Origin: Olivibacter domesticus
GTDB taxonomy: Bacteria; Bacteroidota; Bacteroidia; Sphingobacteriales; Sphingobacteriaceae
Length of the DNA stretch: 64,000 bases
Direction: 5' to 3'
Assembly (NCBI RefSeq): GCF_900109575.1
Contig: NZ_FOAF01000013.1
Span: forward strand, 1 to 64,000
Position numbers and translations under genes: made by a program. Under the pieces are notes generated by a model. The model saw only the letters and a list, made by a program, of their open reading frames with translations, had not been told where the DNA came from and made no database searches. Positions 1 to 64,000 of this stretch are shown here, piece after piece (the stretch's first letter is position 1; each line of letters opens with the position of its first letter).

Positions 1-741
1 GAAAAAGCGACTATACTTGTTTCCAACAACATCCAACGTATCTAACTGATTCCTCTTTATTTCGATCAAAAATGAATCCCCTACTTTACTTTGTCTAGTG
101 GAAATATTATTGTCGTGTCTTCTATAATAAACGAAAGCTTGGTTAAAGACGTAAATAGCATGCTTCTCTGCAATTCTTACAAAAAGATCATAATCCTCAA
201 CAGGAGCCATCTCCCGATAGCCTCCTACTTGTAATGCTATGTCTTTCCTAAAAATAGCGCTAGAATTCACAAAGATATTTGTGAAGAAAAGTTCTGCTTT
301 GAAATTAGCTTTTTTCAACTTTCTTTTATTTACAGCCTTATCAATTATTTTTCCATCACTATCTATAACAACTGCATTGCTACCACATAAGGCAACAGCG
401 GGATTTCTTTCCATAAAATCATACTGAATGCTCAAACGTCCTGGCATTGCAATATCATCGCTGTCTAATATGGCAACGTATCTTCCTAAGGATGCGTTTA
501 ATGCAGCGGTTCGGGCACAAAACAACCCCTTATTCGTATCATTGTGAATATACTTTATCCTTGGATCATTAATAGAATTGACTATATCTTGAGTATTATC
601 CGTTGACCCATCATTGTAAATTAACAATTCAAAATCTGTAAAAGTCTGATTCAAGACACTATTTATGGATTCATAAATATATGTACCCGCGTTGTAAGTC
701 ACCATTAAAACTGTTATAGAAGGAGGAGCCGTAAGATTCAT
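1..741 (-). CDS. GT2 family glycosyltransferase, C-terminus outside window
   Basis: The frame is open for 247 codons from the ATG at 741 down to base 1, so the C-terminus lies outside the window. The N-terminus has the GT-A nucleotide-binding start (SITVLMVTYNAG, about residues 8-19), then NDGSTDN and the DSDD metal-binding motif in the segment YVAILDSDDIAMPG. A later VEDYDLFVR segment matches the usual ED motif of the acceptor site. The family transfers a sugar from a nucleotide-sugar, usually to a lipid-linked glycan at the inner face of the cytoplasmic membrane. It diverges from the GT6 gene at 859 and is the first of ten transferases here. Donor and acceptor cannot be told from sequence. 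Confidence 0.9.
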   Translation of the reverse strand, partial: MNLTAPPSITVLMVTYNAGTYIYESINSVLNQTFTDFELLIYNDGSTDNTQDIVNSINDPRIKYIHNDTNKGLFCARTAALNASLGRYVAILDSDDIAMPGRLSIQYDFMERNPAVALCGSNAVVIDSDGKIIDKAVNKRKLKKANFKAELFFTNIFVNSSAIFRKDIALQVGGYREMAPVEDYDLFVRIAEKHAIYVFNQAFVYYRRHDNNISTRQSKVGDSFLIEIKRNQLDTLDVVGNKYSRFF

Positions 742-858
742 AATATTATAAACTATGTTTTACATTAGAAAGCTACAAAATTTAAAAAAATGTAGCAAGT
801 ATGAGAAAATAACGTTAATATTCGAGAATCCATTAAATTAGCAATAGATACCATTATA

Positions 859-1674
859 ATGAAAAAAGTTGCAGTATTATATATATGTACGGGAAGATAT
901 TCGATCTTTTGGAAAGATTTTTATAAGTCTGCCAAAAGCAAACTTTTCGCAAATAGTTCTTTAGAGTTTTTTGTGTTTACTGATCAAGATATTGACGTCT
1001 CTACTAACGATGTTCATTTAATTTATCAGGAGAAAATGGGTTGGCCTTACGATACTTTAATGCGTTTCCATCTTTTCTCTAAAATTAAAGATGAGCTAAA
1101 ACATTTTGACTACATTTTTTTTATGAACGCAAACTTGATTGTTGAAAAGGAAATATCCAGTTCACTACTTCCCGACAAAGAAGATTTATTTGGCGTTATT
1201 CATCCGGGCTTCTATAATAAAGACCCTGCCGAATTCACCTACGAAAGAAATTCTAAGTCGACTGCTTACATTCCTCAAGGAAAAGGTCATCATTATTTTA
1301 TGGGTGGCTTCAATGGCGGAAAATCATCCGCTTTCATTCAACTTATTGAGCAGCTTTCTTCAAATATACAAATGGATTTGGATAACAATATTATCGCTAT
1401 ATGGCACGATGAATCGCATCTTAATAGATATTTTCTGGACCACCAAGAACGATTGAAAATTGTCGGCCCTGAATATGGGTATCCACAGGGATGGAATCTT
1501 CCTTTAGAAAGGAAAATAACCATCTTAGATAAGACAAAATTCGGTGGGCATTCGTTTTTAAGAAATGAAAAACAAGAGTTAAATTTAAGCAATAGATCAA
1601 CTTCTATTTCAAAAGGAGGGATGCCAAAACAAGGATTGATCGATAAAATATTTCGTTATTTTCGTAAGAAATAG
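859..1674 (+). CDS. GT6 family glycosyltransferase (ABO/BoGT6a-like alpha-1,3-Gal or GalNAc transferase)
   Basis: The 271-aa protein closely resembles Bacteroides ovatus BoGT6a as I recall it: LYICTGRY and FWKDFY near the N-terminus, MGWPYDTLMRFH (60-71), HPGFYNK, FTYER, STAYIPQG and IWHDES (181-186). Where mammalian GT6 enzymes carry the metal-binding DXD, this one has Asn-Ala-Asn (90-92), the NXN form of bacterial metal-independent GT6 enzymes. Glu185 in WHDE corresponds to the catalytic glutamate. The donor-selecting loop reads Met148-Gly149-Gly150; human A and B transferases have Leu/Gly and Met/Ala at the outer positions, so Gal versus GalNAc stays open. It converges on a GT11 fucosyltransferase gene with 11 bp between stops; GT6 enzymes act on Fuc-alpha-1,2-Gal, which that enzyme would make. 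There is no signal peptide, so it is cytosolic. Confidence 0.93.
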   Translation: MKKVAVLYICTGRYSIFWKDFYKSAKSKLFANSSLEFFVFTDQDIDVSTNDVHLIYQEKMGWPYDTLMRFHLFSKIKDELKHFDYIFFMNANLIVEKEISSSLLPDKEDLFGVIHPGFYNKDPAEFTYERNSKSTAYIPQGKGHHYFMGGFNGGKSSAFIQLIEQLSSNIQMDLDNNIIAIWHDESHLNRYFLDHQERLKIVGPEYGYPQGWNLPLERKITILDKTKFGGHSFLRNEKQELNLSNRSTSISKGGMPKQGLIDKIFRYFRKK

Positions 1675-1685
1675 TCTGTTCGACT

Positions 1686-2537
1686 CTAAATTTTAATCCA
1701 GTTTTCAGGGTGCATCCTAAAGGTTTCGGTGCCGTAGGGTGACCTATACCAAACTCTGGGAACAACTATTATTTTTGAGGGGCTTCTATTTAACCAAGCC
1801 GCCCACCAGGAAAAACTGCTATTCGATATTATCGCATGTTTACAACAGCTCATTAGCTGCATATCGAGATAACTTTCGACACCGAGATTCCAATCTACAA
1901 AAGTTGATTTTTCAACACCTAAGTTTTCTCTACACCATTTTATATCATCAGAAAATATATAATAAGTTGGATCGATCAGTTTTTCTTCAATTGTTGAAAT
2001 CCCTTTTAAAAAATACTCTTTGTCTGCCAATCCATTTAATAATGGATATTTCGCATAATCTCCGCGTCTAACATGTATAGCTACACTTTCAGTCCCCTGC
2101 ATTTTTTGCGATATATCGATGTTCCTTAAGCTTTTAAATGGAGTAAATGCAAACTCCTTATGCAGCAGCTTTTCTATGCGTTGCAAATAATTACAATGCT
2201 GCCAATAACCTTTATAATAGCGAGAATCACCACCAAAATGTGTTGAGTTGTATTTAAACTGCTCCTCCTCCTCATAATATGGCTCTCTAATAGAAAAGAG
2301 TTTTCTCAACACACGATATTTTTTTTTATTTTTTGTATAAAGACTGAGCTGAAAAGATGAAGCGAGGTTCACATTTATCTTGAAAACAGTTGAAAGCTCA
2401 AAACCATTATGGTCAGCTAATCGGTCATACATAGTCAGGTCCGCCTTAACCAAATTAGAATTGTATTCCAACCGTTTATAAAAAGCATATTGAAACATTT
2501 GATTACCCAGTCCTCCTTCAAAACCAACAATTTTCAT
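1686..2537 (-). CDS. GT11 alpha-1,2-fucosyltransferase
   Basis: The 283-aa protein has the three family hallmarks: an N-terminal GGLGNQMFQYA segment (8-18), the GDP-fucose motif HVRRGDY (155-161), and FSDD (195-198) followed by NSSFSWWAAWL (239-249). Length is normal for bacterial GT11 proteins such as FutC, WbsJ or WcfB. The family transfers L-fucose from GDP-fucose to the 2-OH of a terminal galactose, giving the H-type structure Fuc-alpha-1,2-Gal. The gene converges on the GT6 gene, whose relatives need exactly this acceptor, so the two probably act in sequence on one glycan. No GDP-fucose synthesis genes (gmd, fcl) are in the window. Confidence 0.92.
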   Translation of the reverse strand: MKIVGFEGGLGNQMFQYAFYKRLEYNSNLVKADLTMYDRLADHNGFELSTVFKINVNLASSFQLSLYTKNKKKYRVLRKLFSIREPYYEEEEQFKYNSTHFGGDSRYYKGYWQHCNYLQRIEKLLHKEFAFTPFKSLRNIDISQKMQGTESVAIHVRRGDYAKYPLLNGLADKEYFLKGISTIEEKLIDPTYYIFSDDIKWCRENLGVEKSTFVDWNLGVESYLDMQLMSCCKHAIISNSSFSWWAAWLNRSPSKIIVVPRVWYRSPYGTETFRMHPENWIKI

Positions 2538-2712
2538 TTACTATATTTTCATGTTTCTAGATCTGACAAATACCTTTTTCAGCCGTCTTCTTAAAATACA
2601 TGAATAAAATCACTTATTAGATTTTAATGAATATAAGTATTGTAACAAAACGGTTTACAAATTTAAAAATTTGATATACTTTTACCGCCGAACTTGACAA
2701 CAAATCGACGAA

Positions 2713-3717
2713 ATGATAAAAATTGAATTCTCAGTAATAATTTGTTCATTCAATCCTGATAAAAGATTACTTGATAGAGCACTGAGAGCAATATGTAATC
2801 TCGAGTCGTCCGGCTACAAAACAGAAATTATTTTAGTTGATAACAACAGTAATCCTCCTTTAAAAGAACAAGAATATATAATTTCTTATTTAAACCACTT
2901 TTCAGAAATAAAAATTATAGTAGAAAGTGCCCCTGGTTTGATGAATGCTCGTATTACGGGCATAGAATCTTCTCGAGGAAAGAATATAATTTTCTTTGAT
3001 GACGATAATGAGCCTGAAAAAGAATATCTGATAGAACTCGAGAGATTAAAACGAAAATATCCAGAAGTTGGGTGCTGGGGACCGGGAATTGTTGACGTTG
3101 ATTTTTTAGATGGTGTTGATAATGAAGTTGAAGAATATGCAAGATTTATATTTCAAGAAAGAAATGAAATTGATGTGAGGTTTTCAGATAAAAAAGCCTG
3201 GCAAACATGCTATCCGTTCGGTACAGGTTTATGCCTTGAACGACCATTATTGTTAAAATTCATTGATTTAGTTAAAAACGGAACATATACTTTAACAGGA
3301 AGAAAAATGGGCCAGCTATCAAGCGGGGAAGATTTACAAATGGTTTTATTTTTCATAAAAAATGGCATGGCCGCGGGCGTCTCACCAGGCTTAAGGGTTA
3401 CGCATATGATACCTAAAAAGCGAACCGCTCATTCCTATCTTAAAAAAATCTCTTTCGGTACAACCGTCGCTGTTCCTATCAGTCAACTACAGATCTTTCC
3501 TGAATTCGGATCTGATTTAAAAAAAGACATGTACCCTATTTTTAGATTCTCTAAAAAGGCTCTATTTACGATGGCAAAAATATACTTCATAAAAGATCGA
3601 ATTAAGCAATATAAGTTAATTTCTTTTATTGCATATAGATATGGAATTTATCAAGCATTTAATAAATGCATACCGAAGACTGTACGATTCGTAGTTAAAG
3701 TTCTAAAGCTTATTTAG
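2713..3717 (+). CDS. GT2 family glycosyltransferase
   Basis: The 334-aa protein has a GT-A N-terminal half: FSVIICSFNPD at residues 6-16, VDNNSNPP at 42-49, a DDD motif at 96-98 in IIFFDDDNEPEKEYL, and SGEDLQM about residue 211 as acceptor-side acid motif. The C-terminal 100 residues are basic and hydrophobic, suggesting peripheral membrane contact. The gene is divergent from the GT11 gene, and its last 8 bp overlap the end of the convergent GT2/GT4 gene. The family is certain; the sugar added is not known. Confidence 0.88.
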   Translation: MIKIEFSVIICSFNPDKRLLDRALRAICNLESSGYKTEIILVDNNSNPPLKEQEYIISYLNHFSEIKIIVESAPGLMNARITGIESSRGKNIIFFDDDNEPEKEYLIELERLKRKYPEVGCWGPGIVDVDFLDGVDNEVEEYARFIFQERNEIDVRFSDKKAWQTCYPFGTGLCLERPLLLKFIDLVKNGTYTLTGRKMGQLSSGEDLQMVLFFIKNGMAAGVSPGLRVTHMIPKKRTAHSYLKKISFGTTVAVPISQLQIFPEFGSDLKKDMYPIFRFSKKALFTMAKIYFIKDRIKQYKLISFIAYRYGIYQAFNKCIPKTVRFVVKVLKLI

Positions 3718-5854
3718 AAATCGATTCCAGTATTTTCGAAACTGAATTCGATGAGTAACGATTTATAACTTCAAACGAGTTTTTGGAAAGTTTTCTCCAT
3801 AAATTCTCGCTTTGATATAATCTGATTATCTCATTCGAAAAACTTATAATATCATCCGCTATCAATACGTGTTCATTATGCTCCAAATCCATCCCTTCCG
3901 CTCCTATTGAAGTGGTTACCACAGGTAAACCATATTCTAAACTCTGACCTATCTTCCCCTTCATACCGGCTCCGGCTCTTAACGGAGCTACGAAAACACG
4001 GCTTTTGTTAAAATATGGAGAGACGTCTTTAATGTACCCCGGAACACTTACTAAATCGGAACGTAGCGATTTAACCGAATCTGGAGGGTTGCTTCCTAAT
4101 AAAGTTAGATGCAGGTTTGGTAGGGTTTGCCAAACCAATGGCATTATTTCGTTAACCAACCATATTACAGCATCTGTATTGGGTATATGATCGTAACCAC
4201 CAATAAAACAGACACCTTCTCGAGTATTGTAATCTAGCAATTCGATATCTTTGCTAACTTCATGTATATTAGGAACGACAACAACCTTTTTAGCTCCTTC
4301 CGATTCTAAAATACCCTTTTCATAAGAAGTTATAGCAATTGTAATGTCTGCTCTTTTTGCCAGGCCAATTTCCTTCTCTTTAATTTTAGCAATATAATGT
4401 TCAATATCAGCACTCTGTCGGTTTTGTTGCCTCATCATCCTCTCTTCTCGTAAAAAATGTAAATCTACCGTATCATTAATCCACGTTATATGACCAAATG
4501 ACTCAATCAACGATGCATAATATTGATTCATTTCCAGCCGAGAAATCCACACAAAATTTATGTTTTCTAACAAGTAGGCGTATTCATCTTCCAGTAGATC
4601 ATCTTTAAACTGTTTGTAAATAACTTTTACGTTCTTATTTATTAAATTTTTATAATATTCGCCAAAATTAGCATATTCTTTATGTCCATAGAAAAACACA
4701 TTGTAACCAAGATTCAAATAAATATTTATTATCTCGTCTAATCTCCTCGAGCCGGAATCTTTATCTGGAGTCGGATAGAAAGGATCTATAAACAAAATAG
4801 ATTTAGCACTTTTTTGTGTAAAAGAATAACCCATTGTCATTAGATCTCTTTTATTCTTTTTAGTAGAAAAATGATAGCGAACACTCTTTATAGAATCTAA
4901 AATAACACCCAATGCAAGCGGTTGAAAAACAACCCTTTTACATAGCTCGTTTTTAATAAAAACAGACAATTCAACGGCTGAAAACTCAGACCAGTTGTTG
5001 TAACGCAACCTTGACAAAGCTTTGCAAAAGTCAGCCTTGCGTACCAATACTAAAGAAGATTGAAAGTCTGTTTCTTTTATATAAGAGAACTCGTATTTTT
5101 CAGGATCACTGAATTCGCCAAAATATTTATACTGCTTATCATCTGTAATAACTCCTCCAGCCTCTTTGAGGAGGCCAAACTCATATATAATCTTCGCTCC
5201 TACCAAACCTATATCAACCTTACTACGTATAACTTTCAATAAGTTTTTTAAATAATCTTCACAAACGAATAAGGGGTTCGTAATAAAACAAACAAACTTG
5301 CTCGTAGCTCGACTTAAGAAATTATGCAAGTCTGATATATCATCAGGATGTTCTCCAACAAACTCAACACCCGGCATATCTATCTTATTCTGTAATAGAT
5401 AATCTTGAAGATTTATATAGTCAACTACTATTAAATGGCATGAAATTCCCATTGAATTTTGGTCAATTGATTGTAGACTTCTTAACGCATTCTGAATCGT
5501 GCCACAAACATAAATTACTATCGTAACCTCAGACGTATCGCTGTCAAAATGATTTAATAACTTAAATTCGCCTTTGAAAAGTGTCTCCATTCTCCACAGT
5601 TTATATATGCCTAGTAATCGCCCAATTTTTTTGCCGAAAGACAGCCTTTTATATGCTTGGAAATTGATCCTATTAAATCTAAATAATGTAACAAGTAATA
5701 CAAATATCCGAACTACTAAAGCTTTTAAAAACACGAAGTTGAGCAGGCACCTAAGAAAACTTCTATCATATTTAATGAAATATATCTGAGTTAATAATAG
5801 AGAGACTCCTCGATCTAATCTATCTATTTTTCTAGTAAATTTTTTTGAAGCCAT
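3710..5854 (-). CDS. Two-domain glycosyltransferase: degenerate GT2-like domain plus GT4 domain
   Basis: The 714-aa protein has three parts. Residues 1-100 are basic with a hydrophobic stretch near 42-60 that could anchor it to the membrane. Residues about 105-330 have GT2 spacing (VTIVIYVCG, later LIVVDY and LVGAKIIYE) but read ITNPL where an acidic NxD/DXD motif is expected, so this half may have lost catalysis. Residues about 350-714 form a GT4 domain with FIDPFYPTPDKDSGSRR, FIGGYDHIPNTDA, PLRAGAGMKGKIGQSLEYG and GLPVVTT, including the donor-binding Lys and Glu. The gene is followed downstream by a convergent GT2 gene and lies 12 bp from the next leftward GT2 gene, probably one transcript. 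Linkage and sugar are unknown. Confidence 0.85.
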   Translation of the reverse strand: MASKKFTRKIDRLDRGVSLLLTQIYFIKYDRSFLRCLLNFVFLKALVVRIFVLLVTLFRFNRINFQAYKRLSFGKKIGRLLGIYKLWRMETLFKGEFKLLNHFDSDTSEVTIVIYVCGTIQNALRSLQSIDQNSMGISCHLIVVDYINLQDYLLQNKIDMPGVEFVGEHPDDISDLHNFLSRATSKFVCFITNPLFVCEDYLKNLLKVIRSKVDIGLVGAKIIYEFGLLKEAGGVITDDKQYKYFGEFSDPEKYEFSYIKETDFQSSLVLVRKADFCKALSRLRYNNWSEFSAVELSVFIKNELCKRVVFQPLALGVILDSIKSVRYHFSTKKNKRDLMTMGYSFTQKSAKSILFIDPFYPTPDKDSGSRRLDEIINIYLNLGYNVFFYGHKEYANFGEYYKNLINKNVKVIYKQFKDDLLEDEYAYLLENINFVWISRLEMNQYYASLIESFGHITWINDTVDLHFLREERMMRQQNRQSADIEHYIAKIKEKEIGLAKRADITIAITSYEKGILESEGAKKVVVVPNIHEVSKDIELLDYNTREGVCFIGGYDHIPNTDAVIWLVNEIMPLVWQTLPNLHLTLLGSNPPDSVKSLRSDLVSVPGYIKDVSPYFNKSRVFVAPLRAGAGMKGKIGQSLEYGLPVVTTSIGAEGMDLEHNEHVLIADDIISFSNEIIRLYQSENLWRKLSKNSFEVINRYSSNSVSKILESISK

Positions 5855-5866
5855 TAATATCTTAAG

Positions 5867-6802
5867 TTAGTTATTGAGTTCTATCTTCTTTGAACTTAAC
5901 TTAGACCAGTAGGCACTGAGCAATGCTTTTAATTTTGAAACTTTTTTTGATAATGGTCTGCGGAATAAATTCTCAATATCTCTTTTTATATTATTGTCAT
6001 TAACCTGACTTTTTCTGTGCCAGTACAGCTTCAAATGCCTTTTATACGAAAGAAAATACTCTCTATCTACAATAAGCCCATTGGTATATAAATAATTAGC
6101 TATCTTCATTCCCTCTAAAACATCAATACAATTTCTTTTAGAAGACGTAGTTAAATCCTTACCATGTTTTCTAAAATAATTTAAAACCCTCCCGCTAATA
6201 TGTATTTTTCCTAATTGCGCTAACTGAATCCAAAAAAACCAGTCGCCGCAATAGCGATAATCCATATATTCTTTAGAAATTTTATTATATAATGCCTTTC
6301 TCCAAATGGCCATACTAGCGTTAAATATTGCCGGTTTCTCGGATAAGAAACTTCTGATGAACTCCTTGCCTGAAATCACTTCACTTAATTTATTATGATG
6401 TGATTGCCATCTGATTTCGCCTCCAAATAAAACTGAACTCTGACAATAACTAATTGCACAATTTACATCTATTTCCATTTGTCCTACCAGAGCGTCTAAA
6501 AACCCCGGCTCGCACCAATCGTCACTCTCAGCTATCCAAATATATTGACCTTGCGCAAGGTTTATTCCTCTATCCCACTGTTGAAAAGCACTGCCGCTGT
6601 TTGTTGTGTTGTAGATAATGTTACTCACTTTCTCATGAGAACGATATTGCTCAATGTAGTATTTACTATCGTCTGTGGAGCAATCATCCAGTATAATAAC
6701 TTCGAAATCGGAGAAGGTTTGATTTAAAATTGAATCTAGTCGAGCTTTCAGAAACTCCCCATGGTTGTAATTTGGAACTATTACACTTACCAACACACTC
6801 AT
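5867..6802 (-). CDS. GT2 family glycosyltransferase
   Basis: The 311-aa protein begins VLVSVIVPNYNHGEFL (3-18), then ILDDCSTDD and the metal-binding ESDD at 92-95 inside QYIWIAESDDWCEPGFL. YCGDWFFWIQLAQLG resembles the conserved DW segment of GT2 proteins annotated as putative rhamnosyl or galactosyl transferases. The C-terminus is strongly basic. It lies 12 bp upstream of the two-domain GT gene on the same strand, so the two are likely co-transcribed. Donor specificity cannot be assigned. Confidence 0.88.
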   Translation of the reverse strand: MSVLVSVIVPNYNHGEFLKARLDSILNQTFSDFEVIILDDCSTDDSKYYIEQYRSHEKVSNIIYNTTNSGSAFQQWDRGINLAQGQYIWIAESDDWCEPGFLDALVGQMEIDVNCAISYCQSSVLFGGEIRWQSHHNKLSEVISGKEFIRSFLSEKPAIFNASMAIWRKALYNKISKEYMDYRYCGDWFFWIQLAQLGKIHISGRVLNYFRKHGKDLTTSSKRNCIDVLEGMKIANYLYTNGLIVDREYFLSYKRHLKLYWHRKSQVNDNNIKRDIENLFRRPLSKKVSKLKALLSAYWSKLSSKKIELNN

Positions 6803-6959
6803 AACCTATATTTTAAGGTTTTTATTTCACGTTATATCTGTAATACCACGAACACTCCCTTGGCAATTTACAAAAATTGTCATAAATTGTATAAAAATGA
6901 ACTCCAGTGGTAGGATTTATTAAACTAAATTCGAGACTTCCACAATACCAATCTAAATA

Positions 6960-7784
6960 TTAGATCATTTCAAGCTGCGGCACCTGCGGTACAGGGTGTA
7001 TCTCATGATACCCATTTTGACAGCGTTTGATATTTTCCTCTAAGGTCTTTCTCAAAGAAAACTCGTGTTTATTTTCCTGTTTACGCGAGGCAATTCGATG
7101 TGTTATGTGATATTGTATGGCCTTTAATTTGAGGCCTTTTCTCATAACACCACTATTCACTAAACGTGCTGCTAGTTCCTCATCTTCATGGCCCCAACCT
7201 TGTAAATCATTGCTATAACCATTTACTGCGACAAAATCTTTTTTCCAAAAAGCCACATTGCAGCCTCTTACACTTTTGGAACAGCTTCTCTTTTTTGTAA
7301 AAACCCAAGCCATAAATGGAATACGCAGGGCATTAAATCTGTTTTTTATTCCCTTGTTATAATAAGAGAAATGAACTCGTTTTTCTTCAAAAATGGATGG
7401 AAGTAACTCTTCTTTTATATGCGCGCGCGTCCCTCTAATAAAAGTTTTTGTTTCGACAACACTCAGATGATCTTTGATAAAATTCGAATCTAAGATAACA
7501 TCTCCATCAATTTGAACAATATATTCGCTCGAAGCAACTTTTACCGCTTTGTTTAATATCAAAGACTTCCTAAAGCCTTTATCTTCATGCCAAACATGGT
7601 GCACAGGAACGGAGAATTTCGTTCTTAATTGTTTTATTAGTTCCTTCGTTAATGCTCTAGAACCATCATCGGCAACTATGATCTCATTTGGCATATATGA
7701 CTGATTCATTACACTCTTTAAACAAAGATTTAGTGCCTCTGGCCAGTTATATGTAGATATTATTAACGAAACGGATGGATGCAT
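6960..7784 (-). CDS. GT2 family glycosyltransferase, paralogue 1 of 4
   Basis: An upstream ATG at 7829 would add 15 residues. I prefer the ATG at 7784: the protein then starts MHPSVSLIISTYNWPEAL and is 274 aa, like its three paralogues (269, 276, 276 aa) in this window. Motifs are IVADDGS, VWHEDKGFR, the catalytic IDGDVIL and GWGHEDEELAARL, the last resembling the C-terminal domain of galactosyltransferase family 7. This DGD plus GWGHED layout is common in Bacteroidota GT2 proteins and in LPS core transferases. A Cys and Arg-rich insertion (KKRSCSKSVRGCN) is not present in the paralogues. Substrate unknown. Confidence 0.85.
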   Translation of the reverse strand: MHPSVSLIISTYNWPEALNLCLKSVMNQSYMPNEIIVADDGSRALTKELIKQLRTKFSVPVHHVWHEDKGFRKSLILNKAVKVASSEYIVQIDGDVILDSNFIKDHLSVVETKTFIRGTRAHIKEELLPSIFEEKRVHFSYYNKGIKNRFNALRIPFMAWVFTKKRSCSKSVRGCNVAFWKKDFVAVNGYSNDLQGWGHEDEELAARLVNSGVMRKGLKLKAIQYHITHRIASRKQENKHEFSLRKTLEENIKRCQNGYHEIHPVPQVPQLEMI

Positions 7785-8190
7785 AAATTTTTCTAATCTT
7801 AAAACACTCTGATACGAAACGGATACCAACTGTGAAATGCTACAAATTGAATCTCATAATATCAACATTTTTTGTGCCAAAAATGATTTGTTTCATTCAT
7901 TGACATTTTTACTACGTAGCAAATTACGACAAATATATGTTTTCCAAGTTGTTTTCTTTCTTATCAAAGAACAAAATGAGTTTATTTATAAGCGTACACT
8001 ACAAATAAAAAAGATACTGAACAAAATGATCGTTATTATCTTTAAAAAGCAGACAGAATATTTTAGCTTGAAAGCTATTGATCAAGAAATTTTCAAGAAT
8101 CACTTGAAATAGATCAACAGATACCTACTTTTGTACAATTCTTAGATATTATCATTATAGAATATTTATAAGTATACCTAATTCAATAGA
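7785..8190. other. Divergent intergenic region between two GT2 paralogues
   Basis: This AT-rich stretch separates two paralogous GT2 genes transcribed away from each other. A 91-codon open frame at 7837-8112 has no recognisable domain and a composition typical of random AT-rich DNA, so I do not call it a gene. A good promoter for the rightward gene sits at 8104-8133. No hairpin or repeat of note was seen. Confidence 0.5.
8104..8133 (+). promoter_or_regulatory. Bacteroidota-type promoter for GT2 gene at 8191
   Basis: TTG at 8104-8106 is followed after 19 bp by TACTTTTG (8126-8133), matching the Bacteroidota -33 TTG and -7 TAnnTTTG pattern. The expected start near 8140 leaves a leader of about 50 nt. 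Confidence 0.55.
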
Positions 8191-9000
8191 ATGGCTGTAT
8201 CAAACGCGAACACAACATTAATTATATCGACTTATAATTGGAAAGAAGCACTTGAGTTGTCTCTTCTAAGCGCCATAAATCAAACTAATCCCCCAGCTGA
8301 AATTATTATCGCAGATGACGGTTCTAGAGAGGATACAAAAACACTAATTGATACGTATAAAAGCAAGCTAAGAATACCTGTTACTCACATATGGCAAGAA
8401 GACAAGGGCTTTAGACTTGCAAGCGTTCGGAATAAAGCCATTGCTGCTAGTACAAAAGATTACATCATTCAGATTGATGGTGATATCATTATGCATCCGG
8501 AGTTTATAGCCGATCATTGTCGCTATGCCCAAAAAGGGGTATTTCTTCAAGGATCGCGAGGAATACTAACCGACCGGTACACAAAAGAACTACAAAATAA
8601 AAAATCCATTTCTATCAGTCTGCTAGATACTGGCCTCACTAGAAAAGAAAATGCTATTCGTTTTCCTCTTCTCACTAAATTGCTTCTCAAAAGGCACAAA
8701 CCTAAATATCCAATTTATTTTACTAAAGGCGCTAACCTCTCATTTTGGAAGAGTGATCTTCTAAAAGTAAATGGATATAATGAGGCATTTGAAGGATGGG
8801 GGCATGAGGATAGCGAGCTTGCTTTAAGATTGATTAATATTGGCGTTAAAAAATTTCATCTTAAATTTTCGGCAATAGTATATCATCAATATCATAAAGA
8901 GGATGAATCAAAATTCAATGAGCCCCTAAATCGTAAAATATTAAATAAGGCTCTTGAAATGAAATTAATTTGGACAGACAACGGTATTACTAAAAAATAA
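8191..9000 (+). CDS. GT2 family glycosyltransferase, paralogue 2 of 4
   Basis: The 269-aa protein shares the layout of the genes at 6960, 11511 and 12328: TLIISTYNWKEALELSL, IIADDGS, IWQEDKGFRLASVRNKAI, QIDGDIIM (catalytic DGD) and GWGHEDSELALRL. It is most like the 11511 product, sharing GANLSFWK or GANMSFWK and the KVNGYNE segment. There is no signal peptide and it probably acts at the cytoplasmic face of the membrane. It ends 5 bp before the convergent hslR stop. Sugar donor and acceptor are unknown; scattered close copies suggest gene duplication followed by specialisation. Confidence 0.88.
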   Translation: MAVSNANTTLIISTYNWKEALELSLLSAINQTNPPAEIIIADDGSREDTKTLIDTYKSKLRIPVTHIWQEDKGFRLASVRNKAIAASTKDYIIQIDGDIIMHPEFIADHCRYAQKGVFLQGSRGILTDRYTKELQNKKSISISLLDTGLTRKENAIRFPLLTKLLLKRHKPKYPIYFTKGANLSFWKSDLLKVNGYNEAFEGWGHEDSELALRLINIGVKKFHLKFSAIVYHQYHKEDESKFNEPLNRKILNKALEMKLIWTDNGITKK

Positions 9001-9005
9001 CGGTG

Positions 9006-9410
9006 CTATTTATCGTCATCAAAGAAATCCTCCTTCAAATCATCAATTTCTCGCCTATCCTTCTTGGTAGGCCGCCCTGTTCCTCTATCTCTCCGTAATA
9101 TCGGAGCATGGAAAGCGGATTTGTACCCATAAGTATCTTCAATAGGTGTTTGATCTTCATAATAAAGAGCGGCTGTCTTAGCATCCATACGCTTTTCCAG
9201 TAAGTCCACCACCCTAATCACTTTCTTTTCAATACCTTTCTGTATATGATACACCTCACCTACCTTCACTACATAAGACGGTTTAATGTTCTGTCCACTT
9301 AATTTCACTTTGCCTGCCTTACATGCTTCGGTAGCCAAGCTTCTCGTTTTAAAAACACGAATAGCCCAAAGATATTTATCAATTCTTAATTTCTCTATCT
9401 CCTTAGTCAT
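9006..9410 (-). CDS. hslR: S4-domain RNA-binding protein, Hsp15 family
   Basis: The 134-aa protein begins with an S4 RNA-binding domain: LRIDKYLWAIRVFKTRSLATEACKAG and then GKVKLSGQNIKPSYVVKVGE (about residues 8-56). The tail is charged and ends in an acidic run. Hsp15 binds 50S subunits carrying a stalled peptidyl-tRNA and helps rescue them. It lies 13 bp downstream of the GT4 gene on the same strand, so it may be co-transcribed with it, although the functions look unrelated. Confidence 0.85.
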   Translation of the reverse strand: MTKEIEKLRIDKYLWAIRVFKTRSLATEACKAGKVKLSGQNIKPSYVVKVGEVYHIQKGIEKKVIRVVDLLEKRMDAKTAALYYEDQTPIEDTYGYKSAFHAPILRRDRGTGRPTKKDRREIDDLKEDFFDDDK

Positions 9411-9423
9411 TACGCTCTCAATT

Positions 9424-10407
9424 TTAATTCGTCCAAGGTAAAAATTTTGGTGTATTAATCTCCTGCAATACAGGAATGGCTTTATTTAATGCCTGCCCCT
9501 CAATAACCTGTTTATATTTCTCTAGGTAATCTAGCGCCATCTTTTTAGATAAAAAATTATCGCAGACGTACTCGTAACAGCTCTTTCGATTAAATGTTTC
9601 AACTTCACGCACGGCATCTGCCAAAGCACTACAGCTACTTGACAAATGGCCTACTTCCGGTACTATCAGTTCAGGCAAAGCCCCATATGGTGTACCAAAT
9701 ATTGGACAGCCTAAATACAAGCTCTCCATCATTGCAATCCCGAAAGGTTCATGCCAACGAACAGGAAAAATCATTCCTTTTGATCTGGCAATAAGATTAT
9801 TTTTTTCCTCTCCTCCTACCATTCCCCTAAATTTAACATTCGGATTAAATGTAAACCTAAACCCCATTTTAATATTCAGACGCGTTCCGCCGAGTACAAA
9901 TAAGGTCTCCTTAGCCGCAACTGCTACATCAATTGCACCTCGAACATTTTTAGTGCGCCAAGCAGCTTTTCCCAAAAAATGGAAATAGCTTCTTTTATAG
10001 CTAAAGTTGGGTTTCCCATATTCTTCTGCATCAATTCCATTATATACATAAGCGGTTGCGCCATAACGTGTAGCATGGTCATTCGACACAAATACAGAGT
10101 TAATGGAGAATGGCCTAGAAGACGAGCTATTACCATGTATAGTAACAATATGGGGTTTATCTGTATAATTGTTTATAGGATAATGAAAATGGACCACATC
10201 TGCATCTACAGGAATTTGACTTTCCAGTGTTCGTTTTTCATCTCGCACAATGATCTTTCCGTAGTGACCATACGATCCTTCGCTTACTAAATAGGTAACC
10301 TCATGTCCCATCTTGCTCAACTCCTTCCCTAACCAGCATATGATCCGCTCAATCGCGCCATATTTTAAAGCGGGTATACAGACATTTCCTACGAGTACTA
10401 TTTTCAT
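9424..10407 (-). CDS. GT4 family glycosyltransferase
   Basis: The 327-aa protein has a GT-B fold signature: MKIVLVGNVCIPALKYGAIER at the N-terminus, HFHYPINN, VTIHGNSSSSRP, then FLGKAAWRTKNVRGAID and the donor-binding WHEPFGIAMMESLYLGCP with the EX7E glutamates. A GAxER segment and an N-terminal glycine-rich turn are typical of GT4 enzymes using UDP- or GDP-sugars. It is a retaining transferase by family. It stands alone among GT2 genes and precedes hslR. Substrate unknown. Confidence 0.87.
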   Translation of the reverse strand: MKIVLVGNVCIPALKYGAIERIICWLGKELSKMGHEVTYLVSEGSYGHYGKIIVRDEKRTLESQIPVDADVVHFHYPINNYTDKPHIVTIHGNSSSSRPFSINSVFVSNDHATRYGATAYVYNGIDAEEYGKPNFSYKRSYFHFLGKAAWRTKNVRGAIDVAVAAKETLFVLGGTRLNIKMGFRFTFNPNVKFRGMVGGEEKNNLIARSKGMIFPVRWHEPFGIAMMESLYLGCPIFGTPYGALPELIVPEVGHLSSSCSALADAVREVETFNRKSCYEYVCDNFLSKKMALDYLEKYKQVIEGQALNKAIPVLQEINTPKFLPWTN

Positions 10408-10424
10408 TCAAAAATTAAAAAATA

Positions 10425-10432
10425 CAAAGATA
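10425..10432 (-). promoter_or_regulatory. -7 promoter element for the GT4-hslR unit
   Basis: On the minus strand this reads TATCTTTG, a match to TAnnTTTG, 17 bp upstream of the GT4 start. No clear TTG was seen 19-20 bp further upstream, so only the -7 part is supported. Confidence 0.4.
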
Positions 10433-10480
10433 ATTCTTTTCGAACTAGATTAGCACCTAGTTTTTGTCCTATTTTAACGA

Positions 10481-10488
10481 TAAATTTG
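10481..10488 (+). promoter_or_regulatory. -7 promoter element for dapD
   Basis: TAAATTTG matches TAnnTTTG and lies 28 bp before the dapD ATG. The nearest upstream TTG (10464-10466) has a spacer of only 14 bp, so the -33 element is weak or absent. Confidence 0.4.
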
Positions 10489-10516
10489 CTTTCTTTGTTA
10501 AACTTTTATATTAAAG

Positions 10517-11335
10517 ATGACCGCAGAATTAAAAAAATTAATTGAAGAGGCCTGGGAAGAAAGGCATTTAATAGAATTCAAAGAATACCGTGAGGCTATT
10601 GAAACGACGATATTACATTTAGATGAGGGCACTTTACGTGTGGCAGAAAAAGTGGCCGGCCGTTGGCATATAAACGATTGGATAAAGAAAGCAGTAATAC
10701 TTTATTTCCCCATCCGCCAGATGAATGAAATACACGTTGGCCCTTTTGTTTTTCATGATAAAATGAAACTTAAAACAAACTATAAAGAGCAAGGGGTTCG
10801 AGTGGTTCCTCATGGTTTAGCTCGCTATGGTGCATATTTAGCCAAAGGTGTTATTTTGATGCCTTCTTATGTAAATATTGGTGCTTATGTCGATGAAGGT
10901 ACGATGGTTGATACTTGGGCTACTGTTGGCTCTTGTGCACAAATTGGCAAAAATGTTCATTTAAGTGGTGGTGTTGGAATCGGAGGTGTTTTAGAGCCCG
11001 TACAAGCGGCTCCGGTAATCATTGAGGATAATTGCTTCCTTGGTTCTCGTGCAATTGTAGTCGAAGGGATACGTGTCGAAGAAGAAGCTGTATTAGGAGC
11101 AAATGTTGTACTAACAGCTTCTACCAAAATTATTGACGTTACAGGTGATGCACCTAAAGAATACAAAGGTGTAGTTCCTGCCAGATCAGTAGTAATTCCT
11201 GGCTCGTATACAAAAAAGTTTCCTGCTGGAGAATATCAGGTACCTTGCGCGCTAATTATTGGCCAAAGAAAAGAATCAACGGATAAAAAGACATCTCTTA
11301 ATAATGCATTGAGAGATCATAATGTTGCTGTATAG
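10517..11335 (+). CDS. dapD: 2,3,4,5-tetrahydropyridine-2,6-dicarboxylate N-succinyltransferase
   Basis: The 272-aa protein matches DapD in length and in its left-handed beta-helix of hexapeptide repeats (about residues 105-215), including MPSYVNIGAYVDEGTMVDTWATVG split by SCAQIGKNVHLSGGVGIGGVLEP, and a C-terminal RSVVIPGSYTKKFPAGEYQVPCA. DapD transfers succinyl from succinyl-CoA to tetrahydrodipicolinate in the diaminopimelate route to lysine and peptidoglycan. It is a cytosolic trimer. It interrupts the GT series and seems to be a housekeeping gene around which GT genes were inserted or duplicated. Confidence 0.97.
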   Translation: MTAELKKLIEEAWEERHLIEFKEYREAIETTILHLDEGTLRVAEKVAGRWHINDWIKKAVILYFPIRQMNEIHVGPFVFHDKMKLKTNYKEQGVRVVPHGLARYGAYLAKGVILMPSYVNIGAYVDEGTMVDTWATVGSCAQIGKNVHLSGGVGIGGVLEPVQAAPVIIEDNCFLGSRAIVVEGIRVEEEAVLGANVVLTASTKIIDVTGDAPKEYKGVVPARSVVIPGSYTKKFPAGEYQVPCALIIGQRKESTDKKTSLNNALRDHNVAV

Positions 11336-11348
11336 CAATGAAAATATT

Positions 11349-11483
11349 GGGGCGTCTAAAACACCGTCATTTCGAACGAAACATTTGAAGTAAAGAAATC
11401 CTTATCGGTAACTACTCCTTTATCAGATTTCTCCGTTATGCTTTGCTTCAGTCGAAATGACGGCTACAGACTGCTTAGACCCC
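11349..11483. repeat. Long imperfect inverted repeat (REP/MITE-like element)
   Basis: Three nested complementary blocks form one long hairpin. The outer arms are GGGG and TCTAA (11349-11359) against TTAGACCCC (11475-11483). The middle arms are CCGTCATTTCGA near 11364 against TCGAAATGACGG ending near 11463. The inner arms are AGAAATC (11394-11400) against GATTTCT (11426-11432). No ORF is inside. The CGTCATTTCGA...GAAATC wording is that of dispersed palindromic repeats I recall from many Bacteroidota genomes. It fills the gap between dapD and a GT2 gene and could also end dapD transcription. Confidence 0.7.
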
Positions 11484-11510
11484 TTTTAGAGGTAATTTTA
11501 ACTGACAAAA

Positions 11511-12341
11511 ATGTCTGATTTGCCTAGAAGCTGCTCGCTCATCATTTCTACCTATAATTGGCCTGAAGCACTGGAGCTTACGCTAAAAAGTATCATGCGT
11601 CAGAACAGAATACCTGACGAGGTAATCATCGCTGATGACGGTTCTACAAACCACACGGGCACTTTGATTAAGCATTATAAGAATGTTTTTCCCACTAAAT
11701 TAGTTCACGTTTGGCACGAAGATCGGGGTTTCAGGTTGGCTAATATACGTAATAAAGCTTTTGCAGCGTCAACCGGAGATTATATTATCCAAATTGATGG
11801 AGACATTATCTTACATCCAAAATTTGTGGAAGATCATTTAGCATTTGCTCACCCAAATTGTTTATTGCAGGGTTCAAGGGTAATGCTTGGCAAAAACAGG
11901 TCGAAAATTTTATTAAAACAAAAAGAAACACATACATCCTTTTTTAATACCGATATAAAACGACGCGAAAATGCCATTAGATGCCTTGCCTTATCTAACT
12001 ACTTATTAACACGGTATAAAAACAAGTACCCCATTTATTATGCGAGGGGTGCAAATATGTCTTTTTGGAAGGAAGATATTTTGAAGGTTAACGGATATAA
12101 TGAAAGTTTTGAAGGCTGGGGACATGAAGATAGCGACCTTACCTTAAGGATGTTAAATAATGGATGTAAAAAATATGTACTGAAATTTAGTGCTATAGCT
12201 TATCATCTTTTTCATCCAGAAAATAAGTCGGCGGAAAAAGAAATGGTCAATAAAAAACTTTTAGAAGAAACTTACCGCAATAAGGTCATTTGGACTCAGA
12301 ATGGTTTGAATAAGTACTTGATTAATCATGAGCACCAATAA
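11511..12341 (+). CDS. GT2 family glycosyltransferase, paralogue 3 of 4
   Basis: The 276-aa protein has SLIISTYNWPEALELTL near residue 9, IIADDGSTN, VWHEDRGFRLANIRNKAF, QIDGDIIL (catalytic DGD) and GWGHEDSDLTLRML. It is closest to the gene at 8191 in the middle and C-terminal parts (GANMSFWKEDILKVNGYNESFEGWG is broken here only by single substitutions). Its last 14 bp overlap the start of the next GT2 gene, which implies translational coupling. The MITE-like repeat lies just upstream and no clear TAnnTTTG box was seen. Substrate unknown. Confidence 0.88.
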   Translation: MSDLPRSCSLIISTYNWPEALELTLKSIMRQNRIPDEVIIADDGSTNHTGTLIKHYKNVFPTKLVHVWHEDRGFRLANIRNKAFAASTGDYIIQIDGDIILHPKFVEDHLAFAHPNCLLQGSRVMLGKNRSKILLKQKETHTSFFNTDIKRRENAIRCLALSNYLLTRYKNKYPIYYARGANMSFWKEDILKVNGYNESFEGWGHEDSDLTLRMLNNGCKKYVLKFSAIAYHLFHPENKSAEKEMVNKKLLEETYRNKVIWTQNGLNKYLINHEHQ

Positions 12342-13158
12342 GCTTCCTACTTCAACACTAATTATTGCCACTTATAATTGGCCAAAAGCACTTGAAAAAT
12401 GTATACAAAGTGCTTTTAAACAAACAGTGTTACCCAATGAAATCATTATTGCCGATGATGGTTCTGGAGAGGAGACTAGACAGTTAATCAATACACTCAC
12501 ATTACCTTCCCCCATACCTATCCATCATATATGGCATACAGATAACGGCTTTAGATTAAGCGAGATAAGAAATAAAGCAATAGCCGCCGCACAATTTGAT
12601 TATATTATTCAAGTTGATGGGGATATTATCATGGAGGAGCATTTTATCGAAGATCATCTAAAAATGGCCAAACCTAAGGCTTTCATTTGTGGAAGCCGTG
12701 TGAAGTTAGAAGAGCTGCCCAGTAAAAAAATACTCGCACAGAACAGTCTTTCTATCAGCAAAAAGGAAATGTCATTTGGATATGTGTTGAATAGTTTCAG
12801 ATCACCGCTATTGGGGCATTTATTAGCTGATCGTTATAAACGGAACCAACCGACCGTTTTAAGGGGTTGCAACATGTCTTTTTGGAAAAAGGATTTGATA
12901 AGTATCAATGGCTATAACAACGATATTACCGGTTGGGGCAGTGAGGATGCTGAGTTAGCTGTGCGCTTAATAAATAGTGGTGTAAAAAAAAGGTTTCTCA
13001 AATTTATGGGAATAGTTTTTCATATTTACCATAAAGAAAGTGACAGAACCAATCAGCCTAAGAATAAACAAATACTCAAGGGAGCAATTGAAAATAAAAC
13101 AACCTGGGTAAAAAATGGAATTAAAAAAGAACATGATCATGAAGGAAGATCTTTCTAA
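12328..13158 (+). CDS. GT2 family glycosyltransferase, paralogue 4 of 4
   Basis: The 276-aa protein starts MSTNKLPTSTLIIATYNWPK and carries IIADDGSGEET, IWHTDNGFRLSEIRNKAI, QVDGDIIM (catalytic DGD) and GWGSEDAELAVRL. In the last motif His of GWGHED is replaced by Ser, unlike the three other copies. It overlaps the preceding GT2 gene by 14 bp and its end overlaps the beginning of the longest reading of the YrdC-domain frame. The tight packing suggests one transcript 11511-15268. Substrate unknown. Confidence 0.87.
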   Translation: MSTNKLPTSTLIIATYNWPKALEKCIQSAFKQTVLPNEIIIADDGSGEETRQLINTLTLPSPIPIHHIWHTDNGFRLSEIRNKAIAAAQFDYIIQVDGDIIMEEHFIEDHLKMAKPKAFICGSRVKLEELPSKKILAQNSLSISKKEMSFGYVLNSFRSPLLGHLLADRYKRNQPTVLRGCNMSFWKKDLISINGYNNDITGWGSEDAELAVRLINSGVKKRFLKFMGIVFHIYHKESDRTNQPKNKQILKGAIENKTTWVKNGIKKEHDHEGRSF

Positions 13159-13702
13159 CGCCCTTGAAGTACTTAAATCTGGTGGAATTATACTTTATCC
13201 TACTGATACTATATGGGGTATAGGATGTGACGCAACAAATCCTGAGGCCGTGGAAAAAGTTTATAAGTTAAAAGGGCGTTCAAAGGATAAGAGCCTTATC
13301 ATTTTGCTTGAAAATGAAAATAGATTATCAGGTTATGTTAATGATATTCCGGAGGTTGCTTATGAGCTAATTGAATTTTCGGAAAAGCCCTTGACTATTA
13401 TTTACTCAAAAGCAAAAAATCTTGCACCAAACCTTTTAGCAGACGACGGCACGATAGGCATCCGCATTGTTAAACATCGCTTTTGTGAACAACTCATCCA
13501 ACGCTTCAGAAAACCTATTGTTTCCACGTCTGCCAATATAAGCGGCGAACCATCACCGAAAAATTTTCATGATATAAGTGATGAAATTAAAGCGGGAGTA
13601 GATTACATCGTACAGTTTGAACAAGAAGATCTTACACCTAAACAGGCGTCCACCATCATGAAGTTAGATCCTAGCGGTGCTTTCTCTTTTATCCGAAAAT
13701 AA
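13139..13702 (+). CDS. L-threonylcarbamoyladenylate synthase (Sua5/YciO/YrdC family)
   Basis: Three in-frame ATGs exist at 13115, 13133 and 13139. I chose 13139 (MKEDLSNALEVLKSGG, 187 aa) because homologues as I recall start just before this segment; the longest form would overlap the GT2 gene by 44 bp. Family motifs are GGIILYPTDTIWGIGCDA, KGRSKDKSLIIL, EKPLTIIYS, GIRIVKHRF and PIVSTSANISGEPSP. YrdC-domain proteins make threonylcarbamoyl-AMP from threonine, bicarbonate and ATP for the t6A37 modification of ANN-decoding tRNAs. The protein lacks the C-terminal Sua5 domain, so it is the short TsaC-type. It lies next to the CCA-adding enzyme gene. Confidence 0.9.
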   Translation: MKEDLSNALEVLKSGGIILYPTDTIWGIGCDATNPEAVEKVYKLKGRSKDKSLIILLENENRLSGYVNDIPEVAYELIEFSEKPLTIIYSKAKNLAPNLLADDGTIGIRIVKHRFCEQLIQRFRKPIVSTSANISGEPSPKNFHDISDEIKAGVDYIVQFEQEDLTPKQASTIMKLDPSGAFSFIRK

Positions 13703-13703
13703 C

Positions 13704-13742
13704 AAGCTTTACGCTTTTTGCTTTAAAGCTCTGTGCTTTTTA
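13704..13742. repeat. Low-complexity GCTTT-type intergenic repeat
   Basis: The segment is built of degenerate GCTTT words (AGCTTTACGCTTTTTGC, TTTAAAGCTCTGTGC). A very similar run occurs at 22042-22079 at the end of sucD. Both sit at a gene end. Confidence 0.45.
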
Positions 13743-13819
13743 GTATTTTTCATCTAAATTTAAAAGCCCTGATGGCAGATGAGAGATCGATAAGATGCTT
13801 TTATATGCTATTTTGTATA

Positions 13820-13850
13820 TTGCATATAAAAGGCATTTTATCTAAGTTTG
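13820..13850 (+). promoter_or_regulatory. Promoter for cca (TTG-N20-TAAGTTTG)
   Basis: TTG at 13820-13822 is followed after 20 bp by TAAGTTTG at 13843-13850. The TTGCATATAAAAG start and the ATCTAAGTTTGC end are almost identical to the lysS promoter at 32230-32260 and similar to the truA promoter. Only 8 bp separate the box from the ATG at 13859, so the mRNA would be nearly leaderless. Confidence 0.65.
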
Positions 13851-13858
13851 CCGAACAG

Positions 13859-15268
13859 ATGAAAGAACACCTGCAACTACCGATTTTTGAAGAATTAAGC
13901 AATCTAGCACACGAGCACAGGGTAGATATTTATGTTATAGGCGGGTACGTTCGCGATCGGTTGATGAACAGATCCTTCAAGAATGACATAGATATACTAG
14001 TTCTCGGCAGCGGAATTGACTTTGCTGAAAAAGTTGGAGATCACCTCAAAACAAAAGTATCTGTATTCCGAAATTTTGGTACTGCTATGTTACGCTATGA
14101 TCATATCGATGTTGAATTTGTAGGTGCAAGAAGAGAATCTTACAGAAAGGACTCCCGTAAACCGATAGTGGAAGATGGAACATTGGCAGACGACCAGAAA
14201 AGACGGGATTTTACTATTAATGCAATGGCATTGAGCTTAAATAAAAACAATTATGGTGAGCTCCTTGATCCATTCAATGGAATAAAAGATATACAAATAC
14301 GCACTATCCGCACCCCGTTGGATCCACAGGAGACCTTTTCTGATGATCCATTACGTATGATGCGTGCAATACGTTTTGCGACGCAATTGAAGTTTAAAAT
14401 TGACTCCGCTACATTTAACGCGATCAAAGCGCAAAAAGAGCGTATTAAAATAATTTCCCGTGAACGCATTACCGATGAACTTAACAAGATTATATTAGCG
14501 GATAAACCCAGTATCGGATTTAATTACCTATTCGACACGGGGCTGCTTCCACTCATATTCCCTTTGATGTCACAACTATTTGGTGTGGAGATGATAAATG
14601 GTAAAGGACACAAAGATAACTTTTACCATACCTTGGAGGTGCTGGATAATATCGCGGAGCTAAGTGATGATCTATGGCTAAGGTGGGCGGCTATATTGCA
14701 CGATATTGCTAAACCTGCTACGAAACGCTTTGATAAAAAAGTGGGTTGGACGTTTCATGGTCACGAGGATAAGGGGGCCAGAATGGTGCCCAAAATATTC
14801 GCCGACCTTAAACTACCCCTCAATGATAAAATGAAGTTTGTGCAAAAATTAGTACTACTTCACCTCAGACCTATCGTGTTAGCACAAGATATCGTCACCG
14901 ACTCAGCAGTCCGTAGGTTATTATATGAGGCGGGCGATGATATTGACGGCCTAATGAAGCTTTGTCACGCCGATGTAACCACTAAAAATGAGTATAAACG
15001 AAAGAAGTACCGCGAAAATTTTGAGCTGGTAAAACAAAAGCTGAAGGATGTTGAAGAACGCGATCAAATGAGAAATTGGCAACCTCCTATAAGCGGGGAT
15101 GACATCATGAAAGCTTTTGGAATTCCGCCTGGACGTGAAGTTGGTTTAATAAAGAAAGCCATCCGGGAGGCGATATTGGAAGGAGATATAAAAAATAATC
15201 GGGAAGAGGCATTGCACTTTATGAAACAGAAAGGCAAAGAACTCGGGCTAACGGCGCTTCATTCTTAA
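13859..15268 (+). CDS. cca: CCA-adding tRNA nucleotidyltransferase with HD domain
   Basis: The open frame reaches back to 13733, but the first 42 codons are not conserved-looking and contain the promoter, so I start at ATG 13859 (MKEHLQLPIFEEL, 469 aa). The head domain has IGGYVRDRLMNR and the metal-binding KNDIDILV, then RRDFTINAMAL and DPFNGIKD, with the RNA-binding region near DDPLRMMRAIRFATQL. The HD domain follows (ILHDIAKPATK, FHGHEDKG, KLVLLH). The enzyme adds CCA to tRNA 3' ends. The tRNA genes in this window do not encode CCA, so this enzyme is needed. Length is as expected for the class II bacterial type in this phylum. Confidence 0.95.
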   Translation: MKEHLQLPIFEELSNLAHEHRVDIYVIGGYVRDRLMNRSFKNDIDILVLGSGIDFAEKVGDHLKTKVSVFRNFGTAMLRYDHIDVEFVGARRESYRKDSRKPIVEDGTLADDQKRRDFTINAMALSLNKNNYGELLDPFNGIKDIQIRTIRTPLDPQETFSDDPLRMMRAIRFATQLKFKIDSATFNAIKAQKERIKIISRERITDELNKIILADKPSIGFNYLFDTGLLPLIFPLMSQLFGVEMINGKGHKDNFYHTLEVLDNIAELSDDLWLRWAAILHDIAKPATKRFDKKVGWTFHGHEDKGARMVPKIFADLKLPLNDKMKFVQKLVLLHLRPIVLAQDIVTDSAVRRLLYEAGDDIDGLMKLCHADVTTKNEYKRKKYRENFELVKQKLKDVEERDQMRNWQPPISGDDIMKAFGIPPGREVGLIKKAIREAILEGDIKNNREEALHFMKQKGKELGLTALHS

Positions 15269-15279
15269 CGGCAAATTTA

Positions 15280-15306
15280 TTTTTACTTTTTACTTTTTAC
15301 TTTTTT
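15280..15306. repeat. TTTTTAC tandem low-complexity repeat
   Basis: About three copies of TTTTTAC in tandem, ending in TTTTTT, directly after the cca stop. It could serve as a U-rich end for the transcript but has no stem before it. Confidence 0.45.
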
Positions 15307-15347
15307 AGTGATATTAGCGGTCTAGAAACTAACAAGGATATTGCACC

Positions 15348-15968
15348 ATGGCTATTTATAGGTTTAGAGTTACTTTTGAGGATTATGATGATATTATTCG
15401 GGAAATAGACGTGCTTTCTAGTCACACGTTTTTAGATCTTCATCAGGCAATCCATCAATCAACAGAATATAATCCAGAAGTTTCTTCTTCTTTTTACATA
15501 AGTAATGAACAATGGATGAAGGGTGAAGAGATTGCATACCTACCGAATGCACGGAAAAAGGAAAGAGGTATAACACTTATGGAAAACGCCAAACTCAATA
15601 AGTTCATCGATGATCCGCATCAGAAATTTTACTATACCTATAATTTCGATCGGCCATTTGACTTCCATGTGCAGCTCATTAAAATATTGCAGGAGGAAAG
15701 TGGTAAAAAGTACCCCTTAACCAGTAAATCTGTAGGTTTGGCACCTAAACCTTTTGGTGCTGCCATTATCCCGACCGAAAATACCGATAAGAAAGGGGAA
15801 AAGGAAGATTTTGATTTTCTCAATGAAACTGAATATGGTATTGACGACGCAGAAGATCTTGATCTTGACTTAATGGATGATGAAGAAACACAAGATGGAA
15901 ACGAGGAAGAAAAGGACAACTTTTCGGAAGGGTTTTCTGATAATGAGAACTTTGAAGACGATTATTAA
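15348..15968 (+). CDS. Plasmid pRiA4b ORF-3-like family protein with acidic tail
   Basis: The 206-aa protein starts MAIYRFRVTFEDYDDIIREIDV and continues with HTFLDLHQAIHQS and KFYYTYNFDRPFDFHVQLIKI, resembling the pRiA4b ORF-3 domain (about residues 1-125, also labelled IS1096 passenger TnpR-like). The last 50 residues are almost all Asp, Glu, Asn and Gln, a disordered acidic tail. Despite the name there is no transposase nearby. It lies between cca and miaA, so a role linked to RNA processing is possible but unproven. Confidence 0.65.
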   Translation: MAIYRFRVTFEDYDDIIREIDVLSSHTFLDLHQAIHQSTEYNPEVSSSFYISNEQWMKGEEIAYLPNARKKERGITLMENAKLNKFIDDPHQKFYYTYNFDRPFDFHVQLIKILQEESGKKYPLTSKSVGLAPKPFGAAIIPTENTDKKGEKEDFDFLNETEYGIDDAEDLDLDLMDDEETQDGNEEEKDNFSEGFSDNENFEDDY

Positions 15969-16079
15969 TTAGTTAATAGTTTAGTAGTATAGTTGTGAAG
16001 TAGTTTAGTTATTCAACTATTTTTGTTATTCACAGACTTGCCTACTCTACTATTTAACAACTTAACTTTTTAACTACTC
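15969..16079. repeat. Low-complexity AGTTTAGTAGT-type inverted repeat
   Basis: The left half is made of TTAGTTAATAGTTTAGTAG-like words, the right half of complementary ones (TACTCTACTATTTAACAAC). They form an imperfect hairpin filling the gap before miaA. It resembles the repeats at 18475, 23034, 33070, 37940 and 48568. No ATG lies anywhere inside. Confidence 0.5.
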
Positions 16080-16086
16080 AGCCAAT

Positions 16087-16989
16087 ATCAAAACCCTCAT
16101 CACCATAGTAGGCCCTACCGCCATTGGAAAAACTGCCCTTGCCATTAGCGTTGCACAAGAGCTAAAGACTTCCATTATTTCGGCTGATTCCAGACAGTTT
16201 TATCGTGAAATGAATATTGGTACCGCGAAACCTTCTCAAGACGAGCTTGCAGCTGCTCCTCATTTTTTCGTAAATAACCTCAGCATACAAGAAAATTTTA
16301 GTGCAGGCGACTTTGAAAAACAGGCACTAGATCAAATAAATGCGCTATTTAATGAGCATGATGTGGTTGTAATGGTTGGTGGTAGTGGTTTATTCATAAA
16401 TGCCGTTTGCCAGGGTTTAGATGATCTCCCAAAACCGCTGCCCGGAATCAGAGATCAGCTGAATAACCTACATCAAGAAAAGGGCTTATTATACCTACAA
16501 AATGAATTAAAAATAAAAGATCCAGATTATTATGCAGAAGTTGATATAAATAATCCTCAACGGGTTATCCGTGCACTGGAGGTATACGAAAGTACAGGCA
16601 AACCCTTCTCTTACTTCAGGAAAGATAAACCGTCAAACAGGCCTTTTCACATGCTTAAAATAGGTTTGAATACGGATAGAGAACATCTATATAACAGAAT
16701 CAATCAACGTGTTGATAAAATGATGGAAGCCGGCTTACTAAAAGAAGTGCAAAGTCTTCTTCCTTACCGTCATTATGCTCCTTTACTTACGGTAGGATAT
16801 GTAGAACTTTTTGATTACCTGGATGGAAAAGTATCTTTTGAAGAAGCTATTGAAAAAATAAAACAACATACCAGACAATTTGCCAAACGTCAGATAACTT
16901 GGTTCAGAAAAGATCTCAATACGGTCTGGTTCGAGCCTACGCAACATGCCGATATTATTCAATTTATTAAAGAGAAAATAGCGAATTAG
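16087..16989 (+). CDS. miaA: tRNA dimethylallyltransferase, non-standard start codon
   Basis: The first ATG in frame is at 16210, but conserved sequence continues upstream: TLITIVGPTAIGKTALAIS with the P-loop GPTAIGKT, then SADSRQFYREMNIGTAKPS. Back to the stop at 16063 there is no ATG, GTG, TTG or CTG in frame. The ATC at 16087, followed by AAA-ACC-CTC, sits where homologues have MKTL, so I place the start there (300 aa). Later motifs are VMVGGSGLFINAVCQGLDDLP, RVIRALEVYESTGKPFS and TRQFAKRQITWFRKD. MiaA adds dimethylallyl to A37 of tRNAs reading UNN codons. An ATC start, a point mutation or a sequencing error are the options; the rest of the frame is intact. Confidence 0.85.
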   Translation: MKTLITIVGPTAIGKTALAISVAQELKTSIISADSRQFYREMNIGTAKPSQDELAAAPHFFVNNLSIQENFSAGDFEKQALDQINALFNEHDVVVMVGGSGLFINAVCQGLDDLPKPLPGIRDQLNNLHQEKGLLYLQNELKIKDPDYYAEVDINNPQRVIRALEVYESTGKPFSYFRKDKPSNRPFHMLKIGLNTDREHLYNRINQRVDKMMEAGLLKEVQSLLPYRHYAPLLTVGYVELFDYLDGKVSFEEAIEKIKQHTRQFAKRQITWFRKDLNTVWFEPTQHADIIQFIKEKIAN

Positions 16990-17169
16990 TACCTCTTTGT
17001 TGTGAATGCCGTTTGCATCGTCTAATCAAAAGCAGCACAGCGATATATTACTTAAGTGAAGTGTTAATCAATAGCTAGCATGGTTATTAACTGATAAACG
17101 AGTACGATGAGAACTTTTATACATTTTTAAACATTTATCCGTTTAAGCCATTTTTTTATTAATTTTTTC

Positions 17170-17200
17170 TTGTTGCATTGAAATAAAAATTTTACATTTG
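17170..17200 (+). promoter_or_regulatory. Promoter match TTG-N20-TACATTTG
   Basis: TTG 17170-17172 and TACATTTG 17193-17200 fit the phylum consensus with a 20-bp spacer. It lies 266 bp before the next gene, so it makes either a long leader or a separate small RNA starting near 17206. Confidence 0.5.
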
Positions 17201-17248
17201 GCTACATTGAAAATGTAACTAGCTAACCTATTATAAACCTAAAATTTT

Positions 17249-17278
17249 TTAAGGGAATGTGCCAAAGCATTCCCTTAA
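17249..17278. terminator. Perfect 11-bp hairpin
   Basis: TTAAGGGAATG (17249-17259) pairs with CATTCCCTTAA (17268-17278) around an 8-nt loop. The plus strand continues AGATATTTT, a weak U-tract, so this may be a terminator or the end of a small RNA begun at the promoter upstream. Confidence 0.5.
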
Positions 17279-17466
17279 AGATATTTTACAACAATAAATG
17301 TCTTTTTAACATCTATCATTCGAAACACAACAACCCCGAATCTTTTATTGAAAAAACTTGGAAATCAGACAAACCTTTTATATTTTCGTTTGTATTTACT
17401 ATGCAAGCATAGTATTGTTTAACATTACGCTAACAATATAAACTGTCCAATTTAATTTTTTCGCTC

Positions 17467-18474
17467 ATGAAAAAGATCACGATCATTGCTAGTATACTAG
17501 CTATTACCTGTTTCTATTCAGCAAATGCACAAGACGACTATAATAAAGGTTTCTATTTAAAGGCTGGTGGTAGTTATTTTCTTAAAGTTACACCAGTAGA
17601 GTTTCCCGCAATCGGAGGACAGCCCGCCAGAGATCGCGTATTTAATATTATTCCTGGAAATCCTCCCACACAACAAACCGTGTCTGAGAGCACCATAACC
17701 GGCTCTTTTGGTGAAGGGTGGAAAGCGGGTATAACGCCGGGCTATCGCTTCAATAGAATCATCGGTGTTGAGGTTGGGCTTAACTATTACAAAAGTCGTT
17801 CGCAAGATATGATGAGACAGAGAGGAAGCATAGGTGGCAATGAAGTCTTAAACCTACATAATACTGGACATGTGAGGGCATTCGATATTTCACCTGCTCT
17901 TGTTGCCCATATTCCGTCGGACGGTCCGATAAAACCATACGCTAAGGTAGGTATTATCATACCTATCGGTGGATATCTTGAAATAGCCACGGATGTCAAT
18001 GACCGAACTGGAAGTATTGCGGAGAGTATGCACATGGTTCCTGCTAACCTTCCTCCCGGATCAACAATGGTTTTATCAAATGTAAAAAGGGTTGATCGTA
18101 TCAAAGCAAATCCTACGGTTGGTTTTCAAAGTGCTGTTGGATTTGACTGGATGTTAAATGACCGCATAAGTATTTATGCTGAATTGGAATATCGCAATAT
18201 ATCAGTTGGAGGTAAAAAGAAAGAGTTACATGAACTTAGTGGAGAATATACAATTGTTAACAATGGCCAGCCTATTGCAAATGGTTCTCTCAGCACAGAT
18301 GCAGCTAGTGAAAGTAGTAAGTTGGTTAACTACCACAAAACGATTGGCGAAGGGAACAACGTAGCTGGCTGGGAAGGCTTCGACCCCAACAAACCAGCGG
18401 ATGAATTAAGATCATACATCAATATAGGTGGTTTGGGAGTTAACTTAGGAATAAAAATTCCTTTTGGGAACTAA
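17467..18474 (+). CDS. Outer membrane beta-barrel protein
   Basis: The 335-aa protein starts with a signal peptide (MKKITIIASILAITCFYSANA, cut before QDD). Alternating hydrophobic and polar strands with aromatic residues at strand ends follow, for example KAGITPGYRFNRIIGVEVGLNY, YAKVGIIIPIGGYLEIAT and GFDWMLNDRISIYAELEYRNIS, ending in GLGVNLGIKIPF with a typical barrel-end aromatic. It resembles the PF13505-type barrels. Function is not known; such proteins are abundant in this phylum. Confidence 0.75.
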   Translation: MKKITIIASILAITCFYSANAQDDYNKGFYLKAGGSYFLKVTPVEFPAIGGQPARDRVFNIIPGNPPTQQTVSESTITGSFGEGWKAGITPGYRFNRIIGVEVGLNYYKSRSQDMMRQRGSIGGNEVLNLHNTGHVRAFDISPALVAHIPSDGPIKPYAKVGIIIPIGGYLEIATDVNDRTGSIAESMHMVPANLPPGSTMVLSNVKRVDRIKANPTVGFQSAVGFDWMLNDRISIYAELEYRNISVGGKKKELHELSGEYTIVNNGQPIANGSLSTDAASESSKLVNYHKTIGEGNNVAGWEGFDPNKPADELRSYINIGGLGVNLGIKIPFGN

Positions 18475-18587
18475 CTAGTTGTTAGTTGCTCGTTGTTAGT
18501 TGTTGGTCTATTGATAACGCAAAATGTAATCAATAGACCACTTTATGATGTAAATGCAATAACGACTTAACTCAATCAACGATTTAA
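18475..18587. repeat. TTGTTAGTT repeat followed by 12-bp hairpin between convergent genes
   Basis: The left part reads GTTGTTAGTTGCTCGTTG, the common low-complexity family of this window. It runs into a perfect 12-bp stem, TGGTCTATTGAT (18504-18515) with ATCAATAGACCA (18529-18540). Placed between two convergent stops, the stem may end transcription from both sides. Confidence 0.55.
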
Positions 18588-18965
18588 CTATTTTCTTTTC
18601 TTATAACTAATTTCCACACGAGCCACACCACTTTGCACGATACCTAATCTACGTGCGGCTTTTTTAGAGAGATCTATAATTCTTCCTGAAACAAAAGGCC
18701 CCCGATCGTTAATCCGCACTTTCACTGTTTTACCATTACCTAAGTTTTTTACTTTAACCATCGTACCGAAGGGAAGCGTCTTATGTGCTGCCGTTAGTTT
18801 ATGCTGCCTGAATTTTTCGCCGCTTGCAGTACGTCTTCCTTTAAACTTATCGGCATAATAAGAGGCTCCCCCTTTTTCATGTATTTTGGGAGCACAGGAA
18901 GTTATAAAAATAAAACAGGCACTAAAAATTAGTACCTGTTTAACAATGACATCTATATGCTTCAT
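18588..18965 (-). CDS. RlpA-family lipoprotein, DPBB domain
   Basis: The 125-aa protein has a lipoprotein signal peptide with lipobox ITSC (Cys24). The double-psi beta-barrel follows: GGASYYADKFKGRRTASGE, LTAAHKTLPFGTMVKVKN, and VRINDRGPFVSGRIIDLSKKAA with the catalytic-type Asp of lytic transglycosylases. RlpA enzymes cleave naked glycan strands at septa. There is no C-terminal SPOR domain, so septal targeting must come another way. It starts 4 bp after the GH92 stop on the same strand, a likely two-gene unit. Confidence 0.85.
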   Translation of the reverse strand: MKHIDVIVKQVLIFSACFIFITSCAPKIHEKGGASYYADKFKGRRTASGEKFRQHKLTAAHKTLPFGTMVKVKNLGNGKTVKVRINDRGPFVSGRIIDLSKKAARRLGIVQSGVARVEISYKKRK

Positions 18966-18969
18966 TTAT

Positions 18970-21228
18970 TTACTCGCTATCTATTTGAGAAAGGGGCCAG
19001 GAATCCTTTTTCTTTCCCCATTTTTTATTTGGCTTATCCCCCATTATAAACTCAATTTCACCCCCATTTATTATATCCTCGTGCGTAAAATATGTTTTAT
19101 TATATTTTTTTCCGTTAAACTTCACTTCTTGGATATAGATATTACTTTTACTGTTATTGATAGCTTTAAAACGGAGCTCTTTCCCCCCACCCGGCCTAAA
19201 TACCACTTCATCGGCGGCTGGACTTCCGATGATGTACTCGCTGCTCGCAGGATTTGCTGGGTATAAACCAGCAATACTCCAGACAGCCCATGCACTCATT
19301 TGCCCACAATCTTCATTTCCTGCATAACCATCCGGCTGATCGTGATACATCGAATCCACAATTTGACGTACTCTTTCTTGTGTTTTCCAAGGCTGGCCTA
19401 TAAAACTATACATATAAGCGATATGATGACTCGGTTCATTACCGTGCGCATATTGCCCAATCAACCCGCTTACATCTGGAGAAGTATTTCCGCCTGTTAA
19501 CTTAGAACTCACAGAAAATAATGAATCTAATTTTATACTCAACTTTTCATTACTTCCATAAAGATCAGCCAACCCTCTTACATCATGTGGCACAAAAAAA
19601 GAATGTTGCCAAGCATTACCTTCTACATATTGAGCTTTAACTTCATCATGTTCTGATAAATAGGGGTCAAATGGAAGAACGAATTTTCCATCACTATTCT
19701 TTGCACGCATGAACCCTGTTTTCTTATCAAAAATATGCTGATAGGCTTGCGCTCTTTTACTAAATTTTTGGTAATCTTCTTCTTGTCCTAGTTTTTTTGC
19801 CACTTGTGCAATACACCAATCATCGTAACCATATTCAAGGGTCACAGACGCACTATGTCCCATTTTGTCTTGTGGCATGTATCCATGTTTAATATATTCA
19901 GGAACACCCCTACCTTCTTGATAAGCAGATGCTAGCATTGCCTTATAAGCTTTATTAACATCAATGCCTGGCCAATTTTTAAGCACAGCATCCGCTATCA
20001 CAGGGATAGCATGGTAACCTGTCATTGTATTTGTTTCCCAAGTACTCAAATCCCAAACAGGCAATAATCCGTTTTCATCATAAAAGGCCAGCATGCTATT
20101 CAGCATGGCTGTATATTTTTCCGGTTGTGTTATGGTAAACAGCGGATTTAGTGCGCGGAAGGTATCCCAGAGCGAATATTCAGTGTAACGCTGATTTCCC
20201 GCTGGCATTTTAAGCGAATCGCCTTGCGCATTTTTATAAACACCATCTGCGTCTGAAAATAATGCGGGAGCCATACAGGTATGATAAAGTGCCGTATAAA
20301 ATACACGCTTTAATTTTTCGTCGGATGACGATACTTGTACTTTTTGCAGCTCATGCTCCCACTTTTCTTCAGCACTTTCACGAACATGCTCGAAATTCCA
20401 GTCGGGAATCTCATTCAGTGCCAGTAATGCTTTATCATAATTGGTAGATGACAAAGCGACTTTCATATCAACCAGCTTTTGTTGCGCATCGAAAAGCAAT
20501 TGGGCAGAAACGCCTTTGCCTTTTTCTTCTGTTCGTGCGGCTTTAATTTGCGCCGACTGTACGCCATGCCCAGCTAATATAGCCTCTTTAAATGGCTTTG
20601 AAGTTCTCAGGGCAAAATAGACGCGCTGCACTTTAGCCCAGCCAGTGGAGTAGCGATACCCCACAACCGTTGAATCGTCAACAACTTTGATATACGTCTC
20701 GGTAGGGTTGTCCCAATTTTGATGAAAGGCTAGATCTAAACGAATAACGGGTTCACTTTGATTTGGAAAATGGTAACGATGATATCCTACGCGTTCTGTA
20801 GCGGTAAGTTCAGCTGTAATCTGGTTATCAAGTTGCACGGTATAATAACCAGGTGCAGCTTTTTCATTCGCATGACTAAAAGTCGCTTTAATATCAGCAC
20901 TTTCGTCTCGCAAGGGATATAAAAGAGGCATCACTGAAATATCCAACCAGTCGCCGATCCCTGTACCGCTTAAGTGGGTATGGCTAAATCCTGCAATATG
21001 GTTATCGCTAAAATGGTATCCACTACACCAATCCCAATCGCTTCTCCCATTATCCGGACTTAATTGAACCATTCCAAATGGAACTACTGCCCCTGGGAAC
21101 GTATGTCCATGCCCGCCTGTTCCAATAAAAGGGTCTACATAATCGACTAACTTCTTCTCCTGTGCATTCATCAGCATCGGCACCGATAAAAGTGCCGTGC
21201 AAAATAAACGAGTGATAGATTTATTCAT
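18970..21228 (-). CDS. GH92 family exo-alpha-mannosidase, secreted
   Basis: The 752-aa protein has a signal peptide (residues 1-22, ending MNA before QEKK) and the GH92 start VDYVDPFIGTGGHGHTFPGA, then PFGMVQLSPDNG, GYHFSD and GFSHTHLSGTG. Later landmarks are YSLWDTFRALNPLFT, SVTLEYGYDDWCIAQ, NEDCGQMSAWAVWS and GLYPANPAS, where the calcium and catalytic acid sites lie in the family. GH92 enzymes are calcium-dependent exo-mannosidases acting on N-glycan-type or yeast mannans. There is no SusC/SusD pair next to it, so it is not in a standard polysaccharide utilisation locus. Confidence 0.93.
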   Translation of the reverse strand: MNKSITRLFCTALLSVPMLMNAQEKKLVDYVDPFIGTGGHGHTFPGAVVPFGMVQLSPDNGRSDWDWCSGYHFSDNHIAGFSHTHLSGTGIGDWLDISVMPLLYPLRDESADIKATFSHANEKAAPGYYTVQLDNQITAELTATERVGYHRYHFPNQSEPVIRLDLAFHQNWDNPTETYIKVVDDSTVVGYRYSTGWAKVQRVYFALRTSKPFKEAILAGHGVQSAQIKAARTEEKGKGVSAQLLFDAQQKLVDMKVALSSTNYDKALLALNEIPDWNFEHVRESAEEKWEHELQKVQVSSSDEKLKRVFYTALYHTCMAPALFSDADGVYKNAQGDSLKMPAGNQRYTEYSLWDTFRALNPLFTITQPEKYTAMLNSMLAFYDENGLLPVWDLSTWETNTMTGYHAIPVIADAVLKNWPGIDVNKAYKAMLASAYQEGRGVPEYIKHGYMPQDKMGHSASVTLEYGYDDWCIAQVAKKLGQEEDYQKFSKRAQAYQHIFDKKTGFMRAKNSDGKFVLPFDPYLSEHDEVKAQYVEGNAWQHSFFVPHDVRGLADLYGSNEKLSIKLDSLFSVSSKLTGGNTSPDVSGLIGQYAHGNEPSHHIAYMYSFIGQPWKTQERVRQIVDSMYHDQPDGYAGNEDCGQMSAWAVWSIAGLYPANPASSEYIIGSPAADEVVFRPGGGKELRFKAINNSKSNIYIQEVKFNGKKYNKTYFTHEDIINGGEIEFIMGDKPNKKWGKKKDSWPLSQIDSE

Positions 21229-21423
21229 GTTTTAATTTTGTGTATTAGTTGGGTTTCTAAACGCTAAAATTAAAATAATATTTTTAAAAACTTGTAACTA
21301 AAACGTTTTAAAGATTAAATAAAGCAATTTTATTCCTCTTTTAGAAAACCTCTTACTTTAAGTTAGATTTTTATTGCAGACGGCTGACTTACCTCCCATT
21401 CACTATAGCTTATTCAAAATAAG

Positions 21424-21939
21424 CTATTTCTCTAAAGGAACAAATTTCATTGAAATGGAGTTTACACAATGGCGTGTATCTTTCGAAGTAAATCCTTCTC
21501 CTAAAAAAACATGTCCTAGATGGCCGCCACAATTTGTACACACAATTTCTGTACGCATTCCATCAGGATCTGGAATTCTTTTAACGGATCCTTTAATTTC
21601 ATCATCAAAACTTGGCCAGCCACAATGGGACTCAAATTTATCTTCTGAGCGATACAAAGGAGCATTACATTTTCTACAAACATATACACCTTTGGCCTTA
21701 TTATCCAATAAGGCTCCTGTAAATGGGCGCTCTGTTCCTTTCTTTTCAATAACCCAAGCTTCATCTGCACTAAGCTCGTTATACTCACCTACTTTTTTTA
21801 CAACAGTATCTATTTTATCTTTAGGTTCCATATCCTTTTTATTTTTTGTTTGGGCAGAGGTCACATTTGTAGCTGGCGTTTGAGCACATGCTACAATAGA
21901 CAGACTTATACATAACAATAACAACCAAAACTTGTTCAT
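21424..21939 (-). CDS. msrB: Peptide-methionine (R)-S-oxide reductase, lipoprotein form
   Basis: The 171-aa protein has a lipoprotein signal ending VACAQ (Cys18) and a Thr/Lys-rich linker. The MsrB domain (about residues 50-165) has zinc-binding CRKCNAPLY and [20 protein letters not shown], and the catalytic Cys in RHCVNSISM. It reduces Met-R-sulfoxide in proteins; the signal puts it in the periplasm or on a membrane. Stands alone with 140 bp to sucD and 195 bp to the GH92 gene. Confidence 0.94.
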
Positions 21940-21970
21940 AATAAGATTCGTTACTACATAGCAATATACG

Positions 21971-22001
21971 CAGAAAGCCCGAAAATTTTACGGGCTTTCT
22001 G
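21971..22001 (-). terminator. Terminator-like hairpin downstream of sucD
   Basis: CAGAAAGCCCG (21971-21981) pairs perfectly with CGGGCTTTCTG (21991-22001), 9-nt loop. It lies 79 bp beyond the sucD stop. The U-run is short and inside the stem. Confidence 0.55.
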
Positions 22002-22041
22002 CTTTAACTTGTCAGCTAATCGTAATTTATTAAACGCACAT

Positions 22042-22079
22042 GTACTTTACGCTTTCTGCTTTATAGCTTTATGCTTGTG
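22042..22079. repeat. Low-complexity GCTTT-type intergenic repeat
   Basis: ACGCTTTCTGCTTTATAGC and TTTATGCTTGTGC form a degenerate GCTTT run ending at the sucD stop. It matches the run at 13704-13742 closely. Confidence 0.45.
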
Positions 22080-22961
22080 CTAGGCTTTTACTTTTGCTAG
22101 CTCCTCTGCAATTGCTGCACCTATTTCGGCCGGAGATTCTACCACTCTAATACCACATTCACGCATAATCTTCATTTTGGCCGCAGCGGTATCATCTGCT
22201 CCTCCTACAATAGCGCCAGCATGCCCCATTCTACGTCCTGGAGGCGCTGTCTGCCCTGCAATGAAACCAACAACTGGCTTGGTGCCGTTTTCCTTAATCC
22301 AACGTGCAGCCTCAGCCTCCATCCCTCCACCTATTTCTCCGATCATAATGATACCTTCCGTTTCAGGATCGTTCATTAATAATTCTACAGCTTCTTTCGT
22401 TGTAGTACCAATGATAGGGTCGCCACCAATACCAATGGCTGTGGTAATTCCCAAACCAGCTTTTACAGTCTGATCAACCGCTTCGTAAGTTAATGTTCCA
22501 GATTTTGACACAATACCCACACCACCTTTCTTGAAAATAAAACCTGGCATAATACCTATTTTAGCCTCATCAGCAGTAATAACACCTGGACAGTTTGGCC
22601 CAATAAGTCTAGATTTTTTATCTTTTAGGTAATCCTTCACTGTGATCATATCTTTAGTTGGGATACCTTCTGTAATACAAACAATTACTTCTACACCTGC
22701 ACTAGCCGCTTCCATAATAGCATCAGCCGCAAATGCTGGAGGTACAAAAATGATAGAAACATTTGCTCCCGTTGTATCTACTGCATCTTGTACAGTATTA
22801 AATACCGGACGGTCTAAATGGCTTTGGCCTCCTTTTCCTGGAGTTACACCACCTACTACATTGGTACCATACTCAATCATCTGTGAAGCATGGAAAGAGC
22901 CCTCATTTCCTGTAAAGCCCTGAACTATAACTTTTGAATCTTTATTTACAAGTACACTCAT
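22080..22961 (-). CDS. sucD: Succinate-CoA ligase (ADP-forming) subunit alpha
   Basis: The 293-aa protein starts [18 protein letters not shown], with [40 protein letters not shown], and the phosphohistidine His247 in [13 protein letters not shown]. It forms the CoA-binding half of succinyl-CoA synthetase in the TCA cycle. sucC is not adjacent, as is common in this phylum. A TAAGTTTG -7 box lies 19 bp before the ATG. Confidence 0.97.
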
Positions 22962-22980
22962 TGGTCGAATTTTTGTAGCG

Positions 22981-22988
22981 CAAACTTA
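22981..22988 (-). promoter_or_regulatory. -7 promoter element for sucD
   Basis: TAAGTTTG on the minus strand, followed by GC as in the cca, truA and lysS promoters. No TTG occurs at the expected 19-20 bp upstream. Confidence 0.45.
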
Positions 22989-23033
22989 CTAAATTCATTT
23001 CAAAATCAGGGAAAGAGATTGAAGAAAATCAAT

Positions 23034-23093
23034 GCTAGCTGTTAGTTGTTCGTTATCGGCGGCTCGCAACTCATAACGGGCAACTCACAACTA
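23034..23093. repeat. GTTAGTTGTTCGTTAT-type inverted repeat
   Basis: AGTTGTTCGTTAT is followed by CGGCGGCTCGCAACTC and then ATAACGGGCAACT, 11 of 13 positions complementary. It lies at the 3' end of the ABC transporter gene and may act as its transcript end. Confidence 0.5.
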
Positions 23094-23095
23094 AA

Positions 23096-24868
23096 TTAAA
23101 TCCCGGCAGAATGAAACTGTAAATCATATAACCTCTTATAGTAACCATTTAAATGAAGCAACTCCTGATGATTCCCCATTTCTTTAATTTCTCCATGATC
23201 TAATACAATAATCTTATCGGCCTTCTGAATTGTTGAAAGTCGATGAGCAATTACAATAGAGGTACGATTACTCATTAGCGTATCTATAGCATGTTGTATT
23301 AATAACTCGGTTTCGGTATCTACTGATGAAGTGGCCTCATCTAAAACTAGGATTTTAGGATCATGTACCAAGGCCCTTATAAAAGAAATAAGTTGTGCTT
23401 GCCCGGCAGAAAGTGTCGCCCCCCGTTCCTTTACTTCATAATCATATTTACCTGGCAGTCGATCAATAAAATGCTGTGCCCCTACCTTTTCAGCGGCTTC
23501 CATGATCTGTTTACGACTAATTTCAGGATTATTTAAATTTATATTGTTCGCTATCGAGTCTGAAAACAAAAAAACATCCTGCAATACCGTCGCGATTGTC
23601 TTTCTCAAATAATTAATATCATAAGCACGAATATCAACACCATCTAGCAATATAGTACCTTTGTTTATTTCATAAAACCTACTGAGAATATTAATAGTCG
23701 AAGATTTACCGGCACCAGTAGCACCTACTAAGGCTAATGTTTCGCCTGGCCGCACACTAAAACTGACATCCTTAAGTACCCATTTTTCATCATCATAAGC
23801 AAACCACACGTGGTCAAATTCGATTTCGCCTCTTATATGATCGGGTTTGTATTCCCCTGGATTAGGAGTTTTTTCATCTGTGTCAAGCACACTAAAAATA
23901 CGCTCTGCTCCTACCATTCCCATCTGTAGTGTATTAAACTTATCTACCAGCTCCCTAATGGGCCTAAAAATCATATTAATATACATGATAAATGCCACTA
24001 CAACACCTGGCGAAATGCGCTCAGCCAATATAGATTTAGCCCCATACCATACTAATAACCCCAGAGCTATCGCCATGATGATTTCTATTACAGGAAAAAA
24101 GATCGAAAAATACCAATTAGAACGGATATGTGCGTTTCTATGCTCAGCATTGATCGCTTTAAACTTGTTCATCTCTTGTTGTTCTCGTGCAAAATATTGA
24201 ATCACGCTAACACCTGATATATGCTCTTGTAAAAATGTATTTAGATTAGCTACCCAGTACCGCACATCTTGAAAAGCCGACTTCATGGCTTCCTTAAAGA
24301 AATAAGTAGCTACAATCATAAGAGGCATGGGTATTAAGACAATTAAAGTTAATTCCCAATCGCTGTAAAACATAACGGAGATGATAACTACTAATTGTAA
24401 AATATCACCTATTATCTGTATTAGCCCTTCTGAAAAAATATCTGCTATTGTTTCTAAATCAGATACTGTTCGTGTAATAAGCCTACCTATAGGTGTTTTA
24501 TCAAAATACTTTAAACGAAGACTTGTAATATGGTTAAAAGTGTCGAGTCTTAAGTCTTTTATGACCGACTGCCCTAAAGTGTTCGTTAAAAGAGTATGAT
24601 AGTATCGTACAACTGTTTGAAATATTAATAAACCAACCATTAAAGCAGTCATCATAGTCAACCCGCCCGAATCATTGTTGAGAATGAACCGATCCAATGT
24701 ATACTCTACCAACATAGGCATTAAAGGAGCAATTCCGGCAATTATAATGGTTAAAAAAACCGACCAAATAAAATAGTTTTTGTAGGGCTTTAGGTATTTA
24801 GACAACCTTCCAAGTAGCTGTAAGTCATATGTTTTTCCTGTTATTTTCTTTTCACTCATTTTTTTCAT
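23096..24868 (-). CDS. ABC exporter, fused permease and ATPase (MsbA/MdlB type)
   Basis: The 590-aa half-transporter has a six-helix permease domain (about residues 25-330; FIWSVFLTIIIAGIAPLM is helix 1) and an ATPase domain with Walker A GATGAGKSS, signature LSAGQ, Walker B ILVLDEATSSVD and the switch His in IVIAHRLSTI. Such homodimers export lipids, drugs or peptides; the substrate cannot be named. A second ATG at 24859 could be the true start. It follows truA by 16 bp on the same strand and is probably transcribed with it. Confidence 0.93.
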   Translation of the reverse strand: MKKMSEKKITGKTYDLQLLGRLSKYLKPYKNYFIWSVFLTIIIAGIAPLMPMLVEYTLDRFILNNDSGGLTMMTALMVGLLIFQTVVRYYHTLLTNTLGQSVIKDLRLDTFNHITSLRLKYFDKTPIGRLITRTVSDLETIADIFSEGLIQIIGDILQLVVIISVMFYSDWELTLIVLIPMPLMIVATYFFKEAMKSAFQDVRYWVANLNTFLQEHISGVSVIQYFAREQQEMNKFKAINAEHRNAHIRSNWYFSIFFPVIEIIMAIALGLLVWYGAKSILAERISPGVVVAFIMYINMIFRPIRELVDKFNTLQMGMVGAERIFSVLDTDEKTPNPGEYKPDHIRGEIEFDHVWFAYDDEKWVLKDVSFSVRPGETLALVGATGAGKSSTINILSRFYEINKGTILLDGVDIRAYDINYLRKTIATVLQDVFLFSDSIANNINLNNPEISRKQIMEAAEKVGAQHFIDRLPGKYDYEVKERGATLSAGQAQLISFIRALVHDPKILVLDEATSSVDTETELLIQHAIDTLMSNRTSIVIAHRLSTIQKADKIIVLDHGEIKEMGNHQELLHLNGYYKRLYDLQFHSAGI

Positions 24869-24884
24869 TAGCTAATCAAGCGCC

Positions 24885-25658
24885 TTAATTAAAGTTGGAA
24901 TCCCATGGATAAACTACTTCTGTAAGATAAAGTCCACAAGCCGGCACAGATGCGCCTGCGGCACTTCTACTTTTGCTTTCTATAACAGCGTGAATGTAAT
25001 CTACAGACTGCTTATTATTTCCTATCTCCAATAATGTTCCCACAATAGCACGTACCATATTTCTTAAAAATCGATCAGCAGAGATATGAAAGACTAATCT
25101 CTCCTCCGAAAGCCATCGCCACTCGGCTTGCATTAACTTACAGTTATTGGTAAAAACCTGTGTGTGTGATTTACTAAAGCAACTAAAATCTTGATAATTC
25201 AGCATCAGTTTAGCAGCCTCGTTCATCGTGTTTATATTCGGCTTATCTTTTAACTGCCAAGACAATCCATTAAGAAATGGATTTTTGCCAAAATGAATAT
25301 GATATTCATATGATCGCTTTACAGCGTCGAATCGGGCATGCGCCTCATTTGCAACACTAAACAATCTCTTTACAGCAATATCCGCCGGCAATAAGGCATT
25401 AAGGCTTCCTATTATCTTTGATTCGTTTCCTTTAACGACTGTTCCCTCATCGTCAAAATGAGCAAATAATTGCTTTGCATGTACGCCAGTATCCGTGCGG
25501 CCACAACCTAAGGTATCAACAGGTCTACGCAATAAAGTACTAAGCGCCTTATTTAAAACTTCTTGAACGCTTTTAGCATTCTTTTGTATTTGCCAACCAT
25601 GATAGGCCCCTCCGTTAAACGCTAGCTCAATAAAAAATCTTTGCTTATTTGTATCCAC
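24885..25658 (-). CDS. truA: tRNA pseudouridine(38-40) synthase
   Basis: An upstream ATG at 25718 gives a 277-aa frame, but its first 20 residues overlap the promoter and are unlike TruA. I start at the GTG at 25658 (VDTNKQRFFIELAFNG, 257 aa, normal length). The catalytic Asp is in GCGRTDTGVHAKQ (Asp56 from GTG). RSYEYHIHFGKNPF and DRFLRNMVRAIVGTLLEIG are further family motifs. TruA isomerises uridines 38-40 of the tRNA anticodon stem-loop. The -7 box ends only 6 bp before the GTG, so the mRNA should be leaderless or nearly so. Confidence 0.93.
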   Translation of the reverse strand: MDTNKQRFFIELAFNGGAYHGWQIQKNAKSVQEVLNKALSTLLRRPVDTLGCGRTDTGVHAKQLFAHFDDEGTVVKGNESKIIGSLNALLPADIAVKRLFSVANEAHARFDAVKRSYEYHIHFGKNPFLNGLSWQLKDKPNINTMNEAAKLMLNYQDFSCFSKSHTQVFTNNCKLMQAEWRWLSEERLVFHISADRFLRNMVRAIVGTLLEIGNNKQSVDYIHAVIESKSRSAAGASVPACGLYLTEVVYPWDSNFN

Positions 25659-25664
25659 TATATG

Positions 25665-25695
25665 CAAACTTAGATAAAATCGACTTGATCTGCAA
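25665..25695 (-). promoter_or_regulatory. Promoter for truA (TTG-N20-TAAGTTTG)
   Basis: On the minus strand TTGCA (from 25695) is followed, 20 bp after TTG, by TAAGTTTG (25672-25665) and then GC. The 17 bases ATTTTATCTAAGTTTGC are shared exactly with the cca promoter. Confidence 0.65.
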
Positions 25696-25720
25696 TTGTC
25701 TACCCAGACGATACACAAAT

Positions 25721-25765
25721 CTTGATACTTGTGTCTTGATACTTGTGTCTTGATACTTGATACTT
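25721..25765. repeat. 14-bp tandem repeat in divergent promoter region
   Basis: CTTGATACTTGTGT occurs at 25721-25734 and 25735-25748 exactly, and a third copy at 25749-25762 keeps the first 11 bases. The third copy contains the TTG used as -33 element of the DUF4293 gene. Two further possible -33 TTGs are thereby created upstream. Confidence 0.8.
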
Positions 25766-25779
25766 ATATATTATCTTTG
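25750..25779 (+). promoter_or_regulatory. Promoter for DUF4293 gene (TTG-N19-TATCTTTG)
   Basis: TTG 25750-25752 lies in the 14-bp tandem repeat and TATCTTTG is at 25772-25779. The ATG at 25804 follows 24 bp later. Confidence 0.6.
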
Positions 25780-25803
25780 CAACAAAGGTTTAGTAAAACG
25801 CTC

Positions 25804-26283
25804 ATGATACAACGCATACAAACGATCTGGCTGTTACTTTCTAGTGTAACTATTTTTGCTTTATTTTTATTTCCATATGTACAATTCTTTGATAGTAATG
25901 GTATTGCTATGGCATTGAAGGTAAATGGCGTGCTAAATAGCAGTGGTGGACAAAATCAATTGAGTTCTTCCTTTGGCTTTATCCTTCAGGCTATTGCTAC
26001 TGTAATTTTGGGAATATTACCGCTTTTTACCATTATCAATTACAGTAATAGAAAGAAACAGATTACAACTATTCTCATAACAATAGTATTAACTATCCTA
26101 TTCAGTTCTTGGCTCTTCATCAGCGCCAGTAATGCTGTTGAAGAGGTCAATAAAACTATTTCCATAGACAATGTAGGCATAGGAGCATTACTTGTTCCGC
26201 TATTTATCGTGTTTCAGTTATTGGCACTCAAAGGAATCAATAAAGACACGAAGCTTATCAAATCGGCCGATAGACTACGATAA
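25804..26283 (+). CDS. DUF4293 family membrane protein
   Basis: The frame opens at 25729, but the promoter overlaps that part; the ATG at 25804 gives MIQRIQTIWLLLSSVTIF, the typical family start, and 159 aa. Four hydrophobic segments are seen: near residues 9-26, 58-80, 88-107 and 123-142, separated by a short basic loop (NYSNRKKQ). The family is restricted to Bacteroidota and has no known function. It is followed by a strong terminator and is monocistronic. Confidence 0.8.
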   Translation: MIQRIQTIWLLLSSVTIFALFLFPYVQFFDSNGIAMALKVNGVLNSSGGQNQLSSSFGFILQAIATVILGILPLFTIINYSNRKKQITTILITIVLTILFSSWLFISASNAVEEVNKTISIDNVGIGALLVPLFIVFQLLALKGINKDTKLIKSADRLR

Positions 26284-26302
26284 ATCAGTAAATATACTTT
26301 TT

Positions 26303-26343
26303 GACGGTTCTTTGTTTAACTCACGAAGAACCGTCCTTTTTTT
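26303..26343 (+). terminator. Intrinsic terminator after DUF4293 gene
   Basis: GACGGTTCTT (26303-26312) pairs with AAGAACCGTC (26326-26335), followed by CTTTTTTT. It starts 20 bp after the stop. Confidence 0.85.
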
Positions 26344-26484
26344 AGCACACAGCCAAATAAGCGCTAAAACAAGTTAATGCATTAATAATTAACAAATTAC
26401 GACTAAATCTACAAACGGTTCGTTTTTTGCAATAGGAAACAAAATTTAACAACACAAATTAAACTGGAATCAAAATTAAATTTT

Positions 26485-27786
26485 ATGATTAAAAACTTTA
26501 GACTCAAAAAAACTACCTATTTAAGCGCTTTAGCATTATTAGCTGTAGCTCCTACTTTTGCTCAAACAGAGGTAAATGACGTAAAACCTTTTGCACCTGA
26601 GACTGAATTCAGGACCTGGTCAATTGGTGTAGGCGCAGGTGTAATCAATCAGTGGAATGTGATGGGATTTAGAAGGGATTACGGATCTGTCGAAAGCCAA
26701 TTGGGTTATAACTTTTATGTTAAAAAGCAAATCACACCTACATTTGGCCTTCAGGCTGAATATCTAGGAGGTAAACTAAATGGTGGTATGGAAGGAAGCA
26801 GTGATAATTTTTCCACTAAACTGCCATGGTCTGCTGCTTTAAGCGCAAATATAACATTAGCAAACATTAGCTGGAGACATCAGCAAGGTGTAATTAAACC
26901 ATATTTGTCAGTTGGTGTGGGAGCTCTCAACTATAACCCTACTGTAGAAATGAATGGAACTGAACGAGAACTCGGATCAAGCACAAAAGCTTTTATTCCA
27001 GCAGGTCTTGGTTTTAAATTCGGTGTTGCTAACGGAATTAATATCGATCTGGGATATCAAGTAAACCTAGTAAATACTGGAACGCTTGATGGGTTAAGTA
27101 CGAACAAGAAAGACGTGTTCTCTTACGTTCACGCTGGACTTGAATTTGCACTTGGTGATGCTACAAAACCTTTCTTAGGCAGCAGAAATCCAGTAGTGGA
27201 TATGCGCAAAGAGTACCAAGCTAACTATGATGAATTAGCGGCTGCATTAAAAGCACAGAAAGAAGAAAATGAAGCATTAAAGGCACAATGGGCCACAGAT
27301 TTAGCTGATGATGATGGCGATGGTGTTGCAAATAAATTTGATAAATGCCCAGGTACAGCTGCGGACGCAAAAGTAGATGGAGCGGGATGTCCTTTACCTG
27401 AGGCGAAGAAAGTTGTTCAACAAATTACGGTGACAGAGGAAGATAAAAGAGTGGTAGATGAGGCAATCAAAAATTTAGAGTTTGATTTGAGTAAGGCTAC
27501 TATTCGTTCGACTTCTTATCCTAGTCTTGACAAAGTAGCTAAATTATTAGTTGAGAAGAATTTTAGCTTGAAATTAGCTGGACATACCGATAACACAGGC
27601 TCAATGAAACTTAATATGCGTTTATCAAAGGAGCGTGCAGAATCTGTTAAATCATATTTAGTAAGTAAAGGTGCAAATCCTTCACGTATCGAAGCTACAG
27701 GTTACGGCCCAACGCAACCTATTGCAACCAATGCTACGGCAGAGGGACGTCAGGCAAATCGCCGCGTTGAATTTACACTTTATTAA
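26485..27786 (+). CDS. OmpA family outer membrane protein with TSP3 calcium-type repeats
   Basis: The 433-aa protein has a signal peptide (MIKNFRLKKTTYLSALALLAV to about residue 26, cut after FAQ), an N-terminal barrel to about 235, a coiled segment (ELAAALKAQKEENEALKAQ), one thrombospondin type 3 motif (DDDGDGVANKFDKCPGT), and an OmpA C-terminal domain with LKLAGHTDNTGS and RLSKERAESVKSYL and NRRVEFTLY. The last domain binds peptidoglycan and ties the outer membrane to the wall. A hairpin ends the gene. Length and order are standard for Bacteroidota OmpA-like porins. Confidence 0.93.
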   Translation: MIKNFRLKKTTYLSALALLAVAPTFAQTEVNDVKPFAPETEFRTWSIGVGAGVINQWNVMGFRRDYGSVESQLGYNFYVKKQITPTFGLQAEYLGGKLNGGMEGSSDNFSTKLPWSAALSANITLANISWRHQQGVIKPYLSVGVGALNYNPTVEMNGTERELGSSTKAFIPAGLGFKFGVANGINIDLGYQVNLVNTGTLDGLSTNKKDVFSYVHAGLEFALGDATKPFLGSRNPVVDMRKEYQANYDELAAALKAQKEENEALKAQWATDLADDDGDGVANKFDKCPGTAADAKVDGAGCPLPEAKKVVQQITVTEEDKRVVDEAIKNLEFDLSKATIRSTSYPSLDKVAKLLVEKNFSLKLAGHTDNTGSMKLNMRLSKERAESVKSYLVSKGANPSRIEATGYGPTQPIATNATAEGRQANRRVEFTLY

Positions 27787-27805
27787 TCATAAAGAACATA
27801 CGATA

Positions 27806-27837
27806 AAAGAGCGGCTGCTTAGTGGTAGCCGCTCTTT
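27806..27837 (+). terminator. Terminator hairpin after ompA-like gene
   Basis: AAAGAGCGGCT (27806-27816) pairs with AGCCGCTCTTT (27827-27837). The U residues are part of the stem, which could work in both directions between convergent genes. Confidence 0.7.
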
Positions 27838-27861
27838 GTATACAAACAATTTACAAAAAAT

Positions 27862-28191
27862 TTAAAGATATTTTATAAATCCCCATAATCTACGCTGTTT
27901 AAGATAGTCCATATTATTATCATTTGAATAGGCTTCCCGCTCGAATGACAATTCTTTGTAAGCCCGTTTTCTATCTTTATAGATTACCCATTTTAATAAC
28001 CATTCTATTACATACCATAGGTAAAAGGGAATCACAAGCAGTTCCAGCTGTTGCTGATGATGAATTTTCTCATGGAGCAATGTTTGCGCCGACAATCCCT
28101 TTGCTTTTAGTGTCTTGTTCGCGATGATAATGGGCCATATAGCCATGGCTGCAATATTACTGCGTGCTGAGATAACAAAGTAAATTCTCAT
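27862..28191 (-). CDS. Small HExxH-motif protein, putative membrane-associated metallopeptidase
   Basis: The 109-aa protein contains LLHEKIHHQQQLELL (HExxH at about residues 40-44), then a hydrophobic segment VIPFYLWYVIEWLLKWVIY and, 20 residues on, FEREAYSND. The spacing HExxH...E is that of short zinc-peptidase-like domains such as DUF4157. No signal peptide is clear. It is convergent with the ompA-like gene and 15 bp downstream of the anti-sigma/barrel gene, probably in that operon. Activity is unproven and the protein may be only a zinc-binding remnant. Confidence 0.6.
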   Translation of the reverse strand: MRIYFVISARSNIAAMAIWPIIIANKTLKAKGLSAQTLLHEKIHHQQQLELLVIPFYLWYVIEWLLKWVIYKDRKRAYKELSFEREAYSNDNNMDYLKQRRLWGFIKYL

Positions 28192-28206
28192 ATAAATGCC
28201 TAGCTA

Positions 28207-29502
28207 CTAAAAGCTAGTAATAATTCTAACGCCACCGTATCTCAAGTTCATATCCTGACGTGATAACTTACCTATTGGAAGTTTAAAAAAGGGTTCCACC
28301 GAAACACCTACTCTTTTTGAGAGAGGGACCTGGCGTCCAACTGAAAAATTTAAAAATCCCGAATAACTATTTCCTTCAAAGGGTGTTTCATCTGTTTTCT
28401 CACTTACATTTTTCACTTCAAATTCCTGCTGAGCAAAAGAATAACCTTCAGCATTTTGCACGGTTCTATTGGTAGGTGTATGCGTAACATAGTTATTGGT
28501 TCTATTTTCGTTCAGAATAGCAAAAAATGACACTCCGGCACTTGCATAAAACTGTTTAGAAATATGGTACTTAATATCAATAGGTACATCTAATGCCAAC
28601 CAATTTGTATTAACGGAAGTTAATTCTTTCGATTCGCTTGACTTGGCAGACAACATAGGTGATTCGCTGTTTAACATCGCAGGAGAAGCTGAAGGACCAT
28701 TATTAGACTGAGGAGGGGCTTGTCTCAACCCAAGATCTACCACAGACACGCCGGAACCTACTGATAGCTTTTTTGATATGCGGTATGCAATAGCTACACC
28801 ACCACCCATATTGAAACGTTGATCTGTGACTGATGGCGATAAGACTACCCCTATATCCCAACGCTTATCCATGATGGAACGGTTATTCGCGATTTTAATA
28901 TCTACTCCCTCCGACTTATTCGACTCGCTCAACATTCGAATCAACGCATCTTCATCATTTTTTTGCTGCGTTTTTGCTACTTGTTTGGTATCTGTACTCG
29001 CGGTCCTTTCTTCAGCTTTTTTCACACTGTCTTTTTCAAAATATTCAGTGTCAGCACTTTTACCAGAATGCTGTGAAGAAAAATTTTCTATTTTATTTCC
29101 TGACTCTTTCACAGTAAAAGGAGGAGGAGTGTTTGACACTAATTGGCGAGCATGCGTATTACCTTTTTTAATGGTCTGTACGGATTTAGCATTCTTAGTA
29201 ATAAGCTGATCGTCTGGTTTCTTTTCTAGACTCAATTGCTCTTCTTCTCTTTGAGGAGTTTCTTGATAAACTATATCCTTAGGCACATTGATAACGTCAT
29301 TTCCTGCTTTGTATAAGAAAATACCCACACTCAATAAAAGTATAGCGGCAGCACCGCTTAAATACCATAATGGTAGTATTTTTTTATATCCTTTATCTTT
29401 TGCAGCAAAGCGTTCCCATGCCCCCTCTTTATAAGAAGCTTCATGCTCACGCAACGTCTCTGCTATGTGAGTTATCAGTTCCTTATTTTCTTTGTCTTTC
29501 AT
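28207..29502 (-). CDS. Anti-sigma-like N-terminus fused to outer membrane beta-barrel-like domain
   Basis: The 431-aa protein starts with a cytosolic-type segment (LITHIAETLREHEASYKEGAWERFAAKD split over residues 9-36) typical of anti-sigma regions, one membrane helix near 47-65 (LSGAAAILLLSVGIFLY), a long Ser/Lys/Gln-rich stretch (70-210), and a C-terminal half with PF13568-type barrel strands (WDIGVVLSPSV, KLSVGSGVSVV, HISKQFYASAGVSFFAIL, GVSVEPFFKLPIG). It begins 11 bp after the sigma factor gene, so it is likely the regulator of that sigma factor. The barrel-like end on an inner membrane anchor is odd; it may be periplasmic. Confidence 0.75.
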   Translation of the reverse strand: MKDKENKELITHIAETLREHEASYKEGAWERFAAKDKGYKKILPLWYLSGAAAILLLSVGIFLYKAGNDVINVPKDIVYQETPQREEEQLSLEKKPDDQLITKNAKSVQTIKKGNTHARQLVSNTPPPFTVKESGNKIENFSSQHSGKSADTEYFEKDSVKKAEERTASTDTKQVAKTQQKNDEDALIRMLSESNKSEGVDIKIANNRSIMDKRWDIGVVLSPSVTDQRFNMGGGVAIAYRISKKLSVGSGVSVVDLGLRQAPPQSNNGPSASPAMLNSESPMLSAKSSESKELTSVNTNWLALDVPIDIKYHISKQFYASAGVSFFAILNENRTNNYVTHTPTNRTVQNAEGYSFAQQEFEVKNVSEKTDETPFEGNSYSGFLNFSVGRQVPLSKRVGVSVEPFFKLPIGKLSRQDMNLRYGGVRIITSF

Positions 29503-29513
29503 TCTCTGCGTAA

Positions 29514-30119
29514 CTAAAAATTTTTTCTAATCGCAAACTGTTCAACATATAACTTCCTTAATCTTTGCTTGGCTCGTGTTAAATAAGTTCTTGATGTACT
29601 ATCTGGAATATTTAAAAGTTTTCCTATTTCTTCATGTGCATAACCTTCTACTTCGTACAGGTTAAAGATTAAGCGTTGGATCTCCGGCAGCTGTTCCAAT
29701 AATTTTAAAATATCTTCAGCAAATAATTTGTCCGCGGCATTTATCATCACAGGCTTCACATCATGTTCACCTATATCCTCTATTGCAATCATATTCTTTT
29801 GAGAACGCAAAAGATCTATTGATAAATTTGCAGCAATCCTTGCCAGCCAACCCCTAAAAGATTTTTCAAGCACTTCTCCATCTCCTACCTTATTGAATTT
29901 TGGTAGGTTTTTAAATGCTTTAATAAATGTCTCGTTTGCCAATTCCTCGGCATCATGTTCGCTTTTTATATACCTTGTAATTACCGCAATTACATAACCA
30001 TAGTATTTCTTATAAATGAACTCTTTACTCCGTTCATCATTTTTCTGGGCACAACCGTCCAATGCACCGTTTAGTGTTAAACTTTCTTTTTTATTAAGGT
30101 ATCCTAAGCGGTACTTCAC
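29514..30119 (-). CDS. ECF-type RNA polymerase sigma factor
   Basis: The 201-aa protein has sigma region 2 (FIYKKYYGYVIAVITRYI, HDAEELANETFIKAFKNLPKF) and region 4 (LPEIQRLIFNLYEVEGYAHEEIGKLL, then DSTSRTYLTRAKQRLRKLY as helix-turn-helix). There is no region 1.1 or 3, so it is ECF class. The following gene encodes its presumed anti-sigma partner. Such pairs in Bacteroidota sense envelope state; the target promoter is unknown. Confidence 0.93.
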   Translation of the reverse strand: MKYRLGYLNKKESLTLNGALDGCAQKNDERSKEFIYKKYYGYVIAVITRYIKSEHDAEELANETFIKAFKNLPKFNKVGDGEVLEKSFRGWLARIAANLSIDLLRSQKNMIAIEDIGEHDVKPVMINAADKLFAEDILKLLEQLPEIQRLIFNLYEVEGYAHEEIGKLLNIPDSTSRTYLTRAKQRLRKLYVEQFAIRKNF

Positions 30120-30394
30120 TACAGCAATAAAAACTAATGATCCGAAGGTTATTTATTATAAATCTCTTCAAAAATACATAAAGCCTAATAATAATTTAAG
30201 CAAACCTTTTTTGCCCTCCCAGACGTTCCGGTTTAAAGGGAGGTCATATCTATCAAATTAGCAAATAGCTGTAATATAAACCCTTTAAGTAAAAATTAAT
30301 TGTCATTGTGATATTGTAACGTAAAGTAAGCATCAAGTGCTACATAGTTTATGAGACATCATAAACGAGAAGAGACCGCTAAAGGATAAAGGAA
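30120..30394. other. Intergenic region upstream of the sigma factor gene
   Basis: This 275-bp AT-rich stretch lies between the start of the sigma gene and the lysS terminator. A short stem CCTCCC with GGGAGG near 30215-30242 is present, loop of about 16 nt. No TAnnTTTG box facing the sigma gene was found. No gene was seen. Confidence 0.4.
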
Positions 30395-30424
30395 ATAAAA
30401 ATAGAGCCTACCAAAGTAGGCTCT
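30395..30424 (-). terminator. Intrinsic terminator of lysS
   Basis: AGAGCCTAC (30403-30411) and GTAGGCTCT (30416-30424) with a CAAA loop; on the minus strand the stem is followed by ATTTTTATTT. It lies 35 bp beyond the lysS stop. Confidence 0.85.
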
Positions 30425-30458
30425 TTAACTCTTAAACAGTAATAGAAGAAAAGACCTT

Positions 30459-32177
30459 TTATTCAAACCAAGCCATCACTTCTTCTTTGGAAGGCATATT
30501 AATTTCCAATTTCATCTTTTTCCGCATTCCTCCTAAGTCATTAAAAACTTTATTTGGATTAGCTGCCTTTAAAGCTTCAATGGTATTAAGTCCCATTTTT
30601 TGCAGTACGGGAATCCATGCTGCAGGTACTCCTTGCGCTTCGTAATCGGTAATAGAGGCGCTTTTTATTACTTTTTCTGGCCGCATCTGTGGAAAGAAAA
30701 GAACATCTTGTATGCTAACTTGATTGGTCATCAACATAGCCAGTCTATCAATTCCGATACCAATACCTGAAGTCGGAGGCATTCCATATTCTAATGCTCT
30801 TAAAAAATCGTAGTCAATAAACATTGCTTCATCATCACCTCGTTCCATCAGCTTTAACTGGTCTTCAAATCTTTGCAGTTGATCAATAGGATCGTTCAAC
30901 TCCGTATAAGCGTTTGCCAGTTCTTTTCCATTAACCATTAATTCAAACCGTTCAACTAGCCCTTCCTTACTACGATGCTTTTTCGTAAGCGGGCTCATTT
31001 CTACTGGATAATCTATTATGAACGTAGGTTGGATATAGTGATGCTCGCATTTTTCACCAAATATTTCGTCGATCAGTTTCCCTTTCCCCATACTAGTATC
31101 TACAGGTATATTAAGCTTCACGCATACTTCACGTAGTCCATCTTCGTTTAAACTGCTGACATCAAAACCGGTGTGTTCTTTAATAGCGTCATAAATGCTT
31201 ATTCGTTTATAAGGAGCTGCAAAATTAATCTCTTTATTTCCCACTTGTACCGTTGTCCTCCCATTGGTTGCTAAAGCAACTCTTTCAAACAACTGTTCGG
31301 TAGTATCCATCATCCACAGATAATCTTTATACGCAACATAAAACTCTAAGACGGTGAATTCCGGATTATGTGTTCTATCCATCCCTTCATTGCGGAAATT
31401 ACGGCTAAATTCGTATACCCAGTCATATCCCCCCACGATTAGTCTTTTAAGATATAATTCATTGGCGATACGTAAATACAAAGGAATATCCAGCGCATTA
31501 TGATGGGTAGTAAATGGTCGGGCTGCAGCGCCCCCAGGGATACTTTGTAAAACAGGCGTATCCACCTCCAAAGCGCCCTGCTCATCCAAAAAGCTACGTA
31601 TAGCAGATTTTATTTTAGTAACTTTTGTAAAGGTCTCACGCACATGCGGATTCACAACAAGATCAACATAACGTTGACGATATCTAAATTCAGGATCTGT
31701 TACCGCATCAAACACTTTCCCATCAGCTTCTTTTACAATAGGTAAGGGTTTTAGCGACTTCGCCAAAACTTTTAATTCGGTTGCATGAATAGAGATGGTC
31801 CCCGTCTGCGTCGTGAAAACATCGCCTCTGATACCAATAAAATCTCCAATATCCAATAGCTTTTTAAAAACCGTATTATATAAAGTTTTATCATCAGTAG
31901 GGCATAAATCGTCACGTTTGAGATATACTTGCACTCTTCCTGTAGCATCCTGTAACTCGATAAAGGATGCATTTCCCATAACACGTCGACTCATCATTCT
32001 CCCCGCAATACTGATATTTTTGTAATTCAGCTTATCTCGCTCATAATTTTCGGATATATCTTTTGCATTAGCATTTACCTCAAATGCTTCCGCCGGGTAT
32101 GGGTCTATCCCTAAACTAATAAGCTGCGATAAGGCTTCCCTACGTAATATCTCTTGTTCTGATAATATATTACTCAT
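30459..32177 (-). CDS. lysS: Lysine--tRNA ligase, class II
   Basis: The 572-aa protein has an N-terminal OB-fold (SIAGRMMSRRVMGNASFIELQ region, 55-150) and a class II catalytic core with motif 2 NFRNEGMDRTHNPEFT and motif 3 GIGIGIDRLAML. About 65 residues after motif 3 (AQGVPAAWIPVLQKMG, NKVFNDLGGMRKKMKLEI) form an extension absent from E. coli LysS (505 aa) but usual in Bacteroidota as I recall. It charges tRNA-Lys. A strong promoter at 32230-32260 and a terminator make it monocistronic. Confidence 0.97.
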   Translation of the reverse strand: MSNILSEQEILRREALSQLISLGIDPYPAEAFEVNANAKDISENYERDKLNYKNISIAGRMMSRRVMGNASFIELQDATGRVQVYLKRDDLCPTDDKTLYNTVFKKLLDIGDFIGIRGDVFTTQTGTISIHATELKVLAKSLKPLPIVKEADGKVFDAVTDPEFRYRQRYVDLVVNPHVRETFTKVTKIKSAIRSFLDEQGALEVDTPVLQSIPGGAAARPFTTHHNALDIPLYLRIANELYLKRLIVGGYDWVYEFSRNFRNEGMDRTHNPEFTVLEFYVAYKDYLWMMDTTEQLFERVALATNGRTTVQVGNKEINFAAPYKRISIYDAIKEHTGFDVSSLNEDGLREVCVKLNIPVDTSMGKGKLIDEIFGEKCEHHYIQPTFIIDYPVEMSPLTKKHRSKEGLVERFELMVNGKELANAYTELNDPIDQLQRFEDQLKLMERGDDEAMFIDYDFLRALEYGMPPTSGIGIGIDRLAMLMTNQVSIQDVLFFPQMRPEKVIKSASITDYEAQGVPAAWIPVLQKMGLNTIEALKAANPNKVFNDLGGMRKKMKLEINMPSKEEVMAWFE

Positions 32178-32229
32178 TTGTTTTTTTATATAAATTTCCT
32201 CCCAAATGGAGATGTTGGTTAAGGTGTTG

Positions 32230-32260
32230 CAAACTTAGATATTTTTGCTTTTATATGCAA
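32230..32260 (-). promoter_or_regulatory. Promoter for lysS (TTG-N20-TAAGTTTG)
   Basis: On the minus strand TTGCATATAAAAG starts at 32260 and ATCTAAGTTTGC follows, with exactly 20 bp between TTG and TAAGTTTG. It abuts the stop of the SDR gene. The first 13 bases are identical to the cca promoter. Confidence 0.7.
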
Positions 32261-33064
32261 TTACGACTTCTTATCCAATGATTTCTTATAAACCTTGCCC
32301 GTTTGTTTTATGATGAACTCTTTTCGAAGAAGAAAAGAAAAACGACTGCTTAATCTGTTTAAGAAACCTGGAATATAGGTTAATTTACGTTTTCGGAAAG
32401 CGGTTAATCCTTCTTTGGCAACTTGTGTTACTGGCATTAAATAGCCTCTCAATTCATTAAACCCTTCTGTTGATGTCATTTCAGTAACGATACCTCCTGG
32501 CATAAAAACAGTCATTGAAAATTTAGAGTTAGATAACTCCTGCGACAAAGCAGTAGCAAAATTAAGTAGAAAACCCTTTGTACCCGAATAAGCTGCCTGA
32601 TAGGGTGTAGGAAATAAGGCTGCCATACTCGACACAAACATGAGCGCTCCTTCTAACTGCTTTTGTTCGAAATATTTCACGAATTGGTTAGCCATGTAAA
32701 CAACACTGATAACATTGGTATGAATCATCTGATCGAAGTGCTCATTTGTTAAATCCAACTGTTTACCCAAATGCGTTACCCCTGCATTTAAAATGGCAGC
32801 ATAGGGTTCATATTGTTGCAAAATAGTCTTTAATAAATCTCCCACTTCGGCCGATTTTGATAGGTCGGCTACAAACAATGCTACTTGACTACCCGTTTTT
32901 TGCTCAATATCTTTCTTTAGTATTTCTAGACGCTCTTGCCTTCTGGCCACCAAAATCAAATTAGCTCCATATTGCTGAGCTAATTGCCGAGCCATCTCTT
33001 CGCCTAAACCCGATGATGCACCCGTTATTAGCACCCATTTCTTTCTAAAATCTAACTGTTTCAT
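32261..33064 (-). CDS. SDR family NAD(P)-dependent oxidoreductase
   Basis: The 267-aa protein has the Rossmann motif TGASSGLGEEMARQLA (14-29), an NAG segment (LNAGVTHLG), SSMAALFPTPYQAAYSGTKGF with the catalytic Ser, Tyr and Lys, and FMPGGIVTEM. The C-terminal basic end (FIIKQTGKVYKKSLDKKS) suggests contact with membranes or nucleic acid. It belongs to the classical SDR group resembling short acyl or 3-ketoacyl reductases; the substrate is unknown. It lies between lysS and the DUF3467 gene on the same strand. Confidence 0.87.
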   Translation of the reverse strand: MKQLDFRKKWVLITGASSGLGEEMARQLAQQYGANLILVARRQERLEILKKDIEQKTGSQVALFVADLSKSAEVGDLLKTILQQYEPYAAILNAGVTHLGKQLDLTNEHFDQMIHTNVISVVYMANQFVKYFEQKQLEGALMFVSSMAALFPTPYQAAYSGTKGFLLNFATALSQELSNSKFSMTVFMPGGIVTEMTSTEGFNELRGYLMPVTQVAKEGLTAFRKRKLTYIPGFLNRLSSRFSFLLRKEFIIKQTGKVYKKSLDKKS

Positions 33065-33069
33065 GCAAT

Positions 33070-33139
33070 CGTTATTAGTTATTAGTTGTTAGTTTTTGGT
33101 GCAAGTAATCGATAACCAATAACGAACAATAAATAACCA
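33070..33139. repeat. GTTATTAGTTATTAGTTG-type inverted repeat
   Basis: The left arm GTTATTAGTTATTAGTTG and the right arm ATAACCAATAACGAAC, AATAAATAACC are imperfectly complementary, in the gap between the DUF3467 and SDR genes. Same family as at 37940 and 48568. Confidence 0.5.
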
Positions 33140-33140
33140 T

Positions 33141-33455
33141 TTAGGCTTGTGCTGTTGGTCCGCCAAAATTCATTGGAAAAGGAGGTTCTTCATGCGTATC
33201 AATCTTTCCATTCATTGCTTCATATTTAGCAACATTGTCTTGAAATGCCTTCATCAGCCTTTTTGCATGTTCAGGAGTTAAGACAATTCTGGACTTCACT
33301 TTTGCTTTTGGTACGCCAGGCATCACTCTTATAAAGTCGACTACAAATTCGGTATGAGAGTGTGTTATAATAGCTAAATTTGAATATATGCCCTCGGCAA
33401 TATCTTCTGTCAACTCGATATTTAATTGATTATTATTTTCTTCTTCCATGTTCAA
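33141..33455 (-). CDS. DUF3467 domain protein
   Basis: The 104-aa acidic protein has LNIELTEDIAEGIYSNLA and HTEFVVDFIRVMPGVPKAKVKSRIVL, then TPEHAKRLMKAF, which match the DUF3467 family. It follows rpoC by about 190 bp and a terminator on the same strand, a location I recall as common in Bacteroidota. Function unknown; in other phyla members are small and cytosolic. Confidence 0.88.
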   Translation of the reverse strand: MNMEEENNNQLNIELTEDIAEGIYSNLAIITHSHTEFVVDFIRVMPGVPKAKVKSRIVLTPEHAKRLMKAFQDNVAKYEAMNGKIDTHEEPPFPMNFGGPTAQA

Positions 33456-33580
33456 ATATATCCAAAGCCATCAATGGCTTTATTAAAATTTTCTCTTCCT
33501 AAAATATTTAGCAGCTCTTCAATCCCACAAAAGCATCCCGTCATATTGTTTAGGGGTAAAGATAAGGAATACTGATAAGA

Positions 33581-33612
33581 AAAAAACCCTGGAGACAAAA
33601 TCTCCAGGGTTT
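33581..33612 (-). terminator. Intrinsic terminator of the rpo operon
   Basis: AAACCCTGGAGA (33584-33595) pairs with TCTCCAGGGTTT (33601-33612), loop CAAAA. On the minus strand the stem ends in TTTTTTT. It lies 35 bp beyond the rpoC stop. Confidence 0.9.
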
Positions 33613-33646
33613 ATACATTTAAAATCAAAAGATTTCATTCGAAGTG

Positions 33647-36600
33647 TTAAACTTCCTCTTTAGAAGCTAAAAGCTGGTCGTATTCTTCTTTAGATCCTAC
33701 GATAATACGATCATAGGCACGTAAACCAGTACCCGATGGAATTAGGTGACCAACAATTACGTTTTCTTTCAAACCTAATAAATCATCGCGCTTGCCACTG
33801 ATAGCAGCCTCGTTTAATACTTTCGTTGTCTCCTGGAAGGACGCAGCCGAGATAAATGACTTCGTACCTAATGAAGCACGTGTAATACCCTGTAACATAG
33901 GGCTAGACGTAGCGGCAATGGCATCACGAACTTCTACTAACTTTAGATCACGGCGTTTCAAACTAGAATTTTCTTCACGAAGCTTACGCAATGACACGAT
34001 CTGTCCTGCTTTAAGTTCATTGGAATCACCTGAATCCGTAACCACTTTCTTATCGTACATAGAATCGTTTTCTTCATTGAAATCCCACTTGTTTACGGCG
34101 TCTTTTTCTAAGAAACGCGTATCGCCTGGATCCTCAATCATTACCTTCTGCATCATTTGGTGTACAATCGTTTCGAAATGCTTATCGTTGATTTTCACAC
34201 CTTGCAAACGATAAACCTCTTGTATACCATTTACTAAATACTCTTGTACTGCAGCAGGACCTTTGATAGCTAGAATATCAGAAGGCGATATAGAGCCATC
34301 CGATAGCGGCATGCCCGCTTTTACAAAGTCGTTATCCTGTACTAAGATGTGTTTAGAAAGAGGAACCAAGTATTTTTTTACTTGACCATCACGAGACTCG
34401 ATCTGAATTTCGCGATTACCACGTTTCACTCCACCTAAAGTTACTACACCGTCTATTTCCGTCACTACTGCCGGATTCGAAGGATTACGAGCTTCAAACA
34501 ATTCAGTTACCCGAGGTAAACCTCCTGTAATATCTCGCGTCTTACCGGCAGAACGAGGAATTTTAGCAATGATTTCTCCAACTTTTGCTTTACCCTGATG
34601 ATCAACACTGATGTGTGCGCCAACAGGTAAATTGTAAGTACGAATAACGTCTCCTACATTATCTAAAATCTTAATAGCAGGGTTTTTCGTTTTATCTCTT
34701 GTATCTATAATCACTTTTTCACGGTGACCAGTTTGTTCATCTGATTCTTCGCGGAAAGTAACTCCTTCGATAATAGATTCAAACTCAACTTTACCGGCAA
34801 ACTCAGAAATGATAACTGCATTATAAGGGTCCCAAGAACAGATTCGATCACCTTTTGTTACTTTGTCGCCGTCAGCAACATATAAGAACGAACCATAAGG
34901 GATGTTATTCGTCATCAAAACCTTTTTAGATTCAGGCTCTAAAATACGGAACTCGCCCGAACGCCCCAGCACAATTTGCAGTTTACCTTCTTCTGTCTCG
35001 CGCTCCACAGACCGCATATTCTCAAATTCGATGATACCATCAAATTTTGCAACAACCTGAGACTCCGCCGCAATATTAGAAGCCGTACCACCCACGTGGA
35101 ATGTACGAAGTGTTAACTGTGTACCAGGCTCTCCGATCGATTGAGCAGCGATTACACCAACTGCTTCACCCATTTGAACACGTTTTCCGGAAGCAAGATT
35201 TCGCCCATAACACAATGCACAAACACCACGTTTGCTTTCACAAGTTAATACAGAACGTATTTCGATACCTTCAACTGAAGACTGTTCAATCTTTGCAGCA
35301 ATTTCTTCCGTAATATCCTCATCCGCACTTACCAACAGTTCGTTTGTCAAGGGATCGTACACATCATGTAGTGAAGTACGACCCAAAATACGGTCATATA
35401 ACGGCTCAACAATATCTTCGTTATCTTTTAACGCAGTGGTAAAGATACCTCTTAAGGTACCACAATCTACCTCACCAACAATCATGTCTTGCGCAACGTC
35501 ATGCAAACGACGAGTTAGGTAACCGGCATCTGCCGTTTTTAAAGCTGTATCCGCAAGACCTTTACGGGCACCGTGTGTCGAGATAAAGTATTCAAGTACA
35601 GAAAGCCCTTCTTTAAAGTTAGAAAGAATAGGGTTCTCAATGATTTCTCCACCTGACGAACCTGATTTTTGAGGTTTAGCCATCAAACCACGCATACCGC
35701 AAAGCTGACGAATCTGCTCCTTGGAACCACGTGCACCAGAATCCAACATCATATATACCGAATTGAAGCCTTGGTTATCATTAGATAAGATATCCATTAC
35801 GTTAGCTGTCAAACGGTTATTGATACGTGTCCAGATATCAATGATTTGGTTATAACGTTCGTTATTCGTAATGAATCCCATGTTATAGTTATTCATTACC
35901 TCTTCAACTTCTTTAGTAGCCTGGCCAATCAAATCTGCTTTCGCATCAGGTATATTTAAATCCTGCAAATTAAATGATAAACCACCACGGAATGCCATCT
36001 GGAAGCCTAACTCTTTAATATCATCTAAGAATTGAGCAGCCCTTGCCATACCGGTAATTTTTACTACCTCTCCGATAATGTCACGCAAAGATTTCTTTGT
36101 TAACAACTCGTTGATATAACCCACTTCAAGCGGCACCATCTGGTTAAAGAGAACACGACCTACAGTTGTATCGATAACGCCCTTTACGATGTTTCCATCT
36201 TTATCTTTAATGTTGGTTTTTACCTTAATAAACGCATGTAAATCAATTTGCTTCTCATTATAAGCAATGATAACTTCTTCTGGTGAATAAAAAGCCATTC
36301 CTTCACCTTTCACTACACGCGATTCATCCGTCTTGCGGCCTTTAGTGATGTAATAAAGACCCAATACCATATCCTGTGAAGGTACTGTAATTGGTGTACC
36401 ATTGGCAGGATTCAAGATATTGTGAGCAGCCAACATTAATATCTGTGCTTCCAAAATTGCAGCATTACCTAAAGGTAAATGAACCGCCATCTGGTCACCG
36501 TCAAAATCGGCGTTGAACGCTGTACATACTAATGGATGTAGTTGAATCGCTTTACCCTCCACTAACTTAGGTTGGAAAGCCTGAATACCCAAACGGTGTA

Positions 36601-37927
36601 ACGTAGGAGCACGGTTCAATAGAACGGGGTGACCCTTTAGCACATTCTCCAAAATATCCCAAACAATTGGGTCCTTGCGGTCCACAATTTTTTTGGCCGA
36701 TTTCACCGTTTTTACTACACCACGCTCAATCATTTTACGAATGATAAATGGTTTATAAAGTTCGGCGGCCATATCTTTAGGCAAACCACACTCGTGCAAC
36801 TTCAAGTTAGGTCCAACCACAATTACCGAACGAGCCGAGTAATCAACACGTTTACCTAACAAGTTTTGGCGGAAACGACCTTGTTTACCTTTTAAAATAT
36901 CAGATAATGACTTTAAAGCACGGTTACCTTCCGTTTTAACAGCATTCACTTTACGTGAATTGTCAAACAAGGAATCGACCGCTTCTTGAAGCATACGTTT
37001 TTCATTACGTAAAATCACCTCAGGAGCTTTAATTTCAATTAGACGTTTTAAACGATTATTACGGATAATTACCCTACGATATAAATCATTAAGATCCGAT
37101 GTTGCAAATCGGCCACCTTCTAACGGCACTAATGGGCGTAATTCGGGTGGAATAACAGGAACGATCTTAACAATCATCCATTCAGGACGGTTTTCAATAC
37201 GATCTCTTGATCCACGGAAAGCTTCCACTACCTGAAGGCGTTTCAATGCCTCATTTTTACGTTGTTGCGATGTTTCATTTGCCGCTTGATGGCGAAGATC
37301 ATAGGAAAGTTGATCTAAATCGATGCGATGCAATAGTTCTTCTAATGCCTCCGCTCCCATTTTCGCGATAAATTTTTGAGGATCTTTATCATCCAAATAC
37401 TGATTTTCTTTTGGTAAAGTATCCAAAAGATCCAAGTATTCCTCTTCAGTTAAGAAATCCATATATTGGATGCCATCCTCTTCCTTAATACCGGCTTGGA
37501 TAACTACGTAACGCTCGTAGTAAATAATCATATCCAATTTCTTGGTAGGAAGTCCTAACAAGTAACCTATCTTATTTGGAAGCGAACGGAAATACCAAAT
37601 GTGTGCAACGGGAACGACCAAATTAATGTGTCCCATACGCTCACGACGTACCTTTTTCTCTGTTACCTCTACTCCACAACGATCACAAACAATACCTTTA
37701 TAACGTATACGTTTATATTTACCGCAATGACATTCGTAGTCTTTTACCGGACCAAAGATACGCTCGCAGAATAGACCATCACGTTCCGGTTTGTAAGTAC
37801 GGTAATTGATGGTTTCTGGTTTTAACACCTCACCACTTGAACGCTCCAAGATAGCTTCTGGAGACGATAAGCTGATGGTTATCGAGGTGAAGTTGCTTTT
37901 TATTTTATTATCCTTTTTGTAAGACAT
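33647..37927 (-). CDS. rpoC: DNA-directed RNA polymerase subunit beta'
   Basis: The 1426-aa protein starts [13 protein letters not shown]. The N-terminal zinc site is Cys66, Cys68, Cys81 and Cys84; the catalytic loop NADFDGDQ has Asp474, Asp476 and Asp478 for Mg. Further on are the trigger-loop region and the second zinc site [13 protein letters not shown]. It forms the active centre with beta. Length is typical of Bacteroidota. rpoB lies upstream on the same strand with an 82-bp gap containing a repeat hairpin. Confidence 0.98.
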
Positions 37928-37939
37928 AGCTCTTATATA

Positions 37940-38001
37940 GTTATGAGTTGAGGGCTATGAGTTATGAGTTGTCCTGCAACTCGTAACTCATAACCCATAA
38001 C
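37940..38001. repeat. ATGAGTT-type hairpin in the rpoB-rpoC gap
   Basis: CTATGAGTTATGAGTTG (37955-37971) is matched by CAACTCGTAACTCATAA (37977-37993) around a 5-nt loop, 15 of 17 complementary; outside this GTTATGAGTTG repeats once more at the left and CCCATAAC at the right. It sits in a polycistronic RNA, so it must be read through or processed. Confidence 0.6.
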
Positions 38002-38009
38002 TGTAAACA

Positions 38010-41000
38010 TTAATCCAACGTGATATCCAAACCTAAGCCGCGAAGCTCGTGCACCAATACATTAAATGATTCTGGTACTGACGGTGTTGGTAAATTATCA
38101 CCCTTAACGATCGCTTCGTATGTTTTGGCTCTACCGATAACGTCATCCGACTTAACGGTAAGTATCTCTTGAAGTATATTTGATGCACCAAATGCTTCCA
38201 ATGCCCAAACCTCCATCTCACCAAAACGCTGACCACCAAACTGTGCTTTACCACCAAGAGGTTGTTGCGTAATAAGGGAGTACGGTCCGATAGAACGTGC
38301 GTGCATCTTATCATCTACCATGTGTCCCAGTTTAAGCATATAGATTACACCAACAGTTGTAGGCTGGTCAAAGCGCTCACCTGTTAAACCATTGTGTAAA
38401 TAAGTCCTACCAGATGCTGGTAATTCGGCTTTCGACACCCATCCCTCTACTTCTTCAGTGGTAGCACCGTCGAAAATAGGAGTTGCGAACTTCATGCCTA
38501 ACTTTTGTCCGGCCCAACCCAATACAGTCTCATATATCTGGCCAAGGTTCATCCGCGATGGTACACCTAATGGATTTAATACGATATCTACCGGTGTTCC
38601 ATCTTCCAAGAAAGGCATATCTTCATCACGTACAATACGTGCAACAATACCTTTATTACCGTGGCGTCCTGCCATTTTATCCCCCACTTTAAGTTTACGT
38701 TTTTTAGCAACATAAACTTTAGCCATCTGCACAATGCCTGAAGGTAGTTCATCACCAACTGTTATAGCAAATTTATCCCGGCGATAAGCGCCTAACTCCT
38801 CATTCAATTTAATGTTATAGAAGTGCAATGCCTGTTTTACCAGTTCATTCTTATCATCGTCGGTCGTCCACTTCATAGGGTTAATATTAGCAAAATCTAA
38901 CTCTGCCAACATTTTTTGAGTAAATTTAGCTCCTTTAGGTATAAGAAGCTCCTTATACACATTATATACACCTTGGGACGTCTTACCGTTAACAACAACA
39001 AACAGCTTATCAATAAGTCTTTCTCTTAATTGACGTACAGCACGTTCGTGGTTCAGATCTAATTTTTCAATAGCTGCTTTTTCTTCTTTTTTATCAGTTT
39101 TCTTAGCTCTAGAGAATAATTTAGTATCAATGACAACACCTCTTATAGATGGCGGAGTTTTTAAAGAAGCATCCTTAACATCACCCGCTTTATCTCCAAA
39201 GATGGCACGTAAAAGTTTCTCCTCTGGAGAAGGGTCAGACTCACCTTTAGGTGTAATCTTACCGATTAGAATATCACCCTCACGCACTTCAGCACCGATA
39301 CGGATGATACCATTCTCATCTAGATCTTTCGTTGCTTCTTCAGAAACATTAGGGATATCAGATGTTAACTCCTCTTCTCCACGTTTTGTATCCCGGACTT
39401 CCAATTCAAATTCTTCAATATGAAGAGATGTAAAGATGTCCTGACTAACCACACGTTCGGAAATAACAATCGCATCCTCAAAGTTATACCCTTGCCAAGG
39501 CATGAAAGCTACCTTTAAGTTACGGCCAAGTGCTAACTCGCCATTTTCAGTCGCATATCCCTCACATAATACCTGCCCTTCTACTACGCGTTGTCCTTTG
39601 CGAACAATAGGCTTTAGATTAATACAGGTACTTTGGTTTGTTTTCTTAAATTTAATTAAGCGATATGTTTTGATATCATCGTCAAAAGAAACAAGTTTTT
39701 GATCTTCATTTCGATCATATTTGATCTTAATTTCATTTGCATCAACATATTCTACTACACCATTTCCTTCAGCGTTTATTAATGTACGGGAATCACTTGC
39801 CACTCGCCCTTCCAGACCTGTACCTACAATTGGCGCTTGCGGACGCAATAATGGAACGGCCTGACGTTGCATGTTAGACCCCATCAATGCACGGTTCGCA
39901 TCATCATGCTCTAAGAAAGGAATCAAAGAAGCTGCAATTGAGGTGATCTGGTTTGGCGCGATATCCATTAGATCTAACCTTTCCGGTTCAATAATAGGAA
40001 AGTCACCTTCAAAACGTGCTTTTACTTTTGGAGTGGAGAAATTACCTTTGTCGTCATATTCAGCATTCGCCTGCGCAATGGTTTTACCATCCTCGTCTTC
40101 TGCCGATAAATAGATAACAGGTTCCTCAACCACTACCCTTCCCTCCTCTACTTTCCGATATGGTGTTTCAATGAAACCAAGGTTATTAATTTTCGCATGT
40201 ACACATAGCGACGAGATCAAACCAATATTAGGTCCCTCAGGTGTCTCAATGGTACACAATCTTCCATAATGCGTATAATGGACGTCACGAACCTCAAATC
40301 CTGCACGTTCGCGAGAAAGACCACCAGGCCCTAAGGCAGAAAGACGACGCTTGTGCGTAATCTCCGCTAGTGGATTCGTTTGGTCCATAAACTGAGATAA
40401 TTGATTCGTTCCAAAGAATGAATTAATTACCGACGATAAAGTACGCGCATTAATCAAATCTGTTGGCGTAAAGACCTCATTATCCCGAATGTTCATCCGT
40501 TCACGTATAGTACGTGCCATACGCGAAAGGCCGACACCGAATTGCGCATATAATTGCTCGCCTACGGTACGGACACGACGGTTAGATAAGTGGTCAATAT
40601 CATCCACCTCAGCTTTTGAATTGATTAGATTTATCAAATATTTAACGATCGCAATAATATCTTGTTTCGTTAATACTTTCGTTTCATCAGGTGTATCCAA
40701 TTTTAATTTGCGGTTAATGCGGTAACGACCTACATCACCCAAATCATATCTTTTATCAGAGAAGAATAAGCGATCAATAATACCGCGTGCTGTTTCTTCA
40801 TCAGGTGGTTCTGCATTACGCAACTGACGGTAAATATGTTCTACAGCTTCTTTCTCTGAGTTGGAAGTATCTTTCTGTAAAGTATTATATATAATAGAAT
40901 AATCTGCATTGTTTGCCCCATCCTCTTTTGTCAGAATAATGGATTTAACACCAGCATCTATTATCATATCGATGTGATCATCTTCTAGAACTGTTTCACG

Positions 41001-41819
41001 CTCTAGAATAATCTCATTACGATCTATCGATACAACTTCACCAGTATCTTCATCTACAAAGTCTTCTACCCATCTCTTAAGTACTCTTGCTGCCAGTTTA
41101 CGGCCCACTAATTTCTTAAGACCAGATTTACTAACTTTAACTTCATCAGCCAATTCAAATAATTCAAGAATATCTTTATCTGAATCATAACCAATAGCAC
41201 GTAGAAGAGTAGTTACTGGGAATTTCTTTTTCCGATCTATGTAAGCATACATGACATTATTTACGTCAGTAGCGAACTCGATCCAAGATCCTTTAAAAGG
41301 AATAACTCTTGCCGAGTAAAGTTTGGTGCCATTGGTATGGCGGCTTTGGCCAAAGAATACACCAGGCGAACGGTGAAGTTGTGAAACAATAACCCGCTCA
41401 GCGCCATTAATTACGAAAGTACCTTTAGGTGTCATATAAGGAATTGTTCCTAAATAAACATCTTGTACAATAGTTTCGAAATCCTCGTGTTCTTCATCAT
41501 TACATGATAAACGCAACTTAGCCTTCAGCGGAACGCTGTAAGTTAAGCCTCGTTCAATACATTCCTGAATATCATAACGTGGCGGATCGATAAAATAATC
41601 CAAAAATTCAAGTACGAATATGTTTCTTGAATCAGAAATAGGAAAGTTTTCAGAAAAAACTTTGAACAGCCCTTCCTGGTGGCGGTTATCAGAAGTAGTT
41701 TCCAACTGGAAAAACTCCCTGAAAGATTGCAATTGCACATCCAGAAAATCAGGATAGTCGATGACTTTTTTGCTGGTTGCAAAGTTTACTCTTTCGTTAC
41801 GAATATCTTTGTTTGCCAA
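38010..41819 (-). CDS. rpoB: DNA-directed RNA polymerase subunit beta
   Basis: The 1269-aa protein begins [18 protein letters not shown]. The rifampicin-binding cluster is near residues 470-500: [20 protein letters not shown] then [15 protein letters not shown]. The residues equivalent to E. coli Asp516, His526 and Ser531 are Asp479, His489 and Ser494, so this copy looks rifampicin-sensitive in sequence. The C-terminus is the usual short LGLDITLD. The upstream rplL gap contains attenuator-like stems. Confidence 0.98.
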
Positions 41820-41861
41820 GGGAATTAGATTTTAGTTTAAATTAAACTTCGGACGACATGT

Positions 41862-41948
41862 TTCGCCTCATGCGAGGCTTTGTACAGTCAAACAATTTTC
41901 ACGGATTATAAAAAACGGCAATAGACCCCAGTAAAAATACCGGAGTCT
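41862..41948 (-). promoter_or_regulatory. Two attenuator-like hairpins between rplL and rpoB
   Basis: One stem is GCCTC-ATGC-GAGGC near 41866-41879. The other pairs AGACCCCAGTA (41923-41933) with TACCGGAGTCT (41938-41948), 9 of 11 paired. On the minus strand it is followed by a delayed U-run. E. coli has an attenuator in the same gap; function here is inferred from position. Confidence 0.5.
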
Positions 41949-41978
41949 AAAACCATCTAGGACTTCTTTAGATGAGAA

Positions 41979-42359
41979 TTATTTGATCTCAACTACAGCT
42001 CCTGCTTCTTCTAGTTGTTTTTTCAAAGCTTCTGCTTCGTCTTTCGCTACACCAGTTTTTAATTCTTTAGGTGCGCCATCAACTAAATCTTTAGCTTCTT
42101 TAAGACCTAAACCTGTTAAGTCTTTAACTAATTTAACAACAGCTAATTTTTGACCACCAGCTTCTTTCAAGATTACATCAAAAGATGTTTTCTCTTCAGC
42201 AGCAGCAGGAGCATCACCACCTGCAGCAGGGCCAGCAACAGCTACAGCTGCAGCAGCTGGCTCAATACCATACTCATCTTTTAAGATTTGAGCTAACTCG
42301 TTAACTTCTTTTACTGTTAAGTTTACCAACTGCTCAGCAAACGCTTTTAAATCTGCCAT
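41979..42359 (-). CDS. rplL: 50S ribosomal protein L7/L12
   Basis: The 126-aa acidic protein has an N-terminal dimer domain ([22 protein letters not shown]), a hinge of Ala, Gly and Pro (about 33-55) and the C-terminal domain binding factors ([29 protein letters not shown] split, [16 protein letters not shown]). L7/L12 forms the stalk recruiting EF-Tu and EF-G. It lies 66 bp after rplJ in the leftward operon. Confidence 0.97.
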
Positions 42360-42425
42360 TTTATTTTAAATTTTTGAATTTACTTTTGTAATGAATTAAA
42401 TTATTATAACGGTTTAAGGATTCCG

Positions 42426-42944
42426 TTAACCTCTTTCTTGTAAAGTTTTAACTAAACCTGCGATTGTACTACCACTCGATTTAAGAGCAGAAATAACATT
42501 TTTAGCAGGTGATTGAAGCAACCCAACAATTTCGCCGATAAGCTCTTCTTTAGATTTAAGTGCTACCAATGTATCTAGTTGGTTATCCCCAACAAACACA
42601 GCAGCATCAATATAAGCTCCTTTTAAAAGAGGTTTATCACCTTCCTTACGAAGTTCTTTGATAAGCTTAGCAGGAAGATTGCCCACTTCAGAGAATAAAA
42701 GTGTTGAAGCACCTTTCAATACATCCTTTAATTCGGCTGTATCAACGCCTGCTCCTTCAAGTGCTTTCTCAATTAATGAGTTTTTAGCAACCTGAATCTT
42801 AATGCCTCTTTCAAAACACTTTCTACGAATGTTGTTGATTTTTGCTACAGTCAAATCAGCAGTATCAGCAATATAAAAATTACCGTAAGATTTGATCTGA
42901 TCAGTTAAAGCTTGAACAATTTCTTGTTTTTCTTCTTTTCTCAT
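42426..42944 (-). CDS. rplJ: 50S ribosomal protein L10
   Basis: The 172-aa protein starts MRKEEKQEIVQALTDQIKS, with NNIRRKCFERGIKIQVAKNSL and the C-terminal helix (AKNVISALKSSGSTIAGLVKTL) that holds L7/L12 dimers. It begins 2 bp after the rplA stop, so translation is coupled and there is no room for a separate L10 leader. Confidence 0.96.
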   Translation of the reverse strand: MRKEEKQEIVQALTDQIKSYGNFYIADTADLTVAKINNIRRKCFERGIKIQVAKNSLIEKALEGAGVDTAELKDVLKGASTLLFSEVGNLPAKLIKELRKEGDKPLLKGAYIDAAVFVGDNQLDTLVALKSKEELIGEIVGLLQSPAKNVISALKSSGSTIAGLVKTLQERG

Positions 42945-42946
42945 GA

Positions 42947-43645
42947 TTAAATCCCCGCTACTGATTTAGTTTCTATTTGAACACCCGGACTCATTGTTGA
43001 TGAGAGATGGATGCTCTTGAAATATGTTCCTTTTGCTGCAGATGGTTTTAACTTAGAAATTGTTTGGAGAACCTCTAAGGCATTTTCATAAATCTTATCT
43101 GCATCAAATGACACCTTACCTACCGAAGCATGGATGATACCGGTTTTATCAACTTTGAAGTCAATCTTACCACCTTTAACATCAGTTACGGCCTTACCCA
43201 CATCTTGGGTAACAGTACCTGATTTAGGGTTTGGCATCAAGTTGCGAGGTCCTAAAATACGACCCAGTCTACCTACTTTAGCCATCACACTAGGCATGGT
43301 AATAATGATATCAACGTCGGTCCATCCACCTTCAATCTTGCTGATATACTCATCTAAACCTACGTAATCCGCACCAGCTGCTTTAGCTTCTTCTTCCTTG
43401 TCAGGAGTACATAAAACTAAAACACGTACGGTCTTACCGGTTCCATGAGGCAAAGTAGCAATACCACGCACCATTTGATTTGCCTTACGAGGGTCAACGC
43501 CTAAACGGACGTCAATATCAACCGAAGCATCAAATTTAGTGGTAGTAATATCCTTTACTAAAGCCGAAGCTTCTTGCAAAGTATATGCTTTACCAGCTTC
43601 AATTTTGGATAGTGCCGCTTTTTGATTTTTTGTTAATCTAGCCAC
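42947..43645 (-). CDS. rplA: 50S ribosomal protein L1
   Basis: The 232-aa protein has [50 protein letters not shown], and [20 protein letters not shown], all canonical. L1 forms the mobile stalk at the E site and in E. coli represses its own operon. It follows rplK after 24 bp. Confidence 0.97.
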
Positions 43646-43669
43646 TTTCTTAAATTGATTTCTGTTAAA

Positions 43670-44113
43670 TTAATTGTTCCAGGGTGCATCACCTGATACA
43701 GTGATACCCATACTACGCGCTGTACCCGCAACCATCTTCATAGCTGCTTCCACAGTAAATGCGTTCAAGTCTGTCATTTTATCTTTGGCGATGTTTTCAA
43801 CCTGTTCCCAAGTTACTTTTCCTACCTTTTTACGGTTAGGCTCACCAGACCCTCCTTTGATACCCGACACTTCAATTAATTGAATTGCTACAGGAGGAGT
43901 TTTAATGATAAAATCAAATGACTTATCGGCATAAACCGTAATGACAACAGGTAATACTTTGCCTGGCTTGTCCTGGGTACGTGCATTAAACTGCTTGCAA
44001 AACTCCATGATGTTCACTCCCTTAGCACCTAAAGCAGGTCCTACTGGAGGAGACGGATTAGCTGCGCCACCCTTCACCTGTAATTTCACTAACGCACTGA
44101 CTTCTTTTGCCAT
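43670..44113 (-). CDS. rplK: 50S ribosomal protein L11
   Basis: The 147-aa protein has [23 protein letters not shown] split over 10-32, [13 protein letters not shown] and a C-terminal RNA-binding domain ending in [13 protein letters not shown]11 binds the GTPase-associated centre of 23S rRNA. A promoter with an inverted repeat lies in the gap between nusG and this gene, so rplKAJL-rpoBC may have its own start. Confidence 0.97.
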
Positions 44114-44218
44114 TTTTGATTCTAATTTTTAATTACTAAATGTTTGTTAGTAAGTTGGAAGCAATATAACGTAACATTTATTATGTGCATAATTACACAC
44201 GCTCTTTTTAAGAGAGCG

Positions 44219-44249
44219 CAAAAATACAACAAAATTCAGATAATAACAA
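44219..44249 (-). promoter_or_regulatory. Internal promoter upstream of rplK (TTG-N20-TATTTTTG)
   Basis: On the minus strand TTG is at 44249-44247 and TATTTTTG at 44226-44219, spacer 20 bp. It lies in the nusG-rplK gap and overlaps the left arm and loop of the perfect inverted repeat 44224-44283. Downstream a hairpin GCGCTCT-AAAAAGAGCG follows at once. Confidence 0.6.
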
Positions 44250-44283
44250 AAACATTTTGTCTTTTTTCTGAATTTTGTTGTAT
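44224..44283. repeat. 17-bp perfect inverted repeat overlapping promoter
   Basis: ATACAACAAAATTCAGA (44224-44240) is exactly complementary to TCTGAATTTTGTTGTAT (44267-44283), spacer 26 nt. One arm overlaps the -7 box and spacer of the rplK promoter. It could be an operator, or a stem in the RNA that passes from nusG. Confidence 0.8.
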
Positions 44284-44324
44284 CAAGTTCTTGGATTGCA
44301 TTGAGAACGACCGTATGGTTAGCG

Positions 44325-44870
44325 TTACTCTTTCTCAACCTGCATATAATTAAGCTCTAATGGGGTTTTTCTTCCGAATACTTTAACCATTACCTTAAGC
44401 TTCTTCTTTTCTTCGTTAACTTCTTCGATTTCACCTGAGAAGCCATTAAACGGTCCATCAGTAACCTTTACGGCTTCACCAACATAATATGGCACATTCA
44501 TCATCTCGCCCTGCTCACTCATCTCATCCACAGTGCCTAGAATTCGATTTACTTCTGCTTGACGCAGGGGAATTGCATTACCCGCATTATCTCCTAAAAA
44601 TCCGATTACACTATTAATATTCTTGATTACGTGCTCTAATTCTCCATCAAGAGAAGCTTCCAGTAAAACATAACCAGGATAATAATTTCTCTCCTTAGCT
44701 ATTTTCTTACCTTCTCTCATTTGAAAATATTTCTCCATAGGAATTAAAACCTGTGGGATCAAATGATTAATGCCTAAGCGGTTAACTTCAGCTTCTATAT
44801 ATTGCTTTACTTTCTTTTCTTTGCCGCTAACCGCACGTACAACATACCATTTCAATTGCTGATCTGCCAT
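44325..44870 (-). CDS. nusG: Transcription termination/antitermination protein NusG
   Basis: The 181-aa protein has the NGN domain (LKWYVVRAVSGKEKKVKQYIE, NYYPGYVLLEA) and a C-terminal KOW domain (AVKVTDGPFNGFSGEIEEVNE). NusG binds the polymerase clamp and couples transcription to translation. Preceded by secE as in most bacteria. It has a consensus AGGAGG ribosome binding site, rare here. Confidence 0.97.
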   Translation of the reverse strand: MADQQLKWYVVRAVSGKEKKVKQYIEAEVNRLGINHLIPQVLIPMEKYFQMREGKKIAKERNYYPGYVLLEASLDGELEHVIKNINSVIGFLGDNAGNAIPLRQAEVNRILGTVDEMSEQGEMMNVPYYVGEAVKVTDGPFNGFSGEIEEVNEEKKKLKVMVKVFGRKTPLELNYMQVEKE

Positions 44871-44878
44871 TCTATAAT

Positions 44879-44884
44879 CCTCCT
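44879..44884 (-). promoter_or_regulatory. Consensus Shine-Dalgarno for nusG
   Basis: AGGAGG on the minus strand, 8 nt before the ATG at 44870. Most genes in this window have AT-rich leaders without such a site. Confidence 0.8.
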
Positions 44885-44889
44885 GATTT

Positions 44890-45084
44890 TTAGGTTGTTG
44901 TACCGTATATAAGTTTTAAGATTGCACTTGATGATTGATCCATCGCCAATACCACAAGGGCTATAATGATGGACGCAACGAGCACAACTACAGCAGAATT
45001 CTGTAACTCCGACCAAGTAGGCCAAGATACCTTCTGAGTCATCTCGTGATAAGAATCTTTTATAAAATCAAGTACGTTTGCCAT
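44890..45084 (-). CDS. secE: Preprotein translocase subunit SecE
   Basis: An ATG at 45132 opens the frame further, but ATG 45084 gives MANVLDFIKDSYHEMTQKVSW, the usual start, and 64 aa. A conserved amphipathic helix (VSWPTWSEL) precedes a single membrane span (AVVVLVASIIIALVVLA). SecE stabilises SecY in the translocon. It lies between tRNA-Trp and nusG. Confidence 0.95.
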   Translation of the reverse strand: MANVLDFIKDSYHEMTQKVSWPTWSELQNSAVVVLVASIIIALVVLAMDQSSSAILKLIYGTTT

Positions 45085-45164
45085 TGTTAGTATGAAATAT
45101 ATTTCTAAGACTTCGCGGCCTGCTGTCAACATTATAAAGCTAACGGAAACCGATTTCTATTAAG

Positions 45165-45235
45165 CACGGGCACAAGGATTCGAACCCTGATCAAAGGTTT
45201 TGGAGACCTCTATTCTACCATTGAACTATGCCCGT
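45165..45235 (-). tRNA. tRNA-Trp (CCA)
   Basis: Acceptor arms ACGGGCA and TGCCCGT pair fully with discriminator G. The anticodon loop CTCCAAA gives anticodon CCA. The T-loop GGTTCGAATCC is standard. 3' CCA is not encoded. It lies between tuf and secE. Confidence 0.97.
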
Positions 45236-45237
45236 GT

Positions 45238-45276
45238 AAAAACAATCAGCTAATGGGGTTAACCAATTAGCTGATT
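45238..45276 (-). terminator. Terminator-like hairpin between tuf and tRNA-Trp
   Basis: AATCAGCTAAT (45244-45254) pairs with ATTAGCTGATT (45266-45276), followed on the minus strand by GTTTTTA, directly before tRNA-Trp. It would separate tuf from the downstream genes, at least in part. Confidence 0.75.
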
Positions 45277-45287
45277 TATATGTCAAA

Positions 45288-46475
45288 TTATTTTACAATT
45301 TCAGTAACCTGACCAGCACCTACTGTTCTACCACCTTCACGGATCGCAAAACGTAGACCTTTTTCCATTGCAATAGCGTTGATCAATTTTACATTGATAG
45401 TAACGTTATCACCTGGCATAACCATTTCTACACCTTCCGCTAAGGTAATTTCACCTGTTACGTCAGTGGTGCGGAAATAGAATTGAGGACGGTATTTGTT
45501 AAAGAATGGTGTGTGACGACCACCTTCTGCTTTTGATAACACGTAAACCTCAGCTTTAAACTCAGTGTGAGGAGTTACACTACCTGGCTTACAGATAACC
45601 ATACCACGACGGATATCAGTTTTCTCAATACCACGTAATAATAAACCTACGTTATCACCAGCTTCACCGTAATCTAATATTTTACGGAACATCTCTACTC
45701 CTGTTACGGTAGATTTCAAATTCTCTGCACCCATACCTAAGATCTCAACTGGATCTCCTGAGTTGATTACACCACGCTCAATACGTCCTGTAGCAACTGT
45801 ACCACGACCGGTGATAGAGAATACATCCTCAATTGGCATTAAGAATGGCAACTCAGTCAAACGTGGAGGAATCGGAATATGGTTATCCACCGCATCCATC
45901 AATTCCATAATTATATCTACCCACTTTGCTTCTCCATTCAATGCACCTAGAGCAGAACCTTTGATTACAGGGATATCATCACCTGGATATTCGTAGAATG
46001 ATAACAACTCACGAATTTCCATCTCTACAAGCTCTAACAACTCTGGATCGTCTACCATGTCTACTTTATTCATGAAAACCACAAGTGCTGGAACACCTAC
46101 CTGACGAGCCAATAAGATGTGCTCGCGTGTTTGAGGCATCGGACCATCAGTTGCTGCTACAACGATGATTGCTCCATCCATCTGTGCTGCACCTGTAACC
46201 ATGTTTTTTACATAGTCAGCGTGACCTGGACAGTCAACGTGAGCATAGTGACGACTAGCAGTTGAGTATTCAACGTGTGCGGTATTGATAGTGATACCAC
46301 GCTCTTTTTCTTCAGGAGCCGAGTCAATTGAATCAAATGAACGCGCTTCTGAAAGACCTTTATCTGCCAAAACTTTGGTAATAGCAGCTGTCGTAGTAGT
46401 TTTACCGTGGTCAACGTGACCGATTGTACCTATATTTAAGTGAGGCTTACTGCGGTCAAATTTCTCTTTTGCCAT
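45288..46475 (-). CDS. tuf: Elongation factor Tu
   Basis: The 395-aa protein has GTPase motifs GHVDHGKT (19-26), DCPGH and NKVD, and domains 2 and 3 ending in [10 protein letters not shown]-Tu delivers aminoacyl-tRNA to the ribosome. Four tRNA genes precede it on the same strand, the order known from E. coli tufB. Only one copy is in the window. Confidence 0.99.
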
Positions 46476-46533
46476 TTTTTATGCGAATTAGTAAGTTAAT
46501 TTTTATTTTGGTTTTTTTTATTTTACACTTACG

Positions 46534-46605
<72 letters not shown>

Positions 46606-46661
46606 TTGTTTGAACAACAAAAAGCTAAAGCCGATACCGGTTTTAACTTCTTGATTCCAAG

Positions 46662-46734
46662 AGCGGAAGACGGGTCTCGAACCCGCAACCTATAGCTTGG
46701 AAGGCTATCGCTCTACCAATTGAGCTACTTCCGC
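46662..46734 (-). tRNA. tRNA-Gly (TCC)
   Basis: Acceptor GCGGAAG pairs with CTTCCGC. Anticodon stem ATAGC/GCTAT, loop CTTCCAA, anticodon TCC. No encoded CCA. Confidence 0.97.
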
Positions 46735-46830
46735 TTATTGTTTAATGATTTTAGACAGCATCTACTCTTACATAGAGACAGAAAAACCATGACAACTCCA
46801 GATTAATCAAAAGATCAATCTAAAATAGAG

Positions 46831-46911
46831 TGGGGGGAGAAGGATTCGAACCTTCGAAGCCGAAGCAACGGATTTACAGTCCGTCCCATTTGACCGCTCT
46901 GGTATCCCCCC
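46831..46911 (-). tRNA. tRNA-Tyr (GTA)
   Basis: Acceptor GGGGGGA pairs with TCCCCCC. Anticodon stem ACGGA/TCCGT, loop CTGTAAA, anticodon GTA. A long variable arm (TTGCTTCGGCTTCGA) makes it 81 nt, as expected for type II tRNA. Confidence 0.97.
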
Positions 46912-46918
46912 AACTTTG

Positions 46919-46991
<73 letters not shown>

Positions 46992-47255
46992 AAATTTTCT
47001 TTGCTAAATAAAAGAACTTTATCCTCAGGAAACCACCTTTCTTCTCAATTCTTAACCCCTGTGTTCCCTTTGGGACTGCAAAGATAGACAAGAAAGTATT
47101 AAATCAAAAAAAAAGTGAAAATATTTATAACAAAAAAAACGCTTAAACAGCAAATAGCTTGTTTATCAGCCAAATATTTTTCTCATACAAACGTCGTGAT
47201 CTCGGTATTCTATTCCTTGTAGGGGTTATTTCAAGAAACCTAAAAATATCCTTAA
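46992..47255. other. Intergenic region upstream of the tRNA-tuf cluster
   Basis: The 260-bp stretch between the first tRNA and the hpf terminator holds the promoter at 47079-47107. The remainder is AT-rich with an A-run near 47106 and shows no gene or clear repeat. A PolyA and T-rich region here could be an UP-type element. Confidence 0.4.
47079..47107 (-). promoter_or_regulatory. Promoter of the tRNA-tuf cluster
   Basis: On the minus strand TTG (47107-47105), 18-bp spacer and TATCTTTG (47086-47079). An upstream run of nine T bases precedes it. It lies about 88 bp before tRNA-Thr. Confidence 0.55.
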
Positions 47256-47288
47256 ATAAAAACCCCCTAAAATTTATTTTAAGGGGTT
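47256..47288 (-). terminator. Intrinsic terminator of hpf
   Basis: AACCCCCTAAAA (47261-47272) and TTTTAAGGGGTT (47277-47288) pair with one bulge; on the minus strand TTTTTATTT follows. It lies 33 bp beyond the hpf stop. Confidence 0.8.
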
Positions 47289-47320
47289 CTGTATTTATAC
47301 TATTAATTCTCTTTAATTCA

Positions 47321-47668
47321 TTAAAAATCTTCTTCTTGGGCCATTACCAATGCCTCCTTCTGATGGGTCACTTTTGCTCTGTTTTTCGTTTTGTACTTAT
47401 TTACTTGCTTACGTAAAGATTCTACTGCTAAATCTGTCGCCTCTTCAAAGCTTTTAGCTTGCCCTTTTGCAAAAAGCTGACCTCCCGGTATATTAAGCTT
47501 GAACTCCGTAATCTTATTTGATTCATCTTCAACATTTTCTAATTTAAGATAGCATTCACCTGCAATAATCTGATCAAAAAATTGATCTAATTTGTCCACA
47601 CGGCGTTGAATAAAGTCTAACAATTTCTTGTCTGCCTTAAATTGAATAGATTGCGTGGTAATGTTCAT
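47321..47668 (-). CDS. hpf: Ribosome hibernation promoting factor (HPF/RaiA family)
   Basis: The 115-aa protein has MNITTQSIQFKADKKLLDFI, DKLDQFFDQIIAGECYLKLE, and a charged C-terminus, giving the short HPF/YfiA fold without the dimerising domain of long HPF. It binds the 30S decoding site in starvation. It lies 14 bp after the xer gene stop and has a perfect AAGGAGG ribosome binding site. Confidence 0.88.
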   Translation of the reverse strand: MNITTQSIQFKADKKLLDFIQRRVDKLDQFFDQIIAGECYLKLENVEDESNKITEFKLNIPGGQLFAKGQAKSFEEATDLAVESLRKQVNKYKTKNRAKVTHQKEALVMAQEEDF

Positions 47669-47673
47669 AATTT

Positions 47674-47680
47674 CCTCCTT
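47674..47680 (-). promoter_or_regulatory. Consensus Shine-Dalgarno for hpf
   Basis: AAGGAGG on the minus strand, 5 nt before the ATG at 47668, within the short gap to the xer gene. Confidence 0.8.
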
Positions 47681-47682
47681 TT

Positions 47683-48564
47683 TTAAGCTTTCGGATGAGC
47701 CTGTTTGTAAATAGATTTTAAACGTTCCATTGAATTGTGGGTATACACCTGTGTGGCCACTAAATTGGCGTGACCCAACAGCTCCTTTATCGCATTCAAA
47801 TCAGCCCCTCTATTCAGCAAAGCTGTAGCAAAACTATGCCTGAGTACGTGAGGGCTTCTTTTTTGCTGAGAAGTTATCAATGATAAATAACTTGTTACTA
47901 CTTTGTAAACCAGTTTTGGATAAACTTGTTCACCTCTATTAGTAACGATTAAAGTTAAGGAATTGTTATCAAAACTTTCAACTTTTTTTAATAATAAATA
48001 TTGCTTGATCAAATCGATCAAATCAGGGAGCAAAGGCACTATTCGTTCCTTATTTCTCTTCCCCAAAATCCGGGCACTCTGTTGGTAAAAATCTATATCG
48101 CTTTCCCTTAAATGGATAAGCTCTGAAAGTCTCATTCCTGTTCCGAACAACATTTCCATTATCAAACGGTCTCGCTGCCCGGCAAAATTTTTGTCAAAAA
48201 TCGCATCATGATCCAAAAGCTCGTCAATCTTTTCCTCTTGAACAACTACGGGTAATTTTTTTGGCGTTTTTAATGCTTTAACTAAGGCTGTAGGATTTTC
48301 ACCGTGCAGCCCTTCACGTTGCAAAAATTTATAATAGCTTCGCAGTGAGGACAACACTCTATTGACAGAAGTAGGGGTCAACTGATGATCCATCAAACTA
48401 GATAGGTAAAACCTAACATCTCTATGTGTAAGTGCTTTAAAATCCATCCCCTCTCCTTCCCAAAATGCAAGATAGGTAGCGATATCTTTTTCATAGGCTT
48501 TTACCGTATGCATTGAGTAGTGCTTTTCGAATTTTAAAAACGATATAAAACGTTCTAAATACAT
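47683..48564 (-). CDS. Tyrosine recombinase, XerC/XerD type
   Basis: The 293-aa protein has the N-terminal SAM-like domain (residues 1-95) and catalytic Arg145 (GMRLSEL), Lys near 169, His239 and Arg242 (HVLRHSF), His265 (LLGHAN) and Tyr274 (TQVYTH). Length fits chromosomal XerC/D that resolve dimers at dif, not phage integrases. It lies upstream of hpf and likely shares its transcript. Which of XerC or XerD it is cannot be told. Confidence 0.9.
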   Translation of the reverse strand: MYLERFISFLKFEKHYSMHTVKAYEKDIATYLAFWEGEGMDFKALTHRDVRFYLSSLMDHQLTPTSVNRVLSSLRSYYKFLQREGLHGENPTALVKALKTPKKLPVVVQEEKIDELLDHDAIFDKNFAGQRDRLIMEMLFGTGMRLSELIHLRESDIDFYQQSARILGKRNKERIVPLLPDLIDLIKQYLLLKKVESFDNNSLTLIVTNRGEQVYPKLVYKVVTSYLSLITSQQKRSPHVLRHSFATALLNRGADLNAIKELLGHANLVATQVYTHNSMERLKSIYKQAHPKA

Positions 48565-48567
48565 ATT

Positions 48568-48720
48568 GGTTATTAGTTACTAGTTATTAGTTATTCGTTA
48601 TCAGTTGTTAATTCAAGTAGCTAACCATCAACGGAAATACTTTTAATCATTACTTGTGAGACCGATTTAACCTTCACTTGCTATAAGCGCTACCCTCTTT
48701 TACTTTTCGCTAAAGATTCA
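48568..48720. repeat. GTTATTAGTTACTAGTTATTAG-type low-complexity region
   Basis: TTATTAGTTACTAGTTATT and ATTCGTTATCAGTTG form the left part and looser ACTTATAACTCATCACTT-like words the right part. It fills the gap between the S24 repressor end and the xer gene start. It is the last member of the family seen in this window. Confidence 0.45.
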
Positions 48721-48751
48721 TCGTTCATCACTTATAACTCATCACTTTCTT

Positions 48752-49459
48752 CTACAACTGATTTCTCGTGATTTTACCCTTCACAATAAAAAGCTTCACA
48801 ATAGCGTGCCGGTCAATTACCGTATCACCCTTAAAACTAGGATTGGAAGCTCTTAATATTAACTTATTTTTATCGTCATGCTCATAAAGCAACTTAACAG
48901 TCACCATATTATTAGCCAATTCATTTGTAACTACTAAATAGGCCTCTCCCCATTGAATTACTTCATGATTCACCACCTCCTTAATGGCAATAATTTCTCC
49001 GCTTGCAAATCGAGGATACATACTATCGCCATATATAGGCAAATAGGCCGTGCAATCATTAAATGGCCTAAAATTAACATAAAATTCGGGCATCTCTTGA
49101 AAAACATCGGGCCCATCAAAGGTCATATCTGTCAATTGAATATTATAATAAGGAACCTCTTCTTTCCGTACCGTTGAATAATTGCTCGTCTTACTACTTT
49201 TTTCTCCTTCTTTTAGATAAGGTTTATTATTGGAAAATATAGGCTCTTCTCCTTTTTCTAGCCATTTGGTATTAATAGAGTGGTGTTTTATAATGTCTTT
49301 TAATAGTCTTTTTCCTATCTTTCTATTACCATTCTCAACAGACGACAGATTACTAACATGCTTTGTTACGGCTCCATAAAACTCAACTAATGTCATATTC
49401 TTGGACAGCCTAGCTTCTTTAAGATATTTTCCAATATTATTCAATTTTGTTTCATCCAT
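48752..49459 (-). CDS. XRE-type regulator with S24 (LexA-like) peptidase domain
   Basis: The 235-aa protein has an N-terminal helix-turn-helix (about residues 8-66: YLKEARLSKNMTLVEFYGAV, NLSSVENGNRKIG) and a C-terminal S24 domain with Ser146 in PIYGDSMYPRFASGE and Lys189 in MVTVKLLYEH. Such proteins repress a target and may self-cleave on RecA activation as CI or LexA do; no clear Ala-Gly or Cys-Gly cleavage site was seen. It is divergent from the unknown gene at 49591, with short direct repeats in the gap that could be operators. Confidence 0.85.
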   Translation of the reverse strand: MDETKLNNIGKYLKEARLSKNMTLVEFYGAVTKHVSNLSSVENGNRKIGKRLLKDIIKHHSINTKWLEKGEEPIFSNNKPYLKEGEKSSKTSNYSTVRKEEVPYYNIQLTDMTFDGPDVFQEMPEFYVNFRPFNDCTAYLPIYGDSMYPRFASGEIIAIKEVVNHEVIQWGEAYLVVTNELANNMVTVKLLYEHDDKNKLILRASNPSFKGDTVIDRHAIVKLFIVKGKITRNQL

Positions 49460-49590
49460 ATATTAAAAAATATTTTTATATCAAAAAAATTTCTTTTTAT
49501 TTTCATTTTACCTACATTTACAACATCAATAAGCAATATACACATAATTCTAGATAGGGATCAAAATTTAAACATTATAAATTAAACATT

Positions 49591-50664
49591 ATGAAAACTA
49601 ATCAATCCCCCACCAATCCCATGCACTTTCGCTATCTCAATGAAGAAGCCATTCAAAATCCTTTGATATTTATTGAAGAATTTTGCCACAACATCACGTC
49701 AATTGAGCTTTTTAGACAAGACCTTTTAACGCTATTTCAGGCAGCCTGTACCCGAAAAATTGATAACAACGGGAAATACTACCTAAACCCTTCAGATTAT
49801 GTCTTTGATTATAAACAATCTATACACGTAATCGAAGCTTTGTGGGCGTTTTTTCATCAATCACCTCAAGATCTTACGTTATCAGAAACTCACCCCTATT
49901 ATCAAAAATCTCAATGGAAGAAAGATCGCATTGACATCGAAAGCAGACTTGCCAGTCCGGTCAAACATTTTCGTAAACTAGAAAACGCAGAAATTAATAA
50001 TATTATGTTTTTCCTACAAGATCTTTTTAATTATCGCGATCTGTCAGAGTGGAGAGAAGTACTCGATGATATGCTATATTATGCCCATGCCGAAGAAGGT
50101 TTAGGCTATGGTTCAGAGATCTGCAGTGAGCTCATTCCTATAATGGATTACCTTGAAAAGATAGCAGAAGCAATTTTTTTAATTGCAGATATAACTATAT
50201 CAAAACAAGAACAAAACAATCCATTCCTCCTGGCAAATTACACCAGCACAATACAACGTGTATCAAAAGAACCTGAGCACTCTACCCCGCCAAACATGAT
50301 AGGCGATTATTCCGAACAATGTCTCGATGATGACAATTTCACGGAAGGATTAGTACAGTACCTAACTACGTATTGGCATCATTTAGAAGTCAGTGCATCA
50401 ACACCTACTTATGGGCCGGTAATGTTATCAGAAGAATTAGAAAAAGAAATCATTACATATTTTGAAACCTTTCATCCAAAATTTCTAACTAGAAATTTTA
50501 GGAGGATTTATCTACACTCTGTTGAACATATTTTCACAAATGGAACGCCTTATTATCATGACGAGCTTTTAAATTTCACCTATCAAATGGATGCCTTATT
50601 TGATCTACTGGAATTGGCGGAAGAAGAAACACAGCATTGGCCTCAAGAAAATCGCCTGAACTAG
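49591..50664 (+). CDS. Protein of unknown function, divergent from S24 repressor
   Basis: The 357-aa protein matches no family I recognise. It is acidic and rich in aromatic and helical segments (NPLIFIEEFCHNITSIELFRQD split, LDDMLYYAHAEEGLGYG, TEGLVQYLTTYWHH), with no signal peptide or membrane span. Two halves with similar helical patterns are possible, ending in DLLELAEEETQHW. The start ATG overlaps the second copy of the direct repeat TTAAACATTAT. Its position next to the S24 regulator suggests control by it. It may be a cytosolic helical protein; no function is claimed. Confidence 0.7.
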   Translation: MKTNQSPTNPMHFRYLNEEAIQNPLIFIEEFCHNITSIELFRQDLLTLFQAACTRKIDNNGKYYLNPSDYVFDYKQSIHVIEALWAFFHQSPQDLTLSETHPYYQKSQWKKDRIDIESRLASPVKHFRKLENAEINNIMFFLQDLFNYRDLSEWREVLDDMLYYAHAEEGLGYGSEICSELIPIMDYLEKIAEAIFLIADITISKQEQNNPFLLANYTSTIQRVSKEPEHSTPPNMIGDYSEQCLDDDNFTEGLVQYLTTYWHHLEVSASTPTYGPVMLSEELEKEIITYFETFHPKFLTRNFRRIYLHSVEHIFTNGTPYYHDELLNFTYQMDALFDLLELAEEETQHWPQENRLN

Positions 50665-50818
50665 CAAGGTATGAAAATCGGTCGTCAACCCAAACAGGGT
50701 CCCTCTATCCCTAGAACTTCTACTTTTTTGAAAATACTGACTATCGGAGAAAGCTCGCATACTCTTTGGCCTTTAACTACGCACCATAAAGCAAAATAAA
50801 TAGGAGCTGCTTTGGACT

Positions 50819-50873
50819 TAATTAGGAGTTTGTTCGGACCTTGTTCGGATAAAAGCGAATAAACTCCTAATTA
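50819..50873. repeat. 13-bp inverted repeat enclosing direct repeat TTGTTCGGA
   Basis: Arms 50819-50831 and 50861-50873 are exactly complementary. The loop contains two TTGTTCGGA copies 11 bp apart. No ORF is inside. It may be a mobile mini-element, or a termination or binding site. Confidence 0.7.
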
Positions 50874-50962
50874 TTTCTGATTAACTCTCCTATTTAATAC
50901 TTTTTAACAGCACAGTTAATACGAATAAGGGGATCAAAAGATGCAAACAGCAGTTATAAAAC

Positions 50963-51000
50963 AAAAAAAGCCATTCGCAAGCTAATGCGAATGGCTTTTT
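50963..51000 (-). terminator. Intrinsic terminator of rpsU
   Basis: AAAAAGCCATTCGC (50965-50978) pairs with GCGAATGGCTTTTT (50987-51000). It lies 18 bp beyond the rpsU stop and reads with a U-run on either strand. Confidence 0.9.
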
Positions 51001-51018
51001 ATGATTGGTATCTAAAAC

Positions 51019-51210
51019 TTAAATCGTATCTTGATTCAACGATTGTTTGTAGATAGCTTTTTTAATTTGAGTACGGCGGGTAACAGATTTTTTCTCGTAA
51101 GCCTGGCGCGAACGAAGCTCTCTTAATACTCCTGTTTTCTCAAATTTCTTCTTAAAACGTTTCAAGGCTTTATCTAACGACTCGCCATCTTTTACATTTA
51201 CGATAATCAT
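51019..51210 (-). CDS. rpsU: 30S ribosomal protein S21
   Basis: The open frame starts at 51261, but [21 protein letters not shown] from the ATG at 51210 is the family start and gives 63 aa. It ends in a basic helix and the tail SLNQDTI. In Bacteroidia bS21, with bS6 and bS18, sequesters the anti-Shine-Dalgarno; rpsU itself is reported to carry a Shine-Dalgarno so that ribosomes lacking bS21 translate it. The AAGGGGGT upstream fits that feedback. Confidence 0.96.
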
Positions 51211-51220
51211 ATTCTTATAT

Positions 51221-51228
51221 ACCCCCTT
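51221..51228 (-). promoter_or_regulatory. Extended Shine-Dalgarno of rpsU
   Basis: AAGGGGGT on the minus strand pairs with the 16S end ACCTCCTT over 8 bases, with one G-U. It lies 10 nt before the ATG at 51210. Confidence 0.75.
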
Positions 51229-51250
51229 TCGTTGATAATTTTTGGGACAA

Positions 51251-51258
51251 CAAAGATA
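51251..51258 (-). promoter_or_regulatory. -7 promoter element for rpsU
   Basis: TATCTTTG on the minus strand, 40 bp before the ATG. A -33 TTG was not found at the usual place; the upstream is a T/A-rich run. Confidence 0.45.
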
Positions 51259-51370
51259 CATCTTTTTTTTAAAAATAAAAATTGAAAATAGACTTCATTA
51301 CGAGCGATCAAAATTGTAAAGACAAATCAGCTATAATTTAGCGCGTTTTGATCTTCGAATCATCACCAAT

Positions 51371-52510
51371 TTAAGGGTTAAGAATACTCGCACGCAAAGC
51401 GAGCGAAGCAATATGGGTATCAGCATAGGTATATTGCACTTCAGCTTTTAAAAACCCGTTCCCCAAAATGATGCCACAGCCTCCTGCAGGTTTGGTTTTT
51501 TCAATTTTGGAATTGAATAAATCAGCATATTCTAAGCTTGTGTTGTCTACCGCGTCTTGAATAAATTCATTATTGATCTTTAACTTAAAAACACCATCAC
51601 TCCCTAAATCGCTATGCTGTCGAACGGCTCCTCCATGCCCATATATTTCAATAAAAGGGTTGATTCGATAATTAAAAAAAAGCAATGCCTGTTGTGTCTG
51701 TGTTTTATGAGAAAGCACTACCCTTGTCCCCTCAGTGCTAAAATAGTCATTATTAAAAGTTAAAAAACGATCACCATTAGGTGTGAATTTTACCTTGTTT
51801 CTCATATAGGAAAGCAAAATATTGACCGTGAAATCAGGATCTTCCTCTTCAGTAAACCATTGCGATAAGCTGTGACGTATGCCACCACCTATGGCAGAAA
51901 TATCTACTTTCCCTTCGTTCAGCCCAACTGCAACAGGCATCACTCTTAGTGAAATCTCCGTACTTTTACCTAAGCCAACGCTTATTTGAGGCATAAGAAA
52001 AGGTGTTACTCCTACCTCTGTTCCAATTCCATCAATCATATTAAAGTTAGCACTTAGATATTCTCCGTTTACCGGATTTACTAACCTGTTATTGGTTGAT
52101 GGATCTAATAAGAAGAGATGCATAGCTCCGCCTTTGGCATCCGTAAACATACCAGGTGTAATCGGCGAGGTATGTATATTTGAACTTTGGTATAAATCAT
52201 TGGCCAATATATAGCGGTTCTCATCATTAATCGGTATGATGGCAGAAGATCCGACTACACTTATAGATATATGTCCTGCTTTTTTTGGGATAGCTCCACC
52301 CTGCCAACCCTGATTCAGAGAAAATCCAAAATTTGAAGAGAACAAATTTGTATAGGCAGCCAAGTAGCTATTTGCAAAACGCTCTAAATCTCTGACCTGA
52401 ATTTCATAATCTTGTATGGTCTGTGCCGCTCCTTTAAATGGGGTAAATAGACCAAATAATAGGATATTAATTACCAACGAACAGGAAAATACTATCGCTT
52501 TTTTATTCAT
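51371..52510 (-). CDS. Outer membrane beta-barrel-like protein (DUF6588-like)
   Basis: The 379-aa protein has a signal peptide (to about residue 30, ending GAAQT) and then a short helix and many amphipathic strands (HISISVVGSSAIIPIND, YTYADTHIASLALRA). The layout resembles the DUF6588 group of Bacteroidota surface proteins, assigned by impression. It overlaps the preceding lipoprotein gene by 8 bp, so the two are translated together and likely form one unit. Confidence 0.6.
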   Translation of the reverse strand: MNKKAIVFSCSLVINILLFGLFTPFKGAAQTIQDYEIQVRDLERFANSYLAAYTNLFSSNFGFSLNQGWQGGAIPKKAGHISISVVGSSAIIPINDENRYILANDLYQSSNIHTSPITPGMFTDAKGGAMHLFLLDPSTNNRLVNPVNGEYLSANFNMIDGIGTEVGVTPFLMPQISVGLGKSTEISLRVMPVAVGLNEGKVDISAIGGGIRHSLSQWFTEEEDPDFTVNILLSYMRNKVKFTPNGDRFLTFNNDYFSTEGTRVVLSHKTQTQQALLFFNYRINPFIEIYGHGGAVRQHSDLGSDGVFKLKINNEFIQDAVDNTSLEYADLFNSKIEKTKPAGGCGIILGNGFLKAEVQYTYADTHIASLALRASILNP

Positions 52511-53345
52511 GATTCAAGGGGATCAAAACTGCATAACCTATTTGTGCATTATTATTTGTTAAACTTATCTTCAGATGATTATAGTCTGATTCAATTACTT
52601 TAAAAGTCAATTGCTTTTTCAGTTCCTCCGAAACAGCTGGTACCGTAATTCGCAATTCCTTTTGATCGTCTCCTTCCAAGGAATAGGTTGCAAAAGCCTC
52701 CGACTTATCGCCAAAAAGCTCGCCAAGAACGCCACAAGCATTTTCACCAGACCCTATTGTAATCTTTACTTTAGCGCCCTTCCCTCCCTTGAAAAATGTA
52801 AACCCCAGTGTTTTTAGACATGCCCATTCTGGTCGGTCACTTACGTCAAATTCATCTTCATCGTATATCTTGTCAATCAGCCAGCTTTTTGTTCCGCCAT
52901 CTTGTAAACCATTTTCTAGAACCAAATGCATATATATTGGAGAAGATTTGACAATATTTTCCAAAGAAGTGTAGTCGTCAAAGCCGGCTGTTACTTCACA
53001 ATTTGTAGAAGAAACCGTTGTTTTACTAAGTTGAGCGATTGCTGCTTGATTAGACCAACTATTGGTTCCATCAGGATAACGAATATCTAAAAAAGGTATG
53101 GCTTGCGTTTGAGACGGCAAAGTTAAACGTAGGTCATTTGCAGAAGAATCGATAATCCCAACAGCGTCCTTTCCCGTCACAAAATTATCTTCGCTGCCGT
53201 AAAGCTTAATATAAGGAGCCTCTTGATAGGTTTCTTGAGGGAGAACATAGGTATAATCCATCAATGCACAAGATTTGTCTCTTTCACAGGCGCTAACAGA
53301 AAACAAAAGCACAATAAAACTTAAAAAGGTAAAAAATCTACTCAT
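52503..53345 (-). CDS. Hypothetical lipoprotein
   Basis: The 280-aa protein has a lipoprotein signal (FIVLLFSVSACERD, Cys20). The rest shows beta-rich stretches and several acidic loops but no family I recognise. It starts 28 bp after the MFS gene and overlaps the barrel gene. The pair lipoprotein plus barrel suggests a surface complex; function unknown. Confidence 0.7.
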   Translation of the reverse strand: MSRFFTFLSFIVLLFSVSACERDKSCALMDYTYVLPQETYQEAPYIKLYGSEDNFVTGKDAVGIIDSSANDLRLTLPSQTQAIPFLDIRYPDGTNSWSNQAAIAQLSKTTVSSTNCEVTAGFDDYTSLENIVKSSPIYMHLVLENGLQDGGTKSWLIDKIYDEDEFDVSDRPEWACLKTLGFTFFKGGKGAKVKITIGSGENACGVLGELFGDKSEAFATYSLEGDDQKELRITVPAVSEELKKQLTFKVIESDYNHLKISLTNNNAQIGYAVLIPLNHE

Positions 53346-53373
53346 AGGGATTTGTTGTTTTTAATTTTATTTT

Positions 53374-54666
53374 CTATCCATTTGGTTCCTCATTTAGTTT
53401 AGAGGTATGTTTAGTGTCCTGCATAAATAAGTAGACAAACAAGGAACAGCCTATACAACAAGTAATATACCAATAAAAAAAATGCTCATGTCCTATATCT
53501 TTAAACCACAAAGCAGCATACTCCGCCGAACCACCAAATATGGCTACTGTTAGCGCATAGGGTAAACCAACACCCAGCGCCCTTATTTTTGCTGGAAAGA
53601 GTTCAGCCTTTACTATCGCATTGATACTTGTATAACCACTTACAATCACCAAAGCAAACAAGATTAACCAAAAAGCCTGCCATTTATTCTGCACTGTTTC
53701 CAAAGTTGAAAGTATTGGAACCGTGCAAAGTGTTCCTAAACAACCAAAACCTAGCAATAGCGGCTTCCTTCCAATCTTATCAGACAATATACCAAAAACA
53801 GGTTGCAGACATGCGAAAATAAAAAGGGCAATAAAGGTAATTAATGTAGCATCCGCTTTAGAAAACTCAACTGTATTAACCAAAAATTTTTGCATATAGG
53901 TAGAATAGGTATAGAACGCCAAAGTTCCACCAAGAGTCAAACCAACAACTGTTAATATTTCCTTAGGATGTTGCAACAAAATTTGAATGGAAGATTTTTG
54001 GCTATGATATTTCTGTTGTGTTTGAAAGGCTCTTGTCTCATCTAAATGCTGCCGTAAATATAAGGCAACAATGGCTAAAACAGCTCCTATGAAAAAGGGT
54101 ATTCGCCAACCCCAAGCAACTATTTCTCCTTCTGTTAATAAAACTTTTTGCAGCAATAGCTGAATACCTAACGCGATTAGCTGTCCGCCAATCAGCGTCA
54201 CGTATTGGAAACTAGAATAAAAACCTCTACGCTCGGGCGTAGCCATTTCAGAAAGATAAGTAGCCGAAACACCATATTCGCCCCCAACGCTTAATCCTTG
54301 TAGAAGCCTTGCAAGTAACAAAATTATGGGGGCAAGCAAACCGACTTGATTATAGGTAGGAGCAAGCGCGATCATTAAAGAGCCAAATGACATCAACAAA
54401 ACCGAAAGTGTCATAGATTTTTTCCGCCCAAGTCTATCGCCAATTAAACCGAAAATATAACCTCCAAGGGGACGCATCAGAAAGCCGACTGCAAAAATCG
54501 CCGCTGTATTTAACAACTGAACGGTCCGGTTATCGTCAGGGAAAAATACAGAAGAAAAATAAATGGTAAATGCAGAATAAGCGTACCAATCATACCATTC
54601 AACTAAATTACCAACGGACCCTCCAATAATAGCTTTTAACCGTCTTTTCGAGATTTTATTCGACAT
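53374..54666 (-). CDS. MFS transporter, metabolite:H+ symporter (KgtP/ProP-like)
   Basis: The 430-aa protein has twelve hydrophobic segments and the family start IIGGSVGNLVEWYDWYAY (13-30), then MRPLGGYIFGLIGDRLGRKK with the loop 2-3 signature and GEYGVSATYLSEMA. This is the MHS subfamily, which takes up dicarboxylates, proline-betaine or similar compounds with protons. The substrate is not told by sequence. It is the first gene of a possible three-gene leftward unit with the lipoprotein and barrel genes. Confidence 0.9.
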   Translation of the reverse strand: MSNKISKRRLKAIIGGSVGNLVEWYDWYAYSAFTIYFSSVFFPDDNRTVQLLNTAAIFAVGFLMRPLGGYIFGLIGDRLGRKKSMTLSVLLMSFGSLMIALAPTYNQVGLLAPIILLLARLLQGLSVGGEYGVSATYLSEMATPERRGFYSSFQYVTLIGGQLIALGIQLLLQKVLLTEGEIVAWGWRIPFFIGAVLAIVALYLRQHLDETRAFQTQQKYHSQKSSIQILLQHPKEILTVVGLTLGGTLAFYTYSTYMQKFLVNTVEFSKADATLITFIALFIFACLQPVFGILSDKIGRKPLLLGFGCLGTLCTVPILSTLETVQNKWQAFWLILFALVIVSGYTSINAIVKAELFPAKIRALGVGLPYALTVAIFGGSAEYAALWFKDIGHEHFFYWYITCCIGCSLFVYLFMQDTKHTSKLNEEPNG

Positions 54667-54766
54667 GGAATTTATATTTACATAGTTTGTAGGGCAAATT
54701 ATAAATTTTATAGAATTTTATTTACTTTAAGGGCATTAAAACATTTTTATAAAAATCGTCTATATA

Positions 54767-55495
54767 ATGATTCACTTTATATTTCCATTCTTTAAAGCCT
54801 CTCTTCTTTTATGCTCTTGTCTGTTACTAACTATTTCCTCCGTTCGCGCTCAGGAGAATCTCTTTGGAAATTGGTATGCTTGGTTTAATAATGTAAAATT
54901 TAATGAAAAATGGGGTCTAAATAACGACATTCAATTTAGAGCTGGAAAAAACTGGAAGGAAAATTCCATGTTTCTAATACGGCCGGGCATAAACTATTAT
55001 GTGAGCAAGACACAGACAGCATCCCTAGGTTACGCTACCACAATCCTTACCAATAATTTAAGTGAAGGGCAACCGCGATTAACAGAACATCGGATCTGGG
55101 AACAATACATTATCACGGGTAAAATAGCGAGCGTCCCTGTTCAGCATCGTTTTAGATTGGAACAGAGATTCTTGAAAAGGTCTAATGAAGATGTATTTGC
55201 ACAAAGGGTCCGTTATTTTATAAGAGGAATTGTCCCGTTAAATACCTCGTTAAAAAAACCATTCACTGTTGGACCATTCATGGCTATACAGAATGAATTG
55301 TTTTTTAACATTCAGAATAAAGACAAACTAAATGGAAGTTTATTCGATCAGAATAGAGCATACCTTGCGTTGGGGTATAGATTTTCACCAAAATATGATT
55401 TAGAGCTTGGCTACATGAACCAATTTTTAAAGAGAAATGCAACCCCCAACCAGTTCACTCATATTGCACAGGTCGCTTTCTATACTAGATTGTAA
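54767..55495 (+). CDS. DUF2490 family outer membrane protein
   Basis: The 242-aa protein has a signal peptide ending VRAQE and the motif NLFGNWYAWFNNVKFNEKWG, then RPGINYYVSK and EHRIWEQYI, typical of DUF2490. Barrel-like strands follow and the C-terminus ends in an aromatic-basic strand AQVAFYTRL. Function unknown, probably a barrel in the outer membrane. It is divergent from the MFS gene. Confidence 0.85.
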   Translation: MIHFIFPFFKASLLLCSCLLLTISSVRAQENLFGNWYAWFNNVKFNEKWGLNNDIQFRAGKNWKENSMFLIRPGINYYVSKTQTASLGYATTILTNNLSEGQPRLTEHRIWEQYIITGKIASVPVQHRFRLEQRFLKRSNEDVFAQRVRYFIRGIVPLNTSLKKPFTVGPFMAIQNELFFNIQNKDKLNGSLFDQNRAYLALGYRFSPKYDLELGYMNQFLKRNATPNQFTHIAQVAFYTRL

Positions 55496-55524
55496 CAATC
55501 TGTTTTAACTATATATCTTTAATC

Positions 55525-57672
55525 TTATTCAACCAATTGCACAATATTTTTCACATCTGGGTCTTTCATAAAAAGGTTCCATATGAGCCCTGTTCTTGCA
55601 TTCTCCAACATAATGGGTACAGCCGCCTGGTTGACAGCATTATAATTATCCGAAACCCAATTGTTTTTAAAATCAAACTCATCACGAAAACCATATTCAG
55701 TCCATAAAAACGAACCCAAATTACGATAATAATTTTTCAAGGCATCTAATGCGATGGTTGAAGTATAAGGGTAAGTAGCAATGGCAGCAGCTGGGTTAAA
55801 TTTACTCACAGCCAATGAATCATCATTTTTATAAGGCCAAAGTATATTTGTTAAACTTACAAATTGTTCACTTTTGTTCAATGCCGAACGATAAAATACA
55901 TTTGCTAAAGATTTCTGACTATCAAAATAATCTATACTATCATCCAACTTAGTATGTGGATTGATCGCTAAAAAAGCCTGTTGTAGTCCGATCAAAGAAA
56001 AGGTCGGCTTTCCTAAGGTTAAATGTATTCCATAGTAGGTGCTATCTGTAACGAATCGTTCCTTACTGTATACCGAATTCTGCTTACTATCATCACTCAC
56101 AATTAGCGTATCACTGGTAGAAGTAGAGAACCTACCGATGGCAGGTCCCACATATTTCAAGGGCTGTTTATATCCTTTAAAATAAGATTCTTTACTAATT
56201 GCATGAGAGGGCGATGTTAATGCCAAGATATACGTTATCAAACTACTATTATATCCGCCTAATGGTATCGATTTATCAAACAAACAGGAAGGAGACCATA
56301 CATCATATAAATGAGTCCCCCCTTCCCCCTTCACAAATGCCTTCCAGTCCACGTCTGTCCACAAGGCAGTTATTTTTTCTCTTAATTCCTTCTCCTTCGC
56401 GTCATCTTTATCAAAATAATTACGTGCAACTAGTAATCCTTGCATTAAGTATGCTGTAGACTTGAGATCTGCGGCTATTTCACAAGAATCATTTAAGACC
56501 GGCGCACCTGTTCTTCCATTCAATAACTCAGGATAAGCGCCATGGTACTTTGTTGCTCTATTCAGGAACTTAACTATCCGTGTCAATCGATCCAGTAATA
56601 GTTGACGCGAAATGAATTTGCGTTCAACACCAATTACCTGGGTAAGTAGCCCCAAGCCGGTAGACTTCACCGAAATGCGTGGATCAGTTACTAGGGGAGA
56701 TACCTTATGCATTCCACTATTGAATTCCGTTTCATCCGTGAAATAGGAAATATGAGATCTCTCTACTGCATCAAGTAACTCGGCATCTGTTGCTTCCTTG
56801 GTGTCAGCCTTTTTAATATCAGAAAAAGGTGATTCACGATATTGATAGTCCACCCACGCTATCTTATAGTAATAACTAACGTTTGTACGAGGAACAAAGT
56901 CCGTAAACTTGTTAAAGGAGATAGGTCTTATTCCCACAGGTGCAAAGTTTTGGTTATCCTCCGACCGGTATACCTTTATGTATCGGATACTCGGTGTGAG
57001 TGGTAATTGCCAAGCAATGTCAACATGCCTTTCATAGGCAACCACAGAAGAAAGAACAGCCTTACCTGTTAATTTCATATCAGGTGCTTTACTTGGCAAA
57101 AATTCAATCTGATCGATAAATACATGATGTTCCTTACCATCATCTCCCCCTTGACTAAACATAATACTACTTATGGGAGCCTGCTCATCTAAGCTGTCAA
57201 TATCTTTAATAGGAATTGTTATGGATAACCAAGTATTATCTTGATAATTTTCGATGTATTTTTGAAGATTTACCTTTTGCGAGATATTCTCCCCCTGCAT
57301 AAGTTGCATTACAGGTAGTTCAGTACTTTTCGTATCGCTATTGGCAAAAATCTTCAAAGTGAGCAGATCATTTTTTTTTGCTAAATATCCTAATTCGTTA
57401 TTGTGATGAATAATGGTTTTCCAGTTTCCACTATTGCCTGAAACATAATTTAACAGCAGTGCATTACCTGGAGTAAAAAAAACACTATCTGAAACAGGTA
57501 GATGGCCATTCATATGGTTTATCCAACTATTTCCATCAGCATCAGATGCTGAAAAATAATAGCTCTTGGGCATTAAACTATTCTCAAAAAGCACCTCTGG
57601 ATAACTTGACGCACTTACCTTAAGGCTTATTAGCATTAACAACAAAAACGGTTTTAAGTATATATTGCTCAT
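55525..57672 (-). CDS. Secreted glucoamylase-fold glycoside hydrolase with N-terminal carbohydrate-binding-like and FnIII domains
   Basis: The ATG at 57690 is possible, but MSNIYLKPFLLLMLISLKVSA from 57672 is a better signal peptide start (715 aa). A beta-sandwich, galactose-binding-like domain (about 25-205) and a fibronectin-type domain (about 215-295) precede the catalytic PF10091-type domain (about 300-715): HISYFTDETEFNSGMH, AAIATYPYTSTIAL and FLWTEYGFRDEFDF. It resembles GH144-type beta-1,2-glucan enzymes in Bacteroidota in overall plan. There is no SusC/D pair next to it. It is convergent with DUF2490 and has no sugar regulator near. Confidence 0.75.
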   Translation of the reverse strand: MSNIYLKPFLLLMLISLKVSASSYPEVLFENSLMPKSYYFSASDADGNSWINHMNGHLPVSDSVFFTPGNALLLNYVSGNSGNWKTIIHHNNELGYLAKKNDLLTLKIFANSDTKSTELPVMQLMQGENISQKVNLQKYIENYQDNTWLSITIPIKDIDSLDEQAPISSIMFSQGGDDGKEHHVFIDQIEFLPSKAPDMKLTGKAVLSSVVAYERHVDIAWQLPLTPSIRYIKVYRSEDNQNFAPVGIRPISFNKFTDFVPRTNVSYYYKIAWVDYQYRESPFSDIKKADTKEATDAELLDAVERSHISYFTDETEFNSGMHKVSPLVTDPRISVKSTGLGLLTQVIGVERKFISRQLLLDRLTRIVKFLNRATKYHGAYPELLNGRTGAPVLNDSCEIAADLKSTAYLMQGLLVARNYFDKDDAKEKELREKITALWTDVDWKAFVKGEGGTHLYDVWSPSCLFDKSIPLGGYNSSLITYILALTSPSHAISKESYFKGYKQPLKYVGPAIGRFSTSTSDTLIVSDDSKQNSVYSKERFVTDSTYYGIHLTLGKPTFSLIGLQQAFLAINPHTKLDDSIDYFDSQKSLANVFYRSALNKSEQFVSLTNILWPYKNDDSLAVSKFNPAAAIATYPYTSTIALDALKNYYRNLGSFLWTEYGFRDEFDFKNNWVSDNYNAVNQAAVPIMLENARTGLIWNLFMKDPDVKNIVQLVE

Positions 57673-57832
57673 AGTATCGTATCTTAACAATCTTAGCTCT
57701 GAGCAAAAACCAAGCCATGAGAAACGACTGACAAAAGCAATATATTTTTTTATTTACCGACAAAAAGTGGATATTCACCGAGAAAGTACGCACACATACC
57801 TAATACTTCTATACCTAAATGGTATATTGAGC

Positions 57833-57840
57833 TATCTTTG
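57833..57840 (+). promoter_or_regulatory. -7 promoter element for the LiaF-like operon
   Basis: TATCTTTG, 26 bp before the ATG at 57867. No TTG is at the expected -33 position, which may mean an activator or an alternative sigma factor is needed. Confidence 0.4.
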
Positions 57841-57866
57841 AGGAAGAATATATAAGAGAAAAAAAT

Positions 57867-58787
57867 ATGAACAACTATAAATCACCACAACATAAGTCAA
57901 ACTCCGGCAGAGTATGGGTAGGGCTTATCATCATCATCATTGGTTTTGCCATGTTGTCGAGGACACTAGATTTTATGTTTTACTTCCCCAACTGGCTCTT
58001 TTCATGGCCAATGTGGCTCATCGTGATCGGATTGATCTTGGGTGCAAAAAATAATTTCAGAAAACCATCATCATTTATCTTAATTATCATCGGATGCTTC
58101 TTTTTATCAGAACGAATGTTTGATGTAAATCTTGGTCGCTTTTTTTGGCCGGCATTCATCATACTGATTGGTTGCTGGCTTATTGCTGGTAGAAATAGAC
58201 GCTTTCATCCTGGTCCTGAAAATCCTTATAAAGGTCCAAAAGATAAACATAAAAGTGAATCTGCAGAAGGTTTCGCAGCCTACACGGAGGTTTATACCCC
58301 AGACACAGATTGGGATAAAAGAGTCGCGAATGAAACGGATCCCATACCACCCACAGAAAATGACAGCGAAAACAAGGGTTCGGCTCAACAAGAGACCGAA
58401 CCTCACGCATTTAATGAGGCTCATACAGGACCTTCCGATAAGTTTGGTGAAGATTTTATTGATTCGGTTTCTATCTTCGGACAGGTCAAAAAAAACATAT
58501 ACTCCAAGAATTTTAAGGGGGGCGACGTCGTAAATATCATGGGAGGGGCAGACATAAACCTTATTCAAGCTGACATTCAACATCCTGTGGTGCTTGAAGT
58601 TGTTCAGATTTTTGGAGGTACAACCATAATCGTTCCCGCTCATTGGAAAGTTAATCCGGAGATGACAGCCATATTTGGTGGTGTTGAGGATAAACGTTTT
58701 GTAAATAATATCGCCGTAGATAATCAGAAAAATCTAATCATTCGTGGAACATCTATCTTTGGAGGAATTACAATTAAAAGCATATAG
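57867..58787 (+). CDS. LiaF-like membrane protein with DUF5668-type segments
   Basis: The 306-aa protein has four hydrophobic segments (VWVGLIIIIIGFAMLSRT, WLIVIGLILGA, SFILIIIGCFFLSE, WPAFIILIGCWLIAG) in the first 110 residues, then a charged linker of about 75 residues and a C-terminal LiaF-like beta domain (SVSIFGQVKKNIYSKNFKGG to RGTSIFGGITIKS). LiaF-type proteins are regulators of envelope stress responses. The gene is followed directly by a LytS-type kinase and LytR-type regulator, so it likely controls them. This is a common Bacteroidota arrangement. Confidence 0.85.
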   Translation: MNNYKSPQHKSNSGRVWVGLIIIIIGFAMLSRTLDFMFYFPNWLFSWPMWLIVIGLILGAKNNFRKPSSFILIIIGCFFLSERMFDVNLGRFFWPAFIILIGCWLIAGRNRRFHPGPENPYKGPKDKHKSESAEGFAAYTEVYTPDTDWDKRVANETDPIPPTENDSENKGSAQQETEPHAFNEAHTGPSDKFGEDFIDSVSIFGQVKKNIYSKNFKGGDVVNIMGGADINLIQADIQHPVVLEVVQIFGGTTIIVPAHWKVNPEMTAIFGGVEDKRFVNNIAVDNQKNLIIRGTSIFGGITIKSI

Positions 58788-58808
58788 AATCTTAAAAACC
58801 TAAATTAA

Positions 58809-59852
58809 ATGGCCTCATCACCACTCATCACCTCTAAGCAAAAGCTTATTGCCGTAAGCTGTGTTGCTGTATGGGTAGGGAGTTTAATTATTCAAACAGG
58901 TCTGCTGCTTTGGTTCGATTTTAATTTTGGACCTGCTATCGTAGATAGCTTAATCAGTTCAACAACCATAGCAGCAGCTTGCTATATTATTGGAAATAAC
59001 TTAAATTATTATCAACCCCGTAAAGAACGTTATTTTTATATTATTATATGGGGGCTGTGTCTCGCTGCTATAAGCTTGACAATTAATCGATACGCTTTAC
59101 AATATACTATTAGTGATAAAGCTTATCTCGTGTTTCTTGATCTCTCTCTGCCTATCCGCTATTGCACAAACAGCTTACTGATTGCATGGGTAGCTATCAT
59201 GCATGTACTGTGGAATACTTTGCATGATCAGAAAGAAAATGAACAAAGAAAAGCTGATGCGGAAAAACTTGCTCGTGAAGCTGAGCTTTACAACCTTCGA
59301 CAGCAGCTACAACCTCATTTTCTATTCAATAGTTTAAATTCTATCATTGCTCTTATTGGAAGAAAACCGGAAGAAGCACGCAATATGACATTTCAGCTAT
59401 CAGACTTCTTAAGAGGCACGCTACGCAAAGACGATCAGCAGTTAATATCTCTTAAAGATGAAATAGAACATCTAAAGCTTTACCTTGAAATAGAAAAAGT
59501 GAGATTTGGCCATCGCCTAGATACAGATATTAATTATGATATAGAGTGCGACACCTGCTTGTTGCCGGCAATGATTTTACAACCCTTAGTGGAAAATGCC
59601 ATAAAATATGGATTGTATGATACTACAGGTAAAGTAAAAATTAGCATCCACGCAAAAAAAGAGGAACAGCACTTATCCATTGCCATACAAAATCCTTTCG
59701 ATAAAGAAAGTAATAAGCCACATAAGGGAACAGGTTTTGGACTACGAGGAGTACAACGTAGACTATTTTTATTATTTGGTAGGACAGATTTGTTGCAAAC
59801 TCACCATACAGCACATATCTTTACAAGCAATATAAAAATTCCACAAACATGA
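58809..59852 (+). CDS. LytS-type sensor histidine kinase
   Basis: The 347-aa protein has four N-terminal membrane spans (about residues 13-36, 43-61, 75-93, 117-136), a coiled segment, and the His_kinase domain with phospho-acceptor His170 in QLQPHFLFNSLNSI. The ATPase part has LQPLVENAIKYGLYD and GTGFGLRGVQRRL. It phosphorylates the next gene product; its stop overlaps the start of that gene by 4 bp (ATGA), so translation is coupled. Confidence 0.94.
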   Translation: MASSPLITSKQKLIAVSCVAVWVGSLIIQTGLLLWFDFNFGPAIVDSLISSTTIAAACYIIGNNLNYYQPRKERYFYIIIWGLCLAAISLTINRYALQYTISDKAYLVFLDLSLPIRYCTNSLLIAWVAIMHVLWNTLHDQKENEQRKADAEKLAREAELYNLRQQLQPHFLFNSLNSIIALIGRKPEEARNMTFQLSDFLRGTLRKDDQQLISLKDEIEHLKLYLEIEKVRFGHRLDTDINYDIECDTCLLPAMILQPLVENAIKYGLYDTTGKVKISIHAKKEEQHLSIAIQNPFDKESNKPHKGTGFGLRGVQRRLFLLFGRTDLLQTHHTAHIFTSNIKIPQT

Positions 59853-60598
59853 TTAAGGTTGTTTTAATTGATGATGAACCTCTTGCTCGATCTATAATAA
59901 GCGATTATCTGGCTGAATATAAAGAAATAACAATTGTTGAAGAATGTAACGATGGGTTTGAAGGAGCAAAAGCCGTTATGCAACATCAGCCCGATCTTAT
60001 TTTTCTTGATGTTCAAATGCCCAAAATAAGTGGTTTTGAAATGTTAGAACTCTTAGATCAGCAGCCGGCTGTAATATTTACGACGGCTTTTGATGAATAT
60101 GCCATACGGGCTTTTGAAAAACACGCGATAGATTATTTACTTAAACCCATCAATAAAACGCGTTTTGATAAAGCTGTTGCAAAATTTTTAGAACATAGAG
60201 AGCTAAAAAACAAAACAGAAAATGACCAAACAAAAAAAACACTAGAGGATGTAAATATCTCTTACTCTCCTCTAGAGCGTGTTGTTGTAAAAACTGGGAG
60301 TAAAATAAATGTTATTCCAACAGAAGCTATTATTTGCTTAGAAGCCGATGATGACTATGTACGTTTACATACCGCCGATGGTATGTTCTTAAAAAACAGA
60401 ACAATGAGTTTTTTCGAAAAAGAACTTGATGCTAACACATTTGTCAGAATTCATCGTTCTTATATAATACGTGTTGATAGTATTGTAAGACTTGAACCCT
60501 TTGAAAAGGATAGTCACGTTGCCATCCTCACTAATAATTTGAGAGTAAATGTAAGTAAAGCAGGCTACGCTCGTCTGAAACAAATATTAGGTCTCTGA
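59849..60598 (+). CDS. LytTR family response regulator
   Basis: The 249-aa protein has a receiver domain with Asp8, Asp9 and phospho-acceptor Asp54 (IFLDVQMPKISGFEM), a charged linker near 125-140, and a LytTR DNA-binding domain (about 148-249) with EADDDYVRLHTADG and IHRSYIIRVDSI. It works with the kinase before it. The LiaF-like protein upstream and the serine hydrolase downstream suggest it regulates the wall or envelope. Confidence 0.94.
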   Translation: MIKVVLIDDEPLARSIISDYLAEYKEITIVEECNDGFEGAKAVMQHQPDLIFLDVQMPKISGFEMLELLDQQPAVIFTTAFDEYAIRAFEKHAIDYLLKPINKTRFDKAVAKFLEHRELKNKTENDQTKKTLEDVNISYSPLERVVVKTGSKINVIPTEAIICLEADDDYVRLHTADGMFLKNRTMSFFEKELDANTFVRIHRSYIIRVDSIVRLEPFEKDSHVAILTNNLRVNVSKAGYARLKQILGL

Positions 60599-60622
60599 TT
60601 TCATTTTTTTCGAACATAATAA

Positions 60623-62074
60623 ATGACAAAATACATCACGTTAGCATTTGCCCTATTTATATATTTCAATAGTTTTGCACAAACAAAAAACACTGAATTT
60701 GCATTAACTAAGTTTAAAACCTACTTCAACAAACATCAGTCAGACTCCATTTATCTTCAATGGAATGAACAAGCGAGAGCTGCTGTCAGTAAAAAACAGC
60801 TTGATACATTGCTTGAAAAACAACTTTATCCACTTGGAAAAATACAGCAATTTGAATTCCTAAAACAGGATGAAAATCTGAGCCACTATAAAATTTCTTT
60901 TGAAGAAATGCCTTTGAAGCTTATCCTAAGCACAGACTCCAATCAACATATAGAGACTTTATATTTTCAACCTTATAAACAAGACTCTTTAAAAACGAAC
61001 TCAGTTAAGAAAGATAATGGAGATACGCTTCAAATGGAAAAAGGTACTACAAACCTTAACTCCATCGAACATACAATAGATGACCTTGTTGACTCACTAG
61101 CATTACAATACACCCTACGGCCTAACACAAGCGGGTTGGCAGTTGGTGTATTTAATCAAGGAAAAACAAGTTATTATTATTACGGGGAAACAACAAAGGG
61201 AAACAAAGAGCTTCCCGGACAGGAAACATTATTTGAAATAGGATCGATCAGTAAAACTTTTACCGCAACCCTTTTGGCTCACATGTCCCTTCAAGACTCT
61301 GTTAAATTGGATGATCCGATTATTAAATACTTGCCAGACTCGATCGCTCAAAACATCAACTTAAAAGGAATTACTTTTAGAAACCTTGCCACCCATACAT
61401 CAGGACTACCCCGATTGCCGAGCAATCTAACGCCTGCTGATTCGTTGGATCCCTATAAGAACTATGATCGCAACGCACTCTTCTCCTATCTCAAAAAATA
61501 CGAGCAGCATCACAAGCCTGATTCTATTTATGAATATAGCAATTTGGGTTATGGCTTATTAGGCGAACTTTTAGCTGATAAAATGAAAACCTCTTATAAT
61601 GAATTAATAAAGGATGTAATCAGCAGACCTTTAAATTTGCCTTCGCTATCGGAGTTCCCTGATGGTGAGAATTTAAAGAGCTTTGTTCCTACTTATAATA
61701 AGAACGGTGAATTAACACCTCACTGGCATTTTCTAGCCTTAAGCGCTGCAGGTTCTCTTAAGATCACCGCGCCCGATCTTTTAAAATATGCTGAAGCTAA
61801 TATTAACGCACCCAACACGACATTGGGAAAAGCCATAACCCTGACTCATAAACCTTCCTGGTTATTATCTGAAATTGAAGATTTAGGCCTCGCTTGGCAT
61901 ATTACGATAGATGATTTTCAAGAACTTTTTTGGCATAACGGCGGAACATTTGGTAGTAGTAGTTTTATTGCTTTTGTCCCAGAAAAAAAAGTAGCTGTCG
62001 TTATCCTTTCTAATGCCGCTCAATCCGTAGATGATCTTGGCTTGGCAATTATTAAAAAACTAATGGGAAATTAA
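60623..62074 (+). CDS. Serine hydrolase, class C beta-lactamase fold, with DUF3887-like N-terminal domain
   Basis: The 483-aa protein has a signal peptide (ends FAQT), an N-terminal domain of about 90 residues resembling DUF3887, then the beta-lactamase domain with Ser208-Ile-Ser-Lys211 (SxxK), Tyr305-Ser-Asn307 (YxN) and HNGGTFG as third motif. This is the class C/DD-peptidase fold; it may be a peptidase or esterase rather than a lactamase, because the KTG motif is replaced by HNG. It lies 24 bp after the response regulator, probably in one operon. Confidence 0.87.
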   Translation: MTKYITLAFALFIYFNSFAQTKNTEFALTKFKTYFNKHQSDSIYLQWNEQARAAVSKKQLDTLLEKQLYPLGKIQQFEFLKQDENLSHYKISFEEMPLKLILSTDSNQHIETLYFQPYKQDSLKTNSVKKDNGDTLQMEKGTTNLNSIEHTIDDLVDSLALQYTLRPNTSGLAVGVFNQGKTSYYYYGETTKGNKELPGQETLFEIGSISKTFTATLLAHMSLQDSVKLDDPIIKYLPDSIAQNINLKGITFRNLATHTSGLPRLPSNLTPADSLDPYKNYDRNALFSYLKKYEQHHKPDSIYEYSNLGYGLLGELLADKMKTSYNELIKDVISRPLNLPSLSEFPDGENLKSFVPTYNKNGELTPHWHFLALSAAGSLKITAPDLLKYAEANINAPNTTLGKAITLTHKPSWLLSEIEDLGLAWHITIDDFQELFWHNGGTFGSSSFIAFVPEKKVAVVILSNAAQSVDDLGLAIIKKLMGN

Positions 62075-62108
62075 TAAGCATTTATTATTTCCCGTCCCAG
62101 TCTTTTTC

Positions 62109-62696
62109 TTAACTGTTTTCCGGCACTATTTTCTTTAATAGATTTTCTACAACCTTTGGAAAATGCTGATGTTCTAATTGCTGACCTTTAAATTTGATCA
62201 TTTCAAGCGTATCACCCTTTTCAATCTTAAATCTAGCTTGATAGATAATTTCCCCTTCATCAAACCGCTCGTTAACAAAATGTATGGTAATACCAGATTC
62301 ACCTTCCTTATTTGCCAAGACTGCCTTATGTACACGATCACCATACATTCCTTTACCACCATATTGTGGCAATAATGCTGGGTGGATGTTAATGATTTTA
62401 TTTGGATATGCTTTTAATAGATTTTCAGGAACCAACCATAAAAAACCAGCAAGTACAATGAGATCAATTTGCATGCGTTGTAACAGTTCAACTACTTCGT
62501 CGGTTTCAAAAAAATCATGCCTGTCAAATAAGTGGGAAGGAACTTCAAAATTGTCAGCACGCTGAAGAACATACGCGTCGGGGTTATTGGTTAAAACTAA
62601 AGAAACTTCTGCTTCTTGACTGTACTTAAAATGCTCCATAATTTTTTGGGCATTTGATCCAGACCCCGAAGCAAAAATAGCTATACGTTTTTTCAT
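62109..62696 (-). CDS. purN: Phosphoribosylglycinamide formyltransferase
   Basis: The 195-aa protein has MKKRIAIFASGSGSNAQKI (GAR phosphate loop), DLIVLAGFLWLVPENLL, NIHPALLPQYGGKGMYG with Asn and His of the active site, and HFVNERFDEGEII. It adds formyl from 10-formyl-THF to GAR in purine synthesis. It is convergent with the serine hydrolase gene and diverges from the thioredoxin-like gene; purH follows after it. Confidence 0.96.
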   Translation of the reverse strand: MKKRIAIFASGSGSNAQKIMEHFKYSQEAEVSLVLTNNPDAYVLQRADNFEVPSHLFDRHDFFETDEVVELLQRMQIDLIVLAGFLWLVPENLLKAYPNKIINIHPALLPQYGGKGMYGDRVHKAVLANKEGESGITIHFVNERFDEGEIIYQARFKIEKGDTLEMIKFKGQQLEHQHFPKVVENLLKKIVPENS

Positions 62697-62734
62697 TGGC
62701 AGATTTAATGTTTAACTGTATATTAATTTCAGCC

Positions 62735-62742
62735 CAAAGTTA
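62735..62742 (-). promoter_or_regulatory. -7 promoter element for purN
   Basis: TAACTTTG on the minus strand, 38 bp before the ATG. The -33 element is not clear. There may be a PurR-type operator, not recognised here. Confidence 0.45.
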
Positions 62743-62855
62743 GTTAATAATGCCTAATTTTACACATTTCAATAACATCAAAACGTCATTTTGATTTTGA
62801 CCGCATATATCTTTATATATAATATTTATTTTAGTTGAATAATTTTTAAACACTC

Positions 62856-63365
62856 ATGAACTATAAAATAAAAACCACTCTTTACCTAATCATCTTATTA
62901 TTTGCCACAAAATCAGATATTTATGCTCAAAAAAGCAATCAAGTTCCTAAAGATATTCCTGAATTCACTTTCTATACAGTAGAGAAAGATGCTGCATTTA
63001 CAAGAAACAATCTTGCAAATAATGGAAAAAATATAGTATTCTTATTTTTTGATCCAGGTTGCAGCCATTGCCAGCAAGAAGCACGTTTACTTGGAAAAAA
63101 CTACAATAAACTTAAGAATATCAATTTATATTTTGTGGCTATGCAAGAGAAAAATCTCATAAATGCTTTCATAGCAATGTACGCCGGCGAGTTAAAGGGT
63201 AAAAAAAATGTAGTGGTATTACATGACAAGAATTATGAATTTATTGGAAAGTTTAAACCCACACGGTACCCTGCAACTTTTGTATTTGGTGCCGACAAGA
63301 AACTCAAAGCTTATTGGGATGGAGATAAAAGCGAACAAGACATGATTAACACTATCAATAAATAG
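62856..63365 (+). CDS. Periplasmic thioredoxin-like protein (TlpA/AhpC fold)
   Basis: The 169-aa protein has a signal peptide (to about residue 25, ending YAQKS) and a thioredoxin fold with the Cys69-Ser-His-Cys72 motif in FFDPGCSHCQQEARLL. A cis-Pro segment (RYPATFVFG) is present. It likely reduces or oxidises periplasmic disulfides, for example in cytochrome c assembly. There is no linked cytochrome gene, so the partner is unknown. Confidence 0.85.
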   Translation: MNYKIKTTLYLIILLFATKSDIYAQKSNQVPKDIPEFTFYTVEKDAAFTRNNLANNGKNIVFLFFDPGCSHCQQEARLLGKNYNKLKNINLYFVAMQEKNLINAFIAMYAGELKGKKNVVVLHDKNYEFIGKFKPTRYPATFVFGADKKLKAYWDGDKSEQDMINTINK

Positions 63366-63400
63366 TTGAGATGAAATCAGGGTTAGCAAAAAAAAAACAC

Positions 63401-63408
63401 TAAATTTG
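63401..63408 (+). promoter_or_regulatory. -7 promoter element for purH
   Basis: TAAATTTG, 20 bp before the purH ATG. It follows the stop of the thioredoxin-like gene and an A-run; no clear -33 TTG. Confidence 0.45.
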
Positions 63409-63428
63409 CAACCTTTAAATTCACTGCA

Positions 63429-64000
63429 ATGAGCCACCCTGTTAAAATAAAGAATGCATTAGTTTCTGTTTACTACAAAGACAATTTAGAACCGCTTATC
63501 AAATTACTAGATAGTTACGGAGTACAATTTTATTCTACCGGCGGAACGGAAAAATTTATCCGCGACTTAGCCATAAATGTTACCCCTGTAGAAGACTTAA
63601 CCGGATATCCTTCCATCTTGGGAGGTCGGGTAAAAACACTTCATCCAAAAGTATTTGGTGGTATTTTAAATCGAAGAGGATTAGCAGAAGATAAAGAAGC
63701 GATTGATACTTATGAAATACCTGAGATTGATTTGGTAATTGTTGATCTTTATCCATTTGAGGAAACTGTTGCATCCGGAGCCTCCGAAGATGATATTATT
63801 GAAAAAATTGATATCGGAGGAATATCTTTAATTCGGGCTGCAGCTAAAAATTATAATGACGTTGTAATCATTTCATCGAAAAATGATTATGAAGAGCTTG
63901 CCAACATTTTAAAAGAAAACGAAGGATATACTTCCCTAGCTCAACGAAAATCTTTTGCTAAAAAGGCATTTAACACTTCATCCCACTATGACACCGCTAT
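63429..64000 (+). CDS. purH: Bifunctional AICAR transformylase/IMP cyclohydrolase, N-terminal part
   Basis: The frame is open from the ATG at 63429 to the window end (190 codons). The start MSHPVKIKNALVSVYYKDNLEP and the MGS-like cyclohydrolase domain (YSTGGTEKFI, VKTLHPKVFGGILNRRG, LVIVDLYPFEETV, IDIGGISLIRAAAKNY) are diagnostic. PurH makes the last two steps to IMP. The transformylase domain lies outside the window. purN is 730 bp upstream on the other strand. Confidence 0.97.
   Translation, partial: MSHPVKIKNALVSVYYKDNLEPLIKLLDSYGVQFYSTGGTEKFIRDLAINVTPVEDLTGYPSILGGRVKTLHPKVFGGILNRRGLAEDKEAIDTYEIPEIDLVIVDLYPFEETVASGASEDDIIEKIDIGGISLIRAAAKNYNDVVIISSKNDYEELANILKENEGYTSLAQRKSFAKKAFNTSSHYDTA

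Follow-up and report, generated by a model that had tools for sequence, protein, structure and literature searches.

In Escherichia coli O86, the GT11 enzyme WbnK and the GT6 enzyme WbnI synthesise first the H and then the B structure for the O-antigen (PMC4202792, PMC4506291). A further bacterial member of GT6, BoGT6a of Bacteroides ovatus (PDB 4AYJ, 4CJ8), is a metal-independent A-antigen synthase which acts on 2'-fucosyllactose (Fuc-alpha-1,2-Gal), giving an A-type structure (PMC3961637). With these two systems the concept of bacterial A/B-type synthesis is already known; what goes beyond it here is the breadth of the linkage between GT6 and GT11 genes, the fusions of the two and the gene sets carried by phages.

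The window analysed (the whole stretch of 64,000 nucleotides) covers the initial 64 kb of contig C18; the genome as a whole measures 6.78 Mb, and GT6 and GT11 are each represented in it by a single copy. According to the first-pass annotation, a GT11 gene and an ABO-type GT6 gene lie side by side with 11 bp between their stop codons, and the ORF and Pfam data agree with this, as does NCBIfam for the GT6. The adjoining genes are complete and convergent (Table 1). A single operon comprising both was considered and is ruled out by this orientation, and because the genes converge their co-expression is not given. A search for a Bacteroidota promoter-like pattern yielded no site near the pair, and the occurrence of the pattern was not above chance.

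Table 1. Features of the glycosyltransferase locus in the window and of the GT6/GT11 fusions in other loci
Sequence	Coordinates	Strand	Feature	Remarks
Window	1..741	-	GT2 glycosyltransferase	cut by contig end; Pfam
Window	859..1674	+	GT6 (ABO-type alpha-1,3-Gal/GalNAc transferase), predicted	complete ORF, 271 aa; NXN motif N90-A-N92, catalytic E185, donor-selecting M148/G150
Window	1675..1685		gap between two convergent stop codons	11 bp
Window	1686..2537	-	GT11 (alpha-1,2-fucosyltransferase family)	complete ORF, 283 aa; HVRRGDY motif, GT-B fucosyltransferase-like predicted fold
Window	2713..3717	+	GT2 glycosyltransferase	
Window	3710..5854	-	714 aa protein with C-terminal GT4 domain	
Window	5867..6802	-	GT2 glycosyltransferase	
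Window	6960..7829	-	GT2 with GT7 C-terminal-type domain	type recurs at the same locus in 3/4 sister species
Window	8191..9000	+	GT2 with GT7 C-terminal-type domain	
Window	9424..10407	-	GT4 glycosyltransferase	
Window	10517..11335	+	DapD, conserved anchor of variable locus	92-98% identical in four sister species
Window	11511..13158	+	two GT2/GT7C glycosyltransferases	
Window	13115..13702	+	YrdC, conserved right-hand boundary of variable locus	
L109	7998-9629		fusion, GT6 then GT11	543 aa; Planctomycetota bin
L119	2098-3741		fusion, GT6 then GT11	547 aa; bin labelled Ca. Kuenenia
L106	3870-5366		fusion, GT11 then GT6	498 aa, GT11 start missing; Gastranaerophilales bin

The product of the GT6 gene matched PF03414 (121.7 bits against a cut-off of 25; E = 3.6e-35) and NCBIfam NF041524 (326 bits against a cut-off of 250). 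Among the solved structures, phmmer placed BoGT6a as its top relative (E = 2.3e-71; 49% identity), followed by the human ABO transferases (E about 6e-29; about 32% identity). The residues of BoGT6a involved in UDP-GalNAc binding or catalysis have been listed previously (PMC3961637). Of its donor and catalytic residues, T11, Y14, W62, R69, N90, H115, T127, G150, W182, H183, D184, E185 and K225 are kept in the aligned GT6 of the window, including the acceptor His (H115) and the HDE motif with the catalytic Glu (H183-D184-E185), and one donor-contact residue is changed (D65, equivalent to N69 of BoGT6a). Human GTA and GTB, which with FUT1 and FUT2 represent the same two enzyme families as the window pair and the same predicted order of reactions, are metal-dependent and differ in possessing a metal-binding DXD motif, which is replaced by N90-A-N92 in the window GT6. 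Judged from its sequence, this NXN is the mark of a metal-independent bacterial GT6 of the BoGT6a type. The AlphaFold2 prediction (pLDDT 90) gave a TM score of 0.93 to BoGT6a (4cj8, normalised to the target) and about 0.7 to the human ABO enzymes, and the modelled fold appears to be of the GT-A type, as in both.

The human positions 266/268, which determine A/B selectivity, are occupied by Leu/Gly in the A synthase and by Met/Ala in the B synthase, Met266 and Ala268 having been argued to block GalNAc and Gly268 to leave room for it (PMC4692239). The corresponding residues of the window GT6 are the B-like Met148 and the A-like Gly150, a combination that matches neither the A nor the B pair and differs also from the Ala/Gly of BoGT6a, the chemistry of which is demonstrated, whereas that of the window enzyme is predicted. 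Because the two residues are mixed in this way, the predicted donor is left between Gal and GalNAc, with A not separable from B.

The GT11 product matched PF01531 with 118 bits (cut-off 23.9; E = 6.3e-34); it had no NCBIfam matches, and none of the solved structures is related to it in sequence. Within its HxRRGD motif, residues R157, R158 and D160 are invariant in nine homologues. The top matches of the predicted structure (pLDDT 83) were plant FUT1, NodZ and FUT8, with a modest TM score of about 0.5; all three are fucosyltransferases. Two gmd genes on contig C4 and one fcl gene on contig C19 (69% identical to that of a relative) were found in the same genome, so that GDP-fucose can be made in this organism. 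The GT11 family also includes an alpha-1,3-fucosyltransferase, HhFT2 (PMC4202792).

Among 301 genomes of Sphingobacteriaceae, GT6 was detected in 8, one of them with a weak partial match, and GT11 in 141. GT11 is the next gene in 7/8 full-length GT6 copies of the family when that of the window is counted, and in 6/7 without it. For comparison, 14 loci of GT25 and 30 of GT8, two further glycosyltransferase families, were taken from Sphingobacteriaceae genomes as a control, and none of these 44 had a GT11 gene within about 1.5 kb (Fisher test, p = 6e-8 with the window and 4e-7 without). Given adjacency in 7/8 copies and in 0/44 control loci, the neighbourhood is not a matter of chance. The sole exception is a congener (G037), in which no GT11 gene lies within about 9 kb of GT6. 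The GT6 of this congener (L137:9352-10164) is divergent, with a VLGGINGG motif and HFEL in place of the acceptor-side HPGF, and may use another acceptor.

The genomes of 84,980 species were then scanned for GT6, and the best 80 loci were analysed. Many phyla are represented among them, according to organism labels that were taken from the records, many of which are metagenome bins and possibly mislabelled. GT11 was present in the examined stretch of 59 of these 80 loci, in 58 at no more than 3.5 kb from GT6 and in 40 either fused to it or at most 300 bp away. The other 21, including those of Helicobacter, Paenibacillus and some alphaproteobacteria, had no GT11 in the stretch examined. In the 50 loci with a separately called GT11, it was the immediate neighbour of GT6 in 35, as against 9.0 expected if its position among the genes of that locus were random. 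The position of GT11 varies between downstream, upstream and convergent, and at least 28 changes of arrangement were counted on the GT6 tree, a raw count in which "no GT11 found" is a state and some contigs are short. The layout of the window is seen again in Bacteroides cutis (L080), where a convergent GT11 slightly overlaps GT6. In Bacteroides sp. GM023 (L077), the GT6 of which is 86.8% identical to BoGT6a, a convergent GT11 lies 24 bp away; BoGT6a itself clusters with its convergent-GT11 relatives in the tree. The co-occurrence of the two genes in relatives, proposed in the first-pass annotation as a check of the pairing, is thereby strongly borne out, by the family counts, the best loci and the fusions described below.

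Several other arrangements were observed among these loci. The GT6 closest to that of the window (59%) is found in a Riflebacteria bin (L043:1527-10259) and is followed within 8 kb by manC-, fcl- and gmd-like genes and GT11; almost the whole pathway may thus be encoded in one place. In two Nomurabacteria bins (L053:7998-9581 and L058:7998-9578) the GT6 ORF is extended at its C-terminal end by about 270 aa of unassigned kind, and in another locus (L066) GT6 is joined to further GT2-like and GT4-like domains.

In three loci GT6 and GT11 are fused within a single ORF, and both domain orders occur (Table 1). The two fusions that start with GT6 group together in the GT6 tree with strong support, on a branch apart from the third. 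As the domains have been fused in opposite orders, the fusions are good evidence that GT6 and GT11 share one pathway; by their sequences, they are candidate bifunctional A/B-antigen synthases. No description of such fusions, or of the breadth of the linkage, was found in the literature searched; a review of 2010 on bacterial GT6 (Brew and colleagues) lies outside it, and priority is not claimed for the fusions.

GT6 was also detected in 71 phage records, mostly of Synechococcus phages; two cyanophages with GT6 have been noted before (PMC3961637). In P-SSM2, ACG-2014f and S-8S56, as in the window, GT11 adjoins GT6 or lies close to it, up to three genes away. These sets differ from the window pair in being phage-encoded and usually accompanied by GT25, and their GT6 proteins are about 32-34% identical to the viral query, L123. 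This viral contig (7353-13788) harbours GT25-like, GT6, GT11, fcl-like and gmd-like genes within 6.5 kb, and in ACG-2014f a GDP-mannose dehydratase and an epimerase are likewise encoded beside GT11/GT6. With such a gene set, fucosylated tips of the A/B type could be produced in the course of infection. Among the loci examined, four from phages (L123, L193, L194 and L195) have GT6 together with GT11; GT25 is often present as well, and some of them also have gmd and fcl-like genes.

In the window, the pair lies in a run of glycosyltransferase genes in both orientations (1-13158) beside housekeeping genes, and the G+C content is 33.6% over positions 1-9000 versus 37.8% to the right of 13115. The conservation of DapD in four congeneric genomes indicates that the contig belongs to the genus. 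In these four, the equivalent locus is bounded by S4, DapD, YrdC and poly(A) polymerase and contains other glycosyltransferase genes, with no GT6 or GT11 among them; its content differs among all five genomes (window 1-13158; L203-L206). GT9 heptosyltransferases are encoded at the same locus in G063 and G015, together with a Kdo/WaaP-type kinase in G063, and a GT6/GT11 pair of the Sphingobacterium group (G273) is also located near a GT9 gene. These genes, with the variable content, suggest a hypervariable LPS-core locus that may have acquired the GT6/GT11 pair. In the window locus, which the contig end cuts at position 1, neither a flippase nor a polymerase was recognised. A protein O-glycosylation locus was considered as the context but is not supported, since the fucosyltransferase conserved in such loci of Bacteroidetes belongs with GT2 and not with GT11 (PMC8698959).

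The best reading is a terminal Fuc-alpha-1,2-Gal that bears an alpha-1,3-linked Gal or GalNAc as its cap. GT11 would use GDP-fucose to place L-fucose on O2 of a terminal galactose, forming the H-type disaccharide. GT6 would next attach Gal or GalNAc, donated by the UDP-sugar, to O3 of that galactose, with retention, and the product would be a branched trisaccharide tip of B or A type. The genes lie in a variable surface-glycan locus, probably that of the LPS (lipooligosaccharide) core. We consider such a two-step capping module, with that probable destination, likely. The proposal of an H-then-A/B-like module made in the first-pass annotation is supported by the linkage, and the catalytic residues and the modelled fold agree with BoGT6a; the host, described there as likely free-living or environmental, may be free-living, judging from its family and relatives. 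Counted against the module are the 21 best loci and the congener that lack GT11, the convergence of the genes, the Met148/Gly150 pair and the presence of HhFT2 in GT11. The likeness to E. coli O86, drawn from the published pathway, is that one GT11 and one GT6 would serve one surface glycan. O86 differs in assembling a polymerised O-unit on undecaprenyl-PP, whereas the window holds convergent genes, of predicted chemistry, in an LPS-core-like locus of Sphingobacteriaceae.

Alternatively, GT6 and GT11 may act on the same glycan but not sequentially, GT6 making an alpha-1,3 linkage, of an unfucosylated alpha-Gal type or some other, and GT11 modifying a different residue. Mammalian alpha3GT, likewise a member of family GT6, uses unfucosylated Gal and counts in favour of this possibility, as do the GT6 genes without a GT11 neighbour. 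A linear B structure has also been described (PMC4202792). The existence of fusions of either order and the close adjacency, found again and again, nevertheless make non-sequential action unlikely, and BoGT6a, grouping with convergent-GT11 relatives, uses a fucosylated acceptor. It is very improbable that the GT6 donor is a sugar other than Gal or GalNAc, since the characterised bacterial enzymes BoGT6a, WbnI and BgtA use UDP-GalNAc or UDP-Gal and the donor-site residues are conserved, even though NCBI has named NF041524 "family 6 glucosyltransferase" and the Met/Gly selectivity residues are mixed. That the neighbourhood is a functionally meaningless by-product of a gene-dense variable locus in this genome, as its mosaic of glycosyltransferase genes in both orientations might suggest, is scarcely credible when GT11 lies within 1.5 kb of 6/7 GT6 copies (7/8 with the window) and of none of the GT8/GT25 loci.

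Beyond the sequential capping proposed for the window, GT6-GT11 may represent a widely exchanged two-gene cassette for A/B-type trisaccharide tips of surface glycans, mainly of environmental bacteria and marine phages, repeatedly assembled with varying gene order and at least twice fused into a bifunctional enzyme; we regard the chances of this as evenly balanced. If true, blood-group-like epitopes would be a common microbial glycan motif and not host mimicry. Host mimicry as the main role is not favoured, many linked pairs coming from environmental lineages and phages. The observations lead to a testable rule, namely that bacterial GT6 usually travels with GT11, by which H/A/B-type sugars are to be expected in a large number of unstudied bacteria and cyanophages. 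This bears on the possible origin of natural anti-A and anti-B antibodies and on whether such epitopes mean host mimicry or a general diversification of surface glycans. The predicted natural bifunctional GT6-GT11 enzymes are, in addition, potential tools for synthesis.

The destination of the glycan is not universal, as in two genomes (G161 and G223) the pair lies beside genes resembling a polysaccharide ABC exporter, the sequences having been judged by eye. In G223 (L138:5721-15699), the order GT6-GT11-GT25-GT25 is flanked on one side by a leader peptide and an aspartyl protease and on the other by HlyD and a C39-peptidase ABC exporter, the sole C39 exporter among the loci with which it was compared. 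The peptide encoded there (13710-13976) has a double-glycine-type leader (...LKKVMGG/TGSGIGNC...) and is possibly glycosylated and secreted.
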